Assembly: GCA_902539445.1 (NCBI GenBank)
Contig: CACBIY010000006.1
Coordinates: 1-60,691 of the forward strand
From: an uncultured Pelagibacteraceae bacterium
Lineage (GTDB): Bacteria > Pseudomonadota > Alphaproteobacteria > Pelagibacterales > Pelagibacteraceae
Length of the DNA stretch: 60,691 nt
Direction: 5' to 3'
The notes beneath the pieces were generated by a model. That model had not been told where the DNA came from. It was given only the letters and a program-made list of their open reading frames with translations, and ran no database searches. This document shows, one piece after another, positions 1 through 60,691 of the stretch (positions are counted from its first letter, which is position 1; every line of letters begins with the position of its first letter). The position numbers and the translations under genes were made by a program.

Positions 1-81
1 AACTCTTCTTGCTATTAATTGTGTAAATTGTGAACCAAAATCTACAATTAAAATCTTATTCAAATTTTGATCAAGACTCAT
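1..81 (-). CDS. guaA: GMP synthase, N-terminal fragment (cut by window edge)
   Basis: Only the first 27 codons are inside the window. They encode a short lead-in followed by [18 protein letters not shown], the hallmark first strand of the class I glutamine amidotransferase domain of GMP synthase. The enzyme aminates XMP to GMP, directly after the IMP dehydrogenase step encoded just upstream by guaB. The ATG at 81-79 lies inside the 3' end of the TPR gene (11-base overlap), so the three genes are probably co-transcribed and translationally coupled. The rest of the gene lies left of base 1. Identity is confident despite the short length because the motif is distinctive. Confidence 0.85.
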
Positions 82-508
82 TTTTTGGTTCTAAGTTTGC
101 TAAAGAATCTAAGATACTTTTATTTTCATCACATAAATTTTTGCAAACTTTGACAAAGTCTTCTGATAGACTCTTTACTTTAGAGTAGTTTGATTTTTCT
201 AATGCTATTTTCATTAACATTAACATTGCTTCTTCATTATTTGGTTCAATCAATAAAGTCGCCTCTAAATTTTTTTCCTCTTTCTTTTGATTTTTTTCCT
301 GATTGTAAATTTTTGCTAAATATAAGTATGAATTAGTGTGCTTTGGATTAAATACAATGCTTCTCTCAAACATAAATCGAGCATCTTCAAATTTTTTTTT
401 ATTGTAAAGTTCTAGACCTTTATTAAAAAAATTCTCACTACCTATAGAAAAATTAAAAATATTAATTAGAAAATAGAAAAGAACGGTTATTTTAAAGATT
501 TTTCTCAT
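71..508 (-). CDS. Small periplasmic TPR-repeat protein between guaB and guaA
   Basis: A 145-residue protein. Residues 1 to about 23 form a signal peptide or anchor (MRKIF, then a hydrophobic stretch ending SIGS). The rest reads as two to three tetratricopeptide repeats: about 27-60 with [20 protein letters not shown], about 61-94, then a weaker third. C122 and C126 form a CxxxC near the C-terminus. TPR proteins are protein-interaction scaffolds, and nothing here suggests catalysis. Its ATG shares a base with the guaB stop (TAATG) and its own end overlaps guaA, so it is locked into the guanine-nucleotide operon. An exported TPR protein is unexpected there. I do not recognise a named orthologue; partner and function are unknown. 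Confidence 0.75.
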
Positions 509-1590
509 TAATATTTATTATCACTTTTAACTATATCAACATTATGGACCATACTTTCGTAAAAACCAGCTTTTGTTATTTTAACAAATTGTGGTTTATC
601 TCTTAGATATTTAATTTGTCTTGATCCTAAGTATCCCATAGAAGATCTTAATCCACCAATTAATTTAAAGATTATATTATCAACTTTACCTTTATATTTT
701 GCAAATCCTTCTACTCCTTCTGGCACATATTTAGATGAGTCCTTTTGCTTTGATTGAAAATATCGATCTGCGGATCCTTTATTCATTGCACCAACTGAGC
801 CCATGCCTCTAAAATTTTTAAATAATTTTCCATTTCTCTTTATTAATTTTCCTGGCGCTTCATCTGTTCCAGCAAACAATGAGCCAATCATAACTGCATC
901 TGCTCCAGCAGCGAATGCTTTTGCTAAATCACCTGAATATTTAATTCCACCATCAGAAATAATCTTTACATTTTTATTTTTTATACCATTCCTTACTTCT
1001 AGTATTGCACTAAGTTGTGGAACCCCAATACCTGCAACTAATCTTGTTGTGCATATCGATCCAGGTCCAATCCCAACTTTTATGACGTCAACACCAAGCT
1101 TTAATAGAAATTTTGCTGCGGCAGGTGTAGCAATATTTCCAGCACAGAGAGCAGTTTTTTTGTCTTTTGTTTTTTTGATAAACTTAATTATTTCTGAGAC
1201 CTTTTTTGTATGTCCATGAGCAGTATCAACAACAATCATATCAATTTTTTCTTTAAGTATTGCTTCTGCTCTTTTAAATTCGCTTGGTCCAGCTCCAACA
1301 GCTGCGCCTACTAAAAGTTTTTGTTTTTTTACTTTTTTAATTTCAAGAATTTGTTTTTTTATATCCAAATTTCTATGAATAATTCCTATCCCGCCTGCTT
1401 TCGCAATCGCGATAGCCATTTTGCTTTCAGTAACAGTATCCATAGCTGAGGATAATAGAGGAATATTCAATTTTAGATAGTTTGTGAGCTTAATACTAGT
1501 ATCAACTTCTGAGGGTAAGATCTCAGAATACTTAGGAACAAGTGTTACATCATCAAAGGTGAGTGCTTCTTTTATAGGAACCATGATCAT
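508..1590 (-). CDS. guaB: IMP dehydrogenase, short form without CBS domains
   Basis: Converts IMP to XMP with NAD+, the committed step to GMP. The N-terminal TFDDVTLVPKYSEILPSEVD, the SSAMDTVTES stretch, the catalytic loop GPGSICTTRLVAGIG with nucleophile Cys180, and the GMGSVGAM and EGVEGF motifs are all present. The length is 360 residues against about 490 for usual bacterial enzymes. After IHRNLDIKKQILEIKKVK (to about residue 88) the chain runs straight into LLVGAAVG, where the two CBS domains normally sit, so the regulatory module is cleanly missing and the TIM barrel is intact. Families with CBS-less IMPDH are known elsewhere. The gene lies downstream of rlmE (31-base gap) and couples into the TPR gene and guaA. 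Confidence 0.95.
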   Translation of the reverse strand: MIMVPIKEALTFDDVTLVPKYSEILPSEVDTSIKLTNYLKLNIPLLSSAMDTVTESKMAIAIAKAGGIGIIHRNLDIKKQILEIKKVKKQKLLVGAAVGAGPSEFKRAEAILKEKIDMIVVDTAHGHTKKVSEIIKFIKKTKDKKTALCAGNIATPAAAKFLLKLGVDVIKVGIGPGSICTTRLVAGIGVPQLSAILEVRNGIKNKNVKIISDGGIKYSGDLAKAFAAGADAVMIGSLFAGTDEAPGKLIKRNGKLFKNFRGMGSVGAMNKGSADRYFQSKQKDSSKYVPEGVEGFAKYKGKVDNIIFKLIGGLRSSMGYLGSRQIKYLRDKPQFVKITKAGFYESMVHNVDIVKSDNKY

Positions 1591-1621
1591 TTATATACGA
1601 TTCCTTTAAAATTTAAAGAAA

Positions 1622-2233
1622 CTATCTAAGATTTTTACAAATTATAAAACTTTCTTTAGAGTCTTTTCTACTAGATTTGGGTTTAAAAACCTTTACTTCC
1701 TTAAAAATTTTTTTTCCCAGTGCGACAATTTCATTGAAGGTACTACCCATAAATATTTTTGAAATAAAAAAACCCTTTTCTGAAATCACATCCTTTGAAA
1801 AAACCATCGCCTCTTTGCACAATTCACCAGTTTGAATTGAATCGATATTTTTTATCCCAGTTGTGTTTACGGCCATATCAGACATGACTACATCAGGTTT
1901 TTTTTTAAGATATTGTTTAATTTGGTCTTGAGTATCAACTGAAGTAAAGTCACCCTGAATTTGTAAGGTATTTTCTATACTTTCCATCTCTTTTAGATCT
2001 ATAGAAATTATCTTTCCGCTCTTAACTACTTTTGCAACATACTGTGACCAACTCCCAGGAGCTGCTCCAATGTCTACAACTGACATTCCACCCTTAAATA
2101 TTTTAAATTTTTCATCTATCTCTTTTAGTTTATAGGCCGACCTAGCTCGATAACCGTCAACTTTTGATTGACGCACATAAGTATCACGTCTTTGTTTATT
2201 TACCCAATTTTTTGAAATCTTATTTTTTTTCAA
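1622..2233 (-). CDS. rlmE: 23S rRNA (uridine-2'-O)-methyltransferase RlmE (FtsJ)
   Basis: SAM-dependent 2'-O-methyltransferase of 203 residues that methylates the A-loop uridine (E. coli U2552) of 23S rRNA late in 50S assembly. It has the RSAYKL motif (Lys35), SAM motif VVDIGAAPGSWSQYV (53-66), Asp119 in MSDMA, Lys159 in FISKIF and Glu194 in SKESF. These complete the K-D-K-E catalytic tetrad. The start is a TTG at 2233-2231, directly abutting the stop of the glycosyltransferase gene upstream. No ATG occurs in frame before the RSAYKL motif, so the TTG is well supported. It is expressed with the phospholipid genes upstream and guaB downstream. Confidence 0.95.
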   Translation of the reverse strand: MKKNKISKNWVNKQRRDTYVRQSKVDGYRARSAYKLKEIDEKFKIFKGGMSVVDIGAAPGSWSQYVAKVVKSGKIISIDLKEMESIENTLQIQGDFTSVDTQDQIKQYLKKKPDVVMSDMAVNTTGIKNIDSIQTGELCKEAMVFSKDVISEKGFFISKIFMGSTFNEIVALGKKIFKEVKVFKPKSSRKDSKESFIICKNLR

Positions 2234-3145
2234 TTAAGTATTATATCTTAAACTTTTATGTATTTTATTTTTATCTAAAGTTTCTAATTCAATTTTAATA
2301 GTTTTATCCACTCGCATATCCTTACCACCTTTCCAAATACCTGCTGCAAGATGCATTATACCAATTTTATAATTTGGTAAGTATGGTTCAACAAATGTAC
2401 TTTGTTTCTGATCATATTTTGGAAGTAAATTACTTGTGATCCAATTACAATTTAAAGGAAGAAACTCTGTCTCTAAATCATCAATATAAACAGACATATT
2501 AATTGCTAGACCTTCAGATCCAAAAATATTACCTGCTTTTAGAGTTTTCTCTAAATTATTTTGCCAAGTACTCCATCCTTTAGAGTCTTTTTCTAAGGAA
2601 AAAACTCCAATATTAATATGTGGGGCAAAAGCTAATTTCCTAGCATCTGCATAACTAATTTTTGATTTTACAGCGTGTTTAAAATTTTGAGATTTAATTA
2701 ACGCCAGCTTTCCAAAAAGCCAGTTTACTTTTGATGTAATCTTATATCCTGGACCAATTGTTTGAGTAATTCCAAGCTTTCCATCATCACAAGCCTTGAA
2801 ATATAATTCCACGCAACTCCAATCATTTACCCATGCATCACAATCAATCCACAGATATTTTTCGTAGTTAGGAAAGTATTTAGGTAAAAAGGCTCTTGAG
2901 ACCTGACTTTTCAACCATTCTTTACCTTTAACCTTATAACCAGGCACTTCAATATCCCATTCGGCATTTTTAATTTCATCAACTTTTTTAGATAAACTAT
3001 CTCTCTGATCTTGTTTTAATCCTGCATCCAAAATGCAAATAGCAACATCTTCACTCTGTTTAAATCTTTTAATTGAATCTACTAGTTCTTCTAGTAAAGG
3101 AAAATAATTAGCATCGGCTAAAGAAACGATTACATTTTTTTTCAT
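2234..3145 (-). CDS. GT8-like glycosyltransferase in the phosphatidylethanolamine operon
   Basis: A 303-residue soluble protein. It begins MKKNVIVSLADANYFPLLEE, contains YLWIDCDAWV with a D101-x-D103 metal/nucleotide-sugar motif, and has a later HINIGVFSLE segment and a C-terminal IMHLAAGIW histidine region. This is the layout of GT-A fold, family 8-like retaining glycosyltransferases. No membrane segment or signal is seen, so it acts in the cytoplasm. Donor and acceptor cannot be read from the sequence. Its start shares one base with the pssA stop. Being tied to pssA and psd suggests, by inference only, a lipid or lipopolysaccharide acceptor. Confidence 0.7.
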   Translation of the reverse strand: MKKNVIVSLADANYFPLLEELVDSIKRFKQSEDVAICILDAGLKQDQRDSLSKKVDEIKNAEWDIEVPGYKVKGKEWLKSQVSRAFLPKYFPNYEKYLWIDCDAWVNDWSCVELYFKACDDGKLGITQTIGPGYKITSKVNWLFGKLALIKSQNFKHAVKSKISYADARKLAFAPHINIGVFSLEKDSKGWSTWQNNLEKTLKAGNIFGSEGLAINMSVYIDDLETEFLPLNCNWITSNLLPKYDQKQSTFVEPYLPNYKIGIMHLAAGIWKGGKDMRVDKTIKIELETLDKNKIHKSLRYNT

Positions 3146-3948
3146 TAAAGTACGTCTTCAAGATCATCTTCGTCTTGAATTTTGTCATTTTCATGTTGTT
3201 TCTTAATTTTCTGAAAATGGAAAAAGCTAATTGGTAATAAAAGGACATAAATTGCTGCACTAATTGCAATTACATTAAAAGTATAAATTAATAACAGGCC
3301 AAAAAATAAAACTATTCCAAATAAAAGGAATATTGTTGTCTTTCTTGGAATCACTATCTTTTTAAAAGAATAGCTTGGAAATTTACTAATAAGTAAAAAA
3401 GAAGTTGTGATAAAAAAAATGGGTACCATTAAATCATAATTTAATTGAACAAAATTAAAACCGCTTAAACTAATTATCAAAGGCGTTAAAACTAAAATTC
3501 CTCCAGCTGGTGATGGGACTCCCTCAAAAAAATTATCTCTCCATGAAGGTTCTTGGTTTGAGTTAATGTTAAACCGCGCTAAACGTAATGCAACGCAAAT
3601 TACATAAACTAAACAAAGCAACCAACCAAATCTTCCTAGAGTATTGAGCTTCCAGAAATACATTATAAATGCTGGCGCTACCCCAAAACTTATCATATCT
3701 GTGAGTGAGTCTAATTCTTTTCCAACTTTAGAAGTACCTCTGATTAATCTAGCTATTCTTCCATCAAGACCATCGATTAAAGCAGCAAATAGAATCGCTA
3801 TAATTGCAAGTTCAAACCTACCATCTAGAGCAAATCGTATTGATGTTAAACCAATGCAAACCCCAATAAGTGTAAGCATATTTGGTAAGATCATTCTTGC
3901 TCTTTTTTTATCTGCTACGATCTTTAAATTATTTTTAGGTTGTTCCAT
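3145..3948 (-). CDS. pssA: CDP-diacylglycerol-serine O-phosphatidyltransferase
   Basis: Integral membrane enzyme that makes phosphatidylserine from CDP-diacylglycerol and serine. The CDP-alcohol phosphatidyltransferase signature is complete: DGRIAR at 62-67, then G76, D80 and D84 (GKELDSLTD), with D59 just before. Several hydrophobic segments follow to the C-terminus, which ends in a charged tail (267 residues). It belongs to the type II, CDP-OH-P family. It lies one base after psd, so precursor synthesis and decarboxylation are encoded together, giving the two steps to phosphatidylethanolamine. Its last base is shared with the start of the downstream glycosyltransferase. Confidence 0.95.
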   Translation of the reverse strand: MEQPKNNLKIVADKKRARMILPNMLTLIGVCIGLTSIRFALDGRFELAIIAILFAALIDGLDGRIARLIRGTSKVGKELDSLTDMISFGVAPAFIMYFWKLNTLGRFGWLLCLVYVICVALRLARFNINSNQEPSWRDNFFEGVPSPAGGILVLTPLIISLSGFNFVQLNYDLMVPIFFITTSFLLISKFPSYSFKKIVIPRKTTIFLLFGIVLFFGLLLIYTFNVIAISAAIYVLLLPISFFHFQKIKKQHENDKIQDEDDLEDVL

Positions 3949-3949
3949 T

Positions 3950-4597
3950 TTATTTTTTAGCTAACAGTGTTTCCCCTGAAATAGCTTTTTGACCTACTTT
4001 TACTAATGGTTGGTAGTTTTCGTAATATACATCAGCTCTGCTTCCGAATCTTATCATTCCAATTCTATCACCTTGTTTTAACTCTTGATCTTTATTAGAC
4101 TCACAAACTATTCTTCTAGCTACAAGACCTGCTATTTGAACTACAATAATATCGTTATTATCTGTATCCTTAATTTTAAAATAATTTCTCTCGTTATCCT
4201 CACTTGCTTTATCAAGAGAAGCATTAACAAATGTTCCGGGTTTATATAAAATTTCTTCAATTTTTCCAGCACATGGAGTTCTATTAACATGACAATCAAA
4301 TACGTTCATAAAGATACTTATCTTATTAAATTTTTTATTTTCTAAGCCTAGCTCTTTTGGACCATCAACTTCTTCAACTTTTATGATTTCTCCATCAGCA
4401 GGGCTAACCAGATAATTATTATCATCAATAATTACTCTTTCAGGATCTCTAAAAAAATAATAAACCCAGATTGTTAATACCAAACCAATTAAACCTAAAA
4501 AATTACTGAAACTATAAAATACGATTGTAATAATTCCTGAGATAACTAGGAACTTGTATCCCTCTGCGTGAATTTTTGGAAATATCTTACTAAACAT
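3950..4597 (-). CDS. psd: Phosphatidylserine decarboxylase proenzyme, short form
   Basis: Decarboxylates phosphatidylserine to phosphatidylethanolamine using a self-made pyruvoyl group. Visible are an N-terminal membrane segment (about 15-48), SPADGE at 65-70, NVFDCHVNRTP (98-108), and the self-cleavage site RFGSRADVY with Gly185-Ser186, where Ser186 would become the pyruvoyl residue. The length of 215 residues fits the short, alphaproteobacterial/archaetidylserine-decarboxylase-like class rather than the longer E. coli type. It is first in the minus-strand operon psd-pssA-GT-rlmE-guaB-TPR-guaA. The divergent icd gene begins 73 bases away. Confidence 0.95.
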   Translation of the reverse strand: MFSKIFPKIHAEGYKFLVISGIITIVFYSFSNFLGLIGLVLTIWVYYFFRDPERVIIDDNNYLVSPADGEIIKVEEVDGPKELGLENKKFNKISIFMNVFDCHVNRTPCAGKIEEILYKPGTFVNASLDKASEDNERNYFKIKDTDNNDIIVVQIAGLVARRIVCESNKDQELKQGDRIGMIRFGSRADVYYENYQPLVKVGQKAISGETLLAKK

Positions 4598-4607
4598 GTT
4601 CTTCTAT

Positions 4608-4637
4608 TTGATAATTTTTCATTAATATGTATATAAA
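4608..4637 (+). promoter_or_regulatory. Candidate sigma-70 promoter of icd
   Basis: TTGATA at 4608-4613 and TATAAA at 4632-4637 are separated by 18 bases. This would give a leader of about 27 bases before the GTG start at 4671. It is consistent with the only intergenic space available, but AT-rich DNA makes chance matches common. Confidence 0.4.
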
Positions 4638-4670
4638 ATTACGAAATTCAATTATTAAGATATAAATAAA

Positions 4671-5885
4671 GTGAGCAAAATTACTGTAAAAAACCCCATT
4701 GTAGAGTTAGATGGTGATGAAATGACCAGGATAATCTGGGAATTTATTAAAAAAAAATTAATCCTTCCTTATCTTGATATCGGTATTGAGTACTACGATT
4801 TGGGTATGAAGAGTAGAGATGATACTGATGACCAGATTACAATAGACTCTGCTAATGCAATTAAAAAAATTGGTGTAGGTATAAAATGTGCAACCATCAC
4901 TCCTGATGAAGCACGAGTTGAAGAATTTAATTTAAAAAAAATGTGGAGGTCACCAAATGGGACGATAAGAAATATCATTGGTGGAACTGTTTTTAGAGAG
5001 CCCATAATTTGTTCTAACATTCCAAAATTAGTGCCTTCATGGTCAGATCCAGTTGTAATTGGTAGACATGCTTTTGGTGATCAGTACAGGGCAACTGATT
5101 TTAAAGTCCCAGGTAAAGGAAAGATGGAAGTTAAGTGGACATCAGAGGATGGTAAAGATGAAATTAAATATGAAGTATTTAATTTTACTGGACCAGGTGT
5201 TGCTCTTTCTATGTATAACCTAGATAAATCTATTGAGGATTTTGCAAGATCTTGTTTTAGCTACGGTCTTATAAAAAAGTGGCCCGTCTATCTTTCAACA
5301 AAAAATACGATCCTAAAGAAGTACGATGGACGTTTTAAAGATATATTTGAAGAAGTGTTTAATAAAGAATTTAAAGAAAAATTTGATAAGGAAAAAATTA
5401 CTTATGAACATAGATTAATTGACGACATGGTGGCTTGTGCAATGAAATGGAGTGGAAAATATATTTGGGCTTGTAAAAATTACGATGGTGATGTTCAGTC
5501 TGATACGATGGCTCAAGGTTATGGTTCTTTAGGTTTAATGACAAGTACATTATTAACTCCTGATGGAAAAATTATGGAAGCCGAGGCAGCACATGGAACT
5601 GTAACAAGACACTATAGAATGCATCAACAAGGAAAAGAAACATCGACCAATCCTATTGCCTCGATTTTTGCCTGGACAAGAGGTCTGGCTCACCGAGGTA
5701 AATTAGATGGAAATGATGATCTTATAAAGTTTGCTAACACCATTGAGCAAGTTTGTATTGATTGTGTCGAAAGCGGTTCTATGACCAAAGATCTAGCTAT
5801 ACTAGTTGGGCCATCAACTAAGTACTTAACTACAAATCAATTTCTGGATGAAATTGATAATAATTTAAAAAAGAAATTAAATTAA
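4671..5885 (+). CDS. icd: NADP-dependent isocitrate dehydrogenase, eukaryote-like homodimeric type
   Basis: Oxidative decarboxylation of isocitrate to 2-oxoglutarate with NADPH formation in the TCA cycle. The 404-residue sequence with [12 protein letters not shown] near the start, [34 protein letters not shown] and the [14 protein letters not shown] block is of the type shared with eukaryotic IDH1/2 and many alphaproteobacteria, not the E. coli type. Ser and Asn of the SPNGT segment and the paired Arg residues form the substrate site. The start is GTG at 4671; no ATG lies before the conserved ELDGDE. The 3' end overlaps the convergent alaS by 9 bases. Confidence 0.95.
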
Positions 5886-8543
5886 AGACTTGATTTTTTC
5901 AAAAGCTTCATCAATTTTGCTCTTATCTTGCCCCCCTGCTTGAGCAAAATCTTTTCTACCACCGCCACCTTTTCCACCAACAGTCTCTGATCCTAATTTT
6001 GCAAATTTTACTGCATCATATTTATCTACTAATTTATCGGTAATACCAACTGCTAACCCAACCTTATCTTCACTACTTGCAAAAACAATTACAATACCAT
6101 CACCTAATTCTTTTTTACCATTATCAACTAATTTTCTTAAATCTTTAGGAGGTAAATCTTGTACTTTTTGAAATCTAACTTTTATATTATTTATCTTATC
6201 ATCTTTAATAATGTTTTTAGTTTTGTCTTGAAGAACTGAACTAACATTTAGTTGTTCAAGTTGTCGAGAAAGATTTTTTATAATTTCTTTTAAATCTTTA
6301 TTATCAACATTTGGTTTGCCTCCAAGTTTAATAATTTGTGATGACAAATCTTTAATTGTTTCTTCATCTTTTTGTGTCGATAAAGTTGATAATTTTTCTT
6401 TGTTCTTAATAAAATCCTCAAGTTGTTTATCTCTTAGAGCTTCAACTCTTCTAACACCCGCAGCAATAGACGATTGACTTACAGTTTTAAATTTTCCAAT
6501 ATCACCGGTATTTTTAACATGTGTTCCTCCACATAACTCTGTTGAAAAGTATGCTTCTTTTTCCTTTCCCATAGATACAACGCGGACTTCTTCTCCATAT
6601 TTTTCTCCAAAAAAAGCTAGCGCTCCTTTTTCAATTGCAGCTTTTGGTGTCATAATTCTTGTTGTTACCTCAGAACTATTTGAAACATATTCATTAACTA
6701 GCTTATCAATAGTCTCTAACTCTTCATTAGTAATTGGTTTCATGTGGCTAAAGTCAAATCTTAATCTGTCTGGAGCAACTAATGATCCTTTTTGCATAAC
6801 ATGTTTACCTAAAGTTCTTCTTAATGACTCGTGGAGTAAGTGTGTAGCAGAATGATAAGCTTTTAGATTATCTCTTCTCTCAACATCTATTTTCATTTCT
6901 ACTACATCGTTGATTTTTATATCTCCAGTTTTCAAAGATCCGTAATGAACAAATAAATCTCCAAGTTTCTTTTGTGTATCTTCTACTTCAAAAACAGAAT
7001 TACCAGAAACAATTGTACCTTTATCACCAAGTTGTCCACCAGACTCTCCATAAAACGGGGTTTGATTGGTAATGATCATTCCCTCTTCCCCAGAAGATAA
7101 AGATTTTGTCTCTTTGTTACCTTTAATTAAGTTTAACACAACACCCTCAGACTGATTAGACTCGTAACCTAAAAATTCTGTTGGACCAGTTTTATCTTTA
7201 ATTGAAAACCAAATGGCTTCCTCAGAACTATCTCCAGAACCTTTCCAATTCTTCTTAGCAAGCTCTTTGCTTTTTTTCATTAATTCATCAAATTTCTGAT
7301 GATCAACTTTTAAAGATTTATTCTTTAAAATGTCTTCAGTAAGATCTAATGGAAAACCATAGGTGTCATATAATTTGAAAGCGACATCCCCAGGTAAAAC
7401 TTTGTCTATTTTTGCAATTTCATTATTTAAAATTTTGATACCTCTATCTAGTAAAACTAAAAATTTTTCTTCCTCCATCCTTAAAGTTTCTTTGATCAAA
7501 GATTGAGACCTTTCAAGCTCTGGGTAGTTTCCTGACATCTCGTTTTTTAATGAGTCAAAAATTTTATAAAAAATTGGCTCTTTAGATCCTAACAAATGAG
7601 AATGTCTCATTCCTCTTCTCATAATTCTTCTTAGAACATATCCGCGACCTTCATTTGATGGTAAAACTCCTTCGGCTAAAAGAAATGAGCTTGCTCTTAA
7701 GTGATCAGCAATTACTCTAAAACTTGATATATTTTTATCTTCTTGTTTGACTTTTGTTGCATCAGATATTGAGCTAATTAATTTCTTAAAATGATCAGTT
7801 TGATAGTTATCATGTGTACCTTGTAAAAGAGCTGCAATTCTCTCTAATCCCATCCCTGTATCAACAGATGGTTTTGGCAAATCTATTCTTTTTTCTTTTG
7901 AGACTTGCTCATACTGCATAAAGACCAAATTCCAAATTTCAATAAAACGATCTCCATCTTGATCTTTGGTTCCGGGCAGTCCACCTTTTAAGTGATCACC
8001 ATGATCATAAAATATTTCTGAGCAAGGACCACAGGGACCAGTTTCACCCATTGACCAGAAGTTATCCGATGTTGCAATTCTAATTATTCTGTCATCACTA
8101 AAACCTGCTATTTTTTTCCAGAAATTAAAAGCCTCATCATCTTCATTAAAAACAGTTACATAAAGCCTATTTTTATCTAAACCAAAATCTTTGGTGATTA
8201 AATTCCATGCAAGTTCAATTCCTCTTTCTTTAAAATAATCTCCAAAAGAAAAGTTTCCCAACATTTCAAAGAAAGTATGATGTCTTGGTGTATAACCAAC
8301 ATTTTCTAAATCATTATGTTTACCACCTGCTCTAACGCATTTTTGTGAGGTAGTAGCCCTTTGATAATCTCTTTTTTCTAGACCAGTAAATACATTTTTA
8401 AACTGAACCATCCCTGAATTAGCAAACATTAAGGTTGGATCGTTATTTGGGACTAAATTGCTAGATTCAACAATCTTATGATCATTTTTTTCAAAGTATT
8501 TAAGAAACGTACTTCTTATTTCATTTAATGATTTGTCCGCCAT
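5877..8543 (-). CDS. alaS: Alanyl-tRNA synthetase
   Basis: Charges tRNA-Ala. At 888 residues it is full length. The N-terminal class II core shows the class II motifs, including [20 protein letters not shown] and [18 protein letters not shown]. The editing domain carries [12 protein letters not shown] and, later, [13 protein letters not shown], the four zinc/editing ligands (HxxxH and CxxxH). The C-terminal DHHA1-type domain ends in the glycine-rich [16 protein letters not shown]. It follows recA in the same direction but is separated from it by a strong hairpin. Its stop overlaps the icd stop region by 9 bases. Confidence 0.97.
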
Positions 8544-8593
8544 ATTTTTAAAATACAGCTTTTTTGTTCTATGTCTAGATAACGATAAGGGGG

Positions 8594-8618
8594 AAAGGCG
8601 CTTATAATAAGCGCCTTT
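8594..8618 (-). terminator. Hairpin terminator after recA
   Basis: A perfect 11-base-pair inverted repeat (8594-8604 with 8608-8618, GC-rich core GGCGC) surrounds a TAA loop. The stem ends in three A:T pairs, so the minus-strand transcript leaves the hairpin with UUU followed by CCCCC. That is a weak U-tract, but the stem is unusually strong for this AT-rich DNA. It lies between the recA stop and the alaS start, both on the minus strand, so it most likely ends or attenuates recA transcription. Confidence 0.75.
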
Positions 8619-8642
8619 ATAATTTAAAGATGACCTTTAATT

Positions 8643-9791
8643 CTAGTTCTTCTTTGTAGGAGCAGTTTCTTTTGCAGCCTCTTCTTTTTCAGCTACTTTC
8701 TTCTCCTTTTCAATTTTCTCAGGACTTAATGGATTTCCTTCAATTTTCTTTGAAATCACACCAGCTTTTTCTCTAATTGCCATTTCTATTTCTGCAGCAA
8801 CTTTAGGGTTTTGTGCAAGATAAGTTTTTGCATTTTCTCTTCCTTGTCCAATTTTCTCACCTTTATAAGCATACCAAGCTCCTGATTTTTCTATGATATC
8901 AGCTTTAGCACCTAGGTCGACTAACTCACCCATTTTGCTAATACCTCTTCCATACATCAAATCAAACTCGACAACTTTAAATGGTGGTGCAACTTTGTTT
9001 TTAACTACTTTAACTCTTGTAGTATTTCCAATAATTTCATCTTTGTCTTTGATGGCACCAATTCTTCTAATGTCCATTCTTACAGATGAATAAAACTTAA
9101 GTGCGTTACCACCTGATGTTGTTTCTGGACTTCCAAACATAACACCAATTTTCATTCTGATTTGGTTAATGAAAATCATCATTGTGTTTGTATTTGAAAT
9201 TGAACCAGTTAATTTTCTTAAAGCTTGACTCATTAATCTTGACTGAAGACCAACATGATGATCTCCCATTTCACCTTCAATTTCAGCTTTTGGAGTTAAA
9301 GCTGCAACCGAGTCAATTACGATAACTGAAATAGAGCCTGATTTTACTAATGTATCTGCTATTTCTAAAGCTTGTTCACCAGCATCTGGTTGTGAAATTA
9401 AAAGCTCCTCAGTATTTACACCTAATTTTTTTGCGTAAACTGGATCTAAAGCATGCTCTGCATCAACGAATGCACAAATTCCACCTGCTTTTTGAGCTTC
9501 AGCAACAACTTGTAATGCTAATGTAGTTTTTCCAGAAGACTCTGGCCCGTAAACTTCAATAATTCTTCCTTTAGGTAAACCGCCTATTCCTAAAGCTAAA
9601 TCTAAACTTAAAGAACCTGTTGATATCGACTCGATATCCATTGCTCTTTTTTCACCAAGCTTCATTACAGAACCTTTTCCAAAATTATCTGTGATTTGGC
9701 TGATTGCTGCGTCTAAAGCTTTATTTTTCTCTTTATTATCCAATTCTTGATCTTTAGTAGATTTAACTACTTTTAAGTTATTTTTAGTCAT
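8643..9791 (-). CDS. recA: Recombinase RecA
   Basis: DNA-dependent ATPase for homologous recombination and SOS co-protease. Walker A is GPESSGKT (82-89). Walker B is in [11 protein letters not shown], followed by the [10 protein letters not shown] loop and the L2 region around [22 protein letters not shown]. The length is 382 residues, with a 25-30 residue Lys/Glu-rich N-terminal lead before the conserved core and a charged Lys/Glu tail. An AGAGG-type ribosome site precedes the ATG at 9791. It has its own promoter region, which holds a LexA-box-like element, and the umuDC genes nearby are likely co-regulated. Confidence 0.98.
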
Positions 9792-9838
9792 TTTTTGCCT
9801 CTTTTTTTAATATTTTTGTCACTCGAATCATGCTTATA

Positions 9839-9866
9839 AATGTACACATTTTGTTCTCATTAGCAA
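9839..9866 (-). promoter_or_regulatory. recA promoter with LexA-box-like element
   Basis: On the minus strand a TTGCTA (9866-9861) and TACATT (9844-9839) lie 16 bases apart. Between and over them sits GAACAAAATGTGTAC (9856-9842). This matches the alphaproteobacterial LexA site GAAC-N7-GAAC in one half-site exactly and in the other with one change (GTAC). The overlap with the promoter spacer is what an SOS operator would show. The assignment is by motif only; no lexA gene lies in the window. Confidence 0.5.
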
Positions 9867-9898
9867 GATTTATTTATTTGAGCCTAAAAAAGCTAATT

Positions 9899-11194
9899 TT
9901 ATCTCAATTTAAGATATTCGCTATTGAGCAATCCAATAGATTTTAAAAGATTAAACTGCGAAAGAATATAGTTTCTCTCTGAATCTGCTAACGAAATCTG
10001 AGCATTCAACAATAAAGAGTTAGACTGAATAACTTCTAAAGTGGTTCTATCTGATCCACTATTATATTCAGCTACAATTCCCTCATTTGCGATTTCTGCG
10101 GCATTCACCTGAGCTCTTACTGAATCAAGTAAACTTTTGTTTGATTGATAATTTGACCAGGCACTAGCAACATCTGTTTGATTTTTTTTAATCATGTTAT
10201 TTAGAAGAAGATTTTTTTGTGTCTCCAAACTTTTATTTTTATTCAAATTTGCATAATTCTTTCCACCTGAAAAAAATGGCCATGTAACGGTTGCTTTTAA
10301 GGTATCTTGCTCTTTTTCATCATAGGTTGAACTTAAATCATCTGTTTTTGATCTATCAAAAGATAAGGTTGCTGTTGGGGCTAAATCAGATCTTGCACTT
10401 GTTGTATCTTTTTTTGATTGTTCATATTCAAGTTGAGCTATAATTAAATCTGGATTGCCTTTTTTGGATATCTCTATTGCAGAGTTTAATTCATTGGGCA
10501 AATTAACTATTGCGATAGATGATTTATCTAGTGCCTCTGCATCATTAATAGTGCCAATCACATTTTCATAATTTAGCTTACTGGTTAAAAAATCGTTTTC
10601 AGCTTGTATTAATTTTGCTTGTGCTCCAGCTAAAGAGGACTCTGATTGAGCAACATCTGATAAGGATATGTTTCCTCGCTCAAGCCTAATTCTATCCGTT
10701 TCAACTTGTCGATCTAACAGATTAACATTGGATCTATTAATCTTTAGTTTTTCGTTTGCTGAAATTAAACCTGTATAAGCTTCTATTGATTTATATAGTA
10801 TTTCTTGCTCTTTTTTTAAAAGCTTTGCTTTAGCTAATTCAATGCCAATTTTACTTTTACTTAATTCAGCACCTCTCCCAAAATCTATTAATGTTTGGGT
10901 AATTGTTAATGATTGCACAGTTGGGTCTACATCTGAGATTGTTGCATCTGTTCCATTCTGATTAGTTAATTTATTGGTATCTTCTGAGCTTTTACTTCCA
11001 CTCAAAGTTACTGATGGTAAATATGAACTAATTGAAATTTTTAATTCTTGCTCAGAAATGTTTAAACTCTCTCTTTCAGCATTCAGCTCATTATTGTCAC
11101 TATAAGCCTTTTTTAATGCTGCAGAAAAAGTTTCAGCATTTGCATTATTTAACAAAAATATGAAACCTATAATTATAAATAAAATTCTAATCAT
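9899..11194 (-). CDS. tolC: TolC-family outer membrane efflux channel
   Basis: 431 residues with a signal peptide cleaved after ANA (residue 20). The mature part is the internally duplicated TolC fold with two halves rich in long alpha-helices (for example LKKAYSDNNELNAERESL and LIIAQLEYEQSKKD) and beta-barrel strands (YLPSVTLSGS; LAPTATLSF; ATVTWPFFSGG). It would form the outer-membrane duct for type I secretion or efflux. No inner-membrane pump or fusion protein is adjacent, so the partner is encoded elsewhere. Its ATG overlaps the stop of the upstream kinase gene (ATGA). Confidence 0.92.
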   Translation of the reverse strand: MIRILFIIIGFIFLLNNANAETFSAALKKAYSDNNELNAERESLNISEQELKISISSYLPSVTLSGSKSSEDTNKLTNQNGTDATISDVDPTVQSLTITQTLIDFGRGAELSKSKIGIELAKAKLLKKEQEILYKSIEAYTGLISANEKLKINRSNVNLLDRQVETDRIRLERGNISLSDVAQSESSLAGAQAKLIQAENDFLTSKLNYENVIGTINDAEALDKSSIAIVNLPNELNSAIEISKKGNPDLIIAQLEYEQSKKDTTSARSDLAPTATLSFDRSKTDDLSSTYDEKEQDTLKATVTWPFFSGGKNYANLNKNKSLETQKNLLLNNMIKKNQTDVASAWSNYQSNKSLLDSVRAQVNAAEIANEGIVAEYNSGSDRTTLEVIQSNSLLLNAQISLADSERNYILSQFNLLKSIGLLNSEYLKLR

Positions 11195-12114
11195 TTCTTT
11201 TTATATACAGCAGATTTAATTTGATGGTTACTATTTAAATTAAATATTACTGACGCATACTTAGGCATATTTCTAAACATGTTTTGGGTTATTCTTTGAT
11301 AAGTTTGCATAAAATTTAATACATCTCCCCTACTCATTATTTTCGATTTCACTTTGCTTTGAACCCAAAGTTTTCTTTCTTGTTTTAATCTCCATTTTTG
11401 TAACAAACTAAAATTTTTTGCTTTTAGATAGACCAAACAATTTAATTGTGAATATAAATTTTTATATTTTGATTTTAATTGGTTGTTAACATATTTTCTC
11501 CAAATCTGTTTTTGATCTTTTGCTTTTTCCAAAGAATTAATTGTTTTCTTTAAAGTATTATTTTTTTCTGATTTTGCACCAACACACCATCCTTCAAAAA
11601 TAATTACATCTGGTCTCTTTTTTAAATCATACCATTTCTTTTTATTATATCTGTCATCGATAGCTTTATTAAATGTTGGTAATTTTAATCTATTGAATTT
11701 CTTACTTTTTGACTTTTTAAAGAAATTCAGCATCATATTAATATCATGTGTTCCGGGCACGCCTCTAGTTAAAAGCATGGGATGTACTCTTTTTGACAAA
11801 TTTATTCGTTCTTTTCTTGTTTTATAAAAGTCGTCTATTGAAATCCTAAAAACATTTAATTTAAAGTATTTAGTTAAGATAATTCTGATTAAAGAACTAA
11901 TTGTCGTTTTACCAGTTCCTTGCCCTCCTGATAATCCTACAAAATACGGTTTTTTTTTATCAGCTTTTTTACTAATCCAAAAACATAACGGAATTAAGAA
12001 AGATTTAATCATTCTTTCTTTATTTTTGAATTTATCAGCTTTTGTCTCTTGAGATTTAATGAACTTTAAACAGTCTTTTTTTACCTTACCAAAACATAAA
12101 CTAAATTGTTGCAT
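11191..12114 (-). CDS. P-loop kinase of the D-glycerate 3-kinase (plant GLYK / Tda10) family
   Basis: A 307-residue P-loop NTPase with Walker A GGQGTGKT (63-70), a RISIDDFYKTRKER acceptor-side motif, HPMLLTRGVPGTHD, and VIIFEGWCVGAKS as the Walker B-like strand. This set characterises the phosphoribulokinase/uridine kinase-like family that includes plant D-glycerate 3-kinase and yeast Tda10. D-glycerate is the likely substrate, giving 3-phosphoglycerate and feeding glycine/glyoxylate-derived carbon into central metabolism. That step is inferred from the family. It overlaps tolC by 4 bases and follows the GFA gene by 5. Confidence 0.75.
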   Translation of the reverse strand: MQQFSLCFGKVKKDCLKFIKSQETKADKFKNKERMIKSFLIPLCFWISKKADKKKPYFVGLSGGQGTGKTTISSLIRIILTKYFKLNVFRISIDDFYKTRKERINLSKRVHPMLLTRGVPGTHDINMMLNFFKKSKSKKFNRLKLPTFNKAIDDRYNKKKWYDLKKRPDVIIFEGWCVGAKSEKNNTLKKTINSLEKAKDQKQIWRKYVNNQLKSKYKNLYSQLNCLVYLKAKNFSLLQKWRLKQERKLWVQSKVKSKIMSRGDVLNFMQTYQRITQNMFRNMPKYASVIFNLNSNHQIKSAVYKKK

Positions 12115-12119
12115 GAAAA

Positions 12120-12494
12120 TTATTTTTTATCTAAAGGATGATTTTGACCATCGTTAACTGGAACATCTTTGATATCAAAAGTATCTATTTCATCAATACA
12201 TCCAACATTAAATCCTGTCATCGCTGGATTTATTCTTGGGTTGTGATGGGTATAAATTCCACAGTCTGAGCAAAAGTAATGTTTTGCCACTTTTGAATGA
12301 AATTGATACAATTTTAACTTATCTTCACCTTTAGTAATTTTAAAATCTTCATTTTTTACCATCGACATAATTGCTCCTTTTCTTTTACAAATAGAACAAT
12401 TACATTTTATTACTTTGGCTAAGTCTCCCTCTAAATTTATTTCAGCCTCTATAGCACCACAATGACAAGATAGTTTTTTCACTATTCTCCCCAT
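12120..12494 (-). CDS. GFA/CENP-V-fold zinc protein
   Basis: 124 residues with the glutathione-dependent formaldehyde-activating (GFA) family cysteine pattern. C10 and C12 are in SCHCGAIEAE; C31, C33 and C36 are in KCNCSICKRKG; C75 and C78 are in FCSDCGIYTHH. These bind two zinc ions in known members. Most members have no proven reaction; some are glutathione S-conjugate or thioester handling proteins, so a formaldehyde role should not be assumed. It overlaps the upstream cupin gene by 13 bases and lies 5 bases before the kinase. Confidence 0.8.
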   Translation of the reverse strand: MGRIVKKLSCHCGAIEAEINLEGDLAKVIKCNCSICKRKGAIMSMVKNEDFKITKGEDKLKLYQFHSKVAKHYFCSDCGIYTHHNPRINPAMTGFNVGCIDEIDTFDIKDVPVNDGQNHPLDKK

Positions 12495-12832
12495 TTTCCA
12501 TGAAACTCATAAACTACTGCAGGTTTATCACCTACTACCCAACCATCATGACCTGGTTCTATTGAATATGCATCACCAGCCTTATAAGTTAATTCAGTTC
12601 CATCATCATGTTTTGCGCAAACTGCTCCTGAAACAATTACACCTAGATGTTTTGCTTTACAGCTATCTGTGCCAACTGTTGGCTTAATGTCTTGTGACCA
12701 TTTCCAACCTGGTTGTAAAACTAATCTCATAACTCTTTGATCTCCTACTTTCACAATATCTATTTTAGCATTTTTAAAACTCGTGTTACTTTCGTCTGGA
12801 TTGTCAAAAGTTTTGACTTCAATTGAACTCAT
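12482..12832 (-). CDS. Small cupin-domain protein
   Basis: 116 residues forming a single cupin barrel: QRVMRLVLQPGWKWSQDIKP, then LGVIVSGAVCAKHDDGTE, then GDAYSIEPGHDGWVVGDKP. The usual metal-binding HxH of motif 1 is not clear, though K, H, E and H residues are available. It has a strong ribosome site (AAGGAG, about 7 bases before the ATG), rare among its neighbours. It is first of the cupin-GFA-kinase-tolC run and divergent from umuDC. Substrate unknown; a small-molecule sensor or dioxygenase-like role is possible. Confidence 0.75.
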   Translation of the reverse strand: MSSIEVKTFDNPDESNTSFKNAKIDIVKVGDQRVMRLVLQPGWKWSQDIKPTVGTDSCKAKHLGVIVSGAVCAKHDDGTELTYKAGDAYSIEPGHDGWVVGDKPAVVYEFHGKWGE

Positions 12833-12885
12833 TATTTTTCTCCTTTTATAATTAAATTAGAATTTAAAACTATCCTTGGTTAAAG

Positions 12886-12894
12886 TTATCCACA
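12886..12894 (+). promoter_or_regulatory. Consensus DnaA box upstream of umuD
   Basis: The nine bases TTATCCACA match the high-affinity DnaA box exactly. It stands alone in the 184-base gap between the cupin gene and umuD, about 17 bases before a run of TTTTGAT repeats. A single box fits DnaA-responsive transcription better than an origin, but the match could be chance. Confidence 0.35.
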
Positions 12895-12910
12895 AGCATA
12901 CAAAATATAG

Positions 12911-12946
12911 TTTTGATGTTCACGTTTTGATTCACTTTTGATTCAA
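12911..12946 (+). repeat. Iterated TTTTGAT(T)CA operator-like repeats before umuD
   Basis: Three copies of TTTTGAT begin at 12911, 12925 and 12936. The last two are 11-base tandem repeats (TTTTGATTCAC, TTTTGATTCAA). Within them GTTCACGTTTTGATT (12918-12932) agrees at 11 of 15 positions with the recA element read on the same strand and resembles the GTTC-N7-GTTC LexA site. These are probably repressor sites for SOS control of umuDC. Confidence 0.5.
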
Positions 12947-12969
12947 TTACGGACTCAAAATACAACCTC

Positions 12970-12998
12970 TTGCGTGCATTGTATAAATGGGCTATAAA
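12970..12998 (+). promoter_or_regulatory. Candidate umuDC promoter
   Basis: TTGCGT (12970-12975) and TATAAA (12993-12998) are 17 bases apart, placing transcription start near 13005. That supports the umuD start at 13017 over the in-frame ATG at 12987. An alternative pair, TTGATT (12938-12943) and TACAAC (12961-12966), also 17 bases apart, would overlap the repeat operator directly. Confidence 0.45.
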
Positions 12999-13016
12999 TT
13001 AGAACAAAACAAGAAC

Positions 13017-13412
13017 ATGAAACTAACTATTCCCTATTATCTACATAAAGCTGGCGCTGGTTTCCCATCACCTGCCACCGATTATATCGAAGAAGACATC
13101 GATCTGAACATGCATTTAATTAAAAATGTTCCAGCTACTTTCATCATCAGAGTTCAGGGTAAATCCATGGTCGATGTTGGGATTAATGATGGAGACTTAT
13201 TGGTTGTCGATAAAAGTTTAAAACCAAAAAACTTTTCAACGGTTATTGCAAATGTTCACGATGAACTTGTAGTTAAAACTTTAGTTCAAGAAAGAGATGA
13301 AAAATTTCTATCGTCAGGTTCTAAAGATTTTTCTAATAGAATTTTAATTAATGAAGAAGAAGATGTTTTCATATGGGGGGTTGTGACTTATGTCATCCAT
13401 TCTACGTACTAA
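13017..13412 (+). CDS. umuD: Pol V subunit UmuD, self-cleaving
   Basis: 131 residues from the ATG at 13017, beginning MKLTIPYYLHKAGAGFPSPA, which matches how UmuD proteins start. The probable RecA-stimulated cleavage site is Ala14-Gly15. The Ser-Lys dyad is Ser50 (VQGKSMVDVG) and Lys87 (ELVVKTL). Cleavage yields UmuD', which joins UmuC as translesion polymerase V. An in-frame ATG at 12987 would add ten residues but falls within candidate promoter elements, so I reject it. The end overlaps umuC by 23 bases. Confidence 0.93.
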   Translation: MKLTIPYYLHKAGAGFPSPATDYIEEDIDLNMHLIKNVPATFIIRVQGKSMVDVGINDGDLLVVDKSLKPKNFSTVIANVHDELVVKTLVQERDEKFLSSGSKDFSNRILINEEEDVFIWGVVTYVIHSTY

Positions 13413-14670
13413 AAAAATAGGCTTAGTTGATTGTAATTCTTTCTACGTTTCTTGCGAAAGATTATTTAATCCAAAAATAAGAAAAAAACCTGTAGTTGTT
13501 TTATCCAATAATGATGGTTGTATCATTTCTAGATCCAACGAAGCAAAAGCACTGGGGATCAAAATGGGTGAGCCTTACTTTAAAGCAAAAGATATTATTG
13601 TAAAAAATAAAGTTGAAGTTTTTTCATCAAATTACTCTTTGTATGGAGATTTATCTAGAAGGGTAATGAGAACTCTGAAAAGATTTAATACTGAAATAGA
13701 AGTGTATTCAATTGATGAAGCATTTATAGATTTATCTAATTTTCCGGACTCAGAAGTTGAAAAAGTTGGAAGAGAAATTAGAGAGACAGTTTTACAATGG
13801 ACTGGGATTCCGACTAGCATTGGTATCGCTAAAACTAAAACTTTAAGTAAAGTTGCAAATCATATCGCAAAGAAAAAACAATCAGGAGTAACAAGTTTAA
13901 TTGGCATTGAGAATTTAGATCCTATCTTAGAAAAAGTTGAAATTAATGATGTGTGGGGTGTTGGTAGACAACTTACGAAGTTTTATCAAAAGAATGGAAT
14001 TTACAATGCAAAACAACTTAAAAATAAATCTAATACTTGGATCAAAAAATGTTCTAATGTTTTAAGTTCGAGGACTGCAATGGAACTTAGAGGGGTGCCT
14101 TGTATCGGTTTAGAGACAACACAAACAAAAAGAAAGAGCTGTGTCGTTTCAAGATCTTTTGGAAAAAGAATTGAAAAGTTTCAAGAATTAAAAGAAGCAG
14201 TTGCAAATTATTGTTTAAATGCATCTGAGAAAATTAGATCAGAGTCTTTAGTTGCAAAAGCAATTACAGTTTTTGTCAGAACGAGTCCTTTTCAAAGAGA
14301 CTATGGTTACTATTCAAATGCAAAGACAATTGATTTTCCAATTGCAACAAATAATAGTATTGAAACTGTTAAAACTGCAGTTTCAATTTTAGAAAGTATT
14401 TTCAAAAATGGATATCGATATCAGAAAGCAGGTGTTATGCTTACAGGACTACGTAACGATGATGGCAGAAAAAATTTATTTTCATCGGAAAAAGATGAAA
14501 AGATAAAAAGTTTAATGCGATCGATTGATAATACTAATTATAGATATGGCAGATCCACATTAAGTCTTGCAAGTGCTGGGGTTCATAAAAAATGGAATAT
14601 GAGAAGACAATACTCTTCTAAAATAGATACAGCAGATTTTTATTGTCTACCGACAATTAGAGCTACTTAG
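13390..14670 (+). CDS. umuC: Translesion DNA polymerase V catalytic subunit UmuC
   Basis: Y-family polymerase of 426 residues. GLVDCNSFYVSCERLF carries the first catalytic Asp (14), and VYSIDEAFIDLS carries Asp109-Glu110. The helix-hairpin-helix region (VWGVGRQLTKFY) and the little-finger domain follow, and the C-terminus has the UmuC-type tail (LMRSIDNTNYRYGRSTL) rather than a DinB tail. With UmuD it allows mutagenic bypass of damaged bases. Its start lies within umuD, and its stop overlaps the convergent PL5-like gene by 8 bases. Confidence 0.95.
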   Translation: MSSILRTKKIGLVDCNSFYVSCERLFNPKIRKKPVVVLSNNDGCIISRSNEAKALGIKMGEPYFKAKDIIVKNKVEVFSSNYSLYGDLSRRVMRTLKRFNTEIEVYSIDEAFIDLSNFPDSEVEKVGREIRETVLQWTGIPTSIGIAKTKTLSKVANHIAKKKQSGVTSLIGIENLDPILEKVEINDVWGVGRQLTKFYQKNGIYNAKQLKNKSNTWIKKCSNVLSSRTAMELRGVPCIGLETTQTKRKSCVVSRSFGKRIEKFQELKEAVANYCLNASEKIRSESLVAKAITVFVRTSPFQRDYGYYSNAKTIDFPIATNNSIETVKTAVSILESIFKNGYRYQKAGVMLTGLRNDDGRKNLFSSEKDEKIKSLMRSIDNTNYRYGRSTLSLASAGVHKKWNMRRQYSSKIDTADFYCLPTIRAT

Positions 14671-15859
14671 TAAAATGACAGTTTGGTTCTACAACTGTCC
14701 AGGATGAAGTACCAAAGTTTCTTTTTAAAATATTTTCAAAATTAAGAACTATTTTTCTTTGATAATTATTAAGGTTGCTTTGATTAGTAGACCATTGTTT
14801 TAATCTTTGAACATTCTCATGATCTGGAAATCGAGTTACATAAGCGTAAAGCCATCCCCAATTACTACTAGATCTACTATCTAGATCTTGAACTTTATAA
14901 TTCTTAGCCGGTCCAGGTGATTTCATTTCTTTGGCATATTTAAATACAATTTCATTAGTCTCTGTAAAATCTATAAAAAACTTAACAATGTTATGAAAGT
15001 TTTTTCCTTTATAATCGTATTCCCAAATATTATAGCCCTGGTTTTCAGCAATAATTGCTATTACTGACAATGCATTCATGGCTCTGCCTTGATAAAACAT
15101 AGCTCTTCCACCACGTCTTGTTTCGATAGGCAAGCTTCCGTCTCCTCTTTGGTGTTTGATTGCTGCTTCATAATTTTTAAAAGCTTTACGAAACTGAGTA
15201 TTATCGTTTAACAAAATTCCTAATTCCATGTGTGCTATAGCAGAGGAAAGTGCATGATTATGGGCTCTCTTTGGAACACCTATTGCTTGAGTACCTTGTT
15301 TATAGGTCATGCCATACATTAAATGCTTATTTTTTTTTACAATTCTTTCAAACCAATCTTTGATTATTTTATCTTCGTTGTCAGGAACTTTAATAATTTG
15401 TTTTGCAAACGAATAGGCTGCCATCATTGGAGAAGCCACCCAAAGATTTACTGTCAAAGTATCATTCCAATGTCTGCCTTCATGATTAGATGGTCCTGTT
15501 CTTTTTGCGGCATCAGCTTTTGCCCAATCTAAAATTACTCTTTTTACATTCTCACAAGCTTCAATATCTCCTCCACCACAAGGACGTTTAAAATTTTCAA
15601 ACTTATTTAAAGCATACATAAATCTATTATCCAGTCCGTATCCTGATGGAGCTTCAACTTTTATTACTGGTAAAACAGGATTGGTAGTTTGATTTACATA
15701 CATATTATTTATGCATTTATCCAGTTTTTCTCGAATTGGAAAAATAATTTCTGGCTTAGTGATTATTGCTTTTTTTTTTATTTCTTTAAAATCACTTTTT
15801 GAAATGTTGGTAATTATAAAAGACAATAAGATTAAAAAAATGACTCTTTTGAATATCAT
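14663..15859 (-). CDS. Secreted PL5 (alginate lyase)-like alpha/alpha-toroid protein
   Basis: 398 residues with an N-terminal signal peptide (about 1-22). The region 197-275 resembles the core of family PL5 alginate lyases: RAHNHALSSAIAH (Asn201-His202), then a helix ending NYEAAIKHQRGDGSLP, then RRGGRAMFYQGRAMNALSVI (Arg252, Tyr256). In AlgL the equivalent stretch holds NNHSYW and RALAYHNYAL, so the Asn/His and Tyr/Arg set is mostly kept but the tyrosine-adjacent His is Gln. It may cleave an acidic polysaccharide in the periplasm. The substrate is unproven. It overlaps ppc by 4 bases. Confidence 0.65.
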   Translation of the reverse strand: MIFKRVIFLILLSFIITNISKSDFKEIKKKAIITKPEIIFPIREKLDKCINNMYVNQTTNPVLPVIKVEAPSGYGLDNRFMYALNKFENFKRPCGGGDIEACENVKRVILDWAKADAAKRTGPSNHEGRHWNDTLTVNLWVASPMMAAYSFAKQIIKVPDNEDKIIKDWFERIVKKNKHLMYGMTYKQGTQAIGVPKRAHNHALSSAIAHMELGILLNDNTQFRKAFKNYEAAIKHQRGDGSLPIETRRGGRAMFYQGRAMNALSVIAIIAENQGYNIWEYDYKGKNFHNIVKFFIDFTETNEIVFKYAKEMKSPGPAKNYKVQDLDSRSSSNWGWLYAYVTRFPDHENVQRLKQWSTNQSNLNNYQRKIVLNFENILKRNFGTSSWTVVEPNCHFTK

Positions 15860-18543
15860 CCAGTATTTTTCATTGCAGCAGAAATACCTGCGATAGAGGT
15901 CAGCAAAGCGTCTTCTAAATATTTTCTATTTTTTTTATCTTTTTTCTTTTTTAATTTGTAAATAACTATTGGCTGAATAATATTTAAAACCTCAGAGTAA
16001 ATATTTCTTGCTAGTACCTTAGATCTAAATTCTTTTCTTATCTTCAAAATTTCTTTAGGAGTAATTTTTTTATTTAATTCCTTTATTGTAGCAAATTGAA
16101 ATCTTAGTTTTTGTCCAACTCTTTGAAGTTTTTTGTCAGCGAGAAACTCCTCATAAATTTTTGAAATTTCTGGATCAGCTTTAGAAATTACCATATCAAG
16201 CATATCAAGCATTGAATTAAAAAAAGGCCAATTTTTTTCCATATCATATAAAGTTTTTCTAAACTGTTTGATATAAGAGTATCTTAATGCTTCTGCACTT
16301 CCTAACCAGGCTGGAAGCATTAATCTGATCTGTGTCCATGCAAACACCCACGGTATTGCTCTTAAACTTTTTATATTATCAACATTTTTTCTTTTTGATG
16401 GTCTTGAACCAATAGATAATTTGCCAAGTGCTTTATGAGGAGTGACAGTCCTAAAATACTCAATAAAATCTGAACTTTGATTTATATTTTTTCTGTATGA
16501 GTTTTTAGAAATGTCAGACATTTTTTCGATTAAGTCTCTCCAATTTTTTTTAGGAATTGGTGGAGGATTTAATGTGGCCTCTGTAACAGCACCAATGTAA
16601 CTACATAAATTATAATTAGCTAAAGGTTCATAGCCATACTTTTGTTGAATTACTTCACCTTGATCAGTAATCCTTATATTGCCATTAACTGAATTAGGAG
16701 GTTGTGACCTTAAAGTAGCCTGTATCGGACCTCCTCCTCTACCAGCTGATCCACCTCTACCATGAAAAAAAGTTACTTTAATCTTAAATTTTTTTGCTAA
16801 TTTTATTATTTCTTCTTGTGCTTTATATTGATGCCAACTAGCACATATTTTTCCAGCATCTTTACTTGAGTCGGAATATCCAATCATTACCTCCTGTTCA
16901 TGATTGATCAGTTTTCTATACCATTTTTGTGAGAACAAGGTTTCCATTATAGATTTTGCATTAATAAGATCATCTAAAGTTTCAAATAAAGGAACTACTC
17001 TTAATTTATTTTTAATATTTGCCTCTTTTTGTAAAAAGGACACAGATAAAATATCAGAAGCAGAGGTGGTCATTGATATTACATATGCACCTAAACACTC
17101 TGGTGGCTCTTTAGATAAAGTGCTAAAAGTTGTCCATACTTCCTTATTCTCTTTATTCTTAAATTGGAAATTTCCAATTTTATTAGATTTAAAAGTTATA
17201 AATTTCTTTAAAAATTTTATTTTTTCTTTCTCAGTAAAATTTGAATAATTTTTTTTAAACTTCGTCTTAACAAACTCAGATATCAATTGTTTATGTCTTG
17301 CAGACTCTTGTCTGATATCTAATCTTGCTAAATTAATCCCAAAACATTTTGCTCGCCTCATTAAGTCTAACAATTCACCACTAGCAATATTCTCATTTTG
17401 ATTTTGCTCTAAAGACTCTCTTACAACTCTTAAAGGTTTAAGAATTTCCTCTCGAGAACTTAATAATTTTTTTTGATCTAACGGCTTATTATGCACCAGA
17501 TGTTGTTCAATAGATCTATGGGTAATTCTCATTTTGTCTCTCAACGGTCTTAAAAAAACTCTATAAGGCTCGAATGATTGACCAACTTTACTTAAGATTT
17601 TTTTTGAAGCCTTTTCCATAGAATAGGATCTTATTATTTTTGTGAGAGCTTTTTCATATAATTTAGCTGCTTCCCATCTAGAAAGTAGAATTACTTTTCT
17701 TGTGACTTCTGAAGTAACATTGGGATTACCATCTCTGTCACCACCCATCCATGAACCAAATACAATAGGATTAAAATTTTTTGGTAAATTTTTACCCATA
17801 TTTTTTACAAATATAGAGTTTAATTTTCTATAAACTTTTGGAACAGTATCCCATAGACTATCTTCAATAATGGCTAATCCCCATCTAGCCTCATCAAATG
17901 GCGATGGTTTAAATCTTTTAAGATCATCCGTATTCCAAATAATTGTCAACTCATCATAAAGATTTTTATCGAGAACTTTTAATTTTGAGGGAAAATTTTT
18001 AAACAATTCTCGCTCTTCAAGTATCTCTATAATCTTGTGATATTTTTGAATTAAAGTTCTTCTTTTTACTTCTGTTGGATGAGCTGTTAAAACAATACCT
18101 ATATTAAGATTTTTAGCTAAATCATAGATCTTATTGTCTGAAATATTTTTTTTTCTAAACAAGTCCTCAAAAATTTCCTCAATAAATAAATTCTTTTTAT
18201 TTAATTTTTTCTTATTATTTTCATTTTCATTAATACTTCTAGAGGCGTCAACTAGCTCAGCTAAATTCATAAAATTCATAAAATGTGAAAATGCTCGAGT
18301 TAATTTGAAAGTATTTTTAGGATCAAGTTTTTTGATTGCGTTAATTACATCACTATTTAGTTTTTTTGAGTTAGGATTGGCTTTATTAGCTTTTGATAAT
18401 TTTCTAACTTTTTCAACTAAATTAAAAAACTTCTGTCCCTCTTGTCCCCTTATTACCTGCCCTAATATGTTTCCTAAATACCTGACATCCTCTCTTAAAA
18501 GTTTTGTAGGAATTCTTTCATAGTAAAGATCTTTTTTTTTCAT
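15856..18543 (-). CDS. ppc: Phosphoenolpyruvate carboxylase
   Basis: Carboxylates PEP to oxaloacetate, replenishing the TCA cycle. The 895-residue protein has VLTAHPTEV with catalytic His155, the GSWMGGDRDGNP block, GYSDSSKDAG, and the FHGRGGSAGRGGGP loop. It ends in the conserved -NTG (here KNTG) that reaches the active site. It sits in a run of four overlapping minus-strand genes (GT-C, GT2, ppc, PL5-like), joined by ATGA overlaps on both sides. That is an odd setting for a central metabolic enzyme. ppdK, also in the window, acts on the same PEP pool. Confidence 0.97.
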   Translation of the reverse strand: MKKKDLYYERIPTKLLREDVRYLGNILGQVIRGQEGQKFFNLVEKVRKLSKANKANPNSKKLNSDVINAIKKLDPKNTFKLTRAFSHFMNFMNLAELVDASRSINENENNKKKLNKKNLFIEEIFEDLFRKKNISDNKIYDLAKNLNIGIVLTAHPTEVKRRTLIQKYHKIIEILEERELFKNFPSKLKVLDKNLYDELTIIWNTDDLKRFKPSPFDEARWGLAIIEDSLWDTVPKVYRKLNSIFVKNMGKNLPKNFNPIVFGSWMGGDRDGNPNVTSEVTRKVILLSRWEAAKLYEKALTKIIRSYSMEKASKKILSKVGQSFEPYRVFLRPLRDKMRITHRSIEQHLVHNKPLDQKKLLSSREEILKPLRVVRESLEQNQNENIASGELLDLMRRAKCFGINLARLDIRQESARHKQLISEFVKTKFKKNYSNFTEKEKIKFLKKFITFKSNKIGNFQFKNKENKEVWTTFSTLSKEPPECLGAYVISMTTSASDILSVSFLQKEANIKNKLRVVPLFETLDDLINAKSIMETLFSQKWYRKLINHEQEVMIGYSDSSKDAGKICASWHQYKAQEEIIKLAKKFKIKVTFFHGRGGSAGRGGGPIQATLRSQPPNSVNGNIRITDQGEVIQQKYGYEPLANYNLCSYIGAVTEATLNPPPIPKKNWRDLIEKMSDISKNSYRKNINQSSDFIEYFRTVTPHKALGKLSIGSRPSKRKNVDNIKSLRAIPWVFAWTQIRLMLPAWLGSAEALRYSYIKQFRKTLYDMEKNWPFFNSMLDMLDMVISKADPEISKIYEEFLADKKLQRVGQKLRFQFATIKELNKKITPKEILKIRKEFRSKVLARNIYSEVLNIIQPIVIYKLKKKKDKKNRKYLEDALLTSIAGISAAMKNTG

Positions 18544-19409
18544 TTAATATTCTCAATATCATTTATTTGGCTTAAACAATTTTTAAATTCTTTCATATTT
18601 TCTCTTAATGCTAAATTTGAGATTGAATAAACAGCTACTAATAAAAAAATGAGAGGTATTGCAGTGATTATTGATGCGTTACTTTTAATCATTAAAATAT
18701 AAATTATTATAAATAATGCAGATCGAATTAAAAAAGTTTTTCTAAACACACTAATAATTGAAAGTGAGTGTTTAACTAGATTGATAAAACTCATTTTTGA
18801 TGGTCCAAAATATCGATTACCTCTAATAGAGGGAATAGAAATTAAGTCATTTTCAATTTTTTTTAATGAACCCGAAAAACTATTCCATGTCGCTTTTTCA
18901 TTAATCATTTTTTCAACGATTGATCTTGGCAAACAAGTATAATTTCCAAACTTTATTGATTTGCTTGTGAATACTAGTGTAAGAAATTTATGTAATTGAT
19001 AGCAAATCTTAAAAATCATCTTTTCAGATCGTTTAATTCTTTCTCCTACAATAGGTTGATTTTGTGATTTTTTTATTTGATCTAAAAAAAATTCAATTTC
19101 CTCAGGTCTATCCTCACCGTCCCCATCCATAGGAATAACATAGTCAAAATTATCTTTTTCAAAAATATACTTTAACCCAGTGGCAATACATCTTGCATGT
19201 CCTTGATTTTTTTTCATATTAAATATCTTTACAGAATTTATATTTTCTAGATTTTTTTCAAAATCAGGACGATCATGATTTGAAAAATCGTTAAATATGT
19301 AAACTGAAATTTCAAATTCTTTATTTAATGACAGGTTATTAATTTCATCGACTAGTTTATATACCGATTGCCAGTCATTATACACCGGGGTCAAAATTAT
19401 TATTTTCAT
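18540..19409 (-). CDS. GT2 family polyprenyl-phosphate glycosyltransferase (DPM1/ArnC-like)
   Basis: The start is set at the ATG at 19409 (KIIILTPVYND follows), since the longer frame would run into the GT-C gene. About 289 residues: an N-terminal GT-A domain with TPVYND, a nucleotide-binding FNDFS, and MDGDGEDRPEE as the metal-binding DxD region. Two hydrophobic C-terminal segments (about residues 222-268) fit the topology of polyprenyl-phosphate sugar synthases such as GtrB and ArnC. It likely charges undecaprenyl phosphate with a sugar that the adjacent GT-C enzyme then transfers. The sugar is unknown. It overlaps ppc by 4 bases. Confidence 0.75.
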   Translation of the reverse strand: MKIIILTPVYNDWQSVYKLVDEINNLSLNKEFEISVYIFNDFSNHDRPDFEKNLENINSVKIFNMKKNQGHARCIATGLKYIFEKDNFDYVIPMDGDGEDRPEEIEFFLDQIKKSQNQPIVGERIKRSEKMIFKICYQLHKFLTLVFTSKSIKFGNYTCLPRSIVEKMINEKATWNSFSGSLKKIENDLISIPSIRGNRYFGPSKMSFINLVKHSLSIISVFRKTFLIRSALFIIIYILMIKSNASIITAIPLIFLLVAVYSISNLALRENMKEFKNCLSQINDIENIK

Positions 19410-19423
19410 AATATAATCAAATT

Positions 19424-20743
19424 TTAGTATCTTCCCAAACAAACATCTTCAACACAAATAAATTGTGATGCATTTTTTAATATCTCACTATTTGTAGATC
19501 CCTCCCAAACAGGTCGTGATTTTAAATGATATGATAAGTTTCCAGCTTTCCATTCGTCTCCAGTGACGAATTGAATTTCTCCATTAAAATCATTACTCCA
19601 AATTAATTGCACTTTAGATGCAATCTCTTTTCCAGGATAGTCGGTTCTTTTATCTGTTTGGGAAATTGAAACGTAAGAATAAATAATTGGTGATAAAAAA
19701 AATAGAAACAAAAATCCATATAAAAAAGAATTTATTTTTTTAACATTTATTTGCGATTTCAAAATGTAGATAAATAGAACCCCAAAATATAAATAAAAGG
19801 GTGTCATCCACATCGTTCTGATTTTAAAACCCATAATCGCAGAAGTAATAAAAATTAGGAAGATGGGTAGTAAGTTTATGACTAATAAAAATAGTAATTT
19901 TTTATCTTTAAAATTAAACTTAAATTGAATTTTTTTTACCAATAACCAAATTAAAAAGAAAAATGGAAGAAGTGTTCCTATTTGTTTAAATAAAAATAAT
20001 ATTGGCTGCTCAAAATGATTTATTAAACTTGGTTCTAAGCCAGTTCTTTTTAAGCCATAAAAAATTGTAATAAAATCATTACCGTATAACCATATAAAAT
20101 GGGGAATTAATAAAATCACAAAAACTTCTAAAGTAATAAAATATTTGAAATCAAATTTTCTATCTTTTTTAATTAATATTACATACATAAAAAGTAGAAA
20201 GATTGATGCTAATAGATATACAAATAAGTACTTTGAGAGAAATCCTATTGCACTAAATAAACCAATTAAAAAACAATCTGATAATTTTATCTCTTTTGAA
20301 GAGTAAATTTTCCATGAAAAATAAACCACTAAAGACCAAAATGGAAGCTGGCATACATTTACATTAAACTCAGGTGTCGTAAAATTATAGAAATAAATTG
20401 CCTCTAAAATTAAAACGGAAAAAAGACTTAATAGTTTGCTTGATAAAATCTCATCAGCGACTTTAAAAACAAAATAAAAAGAAATCACCACAAATAATGA
20501 GCTTAAGAAATAATATGCCCAATCCTGTGCACCAAATATCTGAAAAAAAATTTCTGGAAAAAATGCACTTCCAGGTGGATGTTTATTAAAACCCCAGTCT
20601 AAATTGCTGCCCCACGCTAATGCTTCGATGACATCTAGGGGTAGATTTTTATTGGTTATTGTAGGAACAACCGTCCAAATTAATAAATGTGATAAAACAA
20701 AAATAAAAAATATATTATTTATATTTCTATTTAAACTGATCAT
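19424..20743 (-). CDS. GT-C membrane glycosyltransferase (ArnT/PMT-like)
   Basis: 439 residues with about ten hydrophobic helices and a first periplasmic loop containing LDVIEALAWGSNLDWGFNKHPPGSAFF. Its Asp/Glu and HPPG features are those of dolichyl-phosphate-mannose-type and ArnT-type transferases (GT39/GT83, PMT_2 fold). These use a polyprenyl-phosphate sugar as donor on the outer face of the inner membrane. The next gene encodes the matching donor synthase, 14 bases downstream. The acceptor (lipid A, other lipid or protein) cannot be told. Confidence 0.8.
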   Translation of the reverse strand: MISLNRNINNIFFIFVLSHLLIWTVVPTITNKNLPLDVIEALAWGSNLDWGFNKHPPGSAFFPEIFFQIFGAQDWAYYFLSSLFVVISFYFVFKVADEILSSKLLSLFSVLILEAIYFYNFTTPEFNVNVCQLPFWSLVVYFSWKIYSSKEIKLSDCFLIGLFSAIGFLSKYLFVYLLASIFLLFMYVILIKKDRKFDFKYFITLEVFVILLIPHFIWLYGNDFITIFYGLKRTGLEPSLINHFEQPILFLFKQIGTLLPFFFLIWLLVKKIQFKFNFKDKKLLFLLVINLLPIFLIFITSAIMGFKIRTMWMTPFYLYFGVLFIYILKSQINVKKINSFLYGFLFLFFLSPIIYSYVSISQTDKRTDYPGKEIASKVQLIWSNDFNGEIQFVTGDEWKAGNLSYHLKSRPVWEGSTNSEILKNASQFICVEDVCLGRY

Positions 20744-20772
20744 TACTTAATAATTACAATAATTAACGTTGC

Positions 20773-20800
20773 TTGACACCCATATTTTGCTGAATATACT
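20773..20800 (+). promoter_or_regulatory. Sigma-70 promoter of dksA
   Basis: A perfect TTGACA (20773-20778) and TATACT (20795-20800) stand 16 bases apart, the best consensus promoter seen in the window. Transcription would begin near 20806. This excludes the upstream in-frame TTG at 20769 and supports the ATG at 20823 as the dksA start. Confidence 0.75.
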
Positions 20801-20822
20801 CCCTCGAACTCAATTAGAAAAT

Positions 20823-21377
20823 ATGGCTAAATCCAGCAAAGTTAAAAAAAAAGTTGTAAAAGCAAAGAATAAAACTGCCAGTAAAAATAAAGTTAAGACA
20901 GCTGCTAAAAAGTCAGCAGTAAAAACTACAGTAGCTAAAATTAAAGAGACAATTAAAGGTCCAATTAAAATTTCCAAAACTTATATTCCAAAGGATACTG
21001 AAAAATATATGTGCGAGAAACACAAAGTATTTTTTAGAATGAAGCTTCAAGAGTGGAGAAAAGATTTAGTAAGAGCAAACAATGAAGCTCTTTATAATGG
21101 AAGTTTAGATGATAATAGCATTTCAGCAGATATTGTAGATCAGGCGAGCTCCTACACTGATAAAAATGTTGAGATGAAAGCTATTAATAGGCAAATTAAA
21201 CTCATTTCAGAAATAGATAAAGCACTAGCAAGAATTAGAGAAGATACTTATGGATACTGTCTTGATACAGCAGAACCGATTGGGCTAAAAAGACTCATGG
21301 CGAGACCTGTCGCTAAGTATACTATTGCTGCACAGGAAAAACATGAAAAGGATGAAAAGGTTCACGCTGATGACTAA
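20823..21377 (+). CDS. dksA: DksA-family RNA polymerase regulator with degenerate zinc site
   Basis: 184 residues from the ATG at 20823. Residues 1-55 are a Lys/Ala/Thr-rich extension absent from E. coli DksA. The coiled coil follows, with tip motif DIVDQA (Asp103, Asp106, Ala108) aligned to the E. coli residues needed to act in the polymerase secondary channel. At the zinc finger only Cys146 remains; the other three positions are Thr149, Thr167 and Ala170. A single-cysteine DksA is known from other alphaproteobacteria. The protein would work with ppGpp to adjust promoter output. Its 3' end overlaps a small membrane ORF. Confidence 0.92.
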   Translation: MAKSSKVKKKVVKAKNKTASKNKVKTAAKKSAVKTTVAKIKETIKGPIKISKTYIPKDTEKYMCEKHKVFFRMKLQEWRKDLVRANNEALYNGSLDDNSISADIVDQASSYTDKNVEMKAINRQIKLISEIDKALARIREDTYGYCLDTAEPIGLKRLMARPVAKYTIAAQEKHEKDEKVHADD

Positions 21378-21495
21378 AAAAAAGAAAAAAACTAAAAAAG
21401 TTCATAATCCCGTAACTTATTATTTTACTAAAAAGTATATATATTATTATTATGGTTTGTTTTGGATAGTTTTGTTATTTATTGTTTTTAGTTAA
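21370..21495 (+). CDS. Small lysine-rich single-pass membrane protein, 41 residues
   Basis: An open frame starting ATG at 21370, 8 bases inside the end of dksA, preceded by AAAAGG at 21355-21360 (9-base spacing). The first ten residues are MTKKKKKTKK. A polar patch follows, then a Tyr-rich stretch and a hydrophobic helix GLFWIVLLFIVFS at the C-terminus. It reads as an N-in single transmembrane micro-protein. The overlaps with dksA and with the next small frame (TAATG) argue for translation. I do not recognise a family. Confidence 0.55.
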   Translation: MTKKKKKTKKVHNPVTYYFTKKYIYYYYGLFWIVLLFIVFS

Positions 21496-21599
21496 TGGAT
21501 ACGAAAATACTTTTGATAATTATCATTGTCCTCGCTATAGAGGTTTCGGGTCATGGAATTTTTGCTTCATTGTTTAGATTACTAAGTTCAATGAGCTAA
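21495..21599 (+). CDS. Small hydrophobic protein, 34 residues
   Basis: Starts at the ATG whose A is the last base of the preceding stop (TAATG), so it would depend on coupled translation. The sequence begins MDTKILLIIIIVLAIEVSGH and continues with a short amphipathic tail; residues 4-16 are a membrane-spanning stretch. Its TAA shares bases with the TAG of the convergent GST gene in a four-base CTAA overlap. That is the same geometry as other convergent real genes here (38610, 40349, 47848). No family is recognised. Confidence 0.45.
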   Translation: MDTKILLIIIIVLAIEVSGHGIFASLFRLLSSMS

Positions 21600-22225
21600 T
21601 ATGGTTTAGGTGGTACCTCATTTTCATCTATAAAAGCAAATCCCTTTTTAACACCATCTCTTTTTGAAATTTCGTCATACCATCTGGTAAGATTTTTATA
21701 ATTTTTAAGACCAATATCATGCCACTCATGTCTTGCTATCCATGGAAATGTTCCAATATCTGCAATAGTGTAATTGTTACCTGATAAATATTTTGATTTG
21801 GACAATCTCTCGTCCAATTCTTTGTATATTCGTTTAGAAATTTTAAAATACCTTTCCTCACCAAATTTACTTTTTCCAGGATTATAATGATGGAATTGAT
21901 GGTGTTGGCCTAACATTGGGCCAACATAACCCATTTGAGCCATAAGCCATTGGTTTATTTCTAATCTTTCTTCAGAATTATAAAATTTTCCACTTAACTC
22001 AGCTAAATAAATCAAGATTGCTCCAGACTCAAAGACCGTTTTTTTATTTTTATGATCAATAATTACTGGAATTTTACTTAATGGACTTATTTTTTTGAAC
22101 TCATCTTTAAATTGTTCACCGTTATTAATATCAACTTTGATTACTTTGTAATCAAATCCAATTTCCTCAAGCATAATACTAATTTTTTTGCCATTAGGTG
22201 TATTAGCTGAGTAAAGATCTATCAC
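21596..22225 (-). CDS. Glutathione S-transferase, YfcG/nu-class-like
   Basis: 209 residues. The N-terminal thioredoxin-like domain begins MIDLYSANTPNGKKISIMLE, the Thr-Pro-Asn start of the YfcG/Ure2p-like class that has disulfide-bond reductase activity. SPLSKIPVI supplies the cis-proline, and ESGAILIYLAE is the Glu-Ser glutathione-binding motif. The C-terminal helical domain includes NYTIADIGTFPWIARH. It is the last gene of the proteorhodopsin-ferredoxin-reductase group and overlaps the reductase by 4 bases, hinting at thiol redox handling. Substrate unknown. Confidence 0.9.
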   Translation of the reverse strand: MIDLYSANTPNGKKISIMLEEIGFDYKVIKVDINNGEQFKDEFKKISPLSKIPVIIDHKNKKTVFESGAILIYLAELSGKFYNSEERLEINQWLMAQMGYVGPMLGQHHQFHHYNPGKSKFGEERYFKISKRIYKELDERLSKSKYLSGNNYTIADIGTFPWIARHEWHDIGLKNYKNLTRWYDEISKRDGVKKGFAFIDENEVPPKPY

Positions 22226-23238
22226 TCTTTTTTTCCGAGTCTTTTCAATAAGTTTGATGAGGTTGTAGTGAATTCAAATCGATATTTTTCATTTGGTCTT
22301 GCTAATTTAAAACATGCTCTTGCCGCTAAGGCCCCTTCATGAAAACCAGACAAAATTAGTTTTAATTTTCCAGGATAAGTACAAATATCACCCACTGCAT
22401 AAATCCCTTTTTGATTAGTTTCAAATTTTTCTGTATCAACTTCTATGGTTTTTTTATCTAAATTAAGCCCCCAATTAGCGATGGGCCCTAGTTGCATAAT
22501 TAAGCCAAAAAAACCCAAAGCATAATCGGCTTTTATATTCTTCACTTCATCGTTATCATTTTTAATATCTATACTTTCTAATTGACCATTGCCATGGACT
22601 GATGTCATTTGGTATTTTGTAAAAAGATTTATTTTACCCTCTTTTGCAAGTGCATGCATTTTATTAACAGTAGCTTGTGCTCCTCTAAATTCTTCTCTTC
22701 TATGTATCAAATTTACCTTAGAATTTTTTGATAATTCAACTGCCCAATCTAATGCACTGTCTCCACCACCAAAAATGGCTACTGTTTTTCCCTCAAAAAT
22801 TTTTTTATCTTTTACTGAATAAAATACAGATTTATTCTCAAATTTTTCACATTCTTTTGCAGAAAATTTTCTGGGCTCGAATGAACCAACTCCTCCTGCT
22901 ATAATTACGTTTGGAGTTGAGAATATTTTTCCATTATTTGTCTTTACAATCCAGTTAACATTATCTTTTTTTACTTCCTCTACTCTTTCACTTAAATGAA
23001 ATTTGATATCAAATGGTTTTAACTGATCAATTAAATTTTTTGTTAACTCTTCACCTGTGCATTCAGGTACAGCAGGAATATCATAAATTGGTTTATCTGG
23101 ATAAAGTTCAATACATTGGCCACCAACTTTATCAAGATTATCAACGATTTCACAATCTAGCCCTATTAATTTTATTTGGTGAGCAGTAAAAAGACCTGTA
23201 GGTCCAGCTCCAATTATTAATGCATCTGTTTTAATCAT
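22222..23238 (-). CDS. Ferredoxin-NADP+ reductase, thioredoxin-reductase-like (YumC type)
   Basis: 338 residues with two Rossmann domains. The FAD-binding motif GAGPTG (10-15) sits in ALIIGAGPTGLFTAH, with GGQCIELYPDKPIYDIPA after it. The NADPH-binding AIFGGGDSALDWA lies mid-protein, and GIYAVGDICTYPGKLKLI is near the end. The redox CxxC of true thioredoxin reductases is absent, which places it in the flavin FNR subclass. The gene just upstream encodes a 2Fe-2S ferredoxin, its natural partner, with no gap (23238/23239). Electron flow could run either way between NADPH and ferredoxin. Confidence 0.9.
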   Translation of the reverse strand: MIKTDALIIGAGPTGLFTAHQIKLIGLDCEIVDNLDKVGGQCIELYPDKPIYDIPAVPECTGEELTKNLIDQLKPFDIKFHLSERVEEVKKDNVNWIVKTNNGKIFSTPNVIIAGGVGSFEPRKFSAKECEKFENKSVFYSVKDKKIFEGKTVAIFGGGDSALDWAVELSKNSKVNLIHRREEFRGAQATVNKMHALAKEGKINLFTKYQMTSVHGNGQLESIDIKNDNDEVKNIKADYALGFFGLIMQLGPIANWGLNLDKKTIEVDTEKFETNQKGIYAVGDICTYPGKLKLILSGFHEGALAARACFKLARPNEKYRFEFTTTSSNLLKRLGKKE

Positions 23239-23559
23239 TTAACTTTGTTTTGATGGAATATTAACTACTAAACCATCCAATTCGTCTGAAACAATTAATT
23301 GACAACTTAGTCTACTATTTTTTTTTGGTTCAAATGCCATATCTAACATATCTTCTTCACCATCTTCTTTAGCTGATAACTTATCATACCAGTCATCTTG
23401 GACATAAACATGGCAAGTCGCACATGCCATTCCACCACCGCAGTCGGCATCTATACCAGGTATATTGTTTTGAATAGCGCCTTCCATAACAGTGAGACCA
23501 TTTTGAACCTCAATTTCATGAACTTTAGCATCAGATGTTATGTATGTGATTTTAGCCAT
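23239..23559 (-). CDS. 2Fe-2S ferredoxin, adrenodoxin type
   Basis: 106 residues with cluster ligands Cys40, Cys46, Cys49 and Cys86 in the C-X5-C-X2-C-X36-C spacing of vertebrate-type/adrenodoxin ferredoxins ([17 protein letters not shown], later RLSCQLIV). The acidic patch EDGEEDMLD (66-73) is a docking surface in the family. It transfers single electrons between the adjacent reductase and an unknown acceptor. It lies after the terminator that follows proteorhodopsin, so it is expressed by read-through or from a weak promoter. Confidence 0.95.
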
Positions 23560-23576
23560 TGAGTATATATAGACTT

Positions 23577-23617
23577 AAAAAAAAATAGGGCAAGTATGTA
23601 AAACATACTCGCCCTAT
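23577..23617 (-). terminator. Intrinsic terminator/attenuator after proteorhodopsin
   Basis: Arms 23587-23599 and 23603-23615 pair around a three-base loop. Two more A:T pairs extend the stem outward. In minus-strand RNA the one non-Watson-Crick position is a G-U wobble, giving an unbroken stem, whereas on the plus strand it is an A-C mismatch. Nine A on the plus strand (23577-23585) become nine U after the hairpin. Orientation is therefore clear. It lies between proteorhodopsin and ferredoxin and should make proteorhodopsin mRNA far more abundant than its downstream genes. Confidence 0.9.
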
Positions 23618-23637
23618 AAATTTACTTTAAATAGTAA

Positions 23638-24414
23638 TTATCTTGCTCTTGAGCCAGCTCCTGAACTCATTGCAGCAGCCCAGATTACTAGACCGAATGC
23701 AATTTTGTTAATGAAGTCAGCTAAGTTGTAAACAACGTTTAATGAGTTAGCATCTACACCACCTGTTAGGTAACCAAATACATAACCTAATGGATAAATA
23801 GCCCAACCTACAGTTACAATCATTCTCATTGCACCGAACGCAGTTACAAGAGCTTTGTTACCGCTTTTAGCAGCAGCTCTTCCAGCTTCACCAGAGAATA
23901 TTTCATATAGAATATAAATCCATCCAGCCATACCGATTACAAATCCAAGTGTAGCATTGATGTATCCAGCTTCTCCTAAGTATCCTCCGATTAACATTAC
24001 TAATGAACCGATTAACAATCTCCAGAACATTCCAGAATTTGCTTTTCTTACTGCTACTAGAATTAAGTAGAATTCTACCATCTGTAATGGCACAGTAATT
24101 AACCAGTCAATATATCTGTATACTGTTGGTGAGTCACCTGTAGCAACCCATACTTCTCTCATGTACATGTAGTGAATGAAAGCAATACCAGTTACAAGAC
24201 CTGCAACAGTTACTGATGTTTTCCACGCAGGGTTAACAGTACCTCTCTCCATGAAGAAGAAAGCTGTAGCCGCTAACATACCCATTGAAATAATCCAAAA
24301 AGATATTCCAACAAAGTCATCCTGAGCTAACATCGTTGCGTCTGCTGCATTAGCAACACCTGCATAACCCACTAGGGCTAACGCTGCTAGAGCAAACAGT
24401 TTAAGTTTTTTCAT
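23638..24414 (-). CDS. Proteorhodopsin, blue-absorbing light-driven proton pump
   Basis: 258 residues with a signal peptide cleaved after VANA (residue 23) and seven membrane helices. The Schiff-base lysine is Lys237 (DFINKIAFGLVIW). The proton acceptor is Asp103 and the donor Glu114 in YIDWLITVPLQMVEFYL, with His81 as the acceptor's partner. Gln111 is at the spectral tuning position (105 in the standard numbering), where Gln gives blue and Leu green absorption. It would export protons in light. A ribosome site AGGGAG precedes the ATG. No retinal-forming oxygenase gene is present in the window. Ferredoxin and reductase genes lie downstream. Confidence 0.98.
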   Translation of the reverse strand: MKKLKLFALAALALVGYAGVANAADATMLAQDDFVGISFWIISMGMLAATAFFFMERGTVNPAWKTSVTVAGLVTGIAFIHYMYMREVWVATGDSPTVYRYIDWLITVPLQMVEFYLILVAVRKANSGMFWRLLIGSLVMLIGGYLGEAGYINATLGFVIGMAGWIYILYEIFSGEAGRAAAKSGNKALVTAFGAMRMIVTVGWAIYPLGYVFGYLTGGVDANSLNVVYNLADFINKIAFGLVIWAAAMSSGAGSRAR

Positions 24415-24444
24415 AAAAAACTCCCTCTTTAGTTAGTTTTTACT

Positions 24445-24480
24445 TTAGTTTATATAAACTAAGCTTAGGCTTCCCTAAGC
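24445..24480 (-). promoter_or_regulatory. Structured proteorhodopsin leader/promoter: palindrome plus hairpin
   Basis: Two adjacent symmetric elements: a perfect 18-base palindrome TTAGTTTATATAAACTAA (24445-24462), then GCTTAGG-CTTC-CCTAAGC (24463-24480), a 7-base-pair hairpin with a four-base loop. They lie about 30 bases before the proteorhodopsin ATG. The palindrome includes -10-like TATATA/TATAAA bases, but no -35 at good spacing is evident. They could be a dimeric operator, a 5' mRNA stabiliser, or both. Confidence 0.45.
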
Positions 24481-24549
24481 AAAAGTTGTGGTTAAATACC
24501 AAATAAAATCACTTAATAGAAGACATAATTGTCATTAATTTACATTGAT

Positions 24550-24578
24550 TTTACTCGTTTTTTAAAATTAAATACAAT
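24550..24578 (+). promoter_or_regulatory. Weak candidate promoter of the prpE-like gene
   Basis: TTTACT (24550-24555) and TACAAT (24573-24578) are 17 bases apart. A short dyad, TTGTG (24579-24583) with CACAA (24594-24598), covers the predicted start site and could bind a regulator. The rest of the 212-base gap between proteorhodopsin and this gene holds no open frame I can support. Confidence 0.3.
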
Positions 24579-24626
24579 TTGTGATTTAAAAACCACAATA
24601 AATTAACTAACGAATCAACTTTAATT

Positions 24627-26528
24627 ATGTCAGATAAACTCAAGGAAATTTATAGAAAATCAATTGAAGATCCAGAGAATTTCTGGAAAGAGGCATCTGA
24701 CGATATATTTTGGTTTAAAAAACCCTCAAAAATTTTAAACAAATCAAACCCTCCTTTCTACAAATGGTTTGAGGACGGGGTTACAAACACTTGCTACAAT
24801 GCATTAGATGTTCATATTGACAATGGTCAAGGTAAGAAAACTGCACTAATTTATGATAGTCCCATTACAGGTAACAAAAGTAAACTAACATATGAGGAAT
24901 TAAGATCAAAAGTTTCTAAATTTGCAGGAGCACTAACAAATCAAGGCGTTGGTAAGGGTGATAGAGTTATAATTTATATGCCAATGATCCCAGAAGCAGT
25001 CATTGCAATGCTTGCTTGTGGACGAATTGGAGCAATTCACTCAGTTGTTTTTGGTGGATTTGCATCAAATGAACTTGCAAGCAGGATAGATGACAGCAAA
25101 GCTAAAATTCTAGTCACCGCATCATGTGGTTTTGAGCCAGGTAGAACGGTTGAATACAAGCCATTAGTAGATGAAGCAGTCAAACTAGCAAGTCATAAGA
25201 TAAGTAAGATGATTTTATTTCAAAGAAAAGGTTATGAGGCTAAATTAAATGCGCCTAATGAAATTAGTTGGGATGAGGCACTAGCTAATGCAAAAGATAC
25301 TGACTGCGTGGAGATGAATTCAAATGAGTTTGCTTACATACTCTATACCTCAGGCACAACAGGAACACCTAAGGGAATTGTAAGAGATATTGGGGGTCAT
25401 ATTGTAGCTTTAAAATGGACCATGAAAAATATCTATAACATTGATGAAGGAGATATCTGGTGGTCTGCTAGTGATATTGGTTGGATTGTTGGTCATTCTT
25501 ATATTGTTTACGCTCCTTTATTTAAAGGATGCACAACAGTTTTGTTTGAAGGTAAACCAGTAGGCACGCCTGATGCGGGGGCTTTCTGGAAAATCATTTC
25601 TGATTATAAAGTGAAATCTTTATTTACAGCTCCAACAGCATTTAGAGCAATTAAAAAAGAAGATCCTGATGGAAAGTTCTTCTCTAAATATGATCTTAGT
25701 AGTTTTAAAAGTTTATTTCTTGCTGGTGAAAGAGCAGATCCAGATACAATCAAGTGGGCAGAAAATTTATTAAAAGTTCCAGTGATAGACCATTGGTGGC
25801 AAACTGAAACAAGTTGGGCAATAAGCTCAAATTGCACAGGAATTGAAATGATGAAAACAAAATATGGTTCAGCCTGTAAAGCAGTGCCAGGTTATGATGT
25901 AAAAATTATTAAGTCAGATCAAACTTTAGCTAAACCAAACGAAATGGGCGATATTGTAGTTAAATTGCCTTTACCTCCTGGTACATTTCCAACTCTTTGG
26001 AATGCAGATCAAAGATACAAGGAAAATTATATGTCAAACTATGATGGTTACTATCAAACTTATGATGCAGGTCATATTGACGAGGATGGCTATATCTGGA
26101 TTATGTCTAGGACTGACGACATTATAAATGTTGCTGGCCATAGATTGTCAACTGGTGCCATTGAAGAAGTTTTATCTGAACATCAATCAGTAGCTGAATG
26201 TGCAGTTCTTGGTATTGCAGATAAATTAAAGGGACAATTACCAATAGGATTAATAGTTTTAAAAGCTGGAGTTGATAAAGATAACGAAACAATTTCAAAG
26301 GAATGTATTAAAATGGTTAGAGATAAAATTGGTCCTGTGGCTGCATTTAAAGTTGCAATTGTTATCAAAAGGCTTCCAAAAACAAGATCTGGAAAAATTT
26401 TAAGAGGAACAATTAGAAAAATTGCTGATAATGTTGAATATAAAATGCCTCCAACAATTGATGATCCTGCAATTCTTGATGAGATCAAACAAGACTTGAT
26501 TGAAAATAAAATACTTAATAATGGTTAA
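24627..26528 (+). CDS. prpE: Propionyl-CoA synthetase-like acyl-CoA ligase
   Basis: 633-residue AMP-forming ligase. It contains the AMP-binding signature YILYTSGTTGTPKGIVRDIGG, ASDIGWIVGHSYIVYAPL, DHWWQTETSWAI, and the C-terminal RTDDIINVAGHRLSTGAIEE hinge and KTRSGKILRGTIRKI with the catalytic Lys that is acetylated in this family. The IVRDIGGH and SDIGWIVGHSYIVY stretches resemble PrpE more than acetyl-CoA synthetase, whose length and tetrad otherwise match, so propionate is the favoured substrate and acetate cannot be excluded. No methylcitrate or propionyl-CoA carboxylase genes are adjacent. It overlaps the SMR gene by 8 bases. Confidence 0.8.
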   Translation: MSDKLKEIYRKSIEDPENFWKEASDDIFWFKKPSKILNKSNPPFYKWFEDGVTNTCYNALDVHIDNGQGKKTALIYDSPITGNKSKLTYEELRSKVSKFAGALTNQGVGKGDRVIIYMPMIPEAVIAMLACGRIGAIHSVVFGGFASNELASRIDDSKAKILVTASCGFEPGRTVEYKPLVDEAVKLASHKISKMILFQRKGYEAKLNAPNEISWDEALANAKDTDCVEMNSNEFAYILYTSGTTGTPKGIVRDIGGHIVALKWTMKNIYNIDEGDIWWSASDIGWIVGHSYIVYAPLFKGCTTVLFEGKPVGTPDAGAFWKIISDYKVKSLFTAPTAFRAIKKEDPDGKFFSKYDLSSFKSLFLAGERADPDTIKWAENLLKVPVIDHWWQTETSWAISSNCTGIEMMKTKYGSACKAVPGYDVKIIKSDQTLAKPNEMGDIVVKLPLPPGTFPTLWNADQRYKENYMSNYDGYYQTYDAGHIDEDGYIWIMSRTDDIINVAGHRLSTGAIEEVLSEHQSVAECAVLGIADKLKGQLPIGLIVLKAGVDKDNETISKECIKMVRDKIGPVAAFKVAIVIKRLPKTRSGKILRGTIRKIADNVEYKMPPTIDDPAILDEIKQDLIENKILNNG

Positions 26529-26853
26529 AACATATTCTTTTTTACTTATCGCTATATTTTGTGAGGTAGCTGGAACAATGTTATTGCCAGTTTCACAAAA
26601 TTTTACCAAGATTATTCCAACGGTTTGTCTAACAATATTCTATTTGGTGTCTTTCTATTTGATGACTTTTGTTATGGATAAACTACCAATAGCAATTGTT
26701 TATGCCACTTGGAGTGGACTTGGAGTATTTACAATAGCTTTGCTTGGATATTTCTTTTTTAAACAAACTTTAGCTTGGCAAGCTATTGCTGGATTATTCC
26801 TTATAGTTATTGGTGTTATACTGGTTAATAGTTTTACTGTAAAAATTAACTAA
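26521..26853 (+). CDS. Small multidrug resistance (SMR/EmrE-like) transporter
   Basis: 110 residues starting at the ATG at 26521, which overlaps the ligase stop. It has four hydrophobic helices, with the essential membrane glutamate Glu15 in LIAIFCEVAGTMLLP. IAIVYATWSGLGVFTIALLGY is the SMR signature in helix 3. It would work as a dimer exchanging protons for cationic or guanidinium-like compounds. The extra seven codons upstream in frame lie inside the ligase gene and are not needed. The 3' end overlaps the convergent pyrC by 8 bases. Confidence 0.88.
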   Translation: MVKTYSFLLIAIFCEVAGTMLLPVSQNFTKIIPTVCLTIFYLVSFYLMTFVMDKLPIAIVYATWSGLGVFTIALLGYFFFKQTLAWQAIAGLFLIVIGVILVNSFTVKIN

Positions 26854-28153
26854 ATTTTAAAGGTGTGCCCTCAGGCTCACCTAAAATCTTACCATCCTTC
26901 ATCTTTATTTTACCAGAGATTATTGTTGCTACTGGTGTTCCTTTAAATTCAACATCATTAAAAGGTGACCATCCACATTTACTTTCTATATTCTCATTTT
27001 TAATTAATATTTTCTTATTCATATCAACAATAGTAAAGTCGGCGTCATATCCTTCTTTAATAAATCCTTTGTTCTGTATCCCAAATATTTTTACTGGATT
27101 TTCACAAACCAAATTTATTAGTTGAGTGAGTGATAATTTTCCATGATTAACATGATCTAACATTACTGGCATAAGTGTCTGGACACCTGGCATGCCTGAT
27201 GGAGAATTAGGATACTCTTTATCTTTATTTACTTTTAGATGTGGTGCGTGATCTGAGCCAATAGTATCATTTAAATTATTTCTTACAGCATACCACAATC
27301 TATCATAGTGAGACTTATCTCTTATTGGTGGATTCATCTGTGCGTAAGTTCCAAGTTTATCATAACAATCAGGTGCATAAATTGTTAAATGTTGTGGCGT
27401 AATTTCAAAAGTAATATTACCTTTATGTTGAGATAAAAAATCTACTTCTTGTTTTGTGGTAATATGAAGTATATGCGCTTTCTTATTATATTTTTTTGCA
27501 AGTCTAACTATTCTTCTAGTAGAAGAAATTGCACACTCCTCACTTCTCCAAATAGGGTGTGAATACACATCACCATTTTTAATCAATTTTTTATTCTTAT
27601 TTAAGATTTCTTCATCCTCTGAATGAACTGCTACCACCTTTGAACTATTTTGAAAAACTTTGTCAATATCTTCCTCTAGTGCTACTAAAAGATTACCTGT
27701 TGAGGAACCTACAAACAATTTGATCCCACAACAGCCCTCTAAATTTTTTAACTCAGCTAGTTGACTAACGTTACCTGCTGTTGCACCAAAATAGAAAGCG
27801 TAGTTGCAATACATTCTATTTTTTGCAAGATCTAATTTTCTCTGAAACTCTTTTAAATTTGAGGTTGGAGGGTTAGTATTTGGCATCTCAAATACTGCTG
27901 TAATTCCTCCTGCTACTGCTGCTCTGCTTCCAGAGTGAAGATCTTCTGTGTCTGTTGAACCTGGTTCTCTAAAATGCGTCTGAGTGTCTATACAGCCAGG
28001 TAAGGTAATTTTATTTTTGGCATCATAAACTTCTTTTGCCTCCTCTGATATTTGACCAATCTTTAATATTTTACCATCTTTAACAGCAATATCTTTATCC
28101 TCTAGTTTCCCATCGATATAACATTGACTATTTTTGATTATTAGATCTAACAT
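26846..28153 (-). CDS. pyrC: Dihydroorotase, class I, with altered HxH motif
   Basis: 435-residue cyclic amidohydrolase, third step of pyrimidine synthesis. The N-terminal beta-sandwich and LPGCIDTQTHFREPGS are typical, but the first metal histidine of the usual HxH is Gln58 (QTH, with His60 kept). Similar QxH versions occur, from memory, in some alphaproteobacterial dihydroorotases. Other ligands remain visible: HSEDEE, AHILHITT and IGSDHAPH. Dihydroorotase is favoured over allantoinase or dihydropyrimidinase because of FREPG and FEMPNTNPP. It is divergent from ygfZ with 43 bases between starts. Confidence 0.85.
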   Translation of the reverse strand: MLDLIIKNSQCYIDGKLEDKDIAVKDGKILKIGQISEEAKEVYDAKNKITLPGCIDTQTHFREPGSTDTEDLHSGSRAAVAGGITAVFEMPNTNPPTSNLKEFQRKLDLAKNRMYCNYAFYFGATAGNVSQLAELKNLEGCCGIKLFVGSSTGNLLVALEEDIDKVFQNSSKVVAVHSEDEEILNKNKKLIKNGDVYSHPIWRSEECAISSTRRIVRLAKKYNKKAHILHITTKQEVDFLSQHKGNITFEITPQHLTIYAPDCYDKLGTYAQMNPPIRDKSHYDRLWYAVRNNLNDTIGSDHAPHLKVNKDKEYPNSPSGMPGVQTLMPVMLDHVNHGKLSLTQLINLVCENPVKIFGIQNKGFIKEGYDADFTIVDMNKKILIKNENIESKCGWSPFNDVEFKGTPVATIISGKIKMKDGKILGEPEGTPLKFS

Positions 28154-28196
28154 TTATGAAAAAAGTTATTATATTAAAATTAACGATCAATCAAAT

Positions 28197-29084
28197 ATGA
28201 ATAACAGTGTTTATATATTAAAAGATAGAGCCATACTTTATGTAAATGGTGAGGACGCTAGAGACTTCTTGCAAAATTTAATAAGTAATGACATTAATAA
28301 AGTAACTGATAATTCAAGTTGTTTTGCCTCATTATTAACACCTCAAGGCAAGTTTCTTTATGAATTTATTGTTGTAAAACATAAGTCTGGTTTTTTTATA
28401 GATTGTGAAAAGTCTCAATCTGAAGAAATATTGAAACAATTAAATTTATATAGAATTAGATCAAAAGTGGAAATCCTTAATCTTAGCAATGAATTTGTTG
28501 TTGCAAGTTTTGGTTATGAAAAATATTTATCAATAGATAACTCAAAAGATATTCTTGGTTTTACTATAAAATATAGAGAGGATCCAATAATTCTAGATCC
28601 AAGAAACAAAAATTTGGGTGCAAGGTTAATAATTAATTTAGAAAAACTTTATTTATCTCTAAAAAAACTTGAATTAAAAGACGATAAAATTGAGAACTAT
28701 TATCATCAAAGTCATAAACTTGGGATTGTTCCAAAGAATTTAGATAAATTAAAAAATAAATTATTTGGTATTGAATGTAATTTTGAAGAACTTAATGGTA
28801 TTGATTTTAAAAAAGGTTGTTACGTAGGACAAGAAAACACTGCTAGAATTAAACTTAAAAATAAACTTTCTAAAAGGTTGTTACCAGTTGAGATAATTGA
28901 TGGAAAGCTTGATGAAGATGAAACGGTATATTGTAATCAGATTGAAATAGGAAAAATTTTGATAAACGAAGAGTATCCGTTTGCTTTGATAAAATTTTCT
29001 AATGAAAATTTTAAAAAAGAGCTTACTTTAAAAAGTAAAAATGGATCATTTAAAATATTTATACCTGAATGGCTAAAGATTTAA
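28197..29084 (+). CDS. ygfZ: YgfZ/GcvT-like folate-binding Fe-S repair protein
   Basis: 295 residues from the ATG at 28197. It has the YgfZ signature KGCYVGQENTARIK with the reactive Cys, the N-terminal DFLQNLISNDI and a TPQGKFLYEF block shared with the GcvT fold. In E. coli YgfZ is needed with folate for activity of certain Fe-S enzymes such as MiaB. A longer frame back to 28134 would cross the divergent pyrC start and lacks conserved residues, so the inner ATG is chosen. tRNA-Leu follows the stop by 5 bases on the opposite strand. Confidence 0.9.
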   Translation: MNNSVYILKDRAILYVNGEDARDFLQNLISNDINKVTDNSSCFASLLTPQGKFLYEFIVVKHKSGFFIDCEKSQSEEILKQLNLYRIRSKVEILNLSNEFVVASFGYEKYLSIDNSKDILGFTIKYREDPIILDPRNKNLGARLIINLEKLYLSLKKLELKDDKIENYYHQSHKLGIVPKNLDKLKNKLFGIECNFEELNGIDFKKGCYVGQENTARIKLKNKLSKRLLPVEIIDGKLDEDETVYCNQIEIGKILINEEYPFALIKFSNENFKKELTLKSKNGSFKIFIPEWLKI

Positions 29085-29089
29085 TTTTT

Positions 29090-29175
29090 TGGTGCGGCCA
29101 GAGAGACTCGAACTCTCATGGACTAGGTCCACACGGCCCTCAACCGTGCCTGTCTACCAATTTCAGCATGGCCGC
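29090..29175 (-). tRNA. tRNA-Leu (anticodon GAG), CCA encoded
   Basis: Reading the minus strand from 29175, the acceptor GCGGCCA pairs with TGGCCGC. The anticodon stem CACGG/CCGTG encloses the loop TTGAGGG, giving anticodon GAG. A long variable arm (class II tRNA) and a TTCGAGTC T-loop are present, and CCA is encoded at 29092-29090. The T-arm is GAGAG/CTCTC. The molecule is 86 bases including CCA and has no intron. Confidence 0.97.
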
Positions 29176-29232
29176 AAATATGACCCACATTAAATCAATG
29201 ACAAGTAGGTTTCAAATTGATAAATTTTGTAT

Positions 29233-30222
29233 ATGGATTTTAATCAAGAAGTAAAATTGGCAACTGATCCGATTTATCAAAAGATTTCAAAGGTTATGCC
29301 TGAAATTGAGTGGGCAGTTCACGCTCCTTATATTCATAAAATTAATAAATTAAAAAAAGAGAAAAATGCAGTAATACTTGCTCATAATTACCAAACTCCA
29401 GAAATTTATCACGGCATTGCAGATTTTTCTGCAGACTCTTTAGCCCTTGCTGTTGAAGCATCAAAAACCTCAGCAGATATAATTGTTATGGCTGGAGTTC
29501 ACTTTATGGCTGAGACTGCAAAATTAATGAGTCCAAATAAAAAGGTTTTATTACCAGACATGAAAGCAGGTTGTTCATTATCCTCTTCAATTACGGGTAA
29601 AGATGTCAGATTATTAAAAGAAAAATATCCGGGAGTTCCTGTTGTCTCGTATGTAAATACATCTGCTGATGTAAAAGCTGAAACAGATGTATGTTGTACA
29701 TCTGCTAATGCAGTTAAAATTGTAAAATCCTTAGGTGTGAAAAAAGTTATTTTTTTACCTGACGACTATTTAGCTAAATATGTTGCCTCACAAACTGATG
29801 TTGAAATTATCTCATGGAAAGGAATTTGTATTGTTCATGATCAATTCAACGAAAACGAAATTAAAAGTATAAGGAAAAATAATCCTGGAATTAAAATTAT
29901 TGCACATCCAGAGTGTCCACCAGAAGTTATTAAAGCAAGTGATTTTGCAGGATCAACATCGGGAATGATTAATTATGTTAAAAATAATCAACCTAAAAAA
30001 GTAATGATGGTAACTGAATGTTCGATGAGTGATAATATTCAGGTTGAGAATCCAAACGTAGAATTTATAAGACCATGTAATATGTGTCCGCATATGAAAA
30101 AAATTACTTTACCAAAAATATTAGACTGTTTAAAAAATGAAACTGGTGAAATTATCATGGACCAAGAAACAATTGATAAAGCTAGATTGTCAGTAGAAAA
30201 AATGGTTGCTATTGGTAGATAA
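29233..30222 (+). CDS. nadA: Quinolinate synthase
   Basis: 329 residues from the ATG at 29233 (a TTG two codons earlier is less likely). It condenses iminoaspartate with dihydroxyacetone phosphate using a 4Fe-4S cluster. The three cluster cysteines are in DMKAGCSLSSS, HPECPPEV and RPCNMCPHMKK. LAHNYQTPEIYHGIADFSADS is the N-terminal substrate block. It lies 6 bases before nadC. The iminoaspartate-forming enzyme (nadB or aspartate dehydrogenase) is not nearby. Confidence 0.96.
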   Translation: MDFNQEVKLATDPIYQKISKVMPEIEWAVHAPYIHKINKLKKEKNAVILAHNYQTPEIYHGIADFSADSLALAVEASKTSADIIVMAGVHFMAETAKLMSPNKKVLLPDMKAGCSLSSSITGKDVRLLKEKYPGVPVVSYVNTSADVKAETDVCCTSANAVKIVKSLGVKKVIFLPDDYLAKYVASQTDVEIISWKGICIVHDQFNENEIKSIRKNNPGIKIIAHPECPPEVIKASDFAGSTSGMINYVKNNQPKKVMMVTECSMSDNIQVENPNVEFIRPCNMCPHMKKITLPKILDCLKNETGEIIMDQETIDKARLSVEKMVAIGR

Positions 30223-30228
30223 CACTTC

Positions 30229-31062
30229 GTGTCAAAAATTAAATTAAGTGAAACTTTTATTAAAGATAGAGTAAAACTTGCTCTAACTGAAGATTTATAT
30301 CCTTATGGAGACATAACATCTAACCTCCTAAATAATAACAAAATTATCGAAGCAAAAATAATTGCTAATCAAAAAGCAGTTGTTGCAGGTTTGTTATTTG
30401 TAAAACAGTCTTTTAAGGAAGTTGACAAAAAAATTAAGTTTATATTAAAAAAAAAAGATGGGTCCAAAGTCAAAAAAAATTCTCTAATAGCAGTAATAAA
30501 AGGTAAAGCTAATTCTATAATGATTGCAGAAAGGGTTGCATTAAATTTTTTATCTCATATTTCTGGAATAGCTACAAAAACAAATCAATTTGTCAAACTA
30601 GCTGGTAAAAAGTGTAAAATTTGCTGCACCAGAAAAACTTTACCAAATTATAGGGTTATTCAAAAATACGCAGTTAAATTAGGTGGCGGCACAAATCATA
30701 GATTTAATTTAAGTGATGAATTTTTGATTAAAGACAATCATATAGCTAGTTCTGATTTGAAAGAATTAGTTTCATTGGCAATAAAAAATAAAAAAGGAAA
30801 AAAAATTACAGTTGAAGTAGATAATTTAAAGCAACTGAAAAAGATTATTGGTCTTAAATTTAATACTATTTTGTTTGATAATATGAGTATTAAAAATCTT
30901 AGAGCAGGTGTAAAACTTGTTAAAAAATATTATGAGACAGAAGCCTCAGGTAATATAAATCTCAAAACTGTAAAATCTGTTGCTATGACTGGGGTTGATA
31001 GAATTTCAATTGGGAGTATTACTCATAGTGCCCCAGCTATAGATTTCAAACTAGAAATCTAG
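30229..31062 (+). CDS. nadC: Nicotinate-nucleotide pyrophosphorylase (carboxylating)
   Basis: 277 residues. It converts quinolinate and PRPP to nicotinate mononucleotide, CO2 and pyrophosphate. LALTEDLYPYGDITSNLL near the start, ERVALNFLSHISGIATKT, CCTRKTLPNYRVIQKYAVKL with the Arg/Lys quinolinate-binding residues, and the NHRFNLSDEFLIKDNH stretch are diagnostic. The start is GTG at 30229. It is coupled to nadA and runs convergently to within 13 bases of ppdK. Confidence 0.96.
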   Translation: MSKIKLSETFIKDRVKLALTEDLYPYGDITSNLLNNNKIIEAKIIANQKAVVAGLLFVKQSFKEVDKKIKFILKKKDGSKVKKNSLIAVIKGKANSIMIAERVALNFLSHISGIATKTNQFVKLAGKKCKICCTRKTLPNYRVIQKYAVKLGGGTNHRFNLSDEFLIKDNHIASSDLKELVSLAIKNKKGKKITVEVDNLKQLKKIIGLKFNTILFDNMSIKNLRAGVKLVKKYYETEASGNINLKTVKSVAMTGVDRISIGSITHSAPAIDFKLEI

Positions 31063-31075
31063 ATTGTTTGATTTT

Positions 31076-33742
31076 TTAATTTTCATTTTTTGAAAGCTCA
31101 GCCTGTGCCGCTGCTAATCTAGCTATAGGAACTCTGTAAGGTGAACAAGAAACATAATTAAGCCCAGCTTTTGAACAAAATTTAATACTCTTTGGATCTC
31201 CGCCATGTTCACCACATATACCTAATTTAATCTTTTTATTTTGTTTTTTTCCTTTAGAAACCGCTATTTCTACTAAATCTTTCACTCCATCATCAATAGA
31301 TACAAACGGATCAATAGTAAAAATCTTATTATCAATATAATCATTTAAAAATTTACCACTGTCGTCTCTACTTATTCCAAAAGTTGTTTGTGTTAAATCA
31401 TTAGTGCCAAAACTAAAGAATTCAGCATGTTTTGCAATATCATCAGCCTTAATTGCTGCTCTAGGTAACTCAATCATTGTACCTACAAGAAATTCAATTT
31501 TTGTTTTATTTTCTTTTTGAACTTTTCTTGCAGTATTGATTACTAAATCTTTCATTATTTTAATCTCAGCTTCGGTTGAAACTAAAGGAATCATTATCTC
31601 GGGAAAAGCAAATTTTTGTTTGTTTTTTTTTAAGTCTGCAAGAGCCTCGAATATCGCTCTACATTGCATCTCATAAATTTCAGGAAATGAAATGCCAAGT
31701 CTACAACCTCTATGTCCCAACATCGGATTTTGTTCATGAAGCTCTTCTATCCTGCTTTCAATATCTTTTTTATCTGATCCAACAACATTAGCTACTTCAG
31801 AAATTTCTTTATCAGATTTCGGTAAAAATTCATGTAATGGTGGGTCTAATAATCTTACAGTTACTGGAAGACCATGCATAATTTTGAATATCTCCATAAA
31901 ATCTTTTTTTTGATGTGGTAGAATCTTTTTTAAAGCATTAGATCTATCATCTTGCGTTTTTGATAAAATCATTTCTCGCACTGATAAAATTCTTTCCTCA
32001 TCAAAAAACATATGTTCAGTCCTACAAAGTCCAATTCCCTCCGCACCAAAATCTCTGGCTGTTTTAGTGTCTAGAGGAGTCTCAGAGTTAGTTCTTACTT
32101 TGAGTTTTCTAATTTTATCAGCCCAGCTCATCAATTTTGAAAAATCTCCTGATATCTCAGGTTTTATAGTTGGAACTGTACCTAAAATTATTCTTCCCGT
32201 AGAACCGTCAATAGTAATTGTTTCACCTTCTTTGACCTCAGCCGAGGATGTTTTAAAGACTTTTTTATCGTAATTAATTTCAATTTCACTTGAACCAGAA
32301 ACGCAAGGTCTTCCCATTCCCCTAGCTACAACTGCAGCATGACTAGTCATGCCCCCTCTTGAAGTTAAAATTCCCTTCGCAGCATGCATTCCTTGAATAT
32401 CTTCTGGAGAAGTTTCAACTCTAACTAAAATTGTATCTTGCATCATATCATTTAATCTTTCAGCCTCCTCTGAACTGAAAACTACTTTTCCACTCACTGC
32501 ACCAGGAGACGCTGGAAGACCGTTTGCTATAACTTTGATTGAACTTCTTTCATCTAAAGTAGGATGCAAAAGCGTGTCTAAAGAGTTGGGATCAACTCTT
32601 AAAACAGCATCGTTTTTATTGATTAACTTTTCTCTAACCATATCAACAGCAATTTTTACTGCTGATTTTGATGTTCTTTTTCCAGATCGAGTTTGTAATA
32701 TCCAAAGTTTATTACTTTCAACAGTGAACTCTACATCTTGCATATCCTTATAATGTTTCTCTAATTTTTTTAAAATTTTATATAATTCGTGATATACTTC
32801 TGGCATCGACTCTTCCATAGATGCATCATCAACTTTTGCCTCTTTTCTTGCCTTCATTGTAATGTACTGTGGAGTTCTTGTTCCAGCTACAACATCTTCT
32901 CCCTGAGCATTAATCAAATATTCTCCATAAATATCATTTGACCCATCTGAAGGGTTTCTAGTGAAGACAACTCCTGTTGCACAATCATCACCCATATTTC
33001 CAAAAACCATAGATTGAACATTAACAGCTGTTCCCCATTCGGAGGGAATTTGATTCAGCTTTCTGTAAACTTTCGCTCTTTTGCTCTCCCAAGATAAAAA
33101 TACAGCACTTATTGCCCCGAATAATTGATGATAAACATCTTGAGGAAAATCTTTACCGGTCTTTTCTTTAACTACATTCTTAAAGTCATTTATTAAACCA
33201 TCCCAATCCTCTTCATCGAGTTCCGTATCAAGCAATACACCTTTTGTTAACTTATAATTTTCTATCAATTCCTCAAAATTGTAACTTTCAACACCCATAA
33301 CTACGTTTCCATACATCTGAATGAATCTTCTATAGCTATCTTTCGCAAATCTTCCATTGGATGTTTTGTTAGCCAAAGCAACAACTGTTTTGTCATTTAG
33401 TCCTAAATTCAGAATTGTATCCATCATACCTGGCATTGAAACTCTTGCTCCAGATCGAACTGATAAAAGAAGAGGATTTTTTAAATCTCCAAATTTTTTT
33501 GATACATCTTTTTCTATCGTTTTAATTTCTTTTTTTATATGTCTAATTAATTTGGAATTTAGTTTTTTTTTATCCTTATAAAAAATTTCACACACTTTTG
33601 TTGAGATAGTAAAACCAGGAGGTACTGGTAAACCCATTCTTCCCATTTCAGATAAATTTGCCCCTTTACCACCTAAAAAATTTTTTGGATTTTTTATTTT
33701 TTTTGAATCTTTAGACTTAAAATTAAGAATTAACTTATTCAT
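31076..33742 (-). CDS. ppdK: Pyruvate, phosphate dikinase
   Basis: Interconverts pyruvate + ATP + Pi with PEP + AMP + PPi. It is 888 residues with all three domains: the N-terminal ATP-grasp region (FLGGKGANLSEMGRMGLPVP), the swivelling phosphohistidine domain (GGMTSHAAVVARGMGRPCVSG, His in TSHAA), and the C-terminal PEP barrel with GAEGIGLCRTEHMFF, GHRGCRLGI and FSFGTNDLTQ. In an organism with ppc it can serve either pyrophosphate-linked glycolysis or gluconeogenesis. It overlaps glyS by 8 bases at the end of the S49-glyQ-glyS-ppdK run. Confidence 0.97.
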   Translation of the reverse strand: MNKLILNFKSKDSKKIKNPKNFLGGKGANLSEMGRMGLPVPPGFTISTKVCEIFYKDKKKLNSKLIRHIKKEIKTIEKDVSKKFGDLKNPLLLSVRSGARVSMPGMMDTILNLGLNDKTVVALANKTSNGRFAKDSYRRFIQMYGNVVMGVESYNFEELIENYKLTKGVLLDTELDEEDWDGLINDFKNVVKEKTGKDFPQDVYHQLFGAISAVFLSWESKRAKVYRKLNQIPSEWGTAVNVQSMVFGNMGDDCATGVVFTRNPSDGSNDIYGEYLINAQGEDVVAGTRTPQYITMKARKEAKVDDASMEESMPEVYHELYKILKKLEKHYKDMQDVEFTVESNKLWILQTRSGKRTSKSAVKIAVDMVREKLINKNDAVLRVDPNSLDTLLHPTLDERSSIKVIANGLPASPGAVSGKVVFSSEEAERLNDMMQDTILVRVETSPEDIQGMHAAKGILTSRGGMTSHAAVVARGMGRPCVSGSSEIEINYDKKVFKTSSAEVKEGETITIDGSTGRIILGTVPTIKPEISGDFSKLMSWADKIRKLKVRTNSETPLDTKTARDFGAEGIGLCRTEHMFFDEERILSVREMILSKTQDDRSNALKKILPHQKKDFMEIFKIMHGLPVTVRLLDPPLHEFLPKSDKEISEVANVVGSDKKDIESRIEELHEQNPMLGHRGCRLGISFPEIYEMQCRAIFEALADLKKNKQKFAFPEIMIPLVSTEAEIKIMKDLVINTARKVQKENKTKIEFLVGTMIELPRAAIKADDIAKHAEFFSFGTNDLTQTTFGISRDDSGKFLNDYIDNKIFTIDPFVSIDDGVKDLVEIAVSKGKKQNKKIKLGICGEHGGDPKSIKFCSKAGLNYVSCSPYRVPIARLAAAQAELSKNEN

Positions 33743-35807
33743 TATGAGCTTTTAAAAATCGAAAATTTATATAATTTTGAAACGTTTTACATAACATATT
33801 AATAAGTTCCAAACGATTTTTTCTTAAAGTTTCATTATCCTCATTAACTTTTACATTATCAAAAAATTCGAAAACTTCTTTTTTAGTTTCAGCTAAAATT
33901 GATAATGATTTTTCATAATTTTCATCATTGTTTATGGTAGAATAATATTTTTTAATATCATTAATTTTTTTATATAAGTTTTTCTCAAAATCACTTTTAA
34001 AAATACCAGGATCAGTTGTATCGTTTATTTCAGTCTCGTTATTTTTCATCTCATGATCTAAAATGTTTAACGCCCTTTTATAACTCAAATTGATGTCTAT
34101 ACCAATTTGGGTGTTAATTACCTTATTAAGACACTTTGCTTTTTCAAAAGACGAAAATAAATTATTTAAAGAAAATGATGATAAAGTTGCCTCAATTATA
34201 TCATAACGTATTTCTTTGTCTTTAAGATAGTATCTAAATCTATCTTTTAAAAAATCCTGTAATTCTTTTTGTAAATCTTTGTTTTCAAGATTGTATCCCT
34301 GGTCATCGTAAAGGCGTGAGGAATAATTCAAAAGATCGTTTATTTTCAAATTTTTTCTGCTTTCTATAGTGGTTCTTATTATACCTAGAGCAATTCTCCT
34401 TAATGCTAATGGATCTTTTGAGCTTGTAGGTTTCTCGTTAATACCAAAAAAACCGACTAAGGTATCAATCTTATCTGTAATTGATAACGTGACACTGAAT
34501 GGTTTTTTTGGAACAATTGAATTGAGTCCAATTGGAAAATAATGCTCAGAAATAGCTAAAGAAATATCTTTATCAAATCCTTGATATTCAGAAAAGTATC
34601 CTCCCATAAGTCCCTGAAGTTCAGGAAATTCACCAACAAGATCAGAAGTAAGATCTGTCTTACAAATTGATGCTAACAATTCTACTTTCTCTTTACTAAT
34701 TAACAATTCATCTGAAATCATTCCACCAATTTTTCTCATTCGTTGAACTTTGTCAAAATAAGATCCAAGCCCTTTAAAAAAATTCATTGATTTTAATTCT
34801 GACACCTTTTTCACTAAGTTTTGAGTTTTATCTTTATTCCAAAAAAATTCTGCATCACTTAATCTTGCATCAACCACTCTTTCATTACCTATTTTAATGA
34901 GACCTTTTTTATCTTTTTTATTTGTTACAATTAAAAATTCATTTGTAATTTCATTTTTATCATTAAATGTTGGAAAATATTTCTGGTGAGACTCCATTGT
35001 TAGGGTCAAAATCTCTTTTGGAACTGATAAAAATTTTTTGTCAAATTTACATAATAAAACATTTGGGCTATCTACTAAATTTACAACCTCATCCATTAAT
35101 TTAGGATTTTCATTAATTTCTAACCCTTTTTTCCCTAATATCTTTAAAAAAGATTTATTGATTATTTTCAATCTTTTATTTTGATTAATGATAACTCCAT
35201 TATCTTCAAAAAATTTTTCATATTTCTTAAAATTTTCAAAAGATTTTTTTTTTTCCTCAAAATCTTTATCTAAAAAAGTCAAATTAGAAGAAGTTAAATG
35301 ATGAAATTTAAAACTTACAATTTTTTTATCAAATATTGATAAAATTGATTTTAGTGGTCTTCCCCAATTTAAATCAAATTCACCCCATTTCATTGATTTT
35401 TTCCATTGATAGTTACTCAAAATTTTTGGAATGAATTCAGTGAGTAAATCATGTGTTTTTAATGAGGTTGCCGCAGTTTTGTAAAAATAAAATTCATCCT
35501 TTTCGGTTTTTTTTTTAAATAAATCCTTTTTGTTAATTTTGTTTGATCTCAAAAAACCTTCCAAAGCTTGTTCAGGAGCGCTAGTTTTAGGGCCTCTAAT
35601 CTCTTTAGATTTAATTTTAATTTGTTTATCTAAGCCTTCAAAAACTAGAACTAACCTATTTGGAGTTGAAAAAGAAAAATTTTTTTTTGATCTTATTGAT
35701 TTTTCCTCAAATAAATTTTTAAAATCTTCAAGAATTTTTTCTCTTAAATTTTTTTGAAGTCCAGCAGGAATTTCTTCACTAAATAGCTCTAAAAAAAATT
35801 CTGACAT
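33735..35807 (-). CDS. glyS: Glycyl-tRNA synthetase beta subunit
   Basis: 690 residues, slightly short for the family. It starts MSEFFLELFSEEIPAGLQKN, as beta subunits do. It has LTMESHQKYFPTF, RVVDARLSDAEFFWNKD and the HD-like ISEHYFPIGLNS block (family form often AIxEHYxP), with DKIDTLVGFFGI after. The C-terminal tRNA-binding portion is Lys/Asn-rich. It assembles with GlyQ into the heterotetramer that charges tRNA-Gly. There is 1 base between glyQ and glyS, and an 8-base overlap into ppdK. Confidence 0.97.
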   Translation of the reverse strand: MSEFFLELFSEEIPAGLQKNLREKILEDFKNLFEEKSIRSKKNFSFSTPNRLVLVFEGLDKQIKIKSKEIRGPKTSAPEQALEGFLRSNKINKKDLFKKKTEKDEFYFYKTAATSLKTHDLLTEFIPKILSNYQWKKSMKWGEFDLNWGRPLKSILSIFDKKIVSFKFHHLTSSNLTFLDKDFEEKKKSFENFKKYEKFFEDNGVIINQNKRLKIINKSFLKILGKKGLEINENPKLMDEVVNLVDSPNVLLCKFDKKFLSVPKEILTLTMESHQKYFPTFNDKNEITNEFLIVTNKKDKKGLIKIGNERVVDARLSDAEFFWNKDKTQNLVKKVSELKSMNFFKGLGSYFDKVQRMRKIGGMISDELLISKEKVELLASICKTDLTSDLVGEFPELQGLMGGYFSEYQGFDKDISLAISEHYFPIGLNSIVPKKPFSVTLSITDKIDTLVGFFGINEKPTSSKDPLALRRIALGIIRTTIESRKNLKINDLLNYSSRLYDDQGYNLENKDLQKELQDFLKDRFRYYLKDKEIRYDIIEATLSSFSLNNLFSSFEKAKCLNKVINTQIGIDINLSYKRALNILDHEMKNNETEINDTTDPGIFKSDFEKNLYKKINDIKKYYSTINNDENYEKSLSILAETKKEVFEFFDNVKVNEDNETLRKNRLELINMLCKTFQNYINFRFLKAHNE

Positions 35808-35808
35808 T

Positions 35809-36690
35809 CTATGTTTGCGACTGTACCCAAATTGTAGCAGCTTGTTTTGTAATTTCTCTTATTCGACCAATATATTCTGCTCTTTGCGCAACACTAATTG
35901 CTCCGCGAGCATCTAATACGTTAAATATATGACTTGCTTTCAAACATTGATCGTATGCAGGTAAAGATATATTTTTTTCAACTAATGATTTTGCTTCACT
36001 CTCATGCATATCAAATATTTTAAATAAGTTTTCTGTATTAGCATGCTCAAAGTTATAAGCTGAAAATTCTTTTTCTGATTGATGAAAAACTTCCCTGTAA
36101 TCAATACCTTCATCATTCCAAACTAAATCATAAACGTTTTTTTTCTGCTGGGTAAACATACAAATTCTTTCAAGGCCATAGGTTATCTCTACTGACACTG
36201 GTTTACATTCAAAACCTGCCATTTGTTGAAAATATGTAAATTGAGATATTTCCATGCCATCACACCAAACTTCCCACCCAAGACCTGCAGCACCTAGAGT
36301 TGGGCTTTCCCAATCATCTTCAACAAATCTAATATCGTGCTCTTTATGATTAATTCCTATTACCGACAAACTATTTAGATAAAGTTTTTTAATATTAATT
36401 GGAGAGGGTTTTATTATAACTTGAAATTGATAATAATGCTGAAGTCTATTTGGATTATCTCCATATCTTCCATCTGTAGGTCTTCGTGAAGGTTGAACAT
36501 ACGCTGCTTTCCATGGCTTAGGTCCAAGAGATCTTAGAGTAGTAGCTGGATGAAATGTTCCAGCTCCAACTTCCATATCATAAGGTTGTAAAATTACACA
36601 TCCATTTTTACTCCAAAATTTTTGAAGATTTATAATTGTATCTTGGAAAGTTTGAAATTTTGGTTTTTTTTTAATTTTTTTAGAGGCCAT
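35809..36690 (-). CDS. glyQ: Glycyl-tRNA synthetase alpha subunit
   Basis: 293 residues, the class II catalytic subunit. [58 protein letters not shown] and [10 protein letters not shown] are hallmark segments. A short Lys-rich lead ([10 protein letters not shown]) precedes the conserved core. It overlaps the upstream peptidase gene by 11 bases and is followed at once by glyS, the usual alpha-beta order. Confidence 0.98.
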
Positions 36691-37486
36691 ATTTTTGCCA
36701 AACTGATTTTTCCTCTAATATGTTTGCTAATTGATCGACATGATCATTTGAAGACGACAATTTTTTACTAAGCCAGCTTTTTGATTTTTCAAATTTTTTA
36801 ATAACAACATCTTCTCCAAATTTTTCTCTTAATATCTGATTTGCATTTCCTATATCATCTATCAAACCAAGATCTTTGGCTTTTCTACCTGACCAAAATT
36901 CACCTGAAAACAATTCTACTTCAGATTTTTTAAGTTTTGATGACCTGCTTTTTTCGACCACCTCTATGAAATCTTTATGTAGATCTAATTGTATATTTTT
37001 TAATCTTTCGATGTCTTCCTTTTTTTCATCTAGAAATGGGTCTAATGTGCTTTTATTTTTCCCAGCAGTATGCACTCTTCTCTCAACACCTATCTTTTTT
37101 ATCAATTCTGTAAAACCAAAAGAAGAGTAGATTACTCCTATTGAGCCTATTATTGAACTTGAGTTCGCATAAATTTCATCTCCAGCACAAGCTATTAGAT
37201 ATCCACCTGAAGCTGCTACATCTTCGGCAAAAACTATTACTTTTTTTTTATTTTTTTTTGCCTGTTGTCTAATTAAGCTGTAAATTAAATGTGATTGAAC
37301 AGGAGAACCTCCGGGAGAGTTTATTGTTATAGCGACACATGGTGCTTTTTTTACAGAAAATGCTTTTGAGATAATCTCTTCTTGACCAGAAAAATCTAAA
37401 CCCTGTTTAAATTTCCCTACATTTCCAATAACACCACTAAGCTTAATATGCGGAATAATTTTTTTCTTTTTAAAAAAAGAGAGCAT
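36680..37486 (-). CDS. S49-family membrane signal-peptide peptidase (SppA/SohB-like)
   Basis: 268 residues, the short single-domain form. [11 protein letters not shown] (56-65), then [18 protein letters not shown] with nucleophile Ser93, then SIIGSIGV, and Lys145 in [10 protein letters not shown] as the likely general base of the Ser-Lys dyad. No clear long transmembrane anchor is present at the N-terminus, only a short lead with five consecutive lysines, so membrane attachment is uncertain. It likely degrades cleaved signal peptides. It is first in the run leading to glyQ-glyS-ppdK. Confidence 0.88.
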
Positions 37487-37554
37487 TTTTAATGTTTATA
37501 GAATTTTTTTATGAATATAAAGACACCTTATAATTGAAGATTCAGGTGCGTCAA

Positions 37555-37585
37555 TTGATAAGTATAAAAAGCAAACTATTATACT
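37555..37585 (+). promoter_or_regulatory. Candidate promoter of ispB
   Basis: TTGATA (37555-37560) followed after 16 bases by TATTAT (37577-37582), with an overlapping TATACT. The start of transcription would fall about 10 bases before the ATG at 37600. This 113-base gap is divergent between the peptidase and ispB and holds nothing else I can support. Confidence 0.4.
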
Positions 37586-37599
37586 AATTTGCTCAATTA

Positions 37600-38613
37600 A
37601 TGGGAAGTGTCATACAATTAAAAAACAAAATTAATAATTCATATTTTCAACTAAAAAATTCAGTTGAAGATAGATTGATGTTAGTTGAAGAAAAAATAAA
37701 GTCTAAATTAGAGAGCAACGTAGACTTAGTTCAGAAAATGACAAACTATCACCTTGATACAGGCGGAAAGAGATTAAGAGCCTTACTAACTCTAGGTTCT
37801 GCAAAATTATGTGGATATGCAAAAGGAACTAGAGATATTAATTTGGCTGCTTGTGTAGAACTTATTCACTCAGCAACTTTAATGCATGATGATGTAATAG
37901 ATAATGGATCTATAAGAAGGGGTAGAAAAACTTTAAACGAAGTTTGGGATAATCACTCTTCTGTTTTAGTTGGAGATTATTTACTTAGCAGATGTTTTGA
38001 AATGATGGTAGATGATGGAAATATTGAGGTTTTAAAATTATTATCCTCAACTTCCTCTAAGATTGCTCAAGGAGAAGTTCTTCAATTACAGCACAGAGGT
38101 GAGGTAGATATGTTAGAGGAAACTTATTTAAGAATAATTTCTGCGAAAACTGCTGAATTATTTGCAGCAGCTACCAAAGTTGGTGCAATTTTGTCAGATG
38201 TGTCATCAAAAGAAAAAGAGGCTTTAGAATTTTACGGAAGGAATTTGGGATTAACTTTTCAAATAGCTGATGATACTTTAGATTACAATTCTGAATCAAA
38301 ATTATTTGGAAAAAAAATTGGCAAAGATTTTTATGAAGGAAAAATTACTCTGCCATTAATCTTATTATTTCAAAAAGCAAATCTTAAAGAAAAGGAAAGT
38401 CTGAAAGGTATTTTTTTAAAAGATAGAAGAGATGAAAATGATTTTAGTTATACATTATCTTTAATCAAACAATATGAAATTATTAAAGAATGTTATCAAA
38501 AAGCAAATCATTACATAAATTTTGCGTCAAACTCATTATCGATATTTAAAGACTGTAATGAAAGAAATATTCTTGAAAATTTAACTTCATTTAGTTTGTC
38601 AAGGGATTTTTAG
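37600..38613 (+). CDS. ispB: Long-chain polyprenyl diphosphate synthase
   Basis: 337-residue trans-prenyltransferase. GGKRLRALLTLGSAKL, the first Asp-rich motif LMHDDVIDNGSIRRG, and the second FQIADDTLDYNSE are complete. The residue before DDVID is His with small residues upstream, consistent with long-chain products (C40-C50 for the ubiquinone side chain) rather than FPP. It is distinct from the ispA-type enzyme at 42259, which has the DDLPCMDDD motif. It ends in a four-base overlap (TTAG) with the convergent pdxH. Confidence 0.92.
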   Translation: MGSVIQLKNKINNSYFQLKNSVEDRLMLVEEKIKSKLESNVDLVQKMTNYHLDTGGKRLRALLTLGSAKLCGYAKGTRDINLAACVELIHSATLMHDDVIDNGSIRRGRKTLNEVWDNHSSVLVGDYLLSRCFEMMVDDGNIEVLKLLSSTSSKIAQGEVLQLQHRGEVDMLEETYLRIISAKTAELFAAATKVGAILSDVSSKEKEALEFYGRNLGLTFQIADDTLDYNSESKLFGKKIGKDFYEGKITLPLILLFQKANLKEKESLKGIFLKDRRDENDFSYTLSLIKQYEIIKECYQKANHYINFASNSLSIFKDCNERNILENLTSFSLSRDF

Positions 38614-39236
38614 GGACTTAAAAGACTTTTTGTCCAACTACCATTTTTATCTAAAGAATACTTTAATCTTTCATGTATTCTGTTATCTCCATCTAACCAA
38701 AATTCAATTGTGGAAGGTGTTAAATTCCAGCCAGACCAATGGCTTGGTCTAGGTACATTATCTTTGTCATTATATTTTTTTTTATAATTCTCTAAAGCAT
38801 TTAAAAGTTCATCTCTAGAATGGAGAATACTACTTTGTTTTGAGGCCCAAGCACCTATTCTGCTATCATATGCTCTTGAGTTATAGTACTCATCAGCAGT
38901 TTGATCATCTACTTGTTTCAACGTTCCAACTATCCTTATTTGTCTTAGTAAACTTTTCCAATGAAAGCACATTGTAGCATTCGGATTTTCTTTAATTTCA
39001 TTACCTTTCTGACTATTTAAATTTGTATAAAAAACAAATCCTTTTTCACTATGACCTTTGAGCAGAACCATTCTTACTGAGGGAATACCCTCTTTATTTG
39101 CTGTGCCAAGTGCTAAAGCATTAGGATCATTAATTTCTTTTTTTTTAGCCTCCTCAAACCAACTTTGAAATAGTTCAAATGGATTATCAAGATCTAAGAA
39201 GCATTTATTAAGCCCAAGTGAGTTTTTTTGATTCAT
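38610..39236 (-). CDS. pdxH: Pyridoxamine 5'-phosphate oxidase
   Basis: 208-residue FMN enzyme that oxidises pyridoxine or pyridoxamine phosphate to pyridoxal phosphate. NALALGTANKEGIPSVRMVLL, GFVFYTNLNSQKGNEI, the MCFHWKSLLRQIRIVG block and the C-terminal PSHWSGWNLTPSTIEFW and HERLKYS are all family hallmarks. It is divergent from aroC (33 bases between starts) and 3'-overlaps ispB by 4 bases. Its length is normal. Confidence 0.97.
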   Translation of the reverse strand: MNQKNSLGLNKCFLDLDNPFELFQSWFEEAKKKEINDPNALALGTANKEGIPSVRMVLLKGHSEKGFVFYTNLNSQKGNEIKENPNATMCFHWKSLLRQIRIVGTLKQVDDQTADEYYNSRAYDSRIGAWASKQSSILHSRDELLNALENYKKKYNDKDNVPRPSHWSGWNLTPSTIEFWLDGDNRIHERLKYSLDKNGSWTKSLLSP

Positions 39237-39269
39237 AATTTTAACAAAATAATCTATACAATATAAATA

Positions 39270-40352
39270 ATGTCATTTAATACTTTTGGAAAGTCTTTTC
39301 GTTTTACAACTTGGGGAGAATCCCATGGTCCAGCTATAGGATGTGTTATAGATGGGTGTCCACCATTAATACCATTAAAAGAAGCCGATATTCAAAAAGA
39401 ATTAAATAAACGAAAACCTGGGCAGTCAAAGTTTACTACTCAAAGGAAGGAAAGTGACAAGGTTCAAATTCTTTCAGGAGTTTTTGAGGGAAAAACGACC
39501 GGGACACCAATATCATTGATAATTTACAATGAAGATATGCGTTCAAAGGATTATAATGATATTAAAGATAAGTTTAGACCAGGACATGCTGATTTCACAT
39601 ATTTTAAAAAGTATGGAATAAGAGATTATAGAGGTGGTGGTAGATCATCTGCAAGAGAAACAGCTGCAAGAGTTGCAGCGGGTGCTGTAGCAAAAAAAGT
39701 TTTAGAAAATAAATTAGGAAAAAAATTTAAAATCACTGGAGCTGTAACCCAACTTGGAATACTAGGATGTGATACTAATAAATGGGATGATAAAATAATT
39801 TCTAAAAATCCATTTTTTTGTCCAGATAAATCAATGTTAAAAATTTGGGAAAAATACTTATTAAGTATTAGAAAAGCTGGATCGTCATGTGGAGCGATAA
39901 TCGAAGTAAGAGCGGACGGTATTCCTGCTGGATTAGGAGCACCTATTTACTCAAAATTAGACTCTGACATAGCATCAGCTATGATGAGTATAAATGCTGT
40001 AAAAGGAGTTAATATTGGCTCAGGTATGAACTCAGCACAATTGTCAGGTGAGGAAAATTCAGATGAAATTTCTCAAAATAGAAAAAAAACAAAATTTAAA
40101 TCTAATAATGCTGGAGGGATTCTGGGAGGCATTTCTTCAGGTCAAGAGATAATCGTCTCTTTTGCTGTAAAGCCAACTTCTTCAATTTTAAAAAGTAGAA
40201 AAACAATCAATAAATTTGGAAAGAATACAAGTATATCAGTAAAAGGTAGACATGATCCATGTGTGGGTATAAGAGCTGTACCTGTGGGTGAAGCAATGTT
40301 ATCTTGTGTTTTATTAGATCATTATCTTCTACACAAAGCTCAGTGTACTTAA
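39270..40352 (+). CDS. aroC: Chorismate synthase
   Basis: 360 residues, last step of the shikimate pathway, needing reduced [27 protein letters not shown] at the N-terminus, [37 protein letters not shown] in the middle and [17 protein letters not shown] near the end contain the conserved His and Arg residues. It is a monocistronic plus-strand gene between two minus-strand genes. Its TAA overlaps that of the convergent dxs as TTAA. Confidence 0.98.
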
Positions 40353-42262
40353 TTTTGTTTTTTCAAAACTATATTGGAATTTAGTAAATCTAAAACTTTT
40401 TCCTCAATTGAAACTGAGTCAAGATTTGCCACTTTATACATTTTATCTGGAGTATCCTGATCAATAAAAATATCTGGTAACGTTAATGATCTAAATTTTA
40501 AATTAGAGTCCATTAAACCTTTTTTTGTCAAAAAATTTACCACATGAGATCCAAAACCACCGATTGAACCCTCCTCTATAGTCATGATCGCTTCATGAGT
40601 TGTAGCTAATTGCCAAATAAGATTTTCGTCTAAAGGTTTTGCAAATCTTGCATCAACAACTGTTATTGGCACACCTTTTTTTAATAAATTTTCTGCAGCC
40701 TTTAAAGTTTCGTTCAATCTTGCTCCAAAATTAAGGATAGCTAATTTTTTTCCCTCTTTGATAATTTTTGATTTCCCTATCTCAATTTTCTCATTTATTG
40801 AAGGTAAAACTGATCCTAATCCTGTTCCTCTTGGATACCTAAATGCACAAGGTCTATCATTAATCTCGGTTGAGGTATTTATCATTCTTACAAGCTCAGC
40901 TTCATCACTTGCTGCCATAACAATAAAATTGGGTAAAGTAGTTAAATATGTTGTATCAAAACTTCCAGCATGTGTTGGTCCATCAGCCCCAACAAGTCCC
41001 GCTCTATCAATCGCGAATCTAACTGGTAAACTTTGAATTGCTACGTCATGAACTACTTGATCATAAGCTCTTTGAAGAAAAGTGGAATAAATAGCTGCAT
41101 AGGGTTTAAAGTTTTCGGTAGCTAAACCTGCAGCAAATGTGACTGCATGTTGCTCAGCAATCCCAACATCAAAAGTCCTATCTGGAAATTCTTTACGAAA
41201 AATATCAAGACCAGTGCCATCAGGCATTGCAGCTGTAATAGCTACAATTTTACTGTCCTTTTTAGCATGTTGAATTAAGGTGTTTGCGAAAACCTTTGTA
41301 TATGATGGTAATTTACTTGTACTCTTAAATTGTTCACCAGTTTTAACATTAAATTTTGATACTCCATGGTAATTGTCCTTTGCTTCCTCTGCAAAAGTAT
41401 AACCTTTTCCTTTTTTTGATTTAATATGAATTAAAATTGGTCCTTCATGCTTAGAGTCTCTTGCATTTTTTAAAATTGGAATTAATGAATTTAAATCATG
41501 ACCATCTATTGGACCAATATAATAAAATCCAAGTGAACTGAACAAAGTTCCCCCTGTCACAGCTGATCTTAGTAAATCTTCTGCTTTACCAGCCTTAGCA
41601 CTAAATCTTTTTGAAAAAGCTGACATAATTAATTTTATAGTCTCTCTTAGACTAAAATAAATCTTTCCTGAAAAAATTTTTGCTAAATAAGTGCTCATTG
41701 CTCCAACTGGTCTAGCAATTGACATGTCGTTATCATTTAAAATAACGATCATCTTAGTTTTTGAAGCTCCAGCATTATTCATAGCTTCATAAGCCATTCC
41801 TGCACTGATTGCCCCGTCACCAATTACTGCAATTACATTGTCTGATTTATTAGACAGTTTGTTTGCTTCCGCTATACCTAAAGCGGATGAAATTGATGTT
41901 GAGCTGTGTGCAGCACCAAAGGGATCATATTCACTCTCTGATCTTTTTGTAAAACCAGAAAGACCATTTCCCTGTCTAAGAGTTCTTATTCTATCTTTTC
42001 TGCCAGTTAAAATTTTATGTGGATAGCACTGATGACCCACATCCCAGATTAATTTATCATTGGGTGTATTAAAAATATAATGTAAAGCAACAGTTAATTC
42101 TACAACTCCAAGACTTGCCCCAAGATGACCACCAGTCACCGAGACAGCATCGATCATTTCCTCTCTTAATTCATCAGCAACTTTTTGTAATTTTGACTCA
42201 GGTAATTTTTTTAAATCTGATGGAAAATTAATTTCATCTAACAGTTCGTATTTTTTTTTCAT
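40349..42262 (-). CDS. dxs: 1-deoxy-D-xylulose-5-phosphate synthase
   Basis: 637-residue thiamine-diphosphate transketolase-like enzyme, the first step of the MEP isoprenoid pathway, from pyruvate and glyceraldehyde phosphate. [36 protein letters not shown], and the ThDP motif [18 protein letters not shown]...NDNDMSI are present. The second half has [17 protein letters not shown] (catalytic Glu) and [15 protein letters not shown]. It is the last gene of xseB-ispA-dxs and overlaps ispA by 4 bases. Confidence 0.98.
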
Positions 42263-43131
42263 TTATTTCTATTCAAAATATAATTTAATGTTTCTGACAA
42301 ATTTCTTGATTTAGATCCATATTTTTTTAATTTACTTTTTATGCTTAAGATTAAATTATTAGCATATTTAATAGTATTTTTGTATCCTAGTAAACTAATT
42401 AGAGTTGCTTTTCCTTTTTTTTTATCTTTACCAGTTTTTTTTCCTGCAACAAGCAAACTTCCTTTATAATCAATCAAATCATCAGCGACCTGAAATAACA
42501 AACCTATATCAGCACCAATATTTTCAAATTTCTTAATATCACTTTTATTTTTTTTCTTAATTATTAATGGTGCTACACAACAAAAACTAAAAAGTTTTCC
42601 AGTTTTTTTAATTTCCATCTCTTCAATCTTTTTTTGAGAAATTTTCTTTCGTTCATAATTTAAATCTAAATATTGACCTCCTGCTATTCCAAGATGGCCT
42701 GAACTTTCAGAAATTTTATTAATTAAATCAATCTTAATTTTTTCACTTATTCTTAAGTCTTTATGACTTAAAATTTCAAAAGCCATTGTTAAAAGTGAAT
42801 TTCCAGCTAAAACTGCAGTAGCCTCTCCAAATTTAACATGCGCTGATGGTTTGCCTCTTCTTATAGAGTCATCATCCATACATGGTAAATCGTCATGTAT
42901 TAATGAATAAGCATGAATACATTCAACTGCAGCACCAATAACAATAAGAGTTTTATAATCTAACTTAAATAGAAAACCAACATCAATTAAAATTTTGGAT
43001 CTTATTTTTTTTCCTCCAGAAAAAAGACCGTATTTCATTGCAACTATTAAATTTGATTTTTTTTGTTTGGCAATAAATCTTCTTAAAAACAAATTTGTAT
43101 CTTTTGCAATTTTATTTAATTTTCTTTGCAT
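42259..43131 (-). CDS. ispA: Short-chain prenyl (farnesyl/geranyl) diphosphate synthase
   Basis: 290 residues from the ATG at 43131; a longer frame to 43176 would run 65 bases into xse[16 protein letters not shown], the first motif [19 protein letters not shown] with the two extra residues typical of bacterial FPP synthases, and [13 protein letters not shown] are clear. It condenses IPP and DMAPP to FPP. It overlaps xseB by 20 bases and dxs by 4, so the operon feeds the same pathway. Confidence 0.93.
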
Positions 43132-43366
43132 TGTTTTTTTGATTAAGCTTGGATATTTTTTCTTTTGTTTTCTCATTTATTTCTTTGATATTCTTTTGAA
43201 ATTTTTTCTCAATTATATTATTAAGTTTAATTAAATCTTGATACTTATCTAAAGAGTTTCCTAAATCCTTTTGATTTTCCAATTCCTCAATCATCTTATT
43301 TGCCTCAGTGGTTAATTCTTCAAGAGATAATGAATTATAATCATTTGGTAAATTTTTATCTTTCAT
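43112..43366 (-). CDS. xseB: Exodeoxyribonuclease VII small subunit
   Basis: 84 residues, all helical: SLSLEELTTEANKMIEELEN, then LDKYQDLIKLNNIIEKKFQ, then a Lys-rich tail. This is the family layout, where several XseB chains wrap the XseA nuclease. The tail after residue 55 is unusually Lys/Asn-rich. Its position directly before ispA-dxs is the common proteobacterial order and supports the call. xseA is not in the window. Confidence 0.85.
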   Translation of the reverse strand: MKDKNLPNDYNSLSLEELTTEANKMIEELENQKDLGNSLDKYQDLIKLNNIIEKKFQKNIKEINEKTKEKISKLNQKNNAKKIK

Positions 43367-43386
43367 ATAATACTCTCAAATAATAC

Positions 43387-44319
43387 ATGAAAATTAATCT
43401 TGCAAATATTAAAAAAGCGAGGAATCTCTTAAATAAAAGAGAGTGTGTTGCTATACCAACCGAAACTGTTTATGGAATAGCTGGGAATGCATATTCTGAT
43501 ACAGCGTGTAAAAAAATATTTAGATTAAAAAAAAGACCAATGAATAACCCTCTGATTATTCATTATTATGATTTAAAAAAATTAAAAGATGATTGTGATA
43601 TAAATGGTGATTTTTTAAAGTTATATAAAAGATTTTGTCCAGGGCCAATAACATTTATCTTAAATCAAAAAAAAAAATCGAAAATTTCAAAAGTTGCAAC
43701 TAATAAAAAAAATACTCTTGCTGTGAGATTTCCAAAACATCCAGTAGCAAGAATTTTGTTGAAACATTTGAAATTTCCTATTGCAGCACCTAGTGCAAAT
43801 ATTTCCTCAAGAGTTAGCGCGGTAACTTCATCAGATGTAAAAGACGATTTTGGAAAAAAAATTAAGTATATACTTGAGGGTGGAAGATCTTCGGTTGGGA
43901 TTGAGTCTACAATTATTGATCTCAGAAAAAAACCAAAAATTTTAAGATTAGGTGGTTTAGAAATTGAAACTATCCAAAAAATATTAAAGAAAAAAATTTC
44001 AATAAATACAAATCCTTCTAAGATCTCAGCACCTGGACAATTAAGGATTCATTATTCACCTGGAATCCCAATCAGACTTAATATTAAAAAAATTAAAAAA
44101 GATGAGGCTTTTTTACTAATTAAGAAAAATAGGATTAACAAAACGAACTATTATTTTTTATCAAAAAAGGGCGATTTAAAAGAAGCCGCAAAAAATCTAT
44201 ACACTATTTTAAGAAAGATAAAAAAAGATAATTATAAATCTATAGCTGTAGACAAAATCCCAAATATAGGAATCGGCAAAACTATTAACGATAGATTATT
44301 AAGAGCTTCAAAATTTTAA
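43387..44319 (+). CDS. tsaC: Threonylcarbamoyl-AMP synthase (TsaC/Sua5)
   Basis: 310 residues. It makes threonylcarbamoyl-AMP for the t6A37 modification of ANN-decoding tRNAs. The YrdC domain shows VAIPTETVYGIAGNA, KRPMNNPLIIHY, CPGPITFIL, AVRFPKHPVA and APSANISSRVSAVTSSDV. The C-terminal part carries the Sua5-type linker SAPGQLRIHYSP and a shortened Sua5 domain. It shares one base with the following ABC ATPase gene. Confidence 0.95.
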   Translation: MKINLANIKKARNLLNKRECVAIPTETVYGIAGNAYSDTACKKIFRLKKRPMNNPLIIHYYDLKKLKDDCDINGDFLKLYKRFCPGPITFILNQKKKSKISKVATNKKNTLAVRFPKHPVARILLKHLKFPIAAPSANISSRVSAVTSSDVKDDFGKKIKYILEGGRSSVGIESTIIDLRKKPKILRLGGLEIETIQKILKKKISINTNPSKISAPGQLRIHYSPGIPIRLNIKKIKKDEAFLLIKKNRINKTNYYFLSKKGDLKEAAKNLYTILRKIKKDNYKSIAVDKIPNIGIGKTINDRLLRASKF

Positions 44320-45047
44320 TGAACATTCCTCTTGAAATAATTGATTTATCAAAAACTTATGACTCAAAAGAAGCTGTTCGAAATATTTCTTTTAAAGTAA
44401 ATGAAAATGAAATCATTGGAATTCTTGGACCTAACGGATGTGGTAAAACTACAACAATAGGTATGATTCTTGGTTTACTAAAGCCTACTAAAGGGAAAGT
44501 TCTTATAAATGGTATTGAAATTGAAAAACAAAGAGTTGAATTATTAAACAGATTAAATTTTATTTCACCATATATTGAGTTACCAAAAAAATTAACTGTA
44601 AAGCAAAATCTTGAAGTTTATGGAAGACTTTATGATGTAAAAAAACTTGGAATTAAAATTGATTATCTTTGTGAAAAATTAAGACTTAATGAATTTATTA
44701 ATAAAATAACAGGAGAACTTTCCTCTGGTCAAAAAAATAGAGTCAGTCTAGCTAAATCTATAATTAATGATCCATCAGTTCTTCTTCTTGATGAACCAAC
44801 TGCATCTCTAGATCCTGAAACAGGAGATTTTGTTAGAAGTTTTTTAGAGGAATACCAAAAAGAAAAAAAAACCTCTATTCTGCTTGCTTCACATAACATG
44901 ACAGAAGTTGAGAGATTATGTTCTTCTGTTCTAATGATGAATAAAGGATCTATTATTGATCAAGGAACTCCTGGGGAATTAATTAAAAAACATGGAAGGA
45001 GAAACATGGAGGAAGTTTTTTTAAAACTTACAAGAGATTTAATATGA
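44319..45047 (+). CDS. ABC transporter ATP-binding protein
   Basis: 242 residues with Walker A GPNGCGKT (37-44), the signature LSSGQKNRVSLAKS, Walker B VLLLDEPTASLDPE and the switch His in LASHNMTEVERL. It is a single nucleotide-binding domain of the drug/oligosaccharide-lipid export (NodI/CcmA/ABC-2) class. It overlaps the permease gene by 4 bases, so the pair forms one exporter. The substrate is not evident. Confidence 0.93.
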   Translation: MNIPLEIIDLSKTYDSKEAVRNISFKVNENEIIGILGPNGCGKTTTIGMILGLLKPTKGKVLINGIEIEKQRVELLNRLNFISPYIELPKKLTVKQNLEVYGRLYDVKKLGIKIDYLCEKLRLNEFINKITGELSSGQKNRVSLAKSIINDPSVLLLDEPTASLDPETGDFVRSFLEEYQKEKKTSILLASHNMTEVERLCSSVLMMNKGSIIDQGTPGELIKKHGRRNMEEVFLKLTRDLI

Positions 45048-45835
45048 ATCTAAATAAAATGTATGGACTTTTTTTGAGACATTTTTATCTCATCAAAAGT
45101 TCTTTACCAAGAGTTTTGGATTTAATTTATTGGCCAACAATACAAATTATTCTTTGGGGATTTATTTCTAAATTTTTTTCAATTTATAGTGATTATTACA
45201 ATAATACACTTGGAATAATTCTTACATGCGCAATTCTTTACGACATTCTTTTTAGATCTAGCATAAGTTTTAATATGCTTTTTTTAGAGGAAATCTGGAG
45301 TAGAAATTTTACGAATTTATTTATTGCTCCATTGAAACTTAAAGAAATAATTATATCTTTAATTTTTACTGCTTTGATAAGGACATTAATCGGTCTAGTG
45401 CCCGCAATTATTTTAACTTCTCCATTGTTTGGAGTTTCAATTTTAAAATTAGGTTTTCCACTCTTTATATTATTTTTAAGTTTATACATATTTGGGATTA
45501 CACTAGGTTTATTTGTGAGCTCAGGTTTAATGAGATACGGACCATCCTTTGAAAATATAGCTTGGTCATCATTATTTTTACTTGCCCCATTAGGCTGTAT
45601 CTACTATCCAATAGAAATCCTTCCTGAATTTTTCCAAATAATTGCAAAAGGCTTACCATTAGTTTACATTTTTGATGAAACTAGAAATATTTTAATAAAT
45701 GGTTTTGTAGATTACGAGAATATAAAACAAGCTTATTTATTAAATTTAGTTTATTTAATTTTTGGAATAGGACTGTTTTATCTATCTTTTTTAAGAGCGA
45801 GAATAAAAGGAACTTTAATAAATATGGGTGAATAA
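45044..45835 (+). CDS. ABC-2 type transporter permease
   Basis: 263 residues with about six hydrophobic helices. An N-terminal LRHFYLIKSSLPRVLDLIYW precedes the first helix, and the ABC-2 region PLGCIYYPIEILPEFFQIIAKGLPLVY is the conserved motif before the last helices. It resembles NodJ/ABC-2 polysaccharide or lipid exporters. It partners the ATPase just upstream. tRNA-Arg begins one base after its stop on the other strand. Confidence 0.9.
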   Translation: MNLNKMYGLFLRHFYLIKSSLPRVLDLIYWPTIQIILWGFISKFFSIYSDYYNNTLGIILTCAILYDILFRSSISFNMLFLEEIWSRNFTNLFIAPLKLKEIIISLIFTALIRTLIGLVPAIILTSPLFGVSILKLGFPLFILFLSLYIFGITLGLFVSSGLMRYGPSFENIAWSSLFLLAPLGCIYYPIEILPEFFQIIAKGLPLVYIFDETRNILINGFVDYENIKQAYLLNLVYLIFGIGLFYLSFLRARIKGTLINMGE

Positions 45836-45836
45836 T

Positions 45837-45913
45837 TGGTGCGCCTGCTAGGAGTCGAACCCAGAACCTCCTGATCCGAAGTCAGGCGCTCTATCCAGTT
45901 GAGCTACAAGCGC
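45837..45913 (-). tRNA. tRNA-Arg (anticodon UCG), CCA encoded
   Basis: On the minus strand from 45913 the acceptor GCGCTTG pairs with CAGGCGC (one G-T wobble). The D-arm holds AGCTCAACTGGATAGAGC, the anticodon arm CCTGA-CTTCGGA-TCAGG gives TCG, and the T-arm has GGTTCGACTCC. CCA is encoded at 45839-45837. The length is 77 bases. The strand is opposite to the ABC genes and rluD around it, so it needs its own promoter in the 23-base gap or further into rluD. Confidence 0.97.
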
Positions 45914-45936
45914 ATATCATATTAATATATCATTTT

Positions 45937-46917
45937 ATGGAAAAAAAAATAAATTTGACAGTTGATAAGACCGAAAATGAACTCCGTGTTGATATTTTCA
46001 TTAAAAAGAGAGAGGATATTATCAGTCGAACAAGAATAAAAAATCTTATTTTAGATAATAAGTTAAGAATAAATAACAAGGTTATAACTGATCCATCAAA
46101 AAAAATTTTTTTTAATGATGAAATAAAATTAGTCATACCCGAACCAAAAAAAGCTTCCTTAAAACCTTACAAGTTTAATTTAGATATAGTATTTGAGGAT
46201 AAAGATTTAATTGTTTTAAACAAACCCTCTGGAATAGTAATACATCCTGGTGCAGGTAATTTTGATAATACAATCGTAAATGCACTTATGAATTATAGTA
46301 AAAATTCTTTCTCTAATATTGGGGGTGAACTAAGACCTGGAATAGTACATAGAATTGATAAAAATACATCTGGATTGATTGTAGTTGCAAAAAATAATCA
46401 AACTCATGAGCACCTCTCTAATCAATTTAATAAACACACAATCCAAAGAGTTTACCAATTACTTATCTGGGGCAAAGTTAGACCATCTAAAGGTAAAATA
46501 GAAACATTTATTACAAGAAGCTCAAAAAATAGACAAATGATGGAGGTTAGTAACAGCAAAGGAAAAAAAGCAATTACAAATTATAAAACTTTAGAAGTTT
46601 TTGAAAATAAAAATATACCAACTTTTAGTTTGTTAGAGTGTAAATTAGAAACAGGTCGAACTCACCAAATAAGAGTTCATATGAATTATTTGGGAAATAG
46701 TATAGTTGGTGATGATAAATATAAAAAAAGATTTAAAAAGTTTAAAGATATAGAGCCATCATTAGAAAAAATTTTAATTAAATTAAACAGGCAATTTTTA
46801 CATGCCAAAACCTTGGGCTTTATGCATCCAAAAAAAAATAAGCAGATGATTTTTAACTCAATTTTACCAAATGAACTTGAAATAATACTAAAAACACTCA
46901 GAAATGTGGGTAAATAA
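45937..46917 (+). CDS. rluD: 23S rRNA pseudouridine synthase, RluD-like
   Basis: 326 residues. An N-terminal S4 RNA-binding domain (VDIFIKKREDIISRTRIKNL) is followed by the RluA/RluD catalytic domain with PGIVHRIDKNTSGLIVVAKN, where the Asp in HRID is the nucleophile, and GRTHQIRVHMNYLG. The presence of S4 and the overall order fit RluD, which modifies helix 69 of 23S rRNA, rather than RluA. It precedes rpoH by 40 bases. Confidence 0.92.
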   Translation: MEKKINLTVDKTENELRVDIFIKKREDIISRTRIKNLILDNKLRINNKVITDPSKKIFFNDEIKLVIPEPKKASLKPYKFNLDIVFEDKDLIVLNKPSGIVIHPGAGNFDNTIVNALMNYSKNSFSNIGGELRPGIVHRIDKNTSGLIVVAKNNQTHEHLSNQFNKHTIQRVYQLLIWGKVRPSKGKIETFITRSSKNRQMMEVSNSKGKKAITNYKTLEVFENKNIPTFSLLECKLETGRTHQIRVHMNYLGNSIVGDDKYKKRFKKFKDIEPSLEKILIKLNRQFLHAKTLGFMHPKKNKQMIFNSILPNELEIILKTLRNVGK

Positions 46918-46957
46918 AACATTGAAAAATTTTTAATATTAATTAGATAAACTGTTT

Positions 46958-49952
<2,995 letters not shown>

Positions 49953-49953
49953 A

Positions 49954-51285
49954 TTATCTAATTTTTTTCAAAATAATATTTAAACATTTTATAAGAAGTT
50001 TTTTATTTTCACTTTCTCCCATAATTCTTATTTTAGCCTCTGTTCCAGATTTTCTTACAAGGATTCTGCCACTCCCTTTTATTAATTTTGAAGCTAGCCT
50101 AATAGATTTTTTAATTTCAGGTTTGTTGATTATATTTTTATCTTTTACTTCAATATTTTTTAGCAATTGTGGTGTTTTTTTAAAATTTTCAAAAAATTCA
50201 CTAGCTCTTTTTCCTTTTCTAAGAGCAAATAAAGACTCCAAGGCTACAAGTAAACCATCTCCTGTAGTTGCAAATTTACCTAGAATAATATGTCCTGATT
50301 GTTCTCCACCTAAATTAAACTTATTTTTTTGCATTACCTCTTTTACATATCTATCACCAACATTAGCACGTATAAATTTTATTCTCTTTTTCTTGAAATA
50401 CTTTTCAAGACCATAATTGGACATTAATGTTCCTACAACCCCACCTTTTAACATTTTTTTGTTTTTCCACCTTGTTGCTAATGCAGCAATAATTTGGTCA
50501 CCATCTATAATATTACTTTTTTCGTCACACATAATTACCCTGTCTGCATCACCATCTAGTGAAATACCTATATGAGCCTTATACTTTTTAACTGCAGATT
50601 TTATTTTTTCAGGAAATGTAGAACCACAATTTTTGTTAATATTTAATCCATTAGGATTAACTCCTATGGCAATCACCTTAGCCCCTAAGGATTTTAATAA
50701 TTCTGGTCCAGCTTTGTACCCAGCGCCATTTGCACAATCAATTACAATTCTAAGTCCTCTTAAATTGAATTCTTTAGTAAAATTTTTTTTTAATATCTTG
50801 ATGTAATCATTTGTACCTGTCTCTAATCTTTTTACTCTACCTAATTTTTCTGGCTTAGAGAGATTTTTGACGATTTTTTTATCTATTAAACTTTCAATTT
50901 TTTTTTCTATTTTATCTGATAGTTTCATACCATCAGGACCAAATAGTTTTAATCCATTATCATTATGAGGATTATGAGAAGCTGTAATCATAATTCCCAT
51001 ATTTGCCCTCATAGCTTTTGTGAGCATCGCTAAACCATTTGTGGGTAAGGGTCCTAAGGTAAATACATGCATACCCGCTGATGCTAATCCTGATACAAGT
51101 GCTGGTTCTAAAGTGTATCCAGATAATCTAGTATCTTTTGCAATTATTGCGGTTTGTTTTCTTTTTTTTTGAGATTTAAAATATGTTCCACTAGCTAAGC
51201 CAAATTTAAAAAACATGTCTCCATTAATATTTTCACTGTTAATAGCACCCCTAATACCATCAGTACCAAAATATTTTTTTGTCAT
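49954..51285 (-). CDS. glmM: Phosphoglucosamine mutase
   Basis: 443 residues. It converts glucosamine-6-phosphate to glucosamine-1-phosphate for peptidoglycan and lipid A. YFGTDGIRGAIN opens the protein. MITASHNPHNDNGLK carries the phosphoserine Ser103. GISLDGDADRVIM holds the metal-binding Asp set, GGEQSGHIIL the sugar loop, and RILVRKSGTEAKIRIM the phosphate loop. It overlaps folP by one base in the conserved ftsH-folP-glmM order. Confidence 0.98.
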   Translation of the reverse strand: MTKKYFGTDGIRGAINSENINGDMFFKFGLASGTYFKSQKKRKQTAIIAKDTRLSGYTLEPALVSGLASAGMHVFTLGPLPTNGLAMLTKAMRANMGIMITASHNPHNDNGLKLFGPDGMKLSDKIEKKIESLIDKKIVKNLSKPEKLGRVKRLETGTNDYIKILKKNFTKEFNLRGLRIVIDCANGAGYKAGPELLKSLGAKVIAIGVNPNGLNINKNCGSTFPEKIKSAVKKYKAHIGISLDGDADRVIMCDEKSNIIDGDQIIAALATRWKNKKMLKGGVVGTLMSNYGLEKYFKKKRIKFIRANVGDRYVKEVMQKNKFNLGGEQSGHIILGKFATTGDGLLVALESLFALRKGKRASEFFENFKKTPQLLKNIEVKDKNIINKPEIKKSIRLASKLIKGSGRILVRKSGTEAKIRIMGESENKKLLIKCLNIILKKIR

Positions 51286-52340
51286 TAATTATTTATTATA
51301 TTCTTAAAGATCTTTAAGCCTTGTATTGTTTCATTAACATCATGAATTCTTAAAATTTGAACACCTTGCATCATAAGATATATTGATGATGCTATTGTTC
51401 CCCCATTTCTCAATTTACTATCATTTTTTCCAGATATCTCCTTAATGAATCTTTTTCTTGAATTGCCTACAAGTATAGGAAAACCAAGAGAATGGAAAAT
51501 AGAAATATTGCGTATCAAACTCATATTATGTTTCAAATTTTTTCCAAAACCTATACCAGGATCTAGAATAATTTTATTATGCTTAATACCCTTCAATCTT
51601 AGAAGTTTTATTTTTTTTTCAAAAAAATCGTATATGTCTAGTAACTCATTTTTATATCTAGGATTTTTTTGCATATTTTCAGGAGTTCCTTGTGAATGCT
51701 GAATTACAAATGGTACTTTATATTTCTTTAATATATTTAAAGTTTGATTGTCAAATTCTAATCCTGATATATCATTAATCAATTTTACTCCTAAATTTAT
51801 TCCTTTACTCATAATTTTAGACTTCCTAGTGTCTAAAGAAATTGGTATTTTTTTCTTAATTAATGACTTTAAAATTTTTTCAATTCTTTGCCATTCTAAA
51901 TTTTCTCTAATTACTTTTGATCCTGGTCGTGTCGACTCACCACCAATATCAATCAAATTTGCACCGCAGTTGAATAAACTAATCGCATGATTAATTCCTT
52001 TTTTTTTTGAATTAAATTTTCCACCATCTGAAAAGCTATCAGGTGTTAAATTTAATACACCCATTATATTGGGTATCTTTGTAAAATTTAAATTTGAAAA
52101 ATTTTTTTTTTTTGATTTAATTTTTTTTAAATCGGAATTAATTTTTCTCCTAGTTAATTTAGGCAAATATTTTATCTGATTAACAAATATCTTTTTTTTT
52201 GAATTTCTTGTAATTATCTCTATTTGATCAAATGAAATTTCTTTGATACCGTTAAGTGGTATAGTTTTATTTCTATTAACTAATTTTTTAGAGCTATTTC
52301 CATAGTAGAGATTACACACTCTTGTGTAATGTCTAGACAT
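51285..52340 (-). CDS. folP: Dihydropteroate synthase with N-terminal extension
   Basis: 351 residues. The catalytic TIM barrel starts near residue 89 with PNIMGVLNLTPDSFSDGGKF. It continues with LIDIGGESTRPGSK, IPISLDTRKSKIM, LINDISGLEF and ILDPGIGFGK. The 88 residues before it are a Lys-rich domain not needed for the barrel; extended DHPS proteins occur in alphaproteobacteria. It makes dihydropteroate from pABA and the pterin pyrophosphate. It sits 5 bases after ftsH. Confidence 0.94.
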   Translation of the reverse strand: MSRHYTRVCNLYYGNSSKKLVNRNKTIPLNGIKEISFDQIEIITRNSKKKIFVNQIKYLPKLTRRKINSDLKKIKSKKKNFSNLNFTKIPNIMGVLNLTPDSFSDGGKFNSKKKGINHAISLFNCGANLIDIGGESTRPGSKVIRENLEWQRIEKILKSLIKKKIPISLDTRKSKIMSKGINLGVKLINDISGLEFDNQTLNILKKYKVPFVIQHSQGTPENMQKNPRYKNELLDIYDFFEKKIKLLRLKGIKHNKIILDPGIGFGKNLKHNMSLIRNISIFHSLGFPILVGNSRKRFIKEISGKNDSKLRNGGTIASSIYLMMQGVQILRIHDVNETIQGLKIFKNIINN

Positions 52341-52345
52341 TAAAA

Positions 52346-54247
52346 TTAATGAACAATTTTAGGTTTAAGTCCCATTGCACCTAATGCAGAGCTCTTATCA
52401 TCGTCAACTTTTAGATCTTGTTTATCAGCAGGGTATATGTTTTTAGTAATTATATTTTCGATTTCTTCACCTGTTAATGTTTCATATGTCATTAGAGCTT
52501 TGGCAATTTTATGTAAATCATCAATTTTTTCGGTTAATATTTCTTTGGCTTTGTTATAGCCCTCATCAACTAATTTTCTGATTTCTTTATCTATTTTTTG
52601 AGCCACTTCCTCAGAAACTGATTGAGTTTGAGTTACAGATCTTCCTAAGAAAACTTCTTCTTGATTTTCACCATACTCAACTGGACCCATTTCCTCACTC
52701 ATACCGTATTTTGTAACCATGGCTCTCGCAAGTTGAGTTGCTTGATTTATATCTGAACCACTCCCTCCACCTGCACCAGTTGAAATATTATCTTTTCCAA
52801 AAATTACTTCCTCCGCTACTCTTCCACCAAAACATACTGCTAATCTTGCTTTCAAATATTTTATTGAATGACCATGTTTGTCTCTCTCAGGTAAATTCAT
52901 TACCATTCCTAAAGCTCGACCTCTTGGTATAATCGTTGCTTTATGTATTGGGTCGTAACTAGGCATATTAAAAGAAACTAAAGCATGTCCACCTTCATGA
53001 TATGCTGTCAATTTCTTCTCATCTTCAGTCATAACCATTGATCGTCTTTCAGCTCCCATCATTACTTTATCCTTCGCTTCTTCAAATTCATTTAAAGTAA
53101 CAATCCTTTTATTTTTTCTAGCCGCTAACAATGCAGACTCATTTACTAAATTAGCTAGATCAGCACCCGAAAATCCAGGAGTTCCTCTAGCTATAGTTCT
53201 CAAATTTACATCAGGAGCCATCTTGATTTTTTTAACGTGCACTTTAAGGATTTTTTCTCTTCCAATTATATCTGGGTTAGAAACTACAACTTGTCTATCA
53301 AATCTACCTGGTCTTAATAATGCAGGATCAAGAACATCCGGCCTGTTTGTTGCTGCAATTATAATGACACCTTCGTTAGTGTCAAAACCATCCATCTCAA
53401 CAAGAAGCTGATTAAGGGTTTGTTCCCTTTCATCGTTACCTCCACCTAGACCTGCGCCTCGACTTCTTCCAACGGCATCAATTTCATCAATAAATATTAT
53501 ACAAGGCGAATTTTTTTTTCCTTGCTCGAACATGTCTCTCACTCTTGATGCTCCCACACCAACGAACATTTCTACGAAATCTGATCCAGAGATTGTAAAG
53601 AAAGGAACACCTGCTTCACCAGCAATTGCTCTAGCTAATAAAGTTTTTCCTGTTCCTGGAGGACCAACAAGAAGTGCACCTCTAGGTATTTTTCCACCCA
53701 ATCTACTAAATTTTTTTGGATCTTTTAAAAACTCAACAATTTCTTCTACTTCCTCTTTAGCTTCTTCTACTCCAGCAACATCGTTAAAAGTCACCTTGCC
53801 TTTCATTTCATTCATCATTTTTGCTTTAGATCTTCCAAAGCCCATCGCTCCACCTTTTCCACCTTGCATTTGTCTCATAAAGAAAATCCAAACTGCTATT
53901 AATAATAACATTGGAAACCATGAGAGTAGGACACCAAATAATGAAGGCATCTTTTCCTCTATAGGTGCTGCAGATATACTCACACCCTTCTCTGAAAGTT
54001 TTTCTATTAAATTCGGATCATTTGGTGAATAAGTTTTAAAACTTTTCCCATTTGCATATACACCATTTATGTTGTTACCTTGAATCTCAACTTTTAATAC
54101 CTCGCCTTGTTCTACAGACTCCAAAAATTCTGAGAAAATTACTTCACTAGAACTTCTTATGTTTGCTTGAGGATTTTTAAACATATTGTAGAGACCAATC
54201 GTTAAAAAAACGATTATTGCCCACATTGCTAAGTTTTTAAGATTCAT
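52346..54247 (-). CDS. ftsH: ATP-dependent zinc metalloprotease FtsH
   Basis: 633 residues. Two N-terminal membrane helices (about 5-22 and 105-125) flank a periplasmic domain. The AAA domain shows [36 protein letters not shown] and [11 protein letters not shown]. The zinc protease site is HEGGH in [13 protein letters not shown] with a distal acidic ligand in SGSDINQAT. It is a membrane quality-control protease hexamer, known to degrade RpoH in other bacteria. A perfect TATAAT lies upstream but without a good -35. Confidence 0.98.
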
Positions 54248-54289
54248 GGCTATAAGATAAGAATTATTATAAATTTAACAAGTGTATTT

Positions 54290-55318
54290 TTACACCTCTT
54301 TTGTTAAAATCACAGTGTGATTTACCATCTTAATGACGCATCCTCCCAATGTTTCTTTTCTTAGTTTCTGCTCTTTGATTTTATTCAAAATATTCTCTAT
54401 TTTTTTACCTCTCACAAAATTCGGCTTTTTTCCCACTAAATGAATTAAATCGGATAGGGATCTAAAAATGACTTCATATGAATTGTCAAAAAAATTATCT
54501 TTTAATATAAGTTCATTTTTTCTGTAGTTAAAAATCGAGTTTTCTTTCTTATTCTTTTCAACATAAAACTTTATCGATTGGTCCGACTTTTTTAAATTTT
54601 CTATTGTTAATTGAAATTTTTTCTTATCAAGACCGAAATTTTCAAATCTCCTAATTAAGTTTCTTACTTTAATTCTATTAAATTTGATATCATCATTAGT
54701 TGGATCATCTACATAAAAATTAAATATAAATTTTGATAAAAATATTAAATTTCTTTTGTCAAATTTAATCAAAGGTCTAATTAAATTGATATTTTCAATT
54801 TGAGTATTTGTCCCAAGTGATACAAGTCCTTTTAAACCACTCCCCCTAGCCATTCTTAAAAAAAAGTTTTCAATTACATCATCTATATGATGACCTAAAA
54901 CTAAGTTGCTAATTTTAAGTTTTTTACATTTTAAGAATAAAAGCTCATATCTTTTACTCCTGGCTAAGGATTGAATATTACTCACAGGTTTTTTTCCCTT
55001 CCAAGTAAGAACTTGAGAATTGATTTTTAAAGATTTAAGAATTTTTTTTACTTTATAAGCCTCATAAGTAGACTCTTTTCGAAGCTTATGATCTACAATA
55101 AAATACCTTGGATTTAAGTTTTTTTTTAAAGCATATACTTTTGTTAAAAAAGCTAAAGCTAAACTATCTGCCCCTCCAGAAACTGCAACTATAAAATTAG
55201 TGTCTATTTTGAATGACTTTTCAAATTTTTTAAAAATTTTATTTACTTTATGATTTAAAATTTTTGATTTATAGATTTTAGGAATTTTTTTTTTTACACT
55301 CAAATTTTTGAGACTCAT
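54290..55318 (-). CDS. tilS: tRNA(Ile)-lysidine synthase
   Basis: Ligates lysine to C34 of tRNA-Ile (CAU), changing its identity. The PP-loop SGGADSLAL is at residues 47-52 from the chosen ATG (55318), followed by FIVDHKLR, SLARSKRYELL, and the diagnostic LGHHIDDVIENFFLRMARGSGLKGL. At 342 residues the C-terminal domain is short. The frame is open further to 55375. The chosen start already overlaps cpoB by 41 bases, so a later non-ATG start is possible. Confidence 0.92.
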   Translation of the reverse strand: MSLKNLSVKKKIPKIYKSKILNHKVNKIFKKFEKSFKIDTNFIVAVSGGADSLALAFLTKVYALKKNLNPRYFIVDHKLRKESTYEAYKVKKILKSLKINSQVLTWKGKKPVSNIQSLARSKRYELLFLKCKKLKISNLVLGHHIDDVIENFFLRMARGSGLKGLVSLGTNTQIENINLIRPLIKFDKRNLIFLSKFIFNFYVDDPTNDDIKFNRIKVRNLIRRFENFGLDKKKFQLTIENLKKSDQSIKFYVEKNKKENSIFNYRKNELILKDNFFDNSYEVIFRSLSDLIHLVGKKPNFVRGKKIENILNKIKEQKLRKETLGGCVIKMVNHTVILTKEV

Positions 55319-56267
55319 ACTTTGCTTTTTGAATAACAGACTGATTTGCGTCTGGATATTGTTTTTCAACACCACTTATCATTTTACAGCCTTGATCTTT
55401 TTCTCCAATCTGTATCATTGATACACCTAGCTTTAATAAATTAATAGGAGCTTTTTCTCCTTTTGGGTATTTTTGATAACCTTCTAAATAAGCTGAGGCA
55501 GCATCAGTATATAATTGTCTTATTCTAAATGTTTCAGCATACCAATATTGTGCGTTACCTGCCAATTTATGATCAGGATTAGAAATTACAAATTCTCTAA
55601 ATGCTCTTTCAGCAGTAGGGTAATCTCCAACTTTTAAGAAACTCGTCGCAAATTCATATTGCTCAGGCGCTGAAACATCTGGTAAAATTTTTTCTTCTGC
55701 TTGAAATGTCTCAGTAACGATTGTTGCAGTCGTTTCAACTGATTGTATTTTTTGAGTTGTATCGCTTGTAGAATTATCTTTATAAGATATTGAACCTAAA
55801 TCTTGTGGTTGAGATGAGCCTGGTAAAATTTCTGTATCTGTTTCTGAACTTTTTTTTGAGGTTAAATTTATAGTTTCACCATTTGATAAAGCGGTTTCTA
55901 AATCTTGAAATCTAAGTTGATTATCTGATTGAACTTTAGAAAGTCTATTCGATAACTTATCTAGCTTAAAATTTATTTCTTCAAATTTATTAGTGAGTTC
56001 CTGAAACTGATTTTCAATTTCAGATAATTTCAACAAATGTCTTGTAAGTACATCCTCAGAGTTATTATCAACGCTTGATAAAGCTGAATTCGTGTTATTG
56101 AATTCACTTGAATTTGAATAAACAGCTTTTTCAAGAGTTTTCAAATCTTTTTTGATTATCTCGAGTGTATCGTAAATATTATGATTATCAGCGAGAGATG
56201 AATAAAAAATTAAAAAATTAAATAAAAAAAAAATTTTGAATTTTAATAATTCTTTCAAGTATCTCAT
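55278..56267 (-). CDS. cpoB: Tol-Pal associated TPR protein CpoB (YbgF)
   Basis: 329 residues. An N-terminal signal region (about 1-26) is followed by a coiled coil around residues 75-130 (for example LSEIENQFQELTNKFEEINF), a Ser/Thr-rich linker, and C-terminal TPRs beginning PEQYEFATSFLKVGDYPTAE. In E. coli CpoB coordinates peptidoglycan synthesis with outer-membrane constriction through TolA. It lies after pal, separated by a terminator, and overlaps tilS. Confidence 0.92.
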   Translation of the reverse strand: MRYLKELLKFKIFFLFNFLIFYSSLADNHNIYDTLEIIKKDLKTLEKAVYSNSSEFNNTNSALSSVDNNSEDVLTRHLLKLSEIENQFQELTNKFEEINFKLDKLSNRLSKVQSDNQLRFQDLETALSNGETINLTSKKSSETDTEILPGSSQPQDLGSISYKDNSTSDTTQKIQSVETTATIVTETFQAEEKILPDVSAPEQYEFATSFLKVGDYPTAERAFREFVISNPDHKLAGNAQYWYAETFRIRQLYTDAASAYLEGYQKYPKGEKAPINLLKLGVSMIQIGEKDQGCKMISGVEKQYPDANQSVIQKAKYESQKFECKKKNS

Positions 56268-56295
56268 TCGATTAGGTTATGTCTAAAATAATGGC

Positions 56296-56336
56296 AAAAA
56301 AAAGACCTCTTAAATCATTATAATTTAAGAGGTCTT
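56296..56336 (-). terminator. Intrinsic terminator after pal
   Basis: A perfect 14-base-pair stem (56302-56315 with 56323-56336) and seven-base loop. On the minus strand it is followed by eight U (plus-strand A at 56296-56303). It ends or attenuates the tolQRAB-pal transcript before cpoB. Confidence 0.92.
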
Positions 56337-56352
56337 AATATTAATTAAGTAT

Positions 56353-56832
56353 TTAATTTGCTTTAACTGTTACAGATCTTCTATTTTTTGACCAAGCTAA
56401 TGGGTTTGACCCAGAGTCGACAGGTCTTTCTTTACCATAACTCAAAACTGAAATTCTGTCAGAAGATATTCCGTAAGTCATTAAATAATCTTTAGCTGCA
56501 TTAGCTCTTCTCTCGCCTAATGCTAAGTTATATTCTCTTGTTCCTCTTTCGTCAGCATGTCCTTCTAAAACAATTGTAATTTTAGAATTTTTTCTTAACC
56601 ATGCAGCTTGCTTTCTAAGAGTTTCTCTAGAAGCTGTAGTTAATACTGACTCGTTAGTCGCAAAAAATACTCTATCAGGAACACCTGAGGCTAAGTACTC
56701 AACTGTATCTGTTCCAGTATAAACATCACCTTGCATTTGCCCTGTAGTTTTTTTTGATGTAGCACATGCAGAAAGTGCTAAACACGCAACTACTATTAAA
56801 AATCCGTTTTTTAGAATTTTGCTTAATTTCAT
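56353..56832 (-). CDS. pal: Peptidoglycan-associated lipoprotein Pal
   Basis: 159 residues. The signal peptide ends in a lipobox LSAC with Cys23 as the lipidated residue. The OmpA-like domain contains VLEGHADERGTREYNLALGERRANAAKDYL, which binds meso-diaminopimelate in peptidoglycan. A consensus ribosome site AAGGAG precedes the ATG by 7 bases, one of the few strong ones here. It anchors the outer membrane and interacts with TolB. A strong terminator follows. Confidence 0.97.
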   Translation of the reverse strand: MKLSKILKNGFLIVVACLALSACATSKKTTGQMQGDVYTGTDTVEYLASGVPDRVFFATNESVLTTASRETLRKQAAWLRKNSKITIVLEGHADERGTREYNLALGERRANAAKDYLMTYGISSDRISVLSYGKERPVDSGSNPLAWSKNRRSVTVKAN

Positions 56833-56918
56833 TATTACTCCTTGATCAATATTTCTTTAGTCTTAGTTTTTCACAACTAATTAGATCTTTCAAGGCTAAA
56901 AATCAAGCGAATTAATTA

Positions 56919-58259
56919 TTAATTACTTAATAAAGATGACCATGATGGGTCTGATCCATCAGTTGGAGTAGGAACTTGTCTCTCATTATAGCCCGTTAAA
57001 TCTATAGACCATAATTTTGCAGAAAAACCCTTTCCTTTAGAGTCTGTTTTTGTCTCCCTATAAAAAATCAGAACTCTCCCATTGGGTGACCAGGATGGAG
57101 CTTCTTGATAGAAATTTTCAGTTAATAATCTTTCACCACTTCCATCAGTTCTCATTACTCCTATATAAAATTTTCCTTTATGTAATTTTGTAAATGCGAT
57201 TAGATCACCTCTTGGAGACCAAACTGGAGTACCATAAATTCCTTTACCAAAAGATATTCTTTTAACATTACTTCCATCACTCTTCATTACGTAAATTTGT
57301 TGATAACCACTTCTGTCAGAGTTGAAAGAAATAAATTTTCCATCTGGAGAATATGAAGGTGATGTATCTATAGATGGATGATTAGTAATTTTTTCTACTA
57401 TTCTATTTTCTAAATCCATTGTGTAAATTTCAGAATTACCATCCTTAGCAAAACTCATAATTATTTTTTTTCCATCTGGAGAAAATCTTGGTGCAAAAGT
57501 CATACCAGGAAAATCTCCTACAACTTCTTGGGTTCCTGTTTCAATGTCCAACAAATAAACTCTTGGTAAATTTCTAAAATATGAAAGATAAGTTACCATT
57601 TGACTAGTTGGATTAAATCTTGGAGTTAAGACAAGTTCATTTCCTAATGTTAAAAATTTATTGTTAGCACCATCTTGATCCATGATAGCTAATTTTTTTA
57701 CTCTTTGAGTTTTAGGTCCCTCTTCTGCAACATATATTATTCTTGTATCAAAATAACCCTTTTCACCAGTTAATCTCTCATAAACTTTATCTGTAATTAT
57801 ATGACCAACACGTCTCCAATTATTTGGAACAGTTGTAAAAGCTAGCGCCATCATTTCTTTACCTGCAAGCACATCCCACAATCTAAATTCTACTCTTAGT
57901 TTTTCCTCCACATAACTAACTTTTCCAGTGATCAAAGCCTGAGCTTTAATTAAGTTCCAATCTTCAAATCTTGGTTTTAAATTTGCAATATCTGGTTCTT
58001 GCAAAAAAGCATCTTTATTCAATGGATTAAATAATCCTGATACCTTTAAATTATTTTCTACAATGGAAGATATTTCAGAACCGATATTTTTCTTTTTTAA
58101 AATATTCTCAAAATTTTTTCTTGATTCCTCATCTATAGACAGTGGAGAAACTGCAATAGGTAATGGGTTTAGATTACCCCTTGTTATATCAACCTCAATT
58201 AAACCAAATGATTTTATTGGTATTAAAATTATAATTAAAGTTATTAAAAAATTTTTCAT
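56919..58259 (-). CDS. tolB: Tol-Pal system periplasmic protein TolB
   Basis: 446 residues with a signal peptide (about 1-19). The N-terminal alpha/beta domain ([23 protein letters not shown]) is followed by a beta-propeller with repeated segments such as [35 protein letters not shown] and [16 protein letters not shown]. The propeller is the Pal-binding surface. It lies 16 bases after tolA, and 86 bases separate it from pal. Confidence 0.97.
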
Positions 58260-58275
58260 TTTTTTATAGATTATA

Positions 58276-59085
58276 TTAACCTTCTAGCATTTCTCTTGCA
58301 TCAAAATTTAACTGTAATTCTTTCCATCTTTCATAACCAGTACTAGGAACTCTTAAAGGCTGACACAATTTAATAGCTCTTAAAGCACTTTCTGCTAATA
58401 CTTTATAAAATCCTTGTCCTGGCTTATTCATTCTAGCATGATCTAAAATTTCTGACTTAATTACCGACCCATCTGGTTTTAATTCAAGTTTTATTCTGAC
58501 CAGTAAATTTTCATTATATGGTAGTCCAAGTGGAATACTCCAACAACCAAAAATTTGTGCTTTTAATGCATCTTCCTCACTTAATGATAGACTAGTATTC
58601 TCAAAATTTTTATTTTGGTCTTGGCTTAAATCTGGATTTTTCTTTAAAGTCTCCGCTTTGCTTTCTTTAGATTTATCAATCAAAGCAGCAATATTATTTG
58701 GATCAAATAATTCCTCCTTTTCAAATTCAGAAACTTGCTTTACTTCATTGTCAACTTTTTCAGGGTTTTGTTTATCCTCTTTTATTTTTTCAACTTTCTT
58801 TACTTTGTCCTCTGGCATTGGGACAGCATCGGGCTTGATTTTCTTAACTTTTTTAGGTGGAGCTTGCTCTGATACTAATTTTTTTTCTTTTTCTTTTACT
58901 TTTTCAATTATTTTTTTTGCTTTGGGTGCAAATGGAATATTTGTTTTTTCAGTTATTTGAATTAATTCTACTGAAACGATTGGAGGAAGATCAATTGGTT
59001 TTTTTGCTAAAAAAGGGAGACTCATTGCCGTTAAAAAAATAACAAATAGGTGTAAAATAGATGAAATTACAATACTCCTATTCAC
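58276..59085 (-). CDS. tolA: TolA envelope-spanning protein
   Basis: 269 residues. One N-terminal membrane helix (about 6-25), then a long Lys/Glu/Pro-rich helical segment (about 60-160) that spans the periplasm, then a TonB-like C-terminal domain beginning near [21 protein letters not shown] paired-cysteine pattern (GCWS, KLCQPL) is kept. It couples the TolQR motor to Pal and outer-membrane constriction. It sits 7 bases after tolR. The linker is shorter than in E. coli. Confidence 0.9.
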
Positions 59086-59092
59086 AAAAAAA

Positions 59093-59509
59093 TTACCTTT
59101 CTTTGTATGGTTCTGAAATTAAAGCTACTTTTGTAAATCCTGAACCTGAAAGTAACCCCATTATTTCAAGGACTCTACCGTAATTAATAGTTTTATCCCC
59201 TCTGACATAAATTCTTGTATCAGTCCGATTTTTTGAGACCGCTAATACTTTTGCAATGATTTTTTCATATTCAACTTTTGACTCTTGAATAAAAATTTCA
59301 CCTTTTGAATTTATAGTTAAAGTAAGAGGCTCTTGCTCTTCCGGGAGCGAGTCAGCTGAACTTTCTGGTAAATCAACCTGAACTCCTACGGTTAATAAAG
59401 GTGCAGTTACCATGAAAATAATTAGTAAAACCAACATTACATCTACAAATGGTGTCACATTTATTTCACTCATTGGTTCTTTTGATGAGCGATTAAACTT
59501 GAATGCCAT
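59093..59509 (-). CDS. tolR: Tol-Pal motor subunit TolR (ExbD family)
   Basis: 138 residues. A single helix begins at INVTPFVDVMLVLLIIFMVTAP, with the functional Asp in FVDVML that carries protons. A periplasmic domain includes RTDTRIYVRGDKTINYGRV. It works with TolQ as a proton-driven motor energising TolA. There is one base between tolQ and tolR. TolR and ExbD are close; the tolQRAB-pal order settles the name. Confidence 0.96.
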   Translation of the reverse strand: MAFKFNRSSKEPMSEINVTPFVDVMLVLLIIFMVTAPLLTVGVQVDLPESSADSLPEEQEPLTLTINSKGEIFIQESKVEYEKIIAKVLAVSKNRTDTRIYVRGDKTINYGRVLEIMGLLSGSGFTKVALISEPYKER

Positions 59510-59510
59510 T

Positions 59511-60185
59511 CTAGATAATAGTTAAAAATCTTTTAGAAAAGTTTTCTAGCTTTTGGGAATATTTCAAAGAGTCATTATTAAATTTATTGTATGCGATTAC
59601 CGCGGGAATAGCTGCCAATAAACCTAATGCAGTAGCAAAAAGAGCTTCTGCAATTCCAGGTGCTACAATTGCTAAACTTGTATTCCTTGAAATTGCAATA
59701 GATTGAAAAGAATTCATTATACCCCAAACAGTCCCAAATAATCCTATAAAGGGTGCCGTTGATCCAACAGTTGCTAAAAAAGTAAATCCCTTTGTAATTT
59801 TAGACATTTGTTTTTCTATCCCAGTTTCTAACATTGAAGTCATTCTAGCATTCAAATCTGTTTTAGATCTTCTTTTAAGAAGATTTTGCATAGCGTCTTT
59901 AAAAATAAGTGCCATTGGATCATTTATATTTCCCGGAAGATTGTTGTAAAAAGACTCTGCAGATTTTGAATTCCAAAACTTAGTTTCGAATTCTTCTGAA
60001 CTTTGATTTATTTTTTTAAATAATTTAAATTTTTCAAAGATTACCGCCCATGAATAAACTGAGCATGCAATTAGAATAATAATGACTGATTTTACAATTA
60101 TATCAGCTCTGATAAATAAGTTCATGAGCGAAAAATCAGCGCTTGATGCAAGTCCTACTGCTTGGGATGAAATATCAGCTTCCAT
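59511..60185 (-). CDS. tolQ: Tol-Pal motor subunit TolQ (MotA/ExbB family)
   Basis: 224 residues with three membrane helices. The first lies around 26-48. The conserved cytoplasmic-to-membrane segment is FLATVGSTAPFIGLFGTVWGIMNSF, and the last helix is APGIAEALFATALGLLAAIPAVIAYN. It forms the pentameric channel around TolR. It starts the tol cluster 52 bases after the RuvC-like gene. No ybgC thioesterase precedes it, unlike in many proteobacteria. Confidence 0.96.
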   Translation of the reverse strand: MEADISSQAVGLASSADFSLMNLFIRADIIVKSVIIILIACSVYSWAVIFEKFKLFKKINQSSEEFETKFWNSKSAESFYNNLPGNINDPMALIFKDAMQNLLKRRSKTDLNARMTSMLETGIEKQMSKITKGFTFLATVGSTAPFIGLFGTVWGIMNSFQSIAISRNTSLAIVAPGIAEALFATALGLLAAIPAVIAYNKFNNDSLKYSQKLENFSKRFLTII

Positions 60186-60216
60186 AAGGTCTTCTCACAC
60201 TTAAATGTGTCATGAA

Positions 60217-60235
60217 TTTGACTTCAAAAGTCAAA
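60217..60235 (-). terminator. Weak hairpin between the RuvC-like gene and tolQ
   Basis: A perfect 8-base-pair stem (60217-60224 with 60228-60235) and three-base loop begins 3 bases after the RuvC-like stop on the minus strand. No U-run follows, so termination is doubtful; it may be an mRNA 3'-end stabiliser or chance. Confidence 0.3.
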
Positions 60236-60237
60236 AA

Positions 60238-60691
60238 TTAATCCTCTTTTTGGTGAGTTTCATAGTAAAAACTCGCAATTAGAATAGCATCAGCTTTGTT
60301 AGAGTCTTTTTTTTTTGAGAGTTGTGTTGAGAAATAAGGAAATATTTCAATTGCTCTTGTTCTACTAGCATCTTTTTGAGAATTAATTAAATTAAAATAT
60401 TTTTTCCATTTAGCTGGTCTTACAAAAAACATTGGTAATTGCATTGCAGAACATATCCCTTTTAAAATCCCAAAAGACTGACCAAAATTAAACATACTAG
60501 TTACGCCTTGTCCTGGCATTGCAGAAACTTGTTCTATCACAACTCTAATTTCATCCTCTTTTTTATTAATTCTTTTTAAAAATTCGTTATAAATTTGGGC
60601 ACCGTTAACTTGTTTTTTATTTTTTTTACCCTCTGTCATGACTGGCATTTCAATTACTTCAAGAATTCTTCCATCTTTAAAAAAACAAATT
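60238..60691 (-). CDS. RuvC-like Holliday-junction resolvase, phage/alphaproteobacterial type (5' end outside window)
   Basis: The frame is open to the window edge, so the start and first catalytic Asp are not visible; the visible part starts ICFFKDGRILEVIEMPVMTE. VVIEQVSAMPGQGVTSMFNF carries the second acidic residue (Glu). FGILKGICSAM and VRPAKWKKYFNL follow, and DSNKADAILIASFY holds the C-terminal acidic pair. This is the RNase H-fold RuvC-like family common in phages and alphaproteobacteria rather than canonical RuvC. It likely resolves branched DNA. It lies where ruv genes often precede tol in relatives. A cut at 60648 would be an internal Met only. Confidence 0.8.
   Translation of the reverse strand, partial: ICFFKDGRILEVIEMPVMTEGKKNKKQVNGAQIYNEFLKRINKKEDEIRVVIEQVSAMPGQGVTSMFNFGQSFGILKGICSAMQLPMFFVRPAKWKKYFNLINSQKDASRTRAIEIFPYFSTQLSKKKDSNKADAILIASFYYETHQKED

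Follow-up and report, generated by a model that had tools for sequence, protein, structure and literature searches.

Some bacterial membrane complexes have small accessory subunits, such as CydX, KdpF, and CcoQ. The two micro-proteins analyzed here, encoded by sORF1 and sORF2, resemble such subunits in length (<50 residues), in having a predicted hydrophobic helix, and in being often coupled to a neighboring gene but, unlike them, are not bound to one operon and have no Pfam match. The aa3 oxidase subunit IV family PF07835 (COX4_pro_2), a short, one-helix alphaproteobacterial protein, is also similar in its shortness and helix. Nevertheless, none of 18 sORF1 and 28 sORF2 members matched its profile, and this candidate was rejected; a separate PF07835 protein was found in 17 of 21 SAR11 genomes (G000:C14 in the genome analyzed here), which makes it unlikely that either micro-protein is oxidase subunit IV. 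Judged by sequence, the micro-proteins appear to belong to the bacterial small membrane proteins, which are a class and not a homologous family, and to no known family among those tested; each is encoded by a frame of <50 codons under protein-level selection.

The window (the whole 60,691-nucleotide stretch of DNA that was analyzed) comes from a genome of 1.10 Mb in 24 contigs belonging to SAR11, a group whose cells are some of the most abundant in the sea and whose genome is extremely streamlined. On the plus strand, dksA (positions 20823 to 21377) is followed by sORF1 (21370 to 21495; 41 residues) and sORF2 (21495 to 21599; 34 residues), both with an ATG start. A GST-like gene (21596 to 22225), matched best in NCBIfam by GSH-dependent disulfide bond oxidoreductase but under its cutoff, lies convergently on the minus strand. 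The original prediction that these two frames tile the gap left by dksA and the GST gene, overlapping by 8, 1, and 4 bases in turn, is exact to the base: the first overlap ends with the dksA stop codon (21375 to 21377), the junction of the two frames reads TAATG, and the GST gene ends at 21596. The MTKKKKKTKK start of sORF1 and the SD-like AAAAGG that it pointed out are likewise present, the latter at 21355 to 21360 on the plus strand, within dksA codons and 9 bases ahead of the sORF1 ATG. It also held that ordinary gene-calling length limits would miss such frames; the usual limit of Prodigal is 90 bases, and both sORF1 and sORF2 are longer. A promoter-like sequence before dksA (TTGACA-16-TATACT, 11/12, plus strand, 20773 to 20800) is a possible source of a dksA-sORF1-sORF2 transcript, although the region has no more promoter-like hits (5) than its shuffles (5.9).

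sORF1 and sORF2 are protein genes under frame-specific purifying selection. A search for dksA across 201 genomes of the window's genus gave matches in 158 genomes; 90 dksA loci were read (the 30 best matches and 60 chosen among the others, with the window's own locus included). Both frames are intact at 60 of these loci, sORF2 alone is present at 1 (L192), and neither frame is present at 29. Among the copies recruited through dksA, the median pairwise dN/dS in frame is 0.159 for sORF1 (59 unique sequences, 31 proteins) and 0.198 for sORF2 (61 unique sequences, 41 proteins); the other forward frames gave 0.95 and 1.83 for sORF1 and 0.74 and 3.47 for sORF2. The calculation was repeated on dksA-recruited loci because the first set had been recruited by protein profiles; that larger set, from which L032, L075, and L159 were left out (one residue off the anchor pattern), gave 0.114 for sORF1 and 0.152 for sORF2. 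The last 60 codons of dksA have a dN/dS of 0.036, and the micro-proteins are thus less constrained than DksA yet clearly constrained. One reverse frame per gene also had a low dN/dS (0.33 for sORF1 and 0.28 for sORF2), which is taken as reflecting shared variable positions; it is broken by stops in 101 of 101 sORF1 copies and in 80 of 111 sORF2 copies. The original prediction of real, tightly packed genes for membrane micro-proteins is therefore borne out by codon selection and by the intact frames, with the membrane part remaining a prediction, and the comparison it had proposed, a search of close relatives for frameshifts, stops, or missing codon constraint, came out in favor of genes. Two short, AT-rich frames lying between convergent genes might suggest that the region is instead spacer DNA or serves as an RNA element or a terminator. 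Such a reading is already contradicted by the frame-specific selection and by the occurrence of the same proteins at other sites, and between 20700 and 21800 there is neither an Rfam match nor a terminator-like site; we regard it as practically untenable.

Both sORF1 and sORF2 are predicted to encode membrane micro-proteins, hydropathy and AlphaFold helices favoring a membrane-spanning helix in each, with the caveat that the hydrophobic helix of sORF2 spans only 15 residues and contains a Glu. The invariant residues in an alignment of 18 sORF1 rows are M, F, K, I, Y, Y, W, and L, in the region of FxKKYIxYYYxFFWxxL, and the model has a single helix at residues 14 to 40 (mean pLDDT, 78). The alignment of 28 sORF2 rows has invariant I15, E16, S18, G19, G21, and I22, with I22 replaced by F or M in two loci read later (L282 and L288); helices are modeled at residues 3 to 17 and 22 to 33, with a break at SGHG (mean pLDDT, 91). 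One hydrophobic helix had been proposed for each protein, which fits sORF1 but not sORF2, where two helices are modeled. Under the positive-inside rule, by which Lys-rich ends are read as a topology signal, these ends suggest an N-in topology. In the sORF1 product, the Lys-rich N-terminal tail is probably cytoplasmic, and one helix is predicted at the C terminus. In that of sORF2, a hydrophobic helix of limited length is predicted to be followed by a turn with the conserved motif ExSGxG (in longer form, IExSGxGI) and by an amphipathic helix.

Searches of known families gave no match above curated cutoffs, either for the window copies in NCBIfam or for the window copies and the 18 sORF1 and 28 sORF2 members in Pfam (E values up to 10). 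Weak matches to Renin_r (at most 5 of 18 members; best E, 0.041) and YobH (3 of 28 members; best E, 0.02) and one hit to Lysis_col (E, 0.0019) were rejected. PDB profiles gave no match for sORF1 and, for sORF2, just 11 residues of xanthan lyase (E, 0.28). Small, hydrophobic proteins with a patchy distribution over many sites might also be type I toxin-like or holin-like peptides. Their starts, however, are embedded in host genes, the ExSGxG motif is conserved under purifying selection, and viral contigs yielded 213 and 165 pattern stretches of which none was confirmed as a relative, a result that does not point to phage peptides. For an antisense RNA, the locus was compared with Rfam, which gave no match. 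A toxin or holin is quite improbable. GMSC, a global small-ORF catalogue drawn from metagenomes and genomes and reaching down to ORFs of 30 bases, may contain these frames without a function, and the words "SAR11" and "Pelagibacter" are absent from its main text (PMC11364881). A literature search, which covered few subscription papers and is hence no proof of unpublished status, returned nothing on these genes.

Start geometry was compared across 130 nonredundant loci in which the pair stands in tandem behind dksA. The sORF1 start nearest its helix is at −7, giving the 8-base overlap, in 106 loci; the −7 codon is ACG in 8 loci, where an alternative in-frame ATG is available (5 at −13 and 3 behind the dksA stop). 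The sORF2 ATG is offset from the sORF1 stop by −3 in 81 loci, 0 in 39, +1 in 9, and −15 in 1, so that 120 of the 130 have a 4-base or 1-base overlap between this ATG and the stop. The end of dksA itself differs between loci with and without the pair: an ATG is found in the last nine bases in 122/130 versus 15/34, the final codon is GAC in 111/130 versus 3/35, and AAG is the Lys codon at the AAGG-forming position in 51/130 versus 1/35 (5 of these 35 are out of register), all three comparisons being uncorrected for kinship. Over the preceding 40 dksA codons of loci with the pair, AAG encodes 66 of 399 Lys residues. In the window's clade, dksA is the probable host transcript, and the pair would be read from it by stop-start coupling, first through the ATG within the dksA end and then through TAATG or ATGA. 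At two loci (L192 and L292), sORF1 is absent and sORF2 is directly behind dksA; the L192 sORF2 ATG is eight bases inside the dksA end, at the sORF1 start position of other loci.

The two families differ in breadth. sORF2 matched in 130 of 247 family genomes, in 7 of 14 genera, and sORF1 matched in 62 of the 247, with 53 firm matches confined to three genera (g1, g10, and g14) and 9 weak ones (E, 6e-4 to 0.0095). The best 80 of 253 sORF1 relatives in named records are all from Pelagibacteraceae, Pelagibacterales, or Candidatus Pelagibacter, which places the window in SAR11. A sample of the class gave sORF2 matches in 3 of 289 genomes, two of which belong to the window's genus; the third, 16 residues inside a 142-residue frame (E, 0.006), is taken as chance. 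In the sister family f2, sORF2 was found in 0 of 53 genomes, a search without a positive control whose empty answer alone shows nothing, and sORF1 gave two weak, partial matches (E, 0.003 and 0.005). As far as these searches reach, both families appear to be found only in SAR11, with nothing convincing outside Pelagibacteraceae. Four genomes that are 99 to 100% complete (G012, G082, G217, and G226) have no significant match to either family, and neither gene is therefore essential to, or universal in, SAR11.

Neighboring genes were annotated from one member per neighbor cluster, in rows picked to sample sites, so that the following counts are not frequencies. The 24 sORF1 rows lie before arginase (11), behind dksA (6), behind PhyH (2), beside SDR (2), behind CarB (1), or elsewhere (2). 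Among 57 sORF2 rows (one genome twice), 12 lie between PMT-like and GT2 genes and 7 behind dksA; further sites are behind DctM, behind a 300-residue sigma-70-family factor (which we take for RpoH), behind glutathione peroxidase, behind CarB, beside FTHFS, and in a position flanked by genes for an M24 peptidase and a deacetylase-family protein, among others. When contexts with a common neighbor are merged, 12 sORF2 sites and 5 sORF1 sites remain, one of the 5 being a weak match. Homologues of the PMT-like and GT2 genes that enclose sORF2 in L092, L109, and L110 are present in the window at 18540 to 20743, with no sORF2 between them. A 41-residue frame at another site, MVKVKKKEVKTAAKALSSWKKMMPFYYGAVWVILLLIVFLK (L285), has a weak sORF1 likeness (E, 6e-5) and may be a diverged copy.

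This distribution bears on the original prediction of micro-proteins linked to the stringent response. In one such reading, they would act with DksA, e.g., as a membrane tether or in the answer to starvation. The pair does follow dksA at 60 of 90 dksA loci, and the last codons of dksA fit the sORF1 start. Against this, dksA occurs without the pair at 29 of the 90, the families occupy sites that share no neighbor, both genes stand elsewhere in related genomes, and dksA is present in G012 and G082, where neither gene was detected and dksA directly adjoins the GST gene. At 17 of the 29 loci with neither frame, dksA adjoins the GST gene (gap of 0 to 21 bases by BLAST ends); 10 of the other 12 have a frame of at least 60 codons starting within 52 bases of dksA, and in the remaining two (L219 and L230) the next such frame starts at 141 and 178 bases. 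Linkage to dksA is thus not conserved, and a stringent-response role is improbable. The two genes behind dksA look more like a pair that roams than like a component of the stringent response; the dksA link is confined to one part of the genus, and tight overlap with a neighboring gene does not amount to a shared pathway. A fusion to DksA via a frameshift is also not favored, as sORF1 occurs elsewhere without dksA.

The two genes tend to occur together. Among 76 genomes of the window's genus, 49 hold both, 3 only sORF1, 11 only sORF2, and 13 neither (Fisher P, 5e-6, uncorrected for kinship). These are the window-genus rows of the sORF1 and sORF2 family searches taken as one sample, with G371, a weak sORF1 match, counted as present; sORF2 absences refer to a narrower profile, and 7 of the 16 were searched again with a wider one, which did not find sORF2 in the 3 sORF1-only genomes (a partial match in G141 had an E value of 0.17). 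All g4 genomes holding sORF2 are without a firm sORF1.

The tandem order sORF1-sORF2 occurs at two unrelated sites, beside the GST gene (usually with dksA) and beside CarB. In a tree of one gene, the synthetase-like gene at 24627 to 26528, all genomes with the tandem at the GST site fall in one starred clade of 14 rows, of which 8 have the tandem, 4 have neither gene, 1 has only sORF2 (G411), and 1 has the genes apart (G373). In G235 and G155, the tandem is at the GST site and dksA is not directly before it, G235 having no dksA in the 3.1 kb seen. The genome with the CarB tandem (G243) falls in another starred clade, whose 8 rows show the two genes either apart or single, and forcing G243 together with the GST-site clade was rejected (AU P, 0.0045, for a group chosen after the tree had been seen). 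The G243 sORF1 shares 65% identity with an arginase-site copy and 49% with the window copy. In other lineages, sORF1 precedes arginase and sORF2 lies between PMT and GT2 genes. Most simply, two genes that stand apart elsewhere would have been joined twice; alternatively, a ready-made pair may have been transferred.

On balance, we lean toward the micro-proteins being partners in a single small membrane assembly, encoded by genes that roam and pair up anew and whose link to dksA concerns only local expression. Most likely, the two would assemble together, or side by side on a larger membrane protein of the SAR11 envelope, which they would stabilize or tune as accessory subunits, and the dksA transcript would be merely a local source of expression. 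A more specific form of this proposal is held more tentatively and is somewhat less probable than not: that the two proteins (each ∼31 to 44 residues) form a SAR11-specific membrane module whose genes roam singly into gene gaps, often with an overlap of a few bases, and have been coupled at least twice because the proteins form one assembly on an envelope complex. They may instead be small membrane proteins that are unrelated, serve separate functions, and merely collect in the same gaps of a streamlined genome, as might be expected from the presence of sORF2 without sORF1 in g4 and other genera, from the separate sites of each family, and from the two dksA loci with sORF2 alone. The co-occurrence and the recurrence of the tandem in separate clades, at two sites unrelated to each other, make this reading doubtful, although it deserves more weight than the other alternatives. 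Two proteins of ∼40 residues that selection retains and that recur at many sites in so abundant and streamlined a group point to a new, useful membrane function.

Several minor observations concern the surroundings of the pair. In L097 and L098, the pair stays by the GST gene and dksA is ∼5 kb away; of the intervening genes, a PhyH-like one immediately precedes sORF1. The N-terminal tail of the window's DksA is rich in Lys and Ala (∼45 residues, 20823 to 21000), and many DksA relatives in the genus align only from a point at about residues 43 to 48 onward. The pair is absent behind dksA in L233 and L236 to L251, which have such matches; L193 matches DksA from residue 44 yet has the pair, and its dksA reaches the contig end. 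The C4 zinc finger of DksA looks degenerate, with a single Cys (YGYC) in 21240 to 21330, and its match to the Pfam finger family remains.
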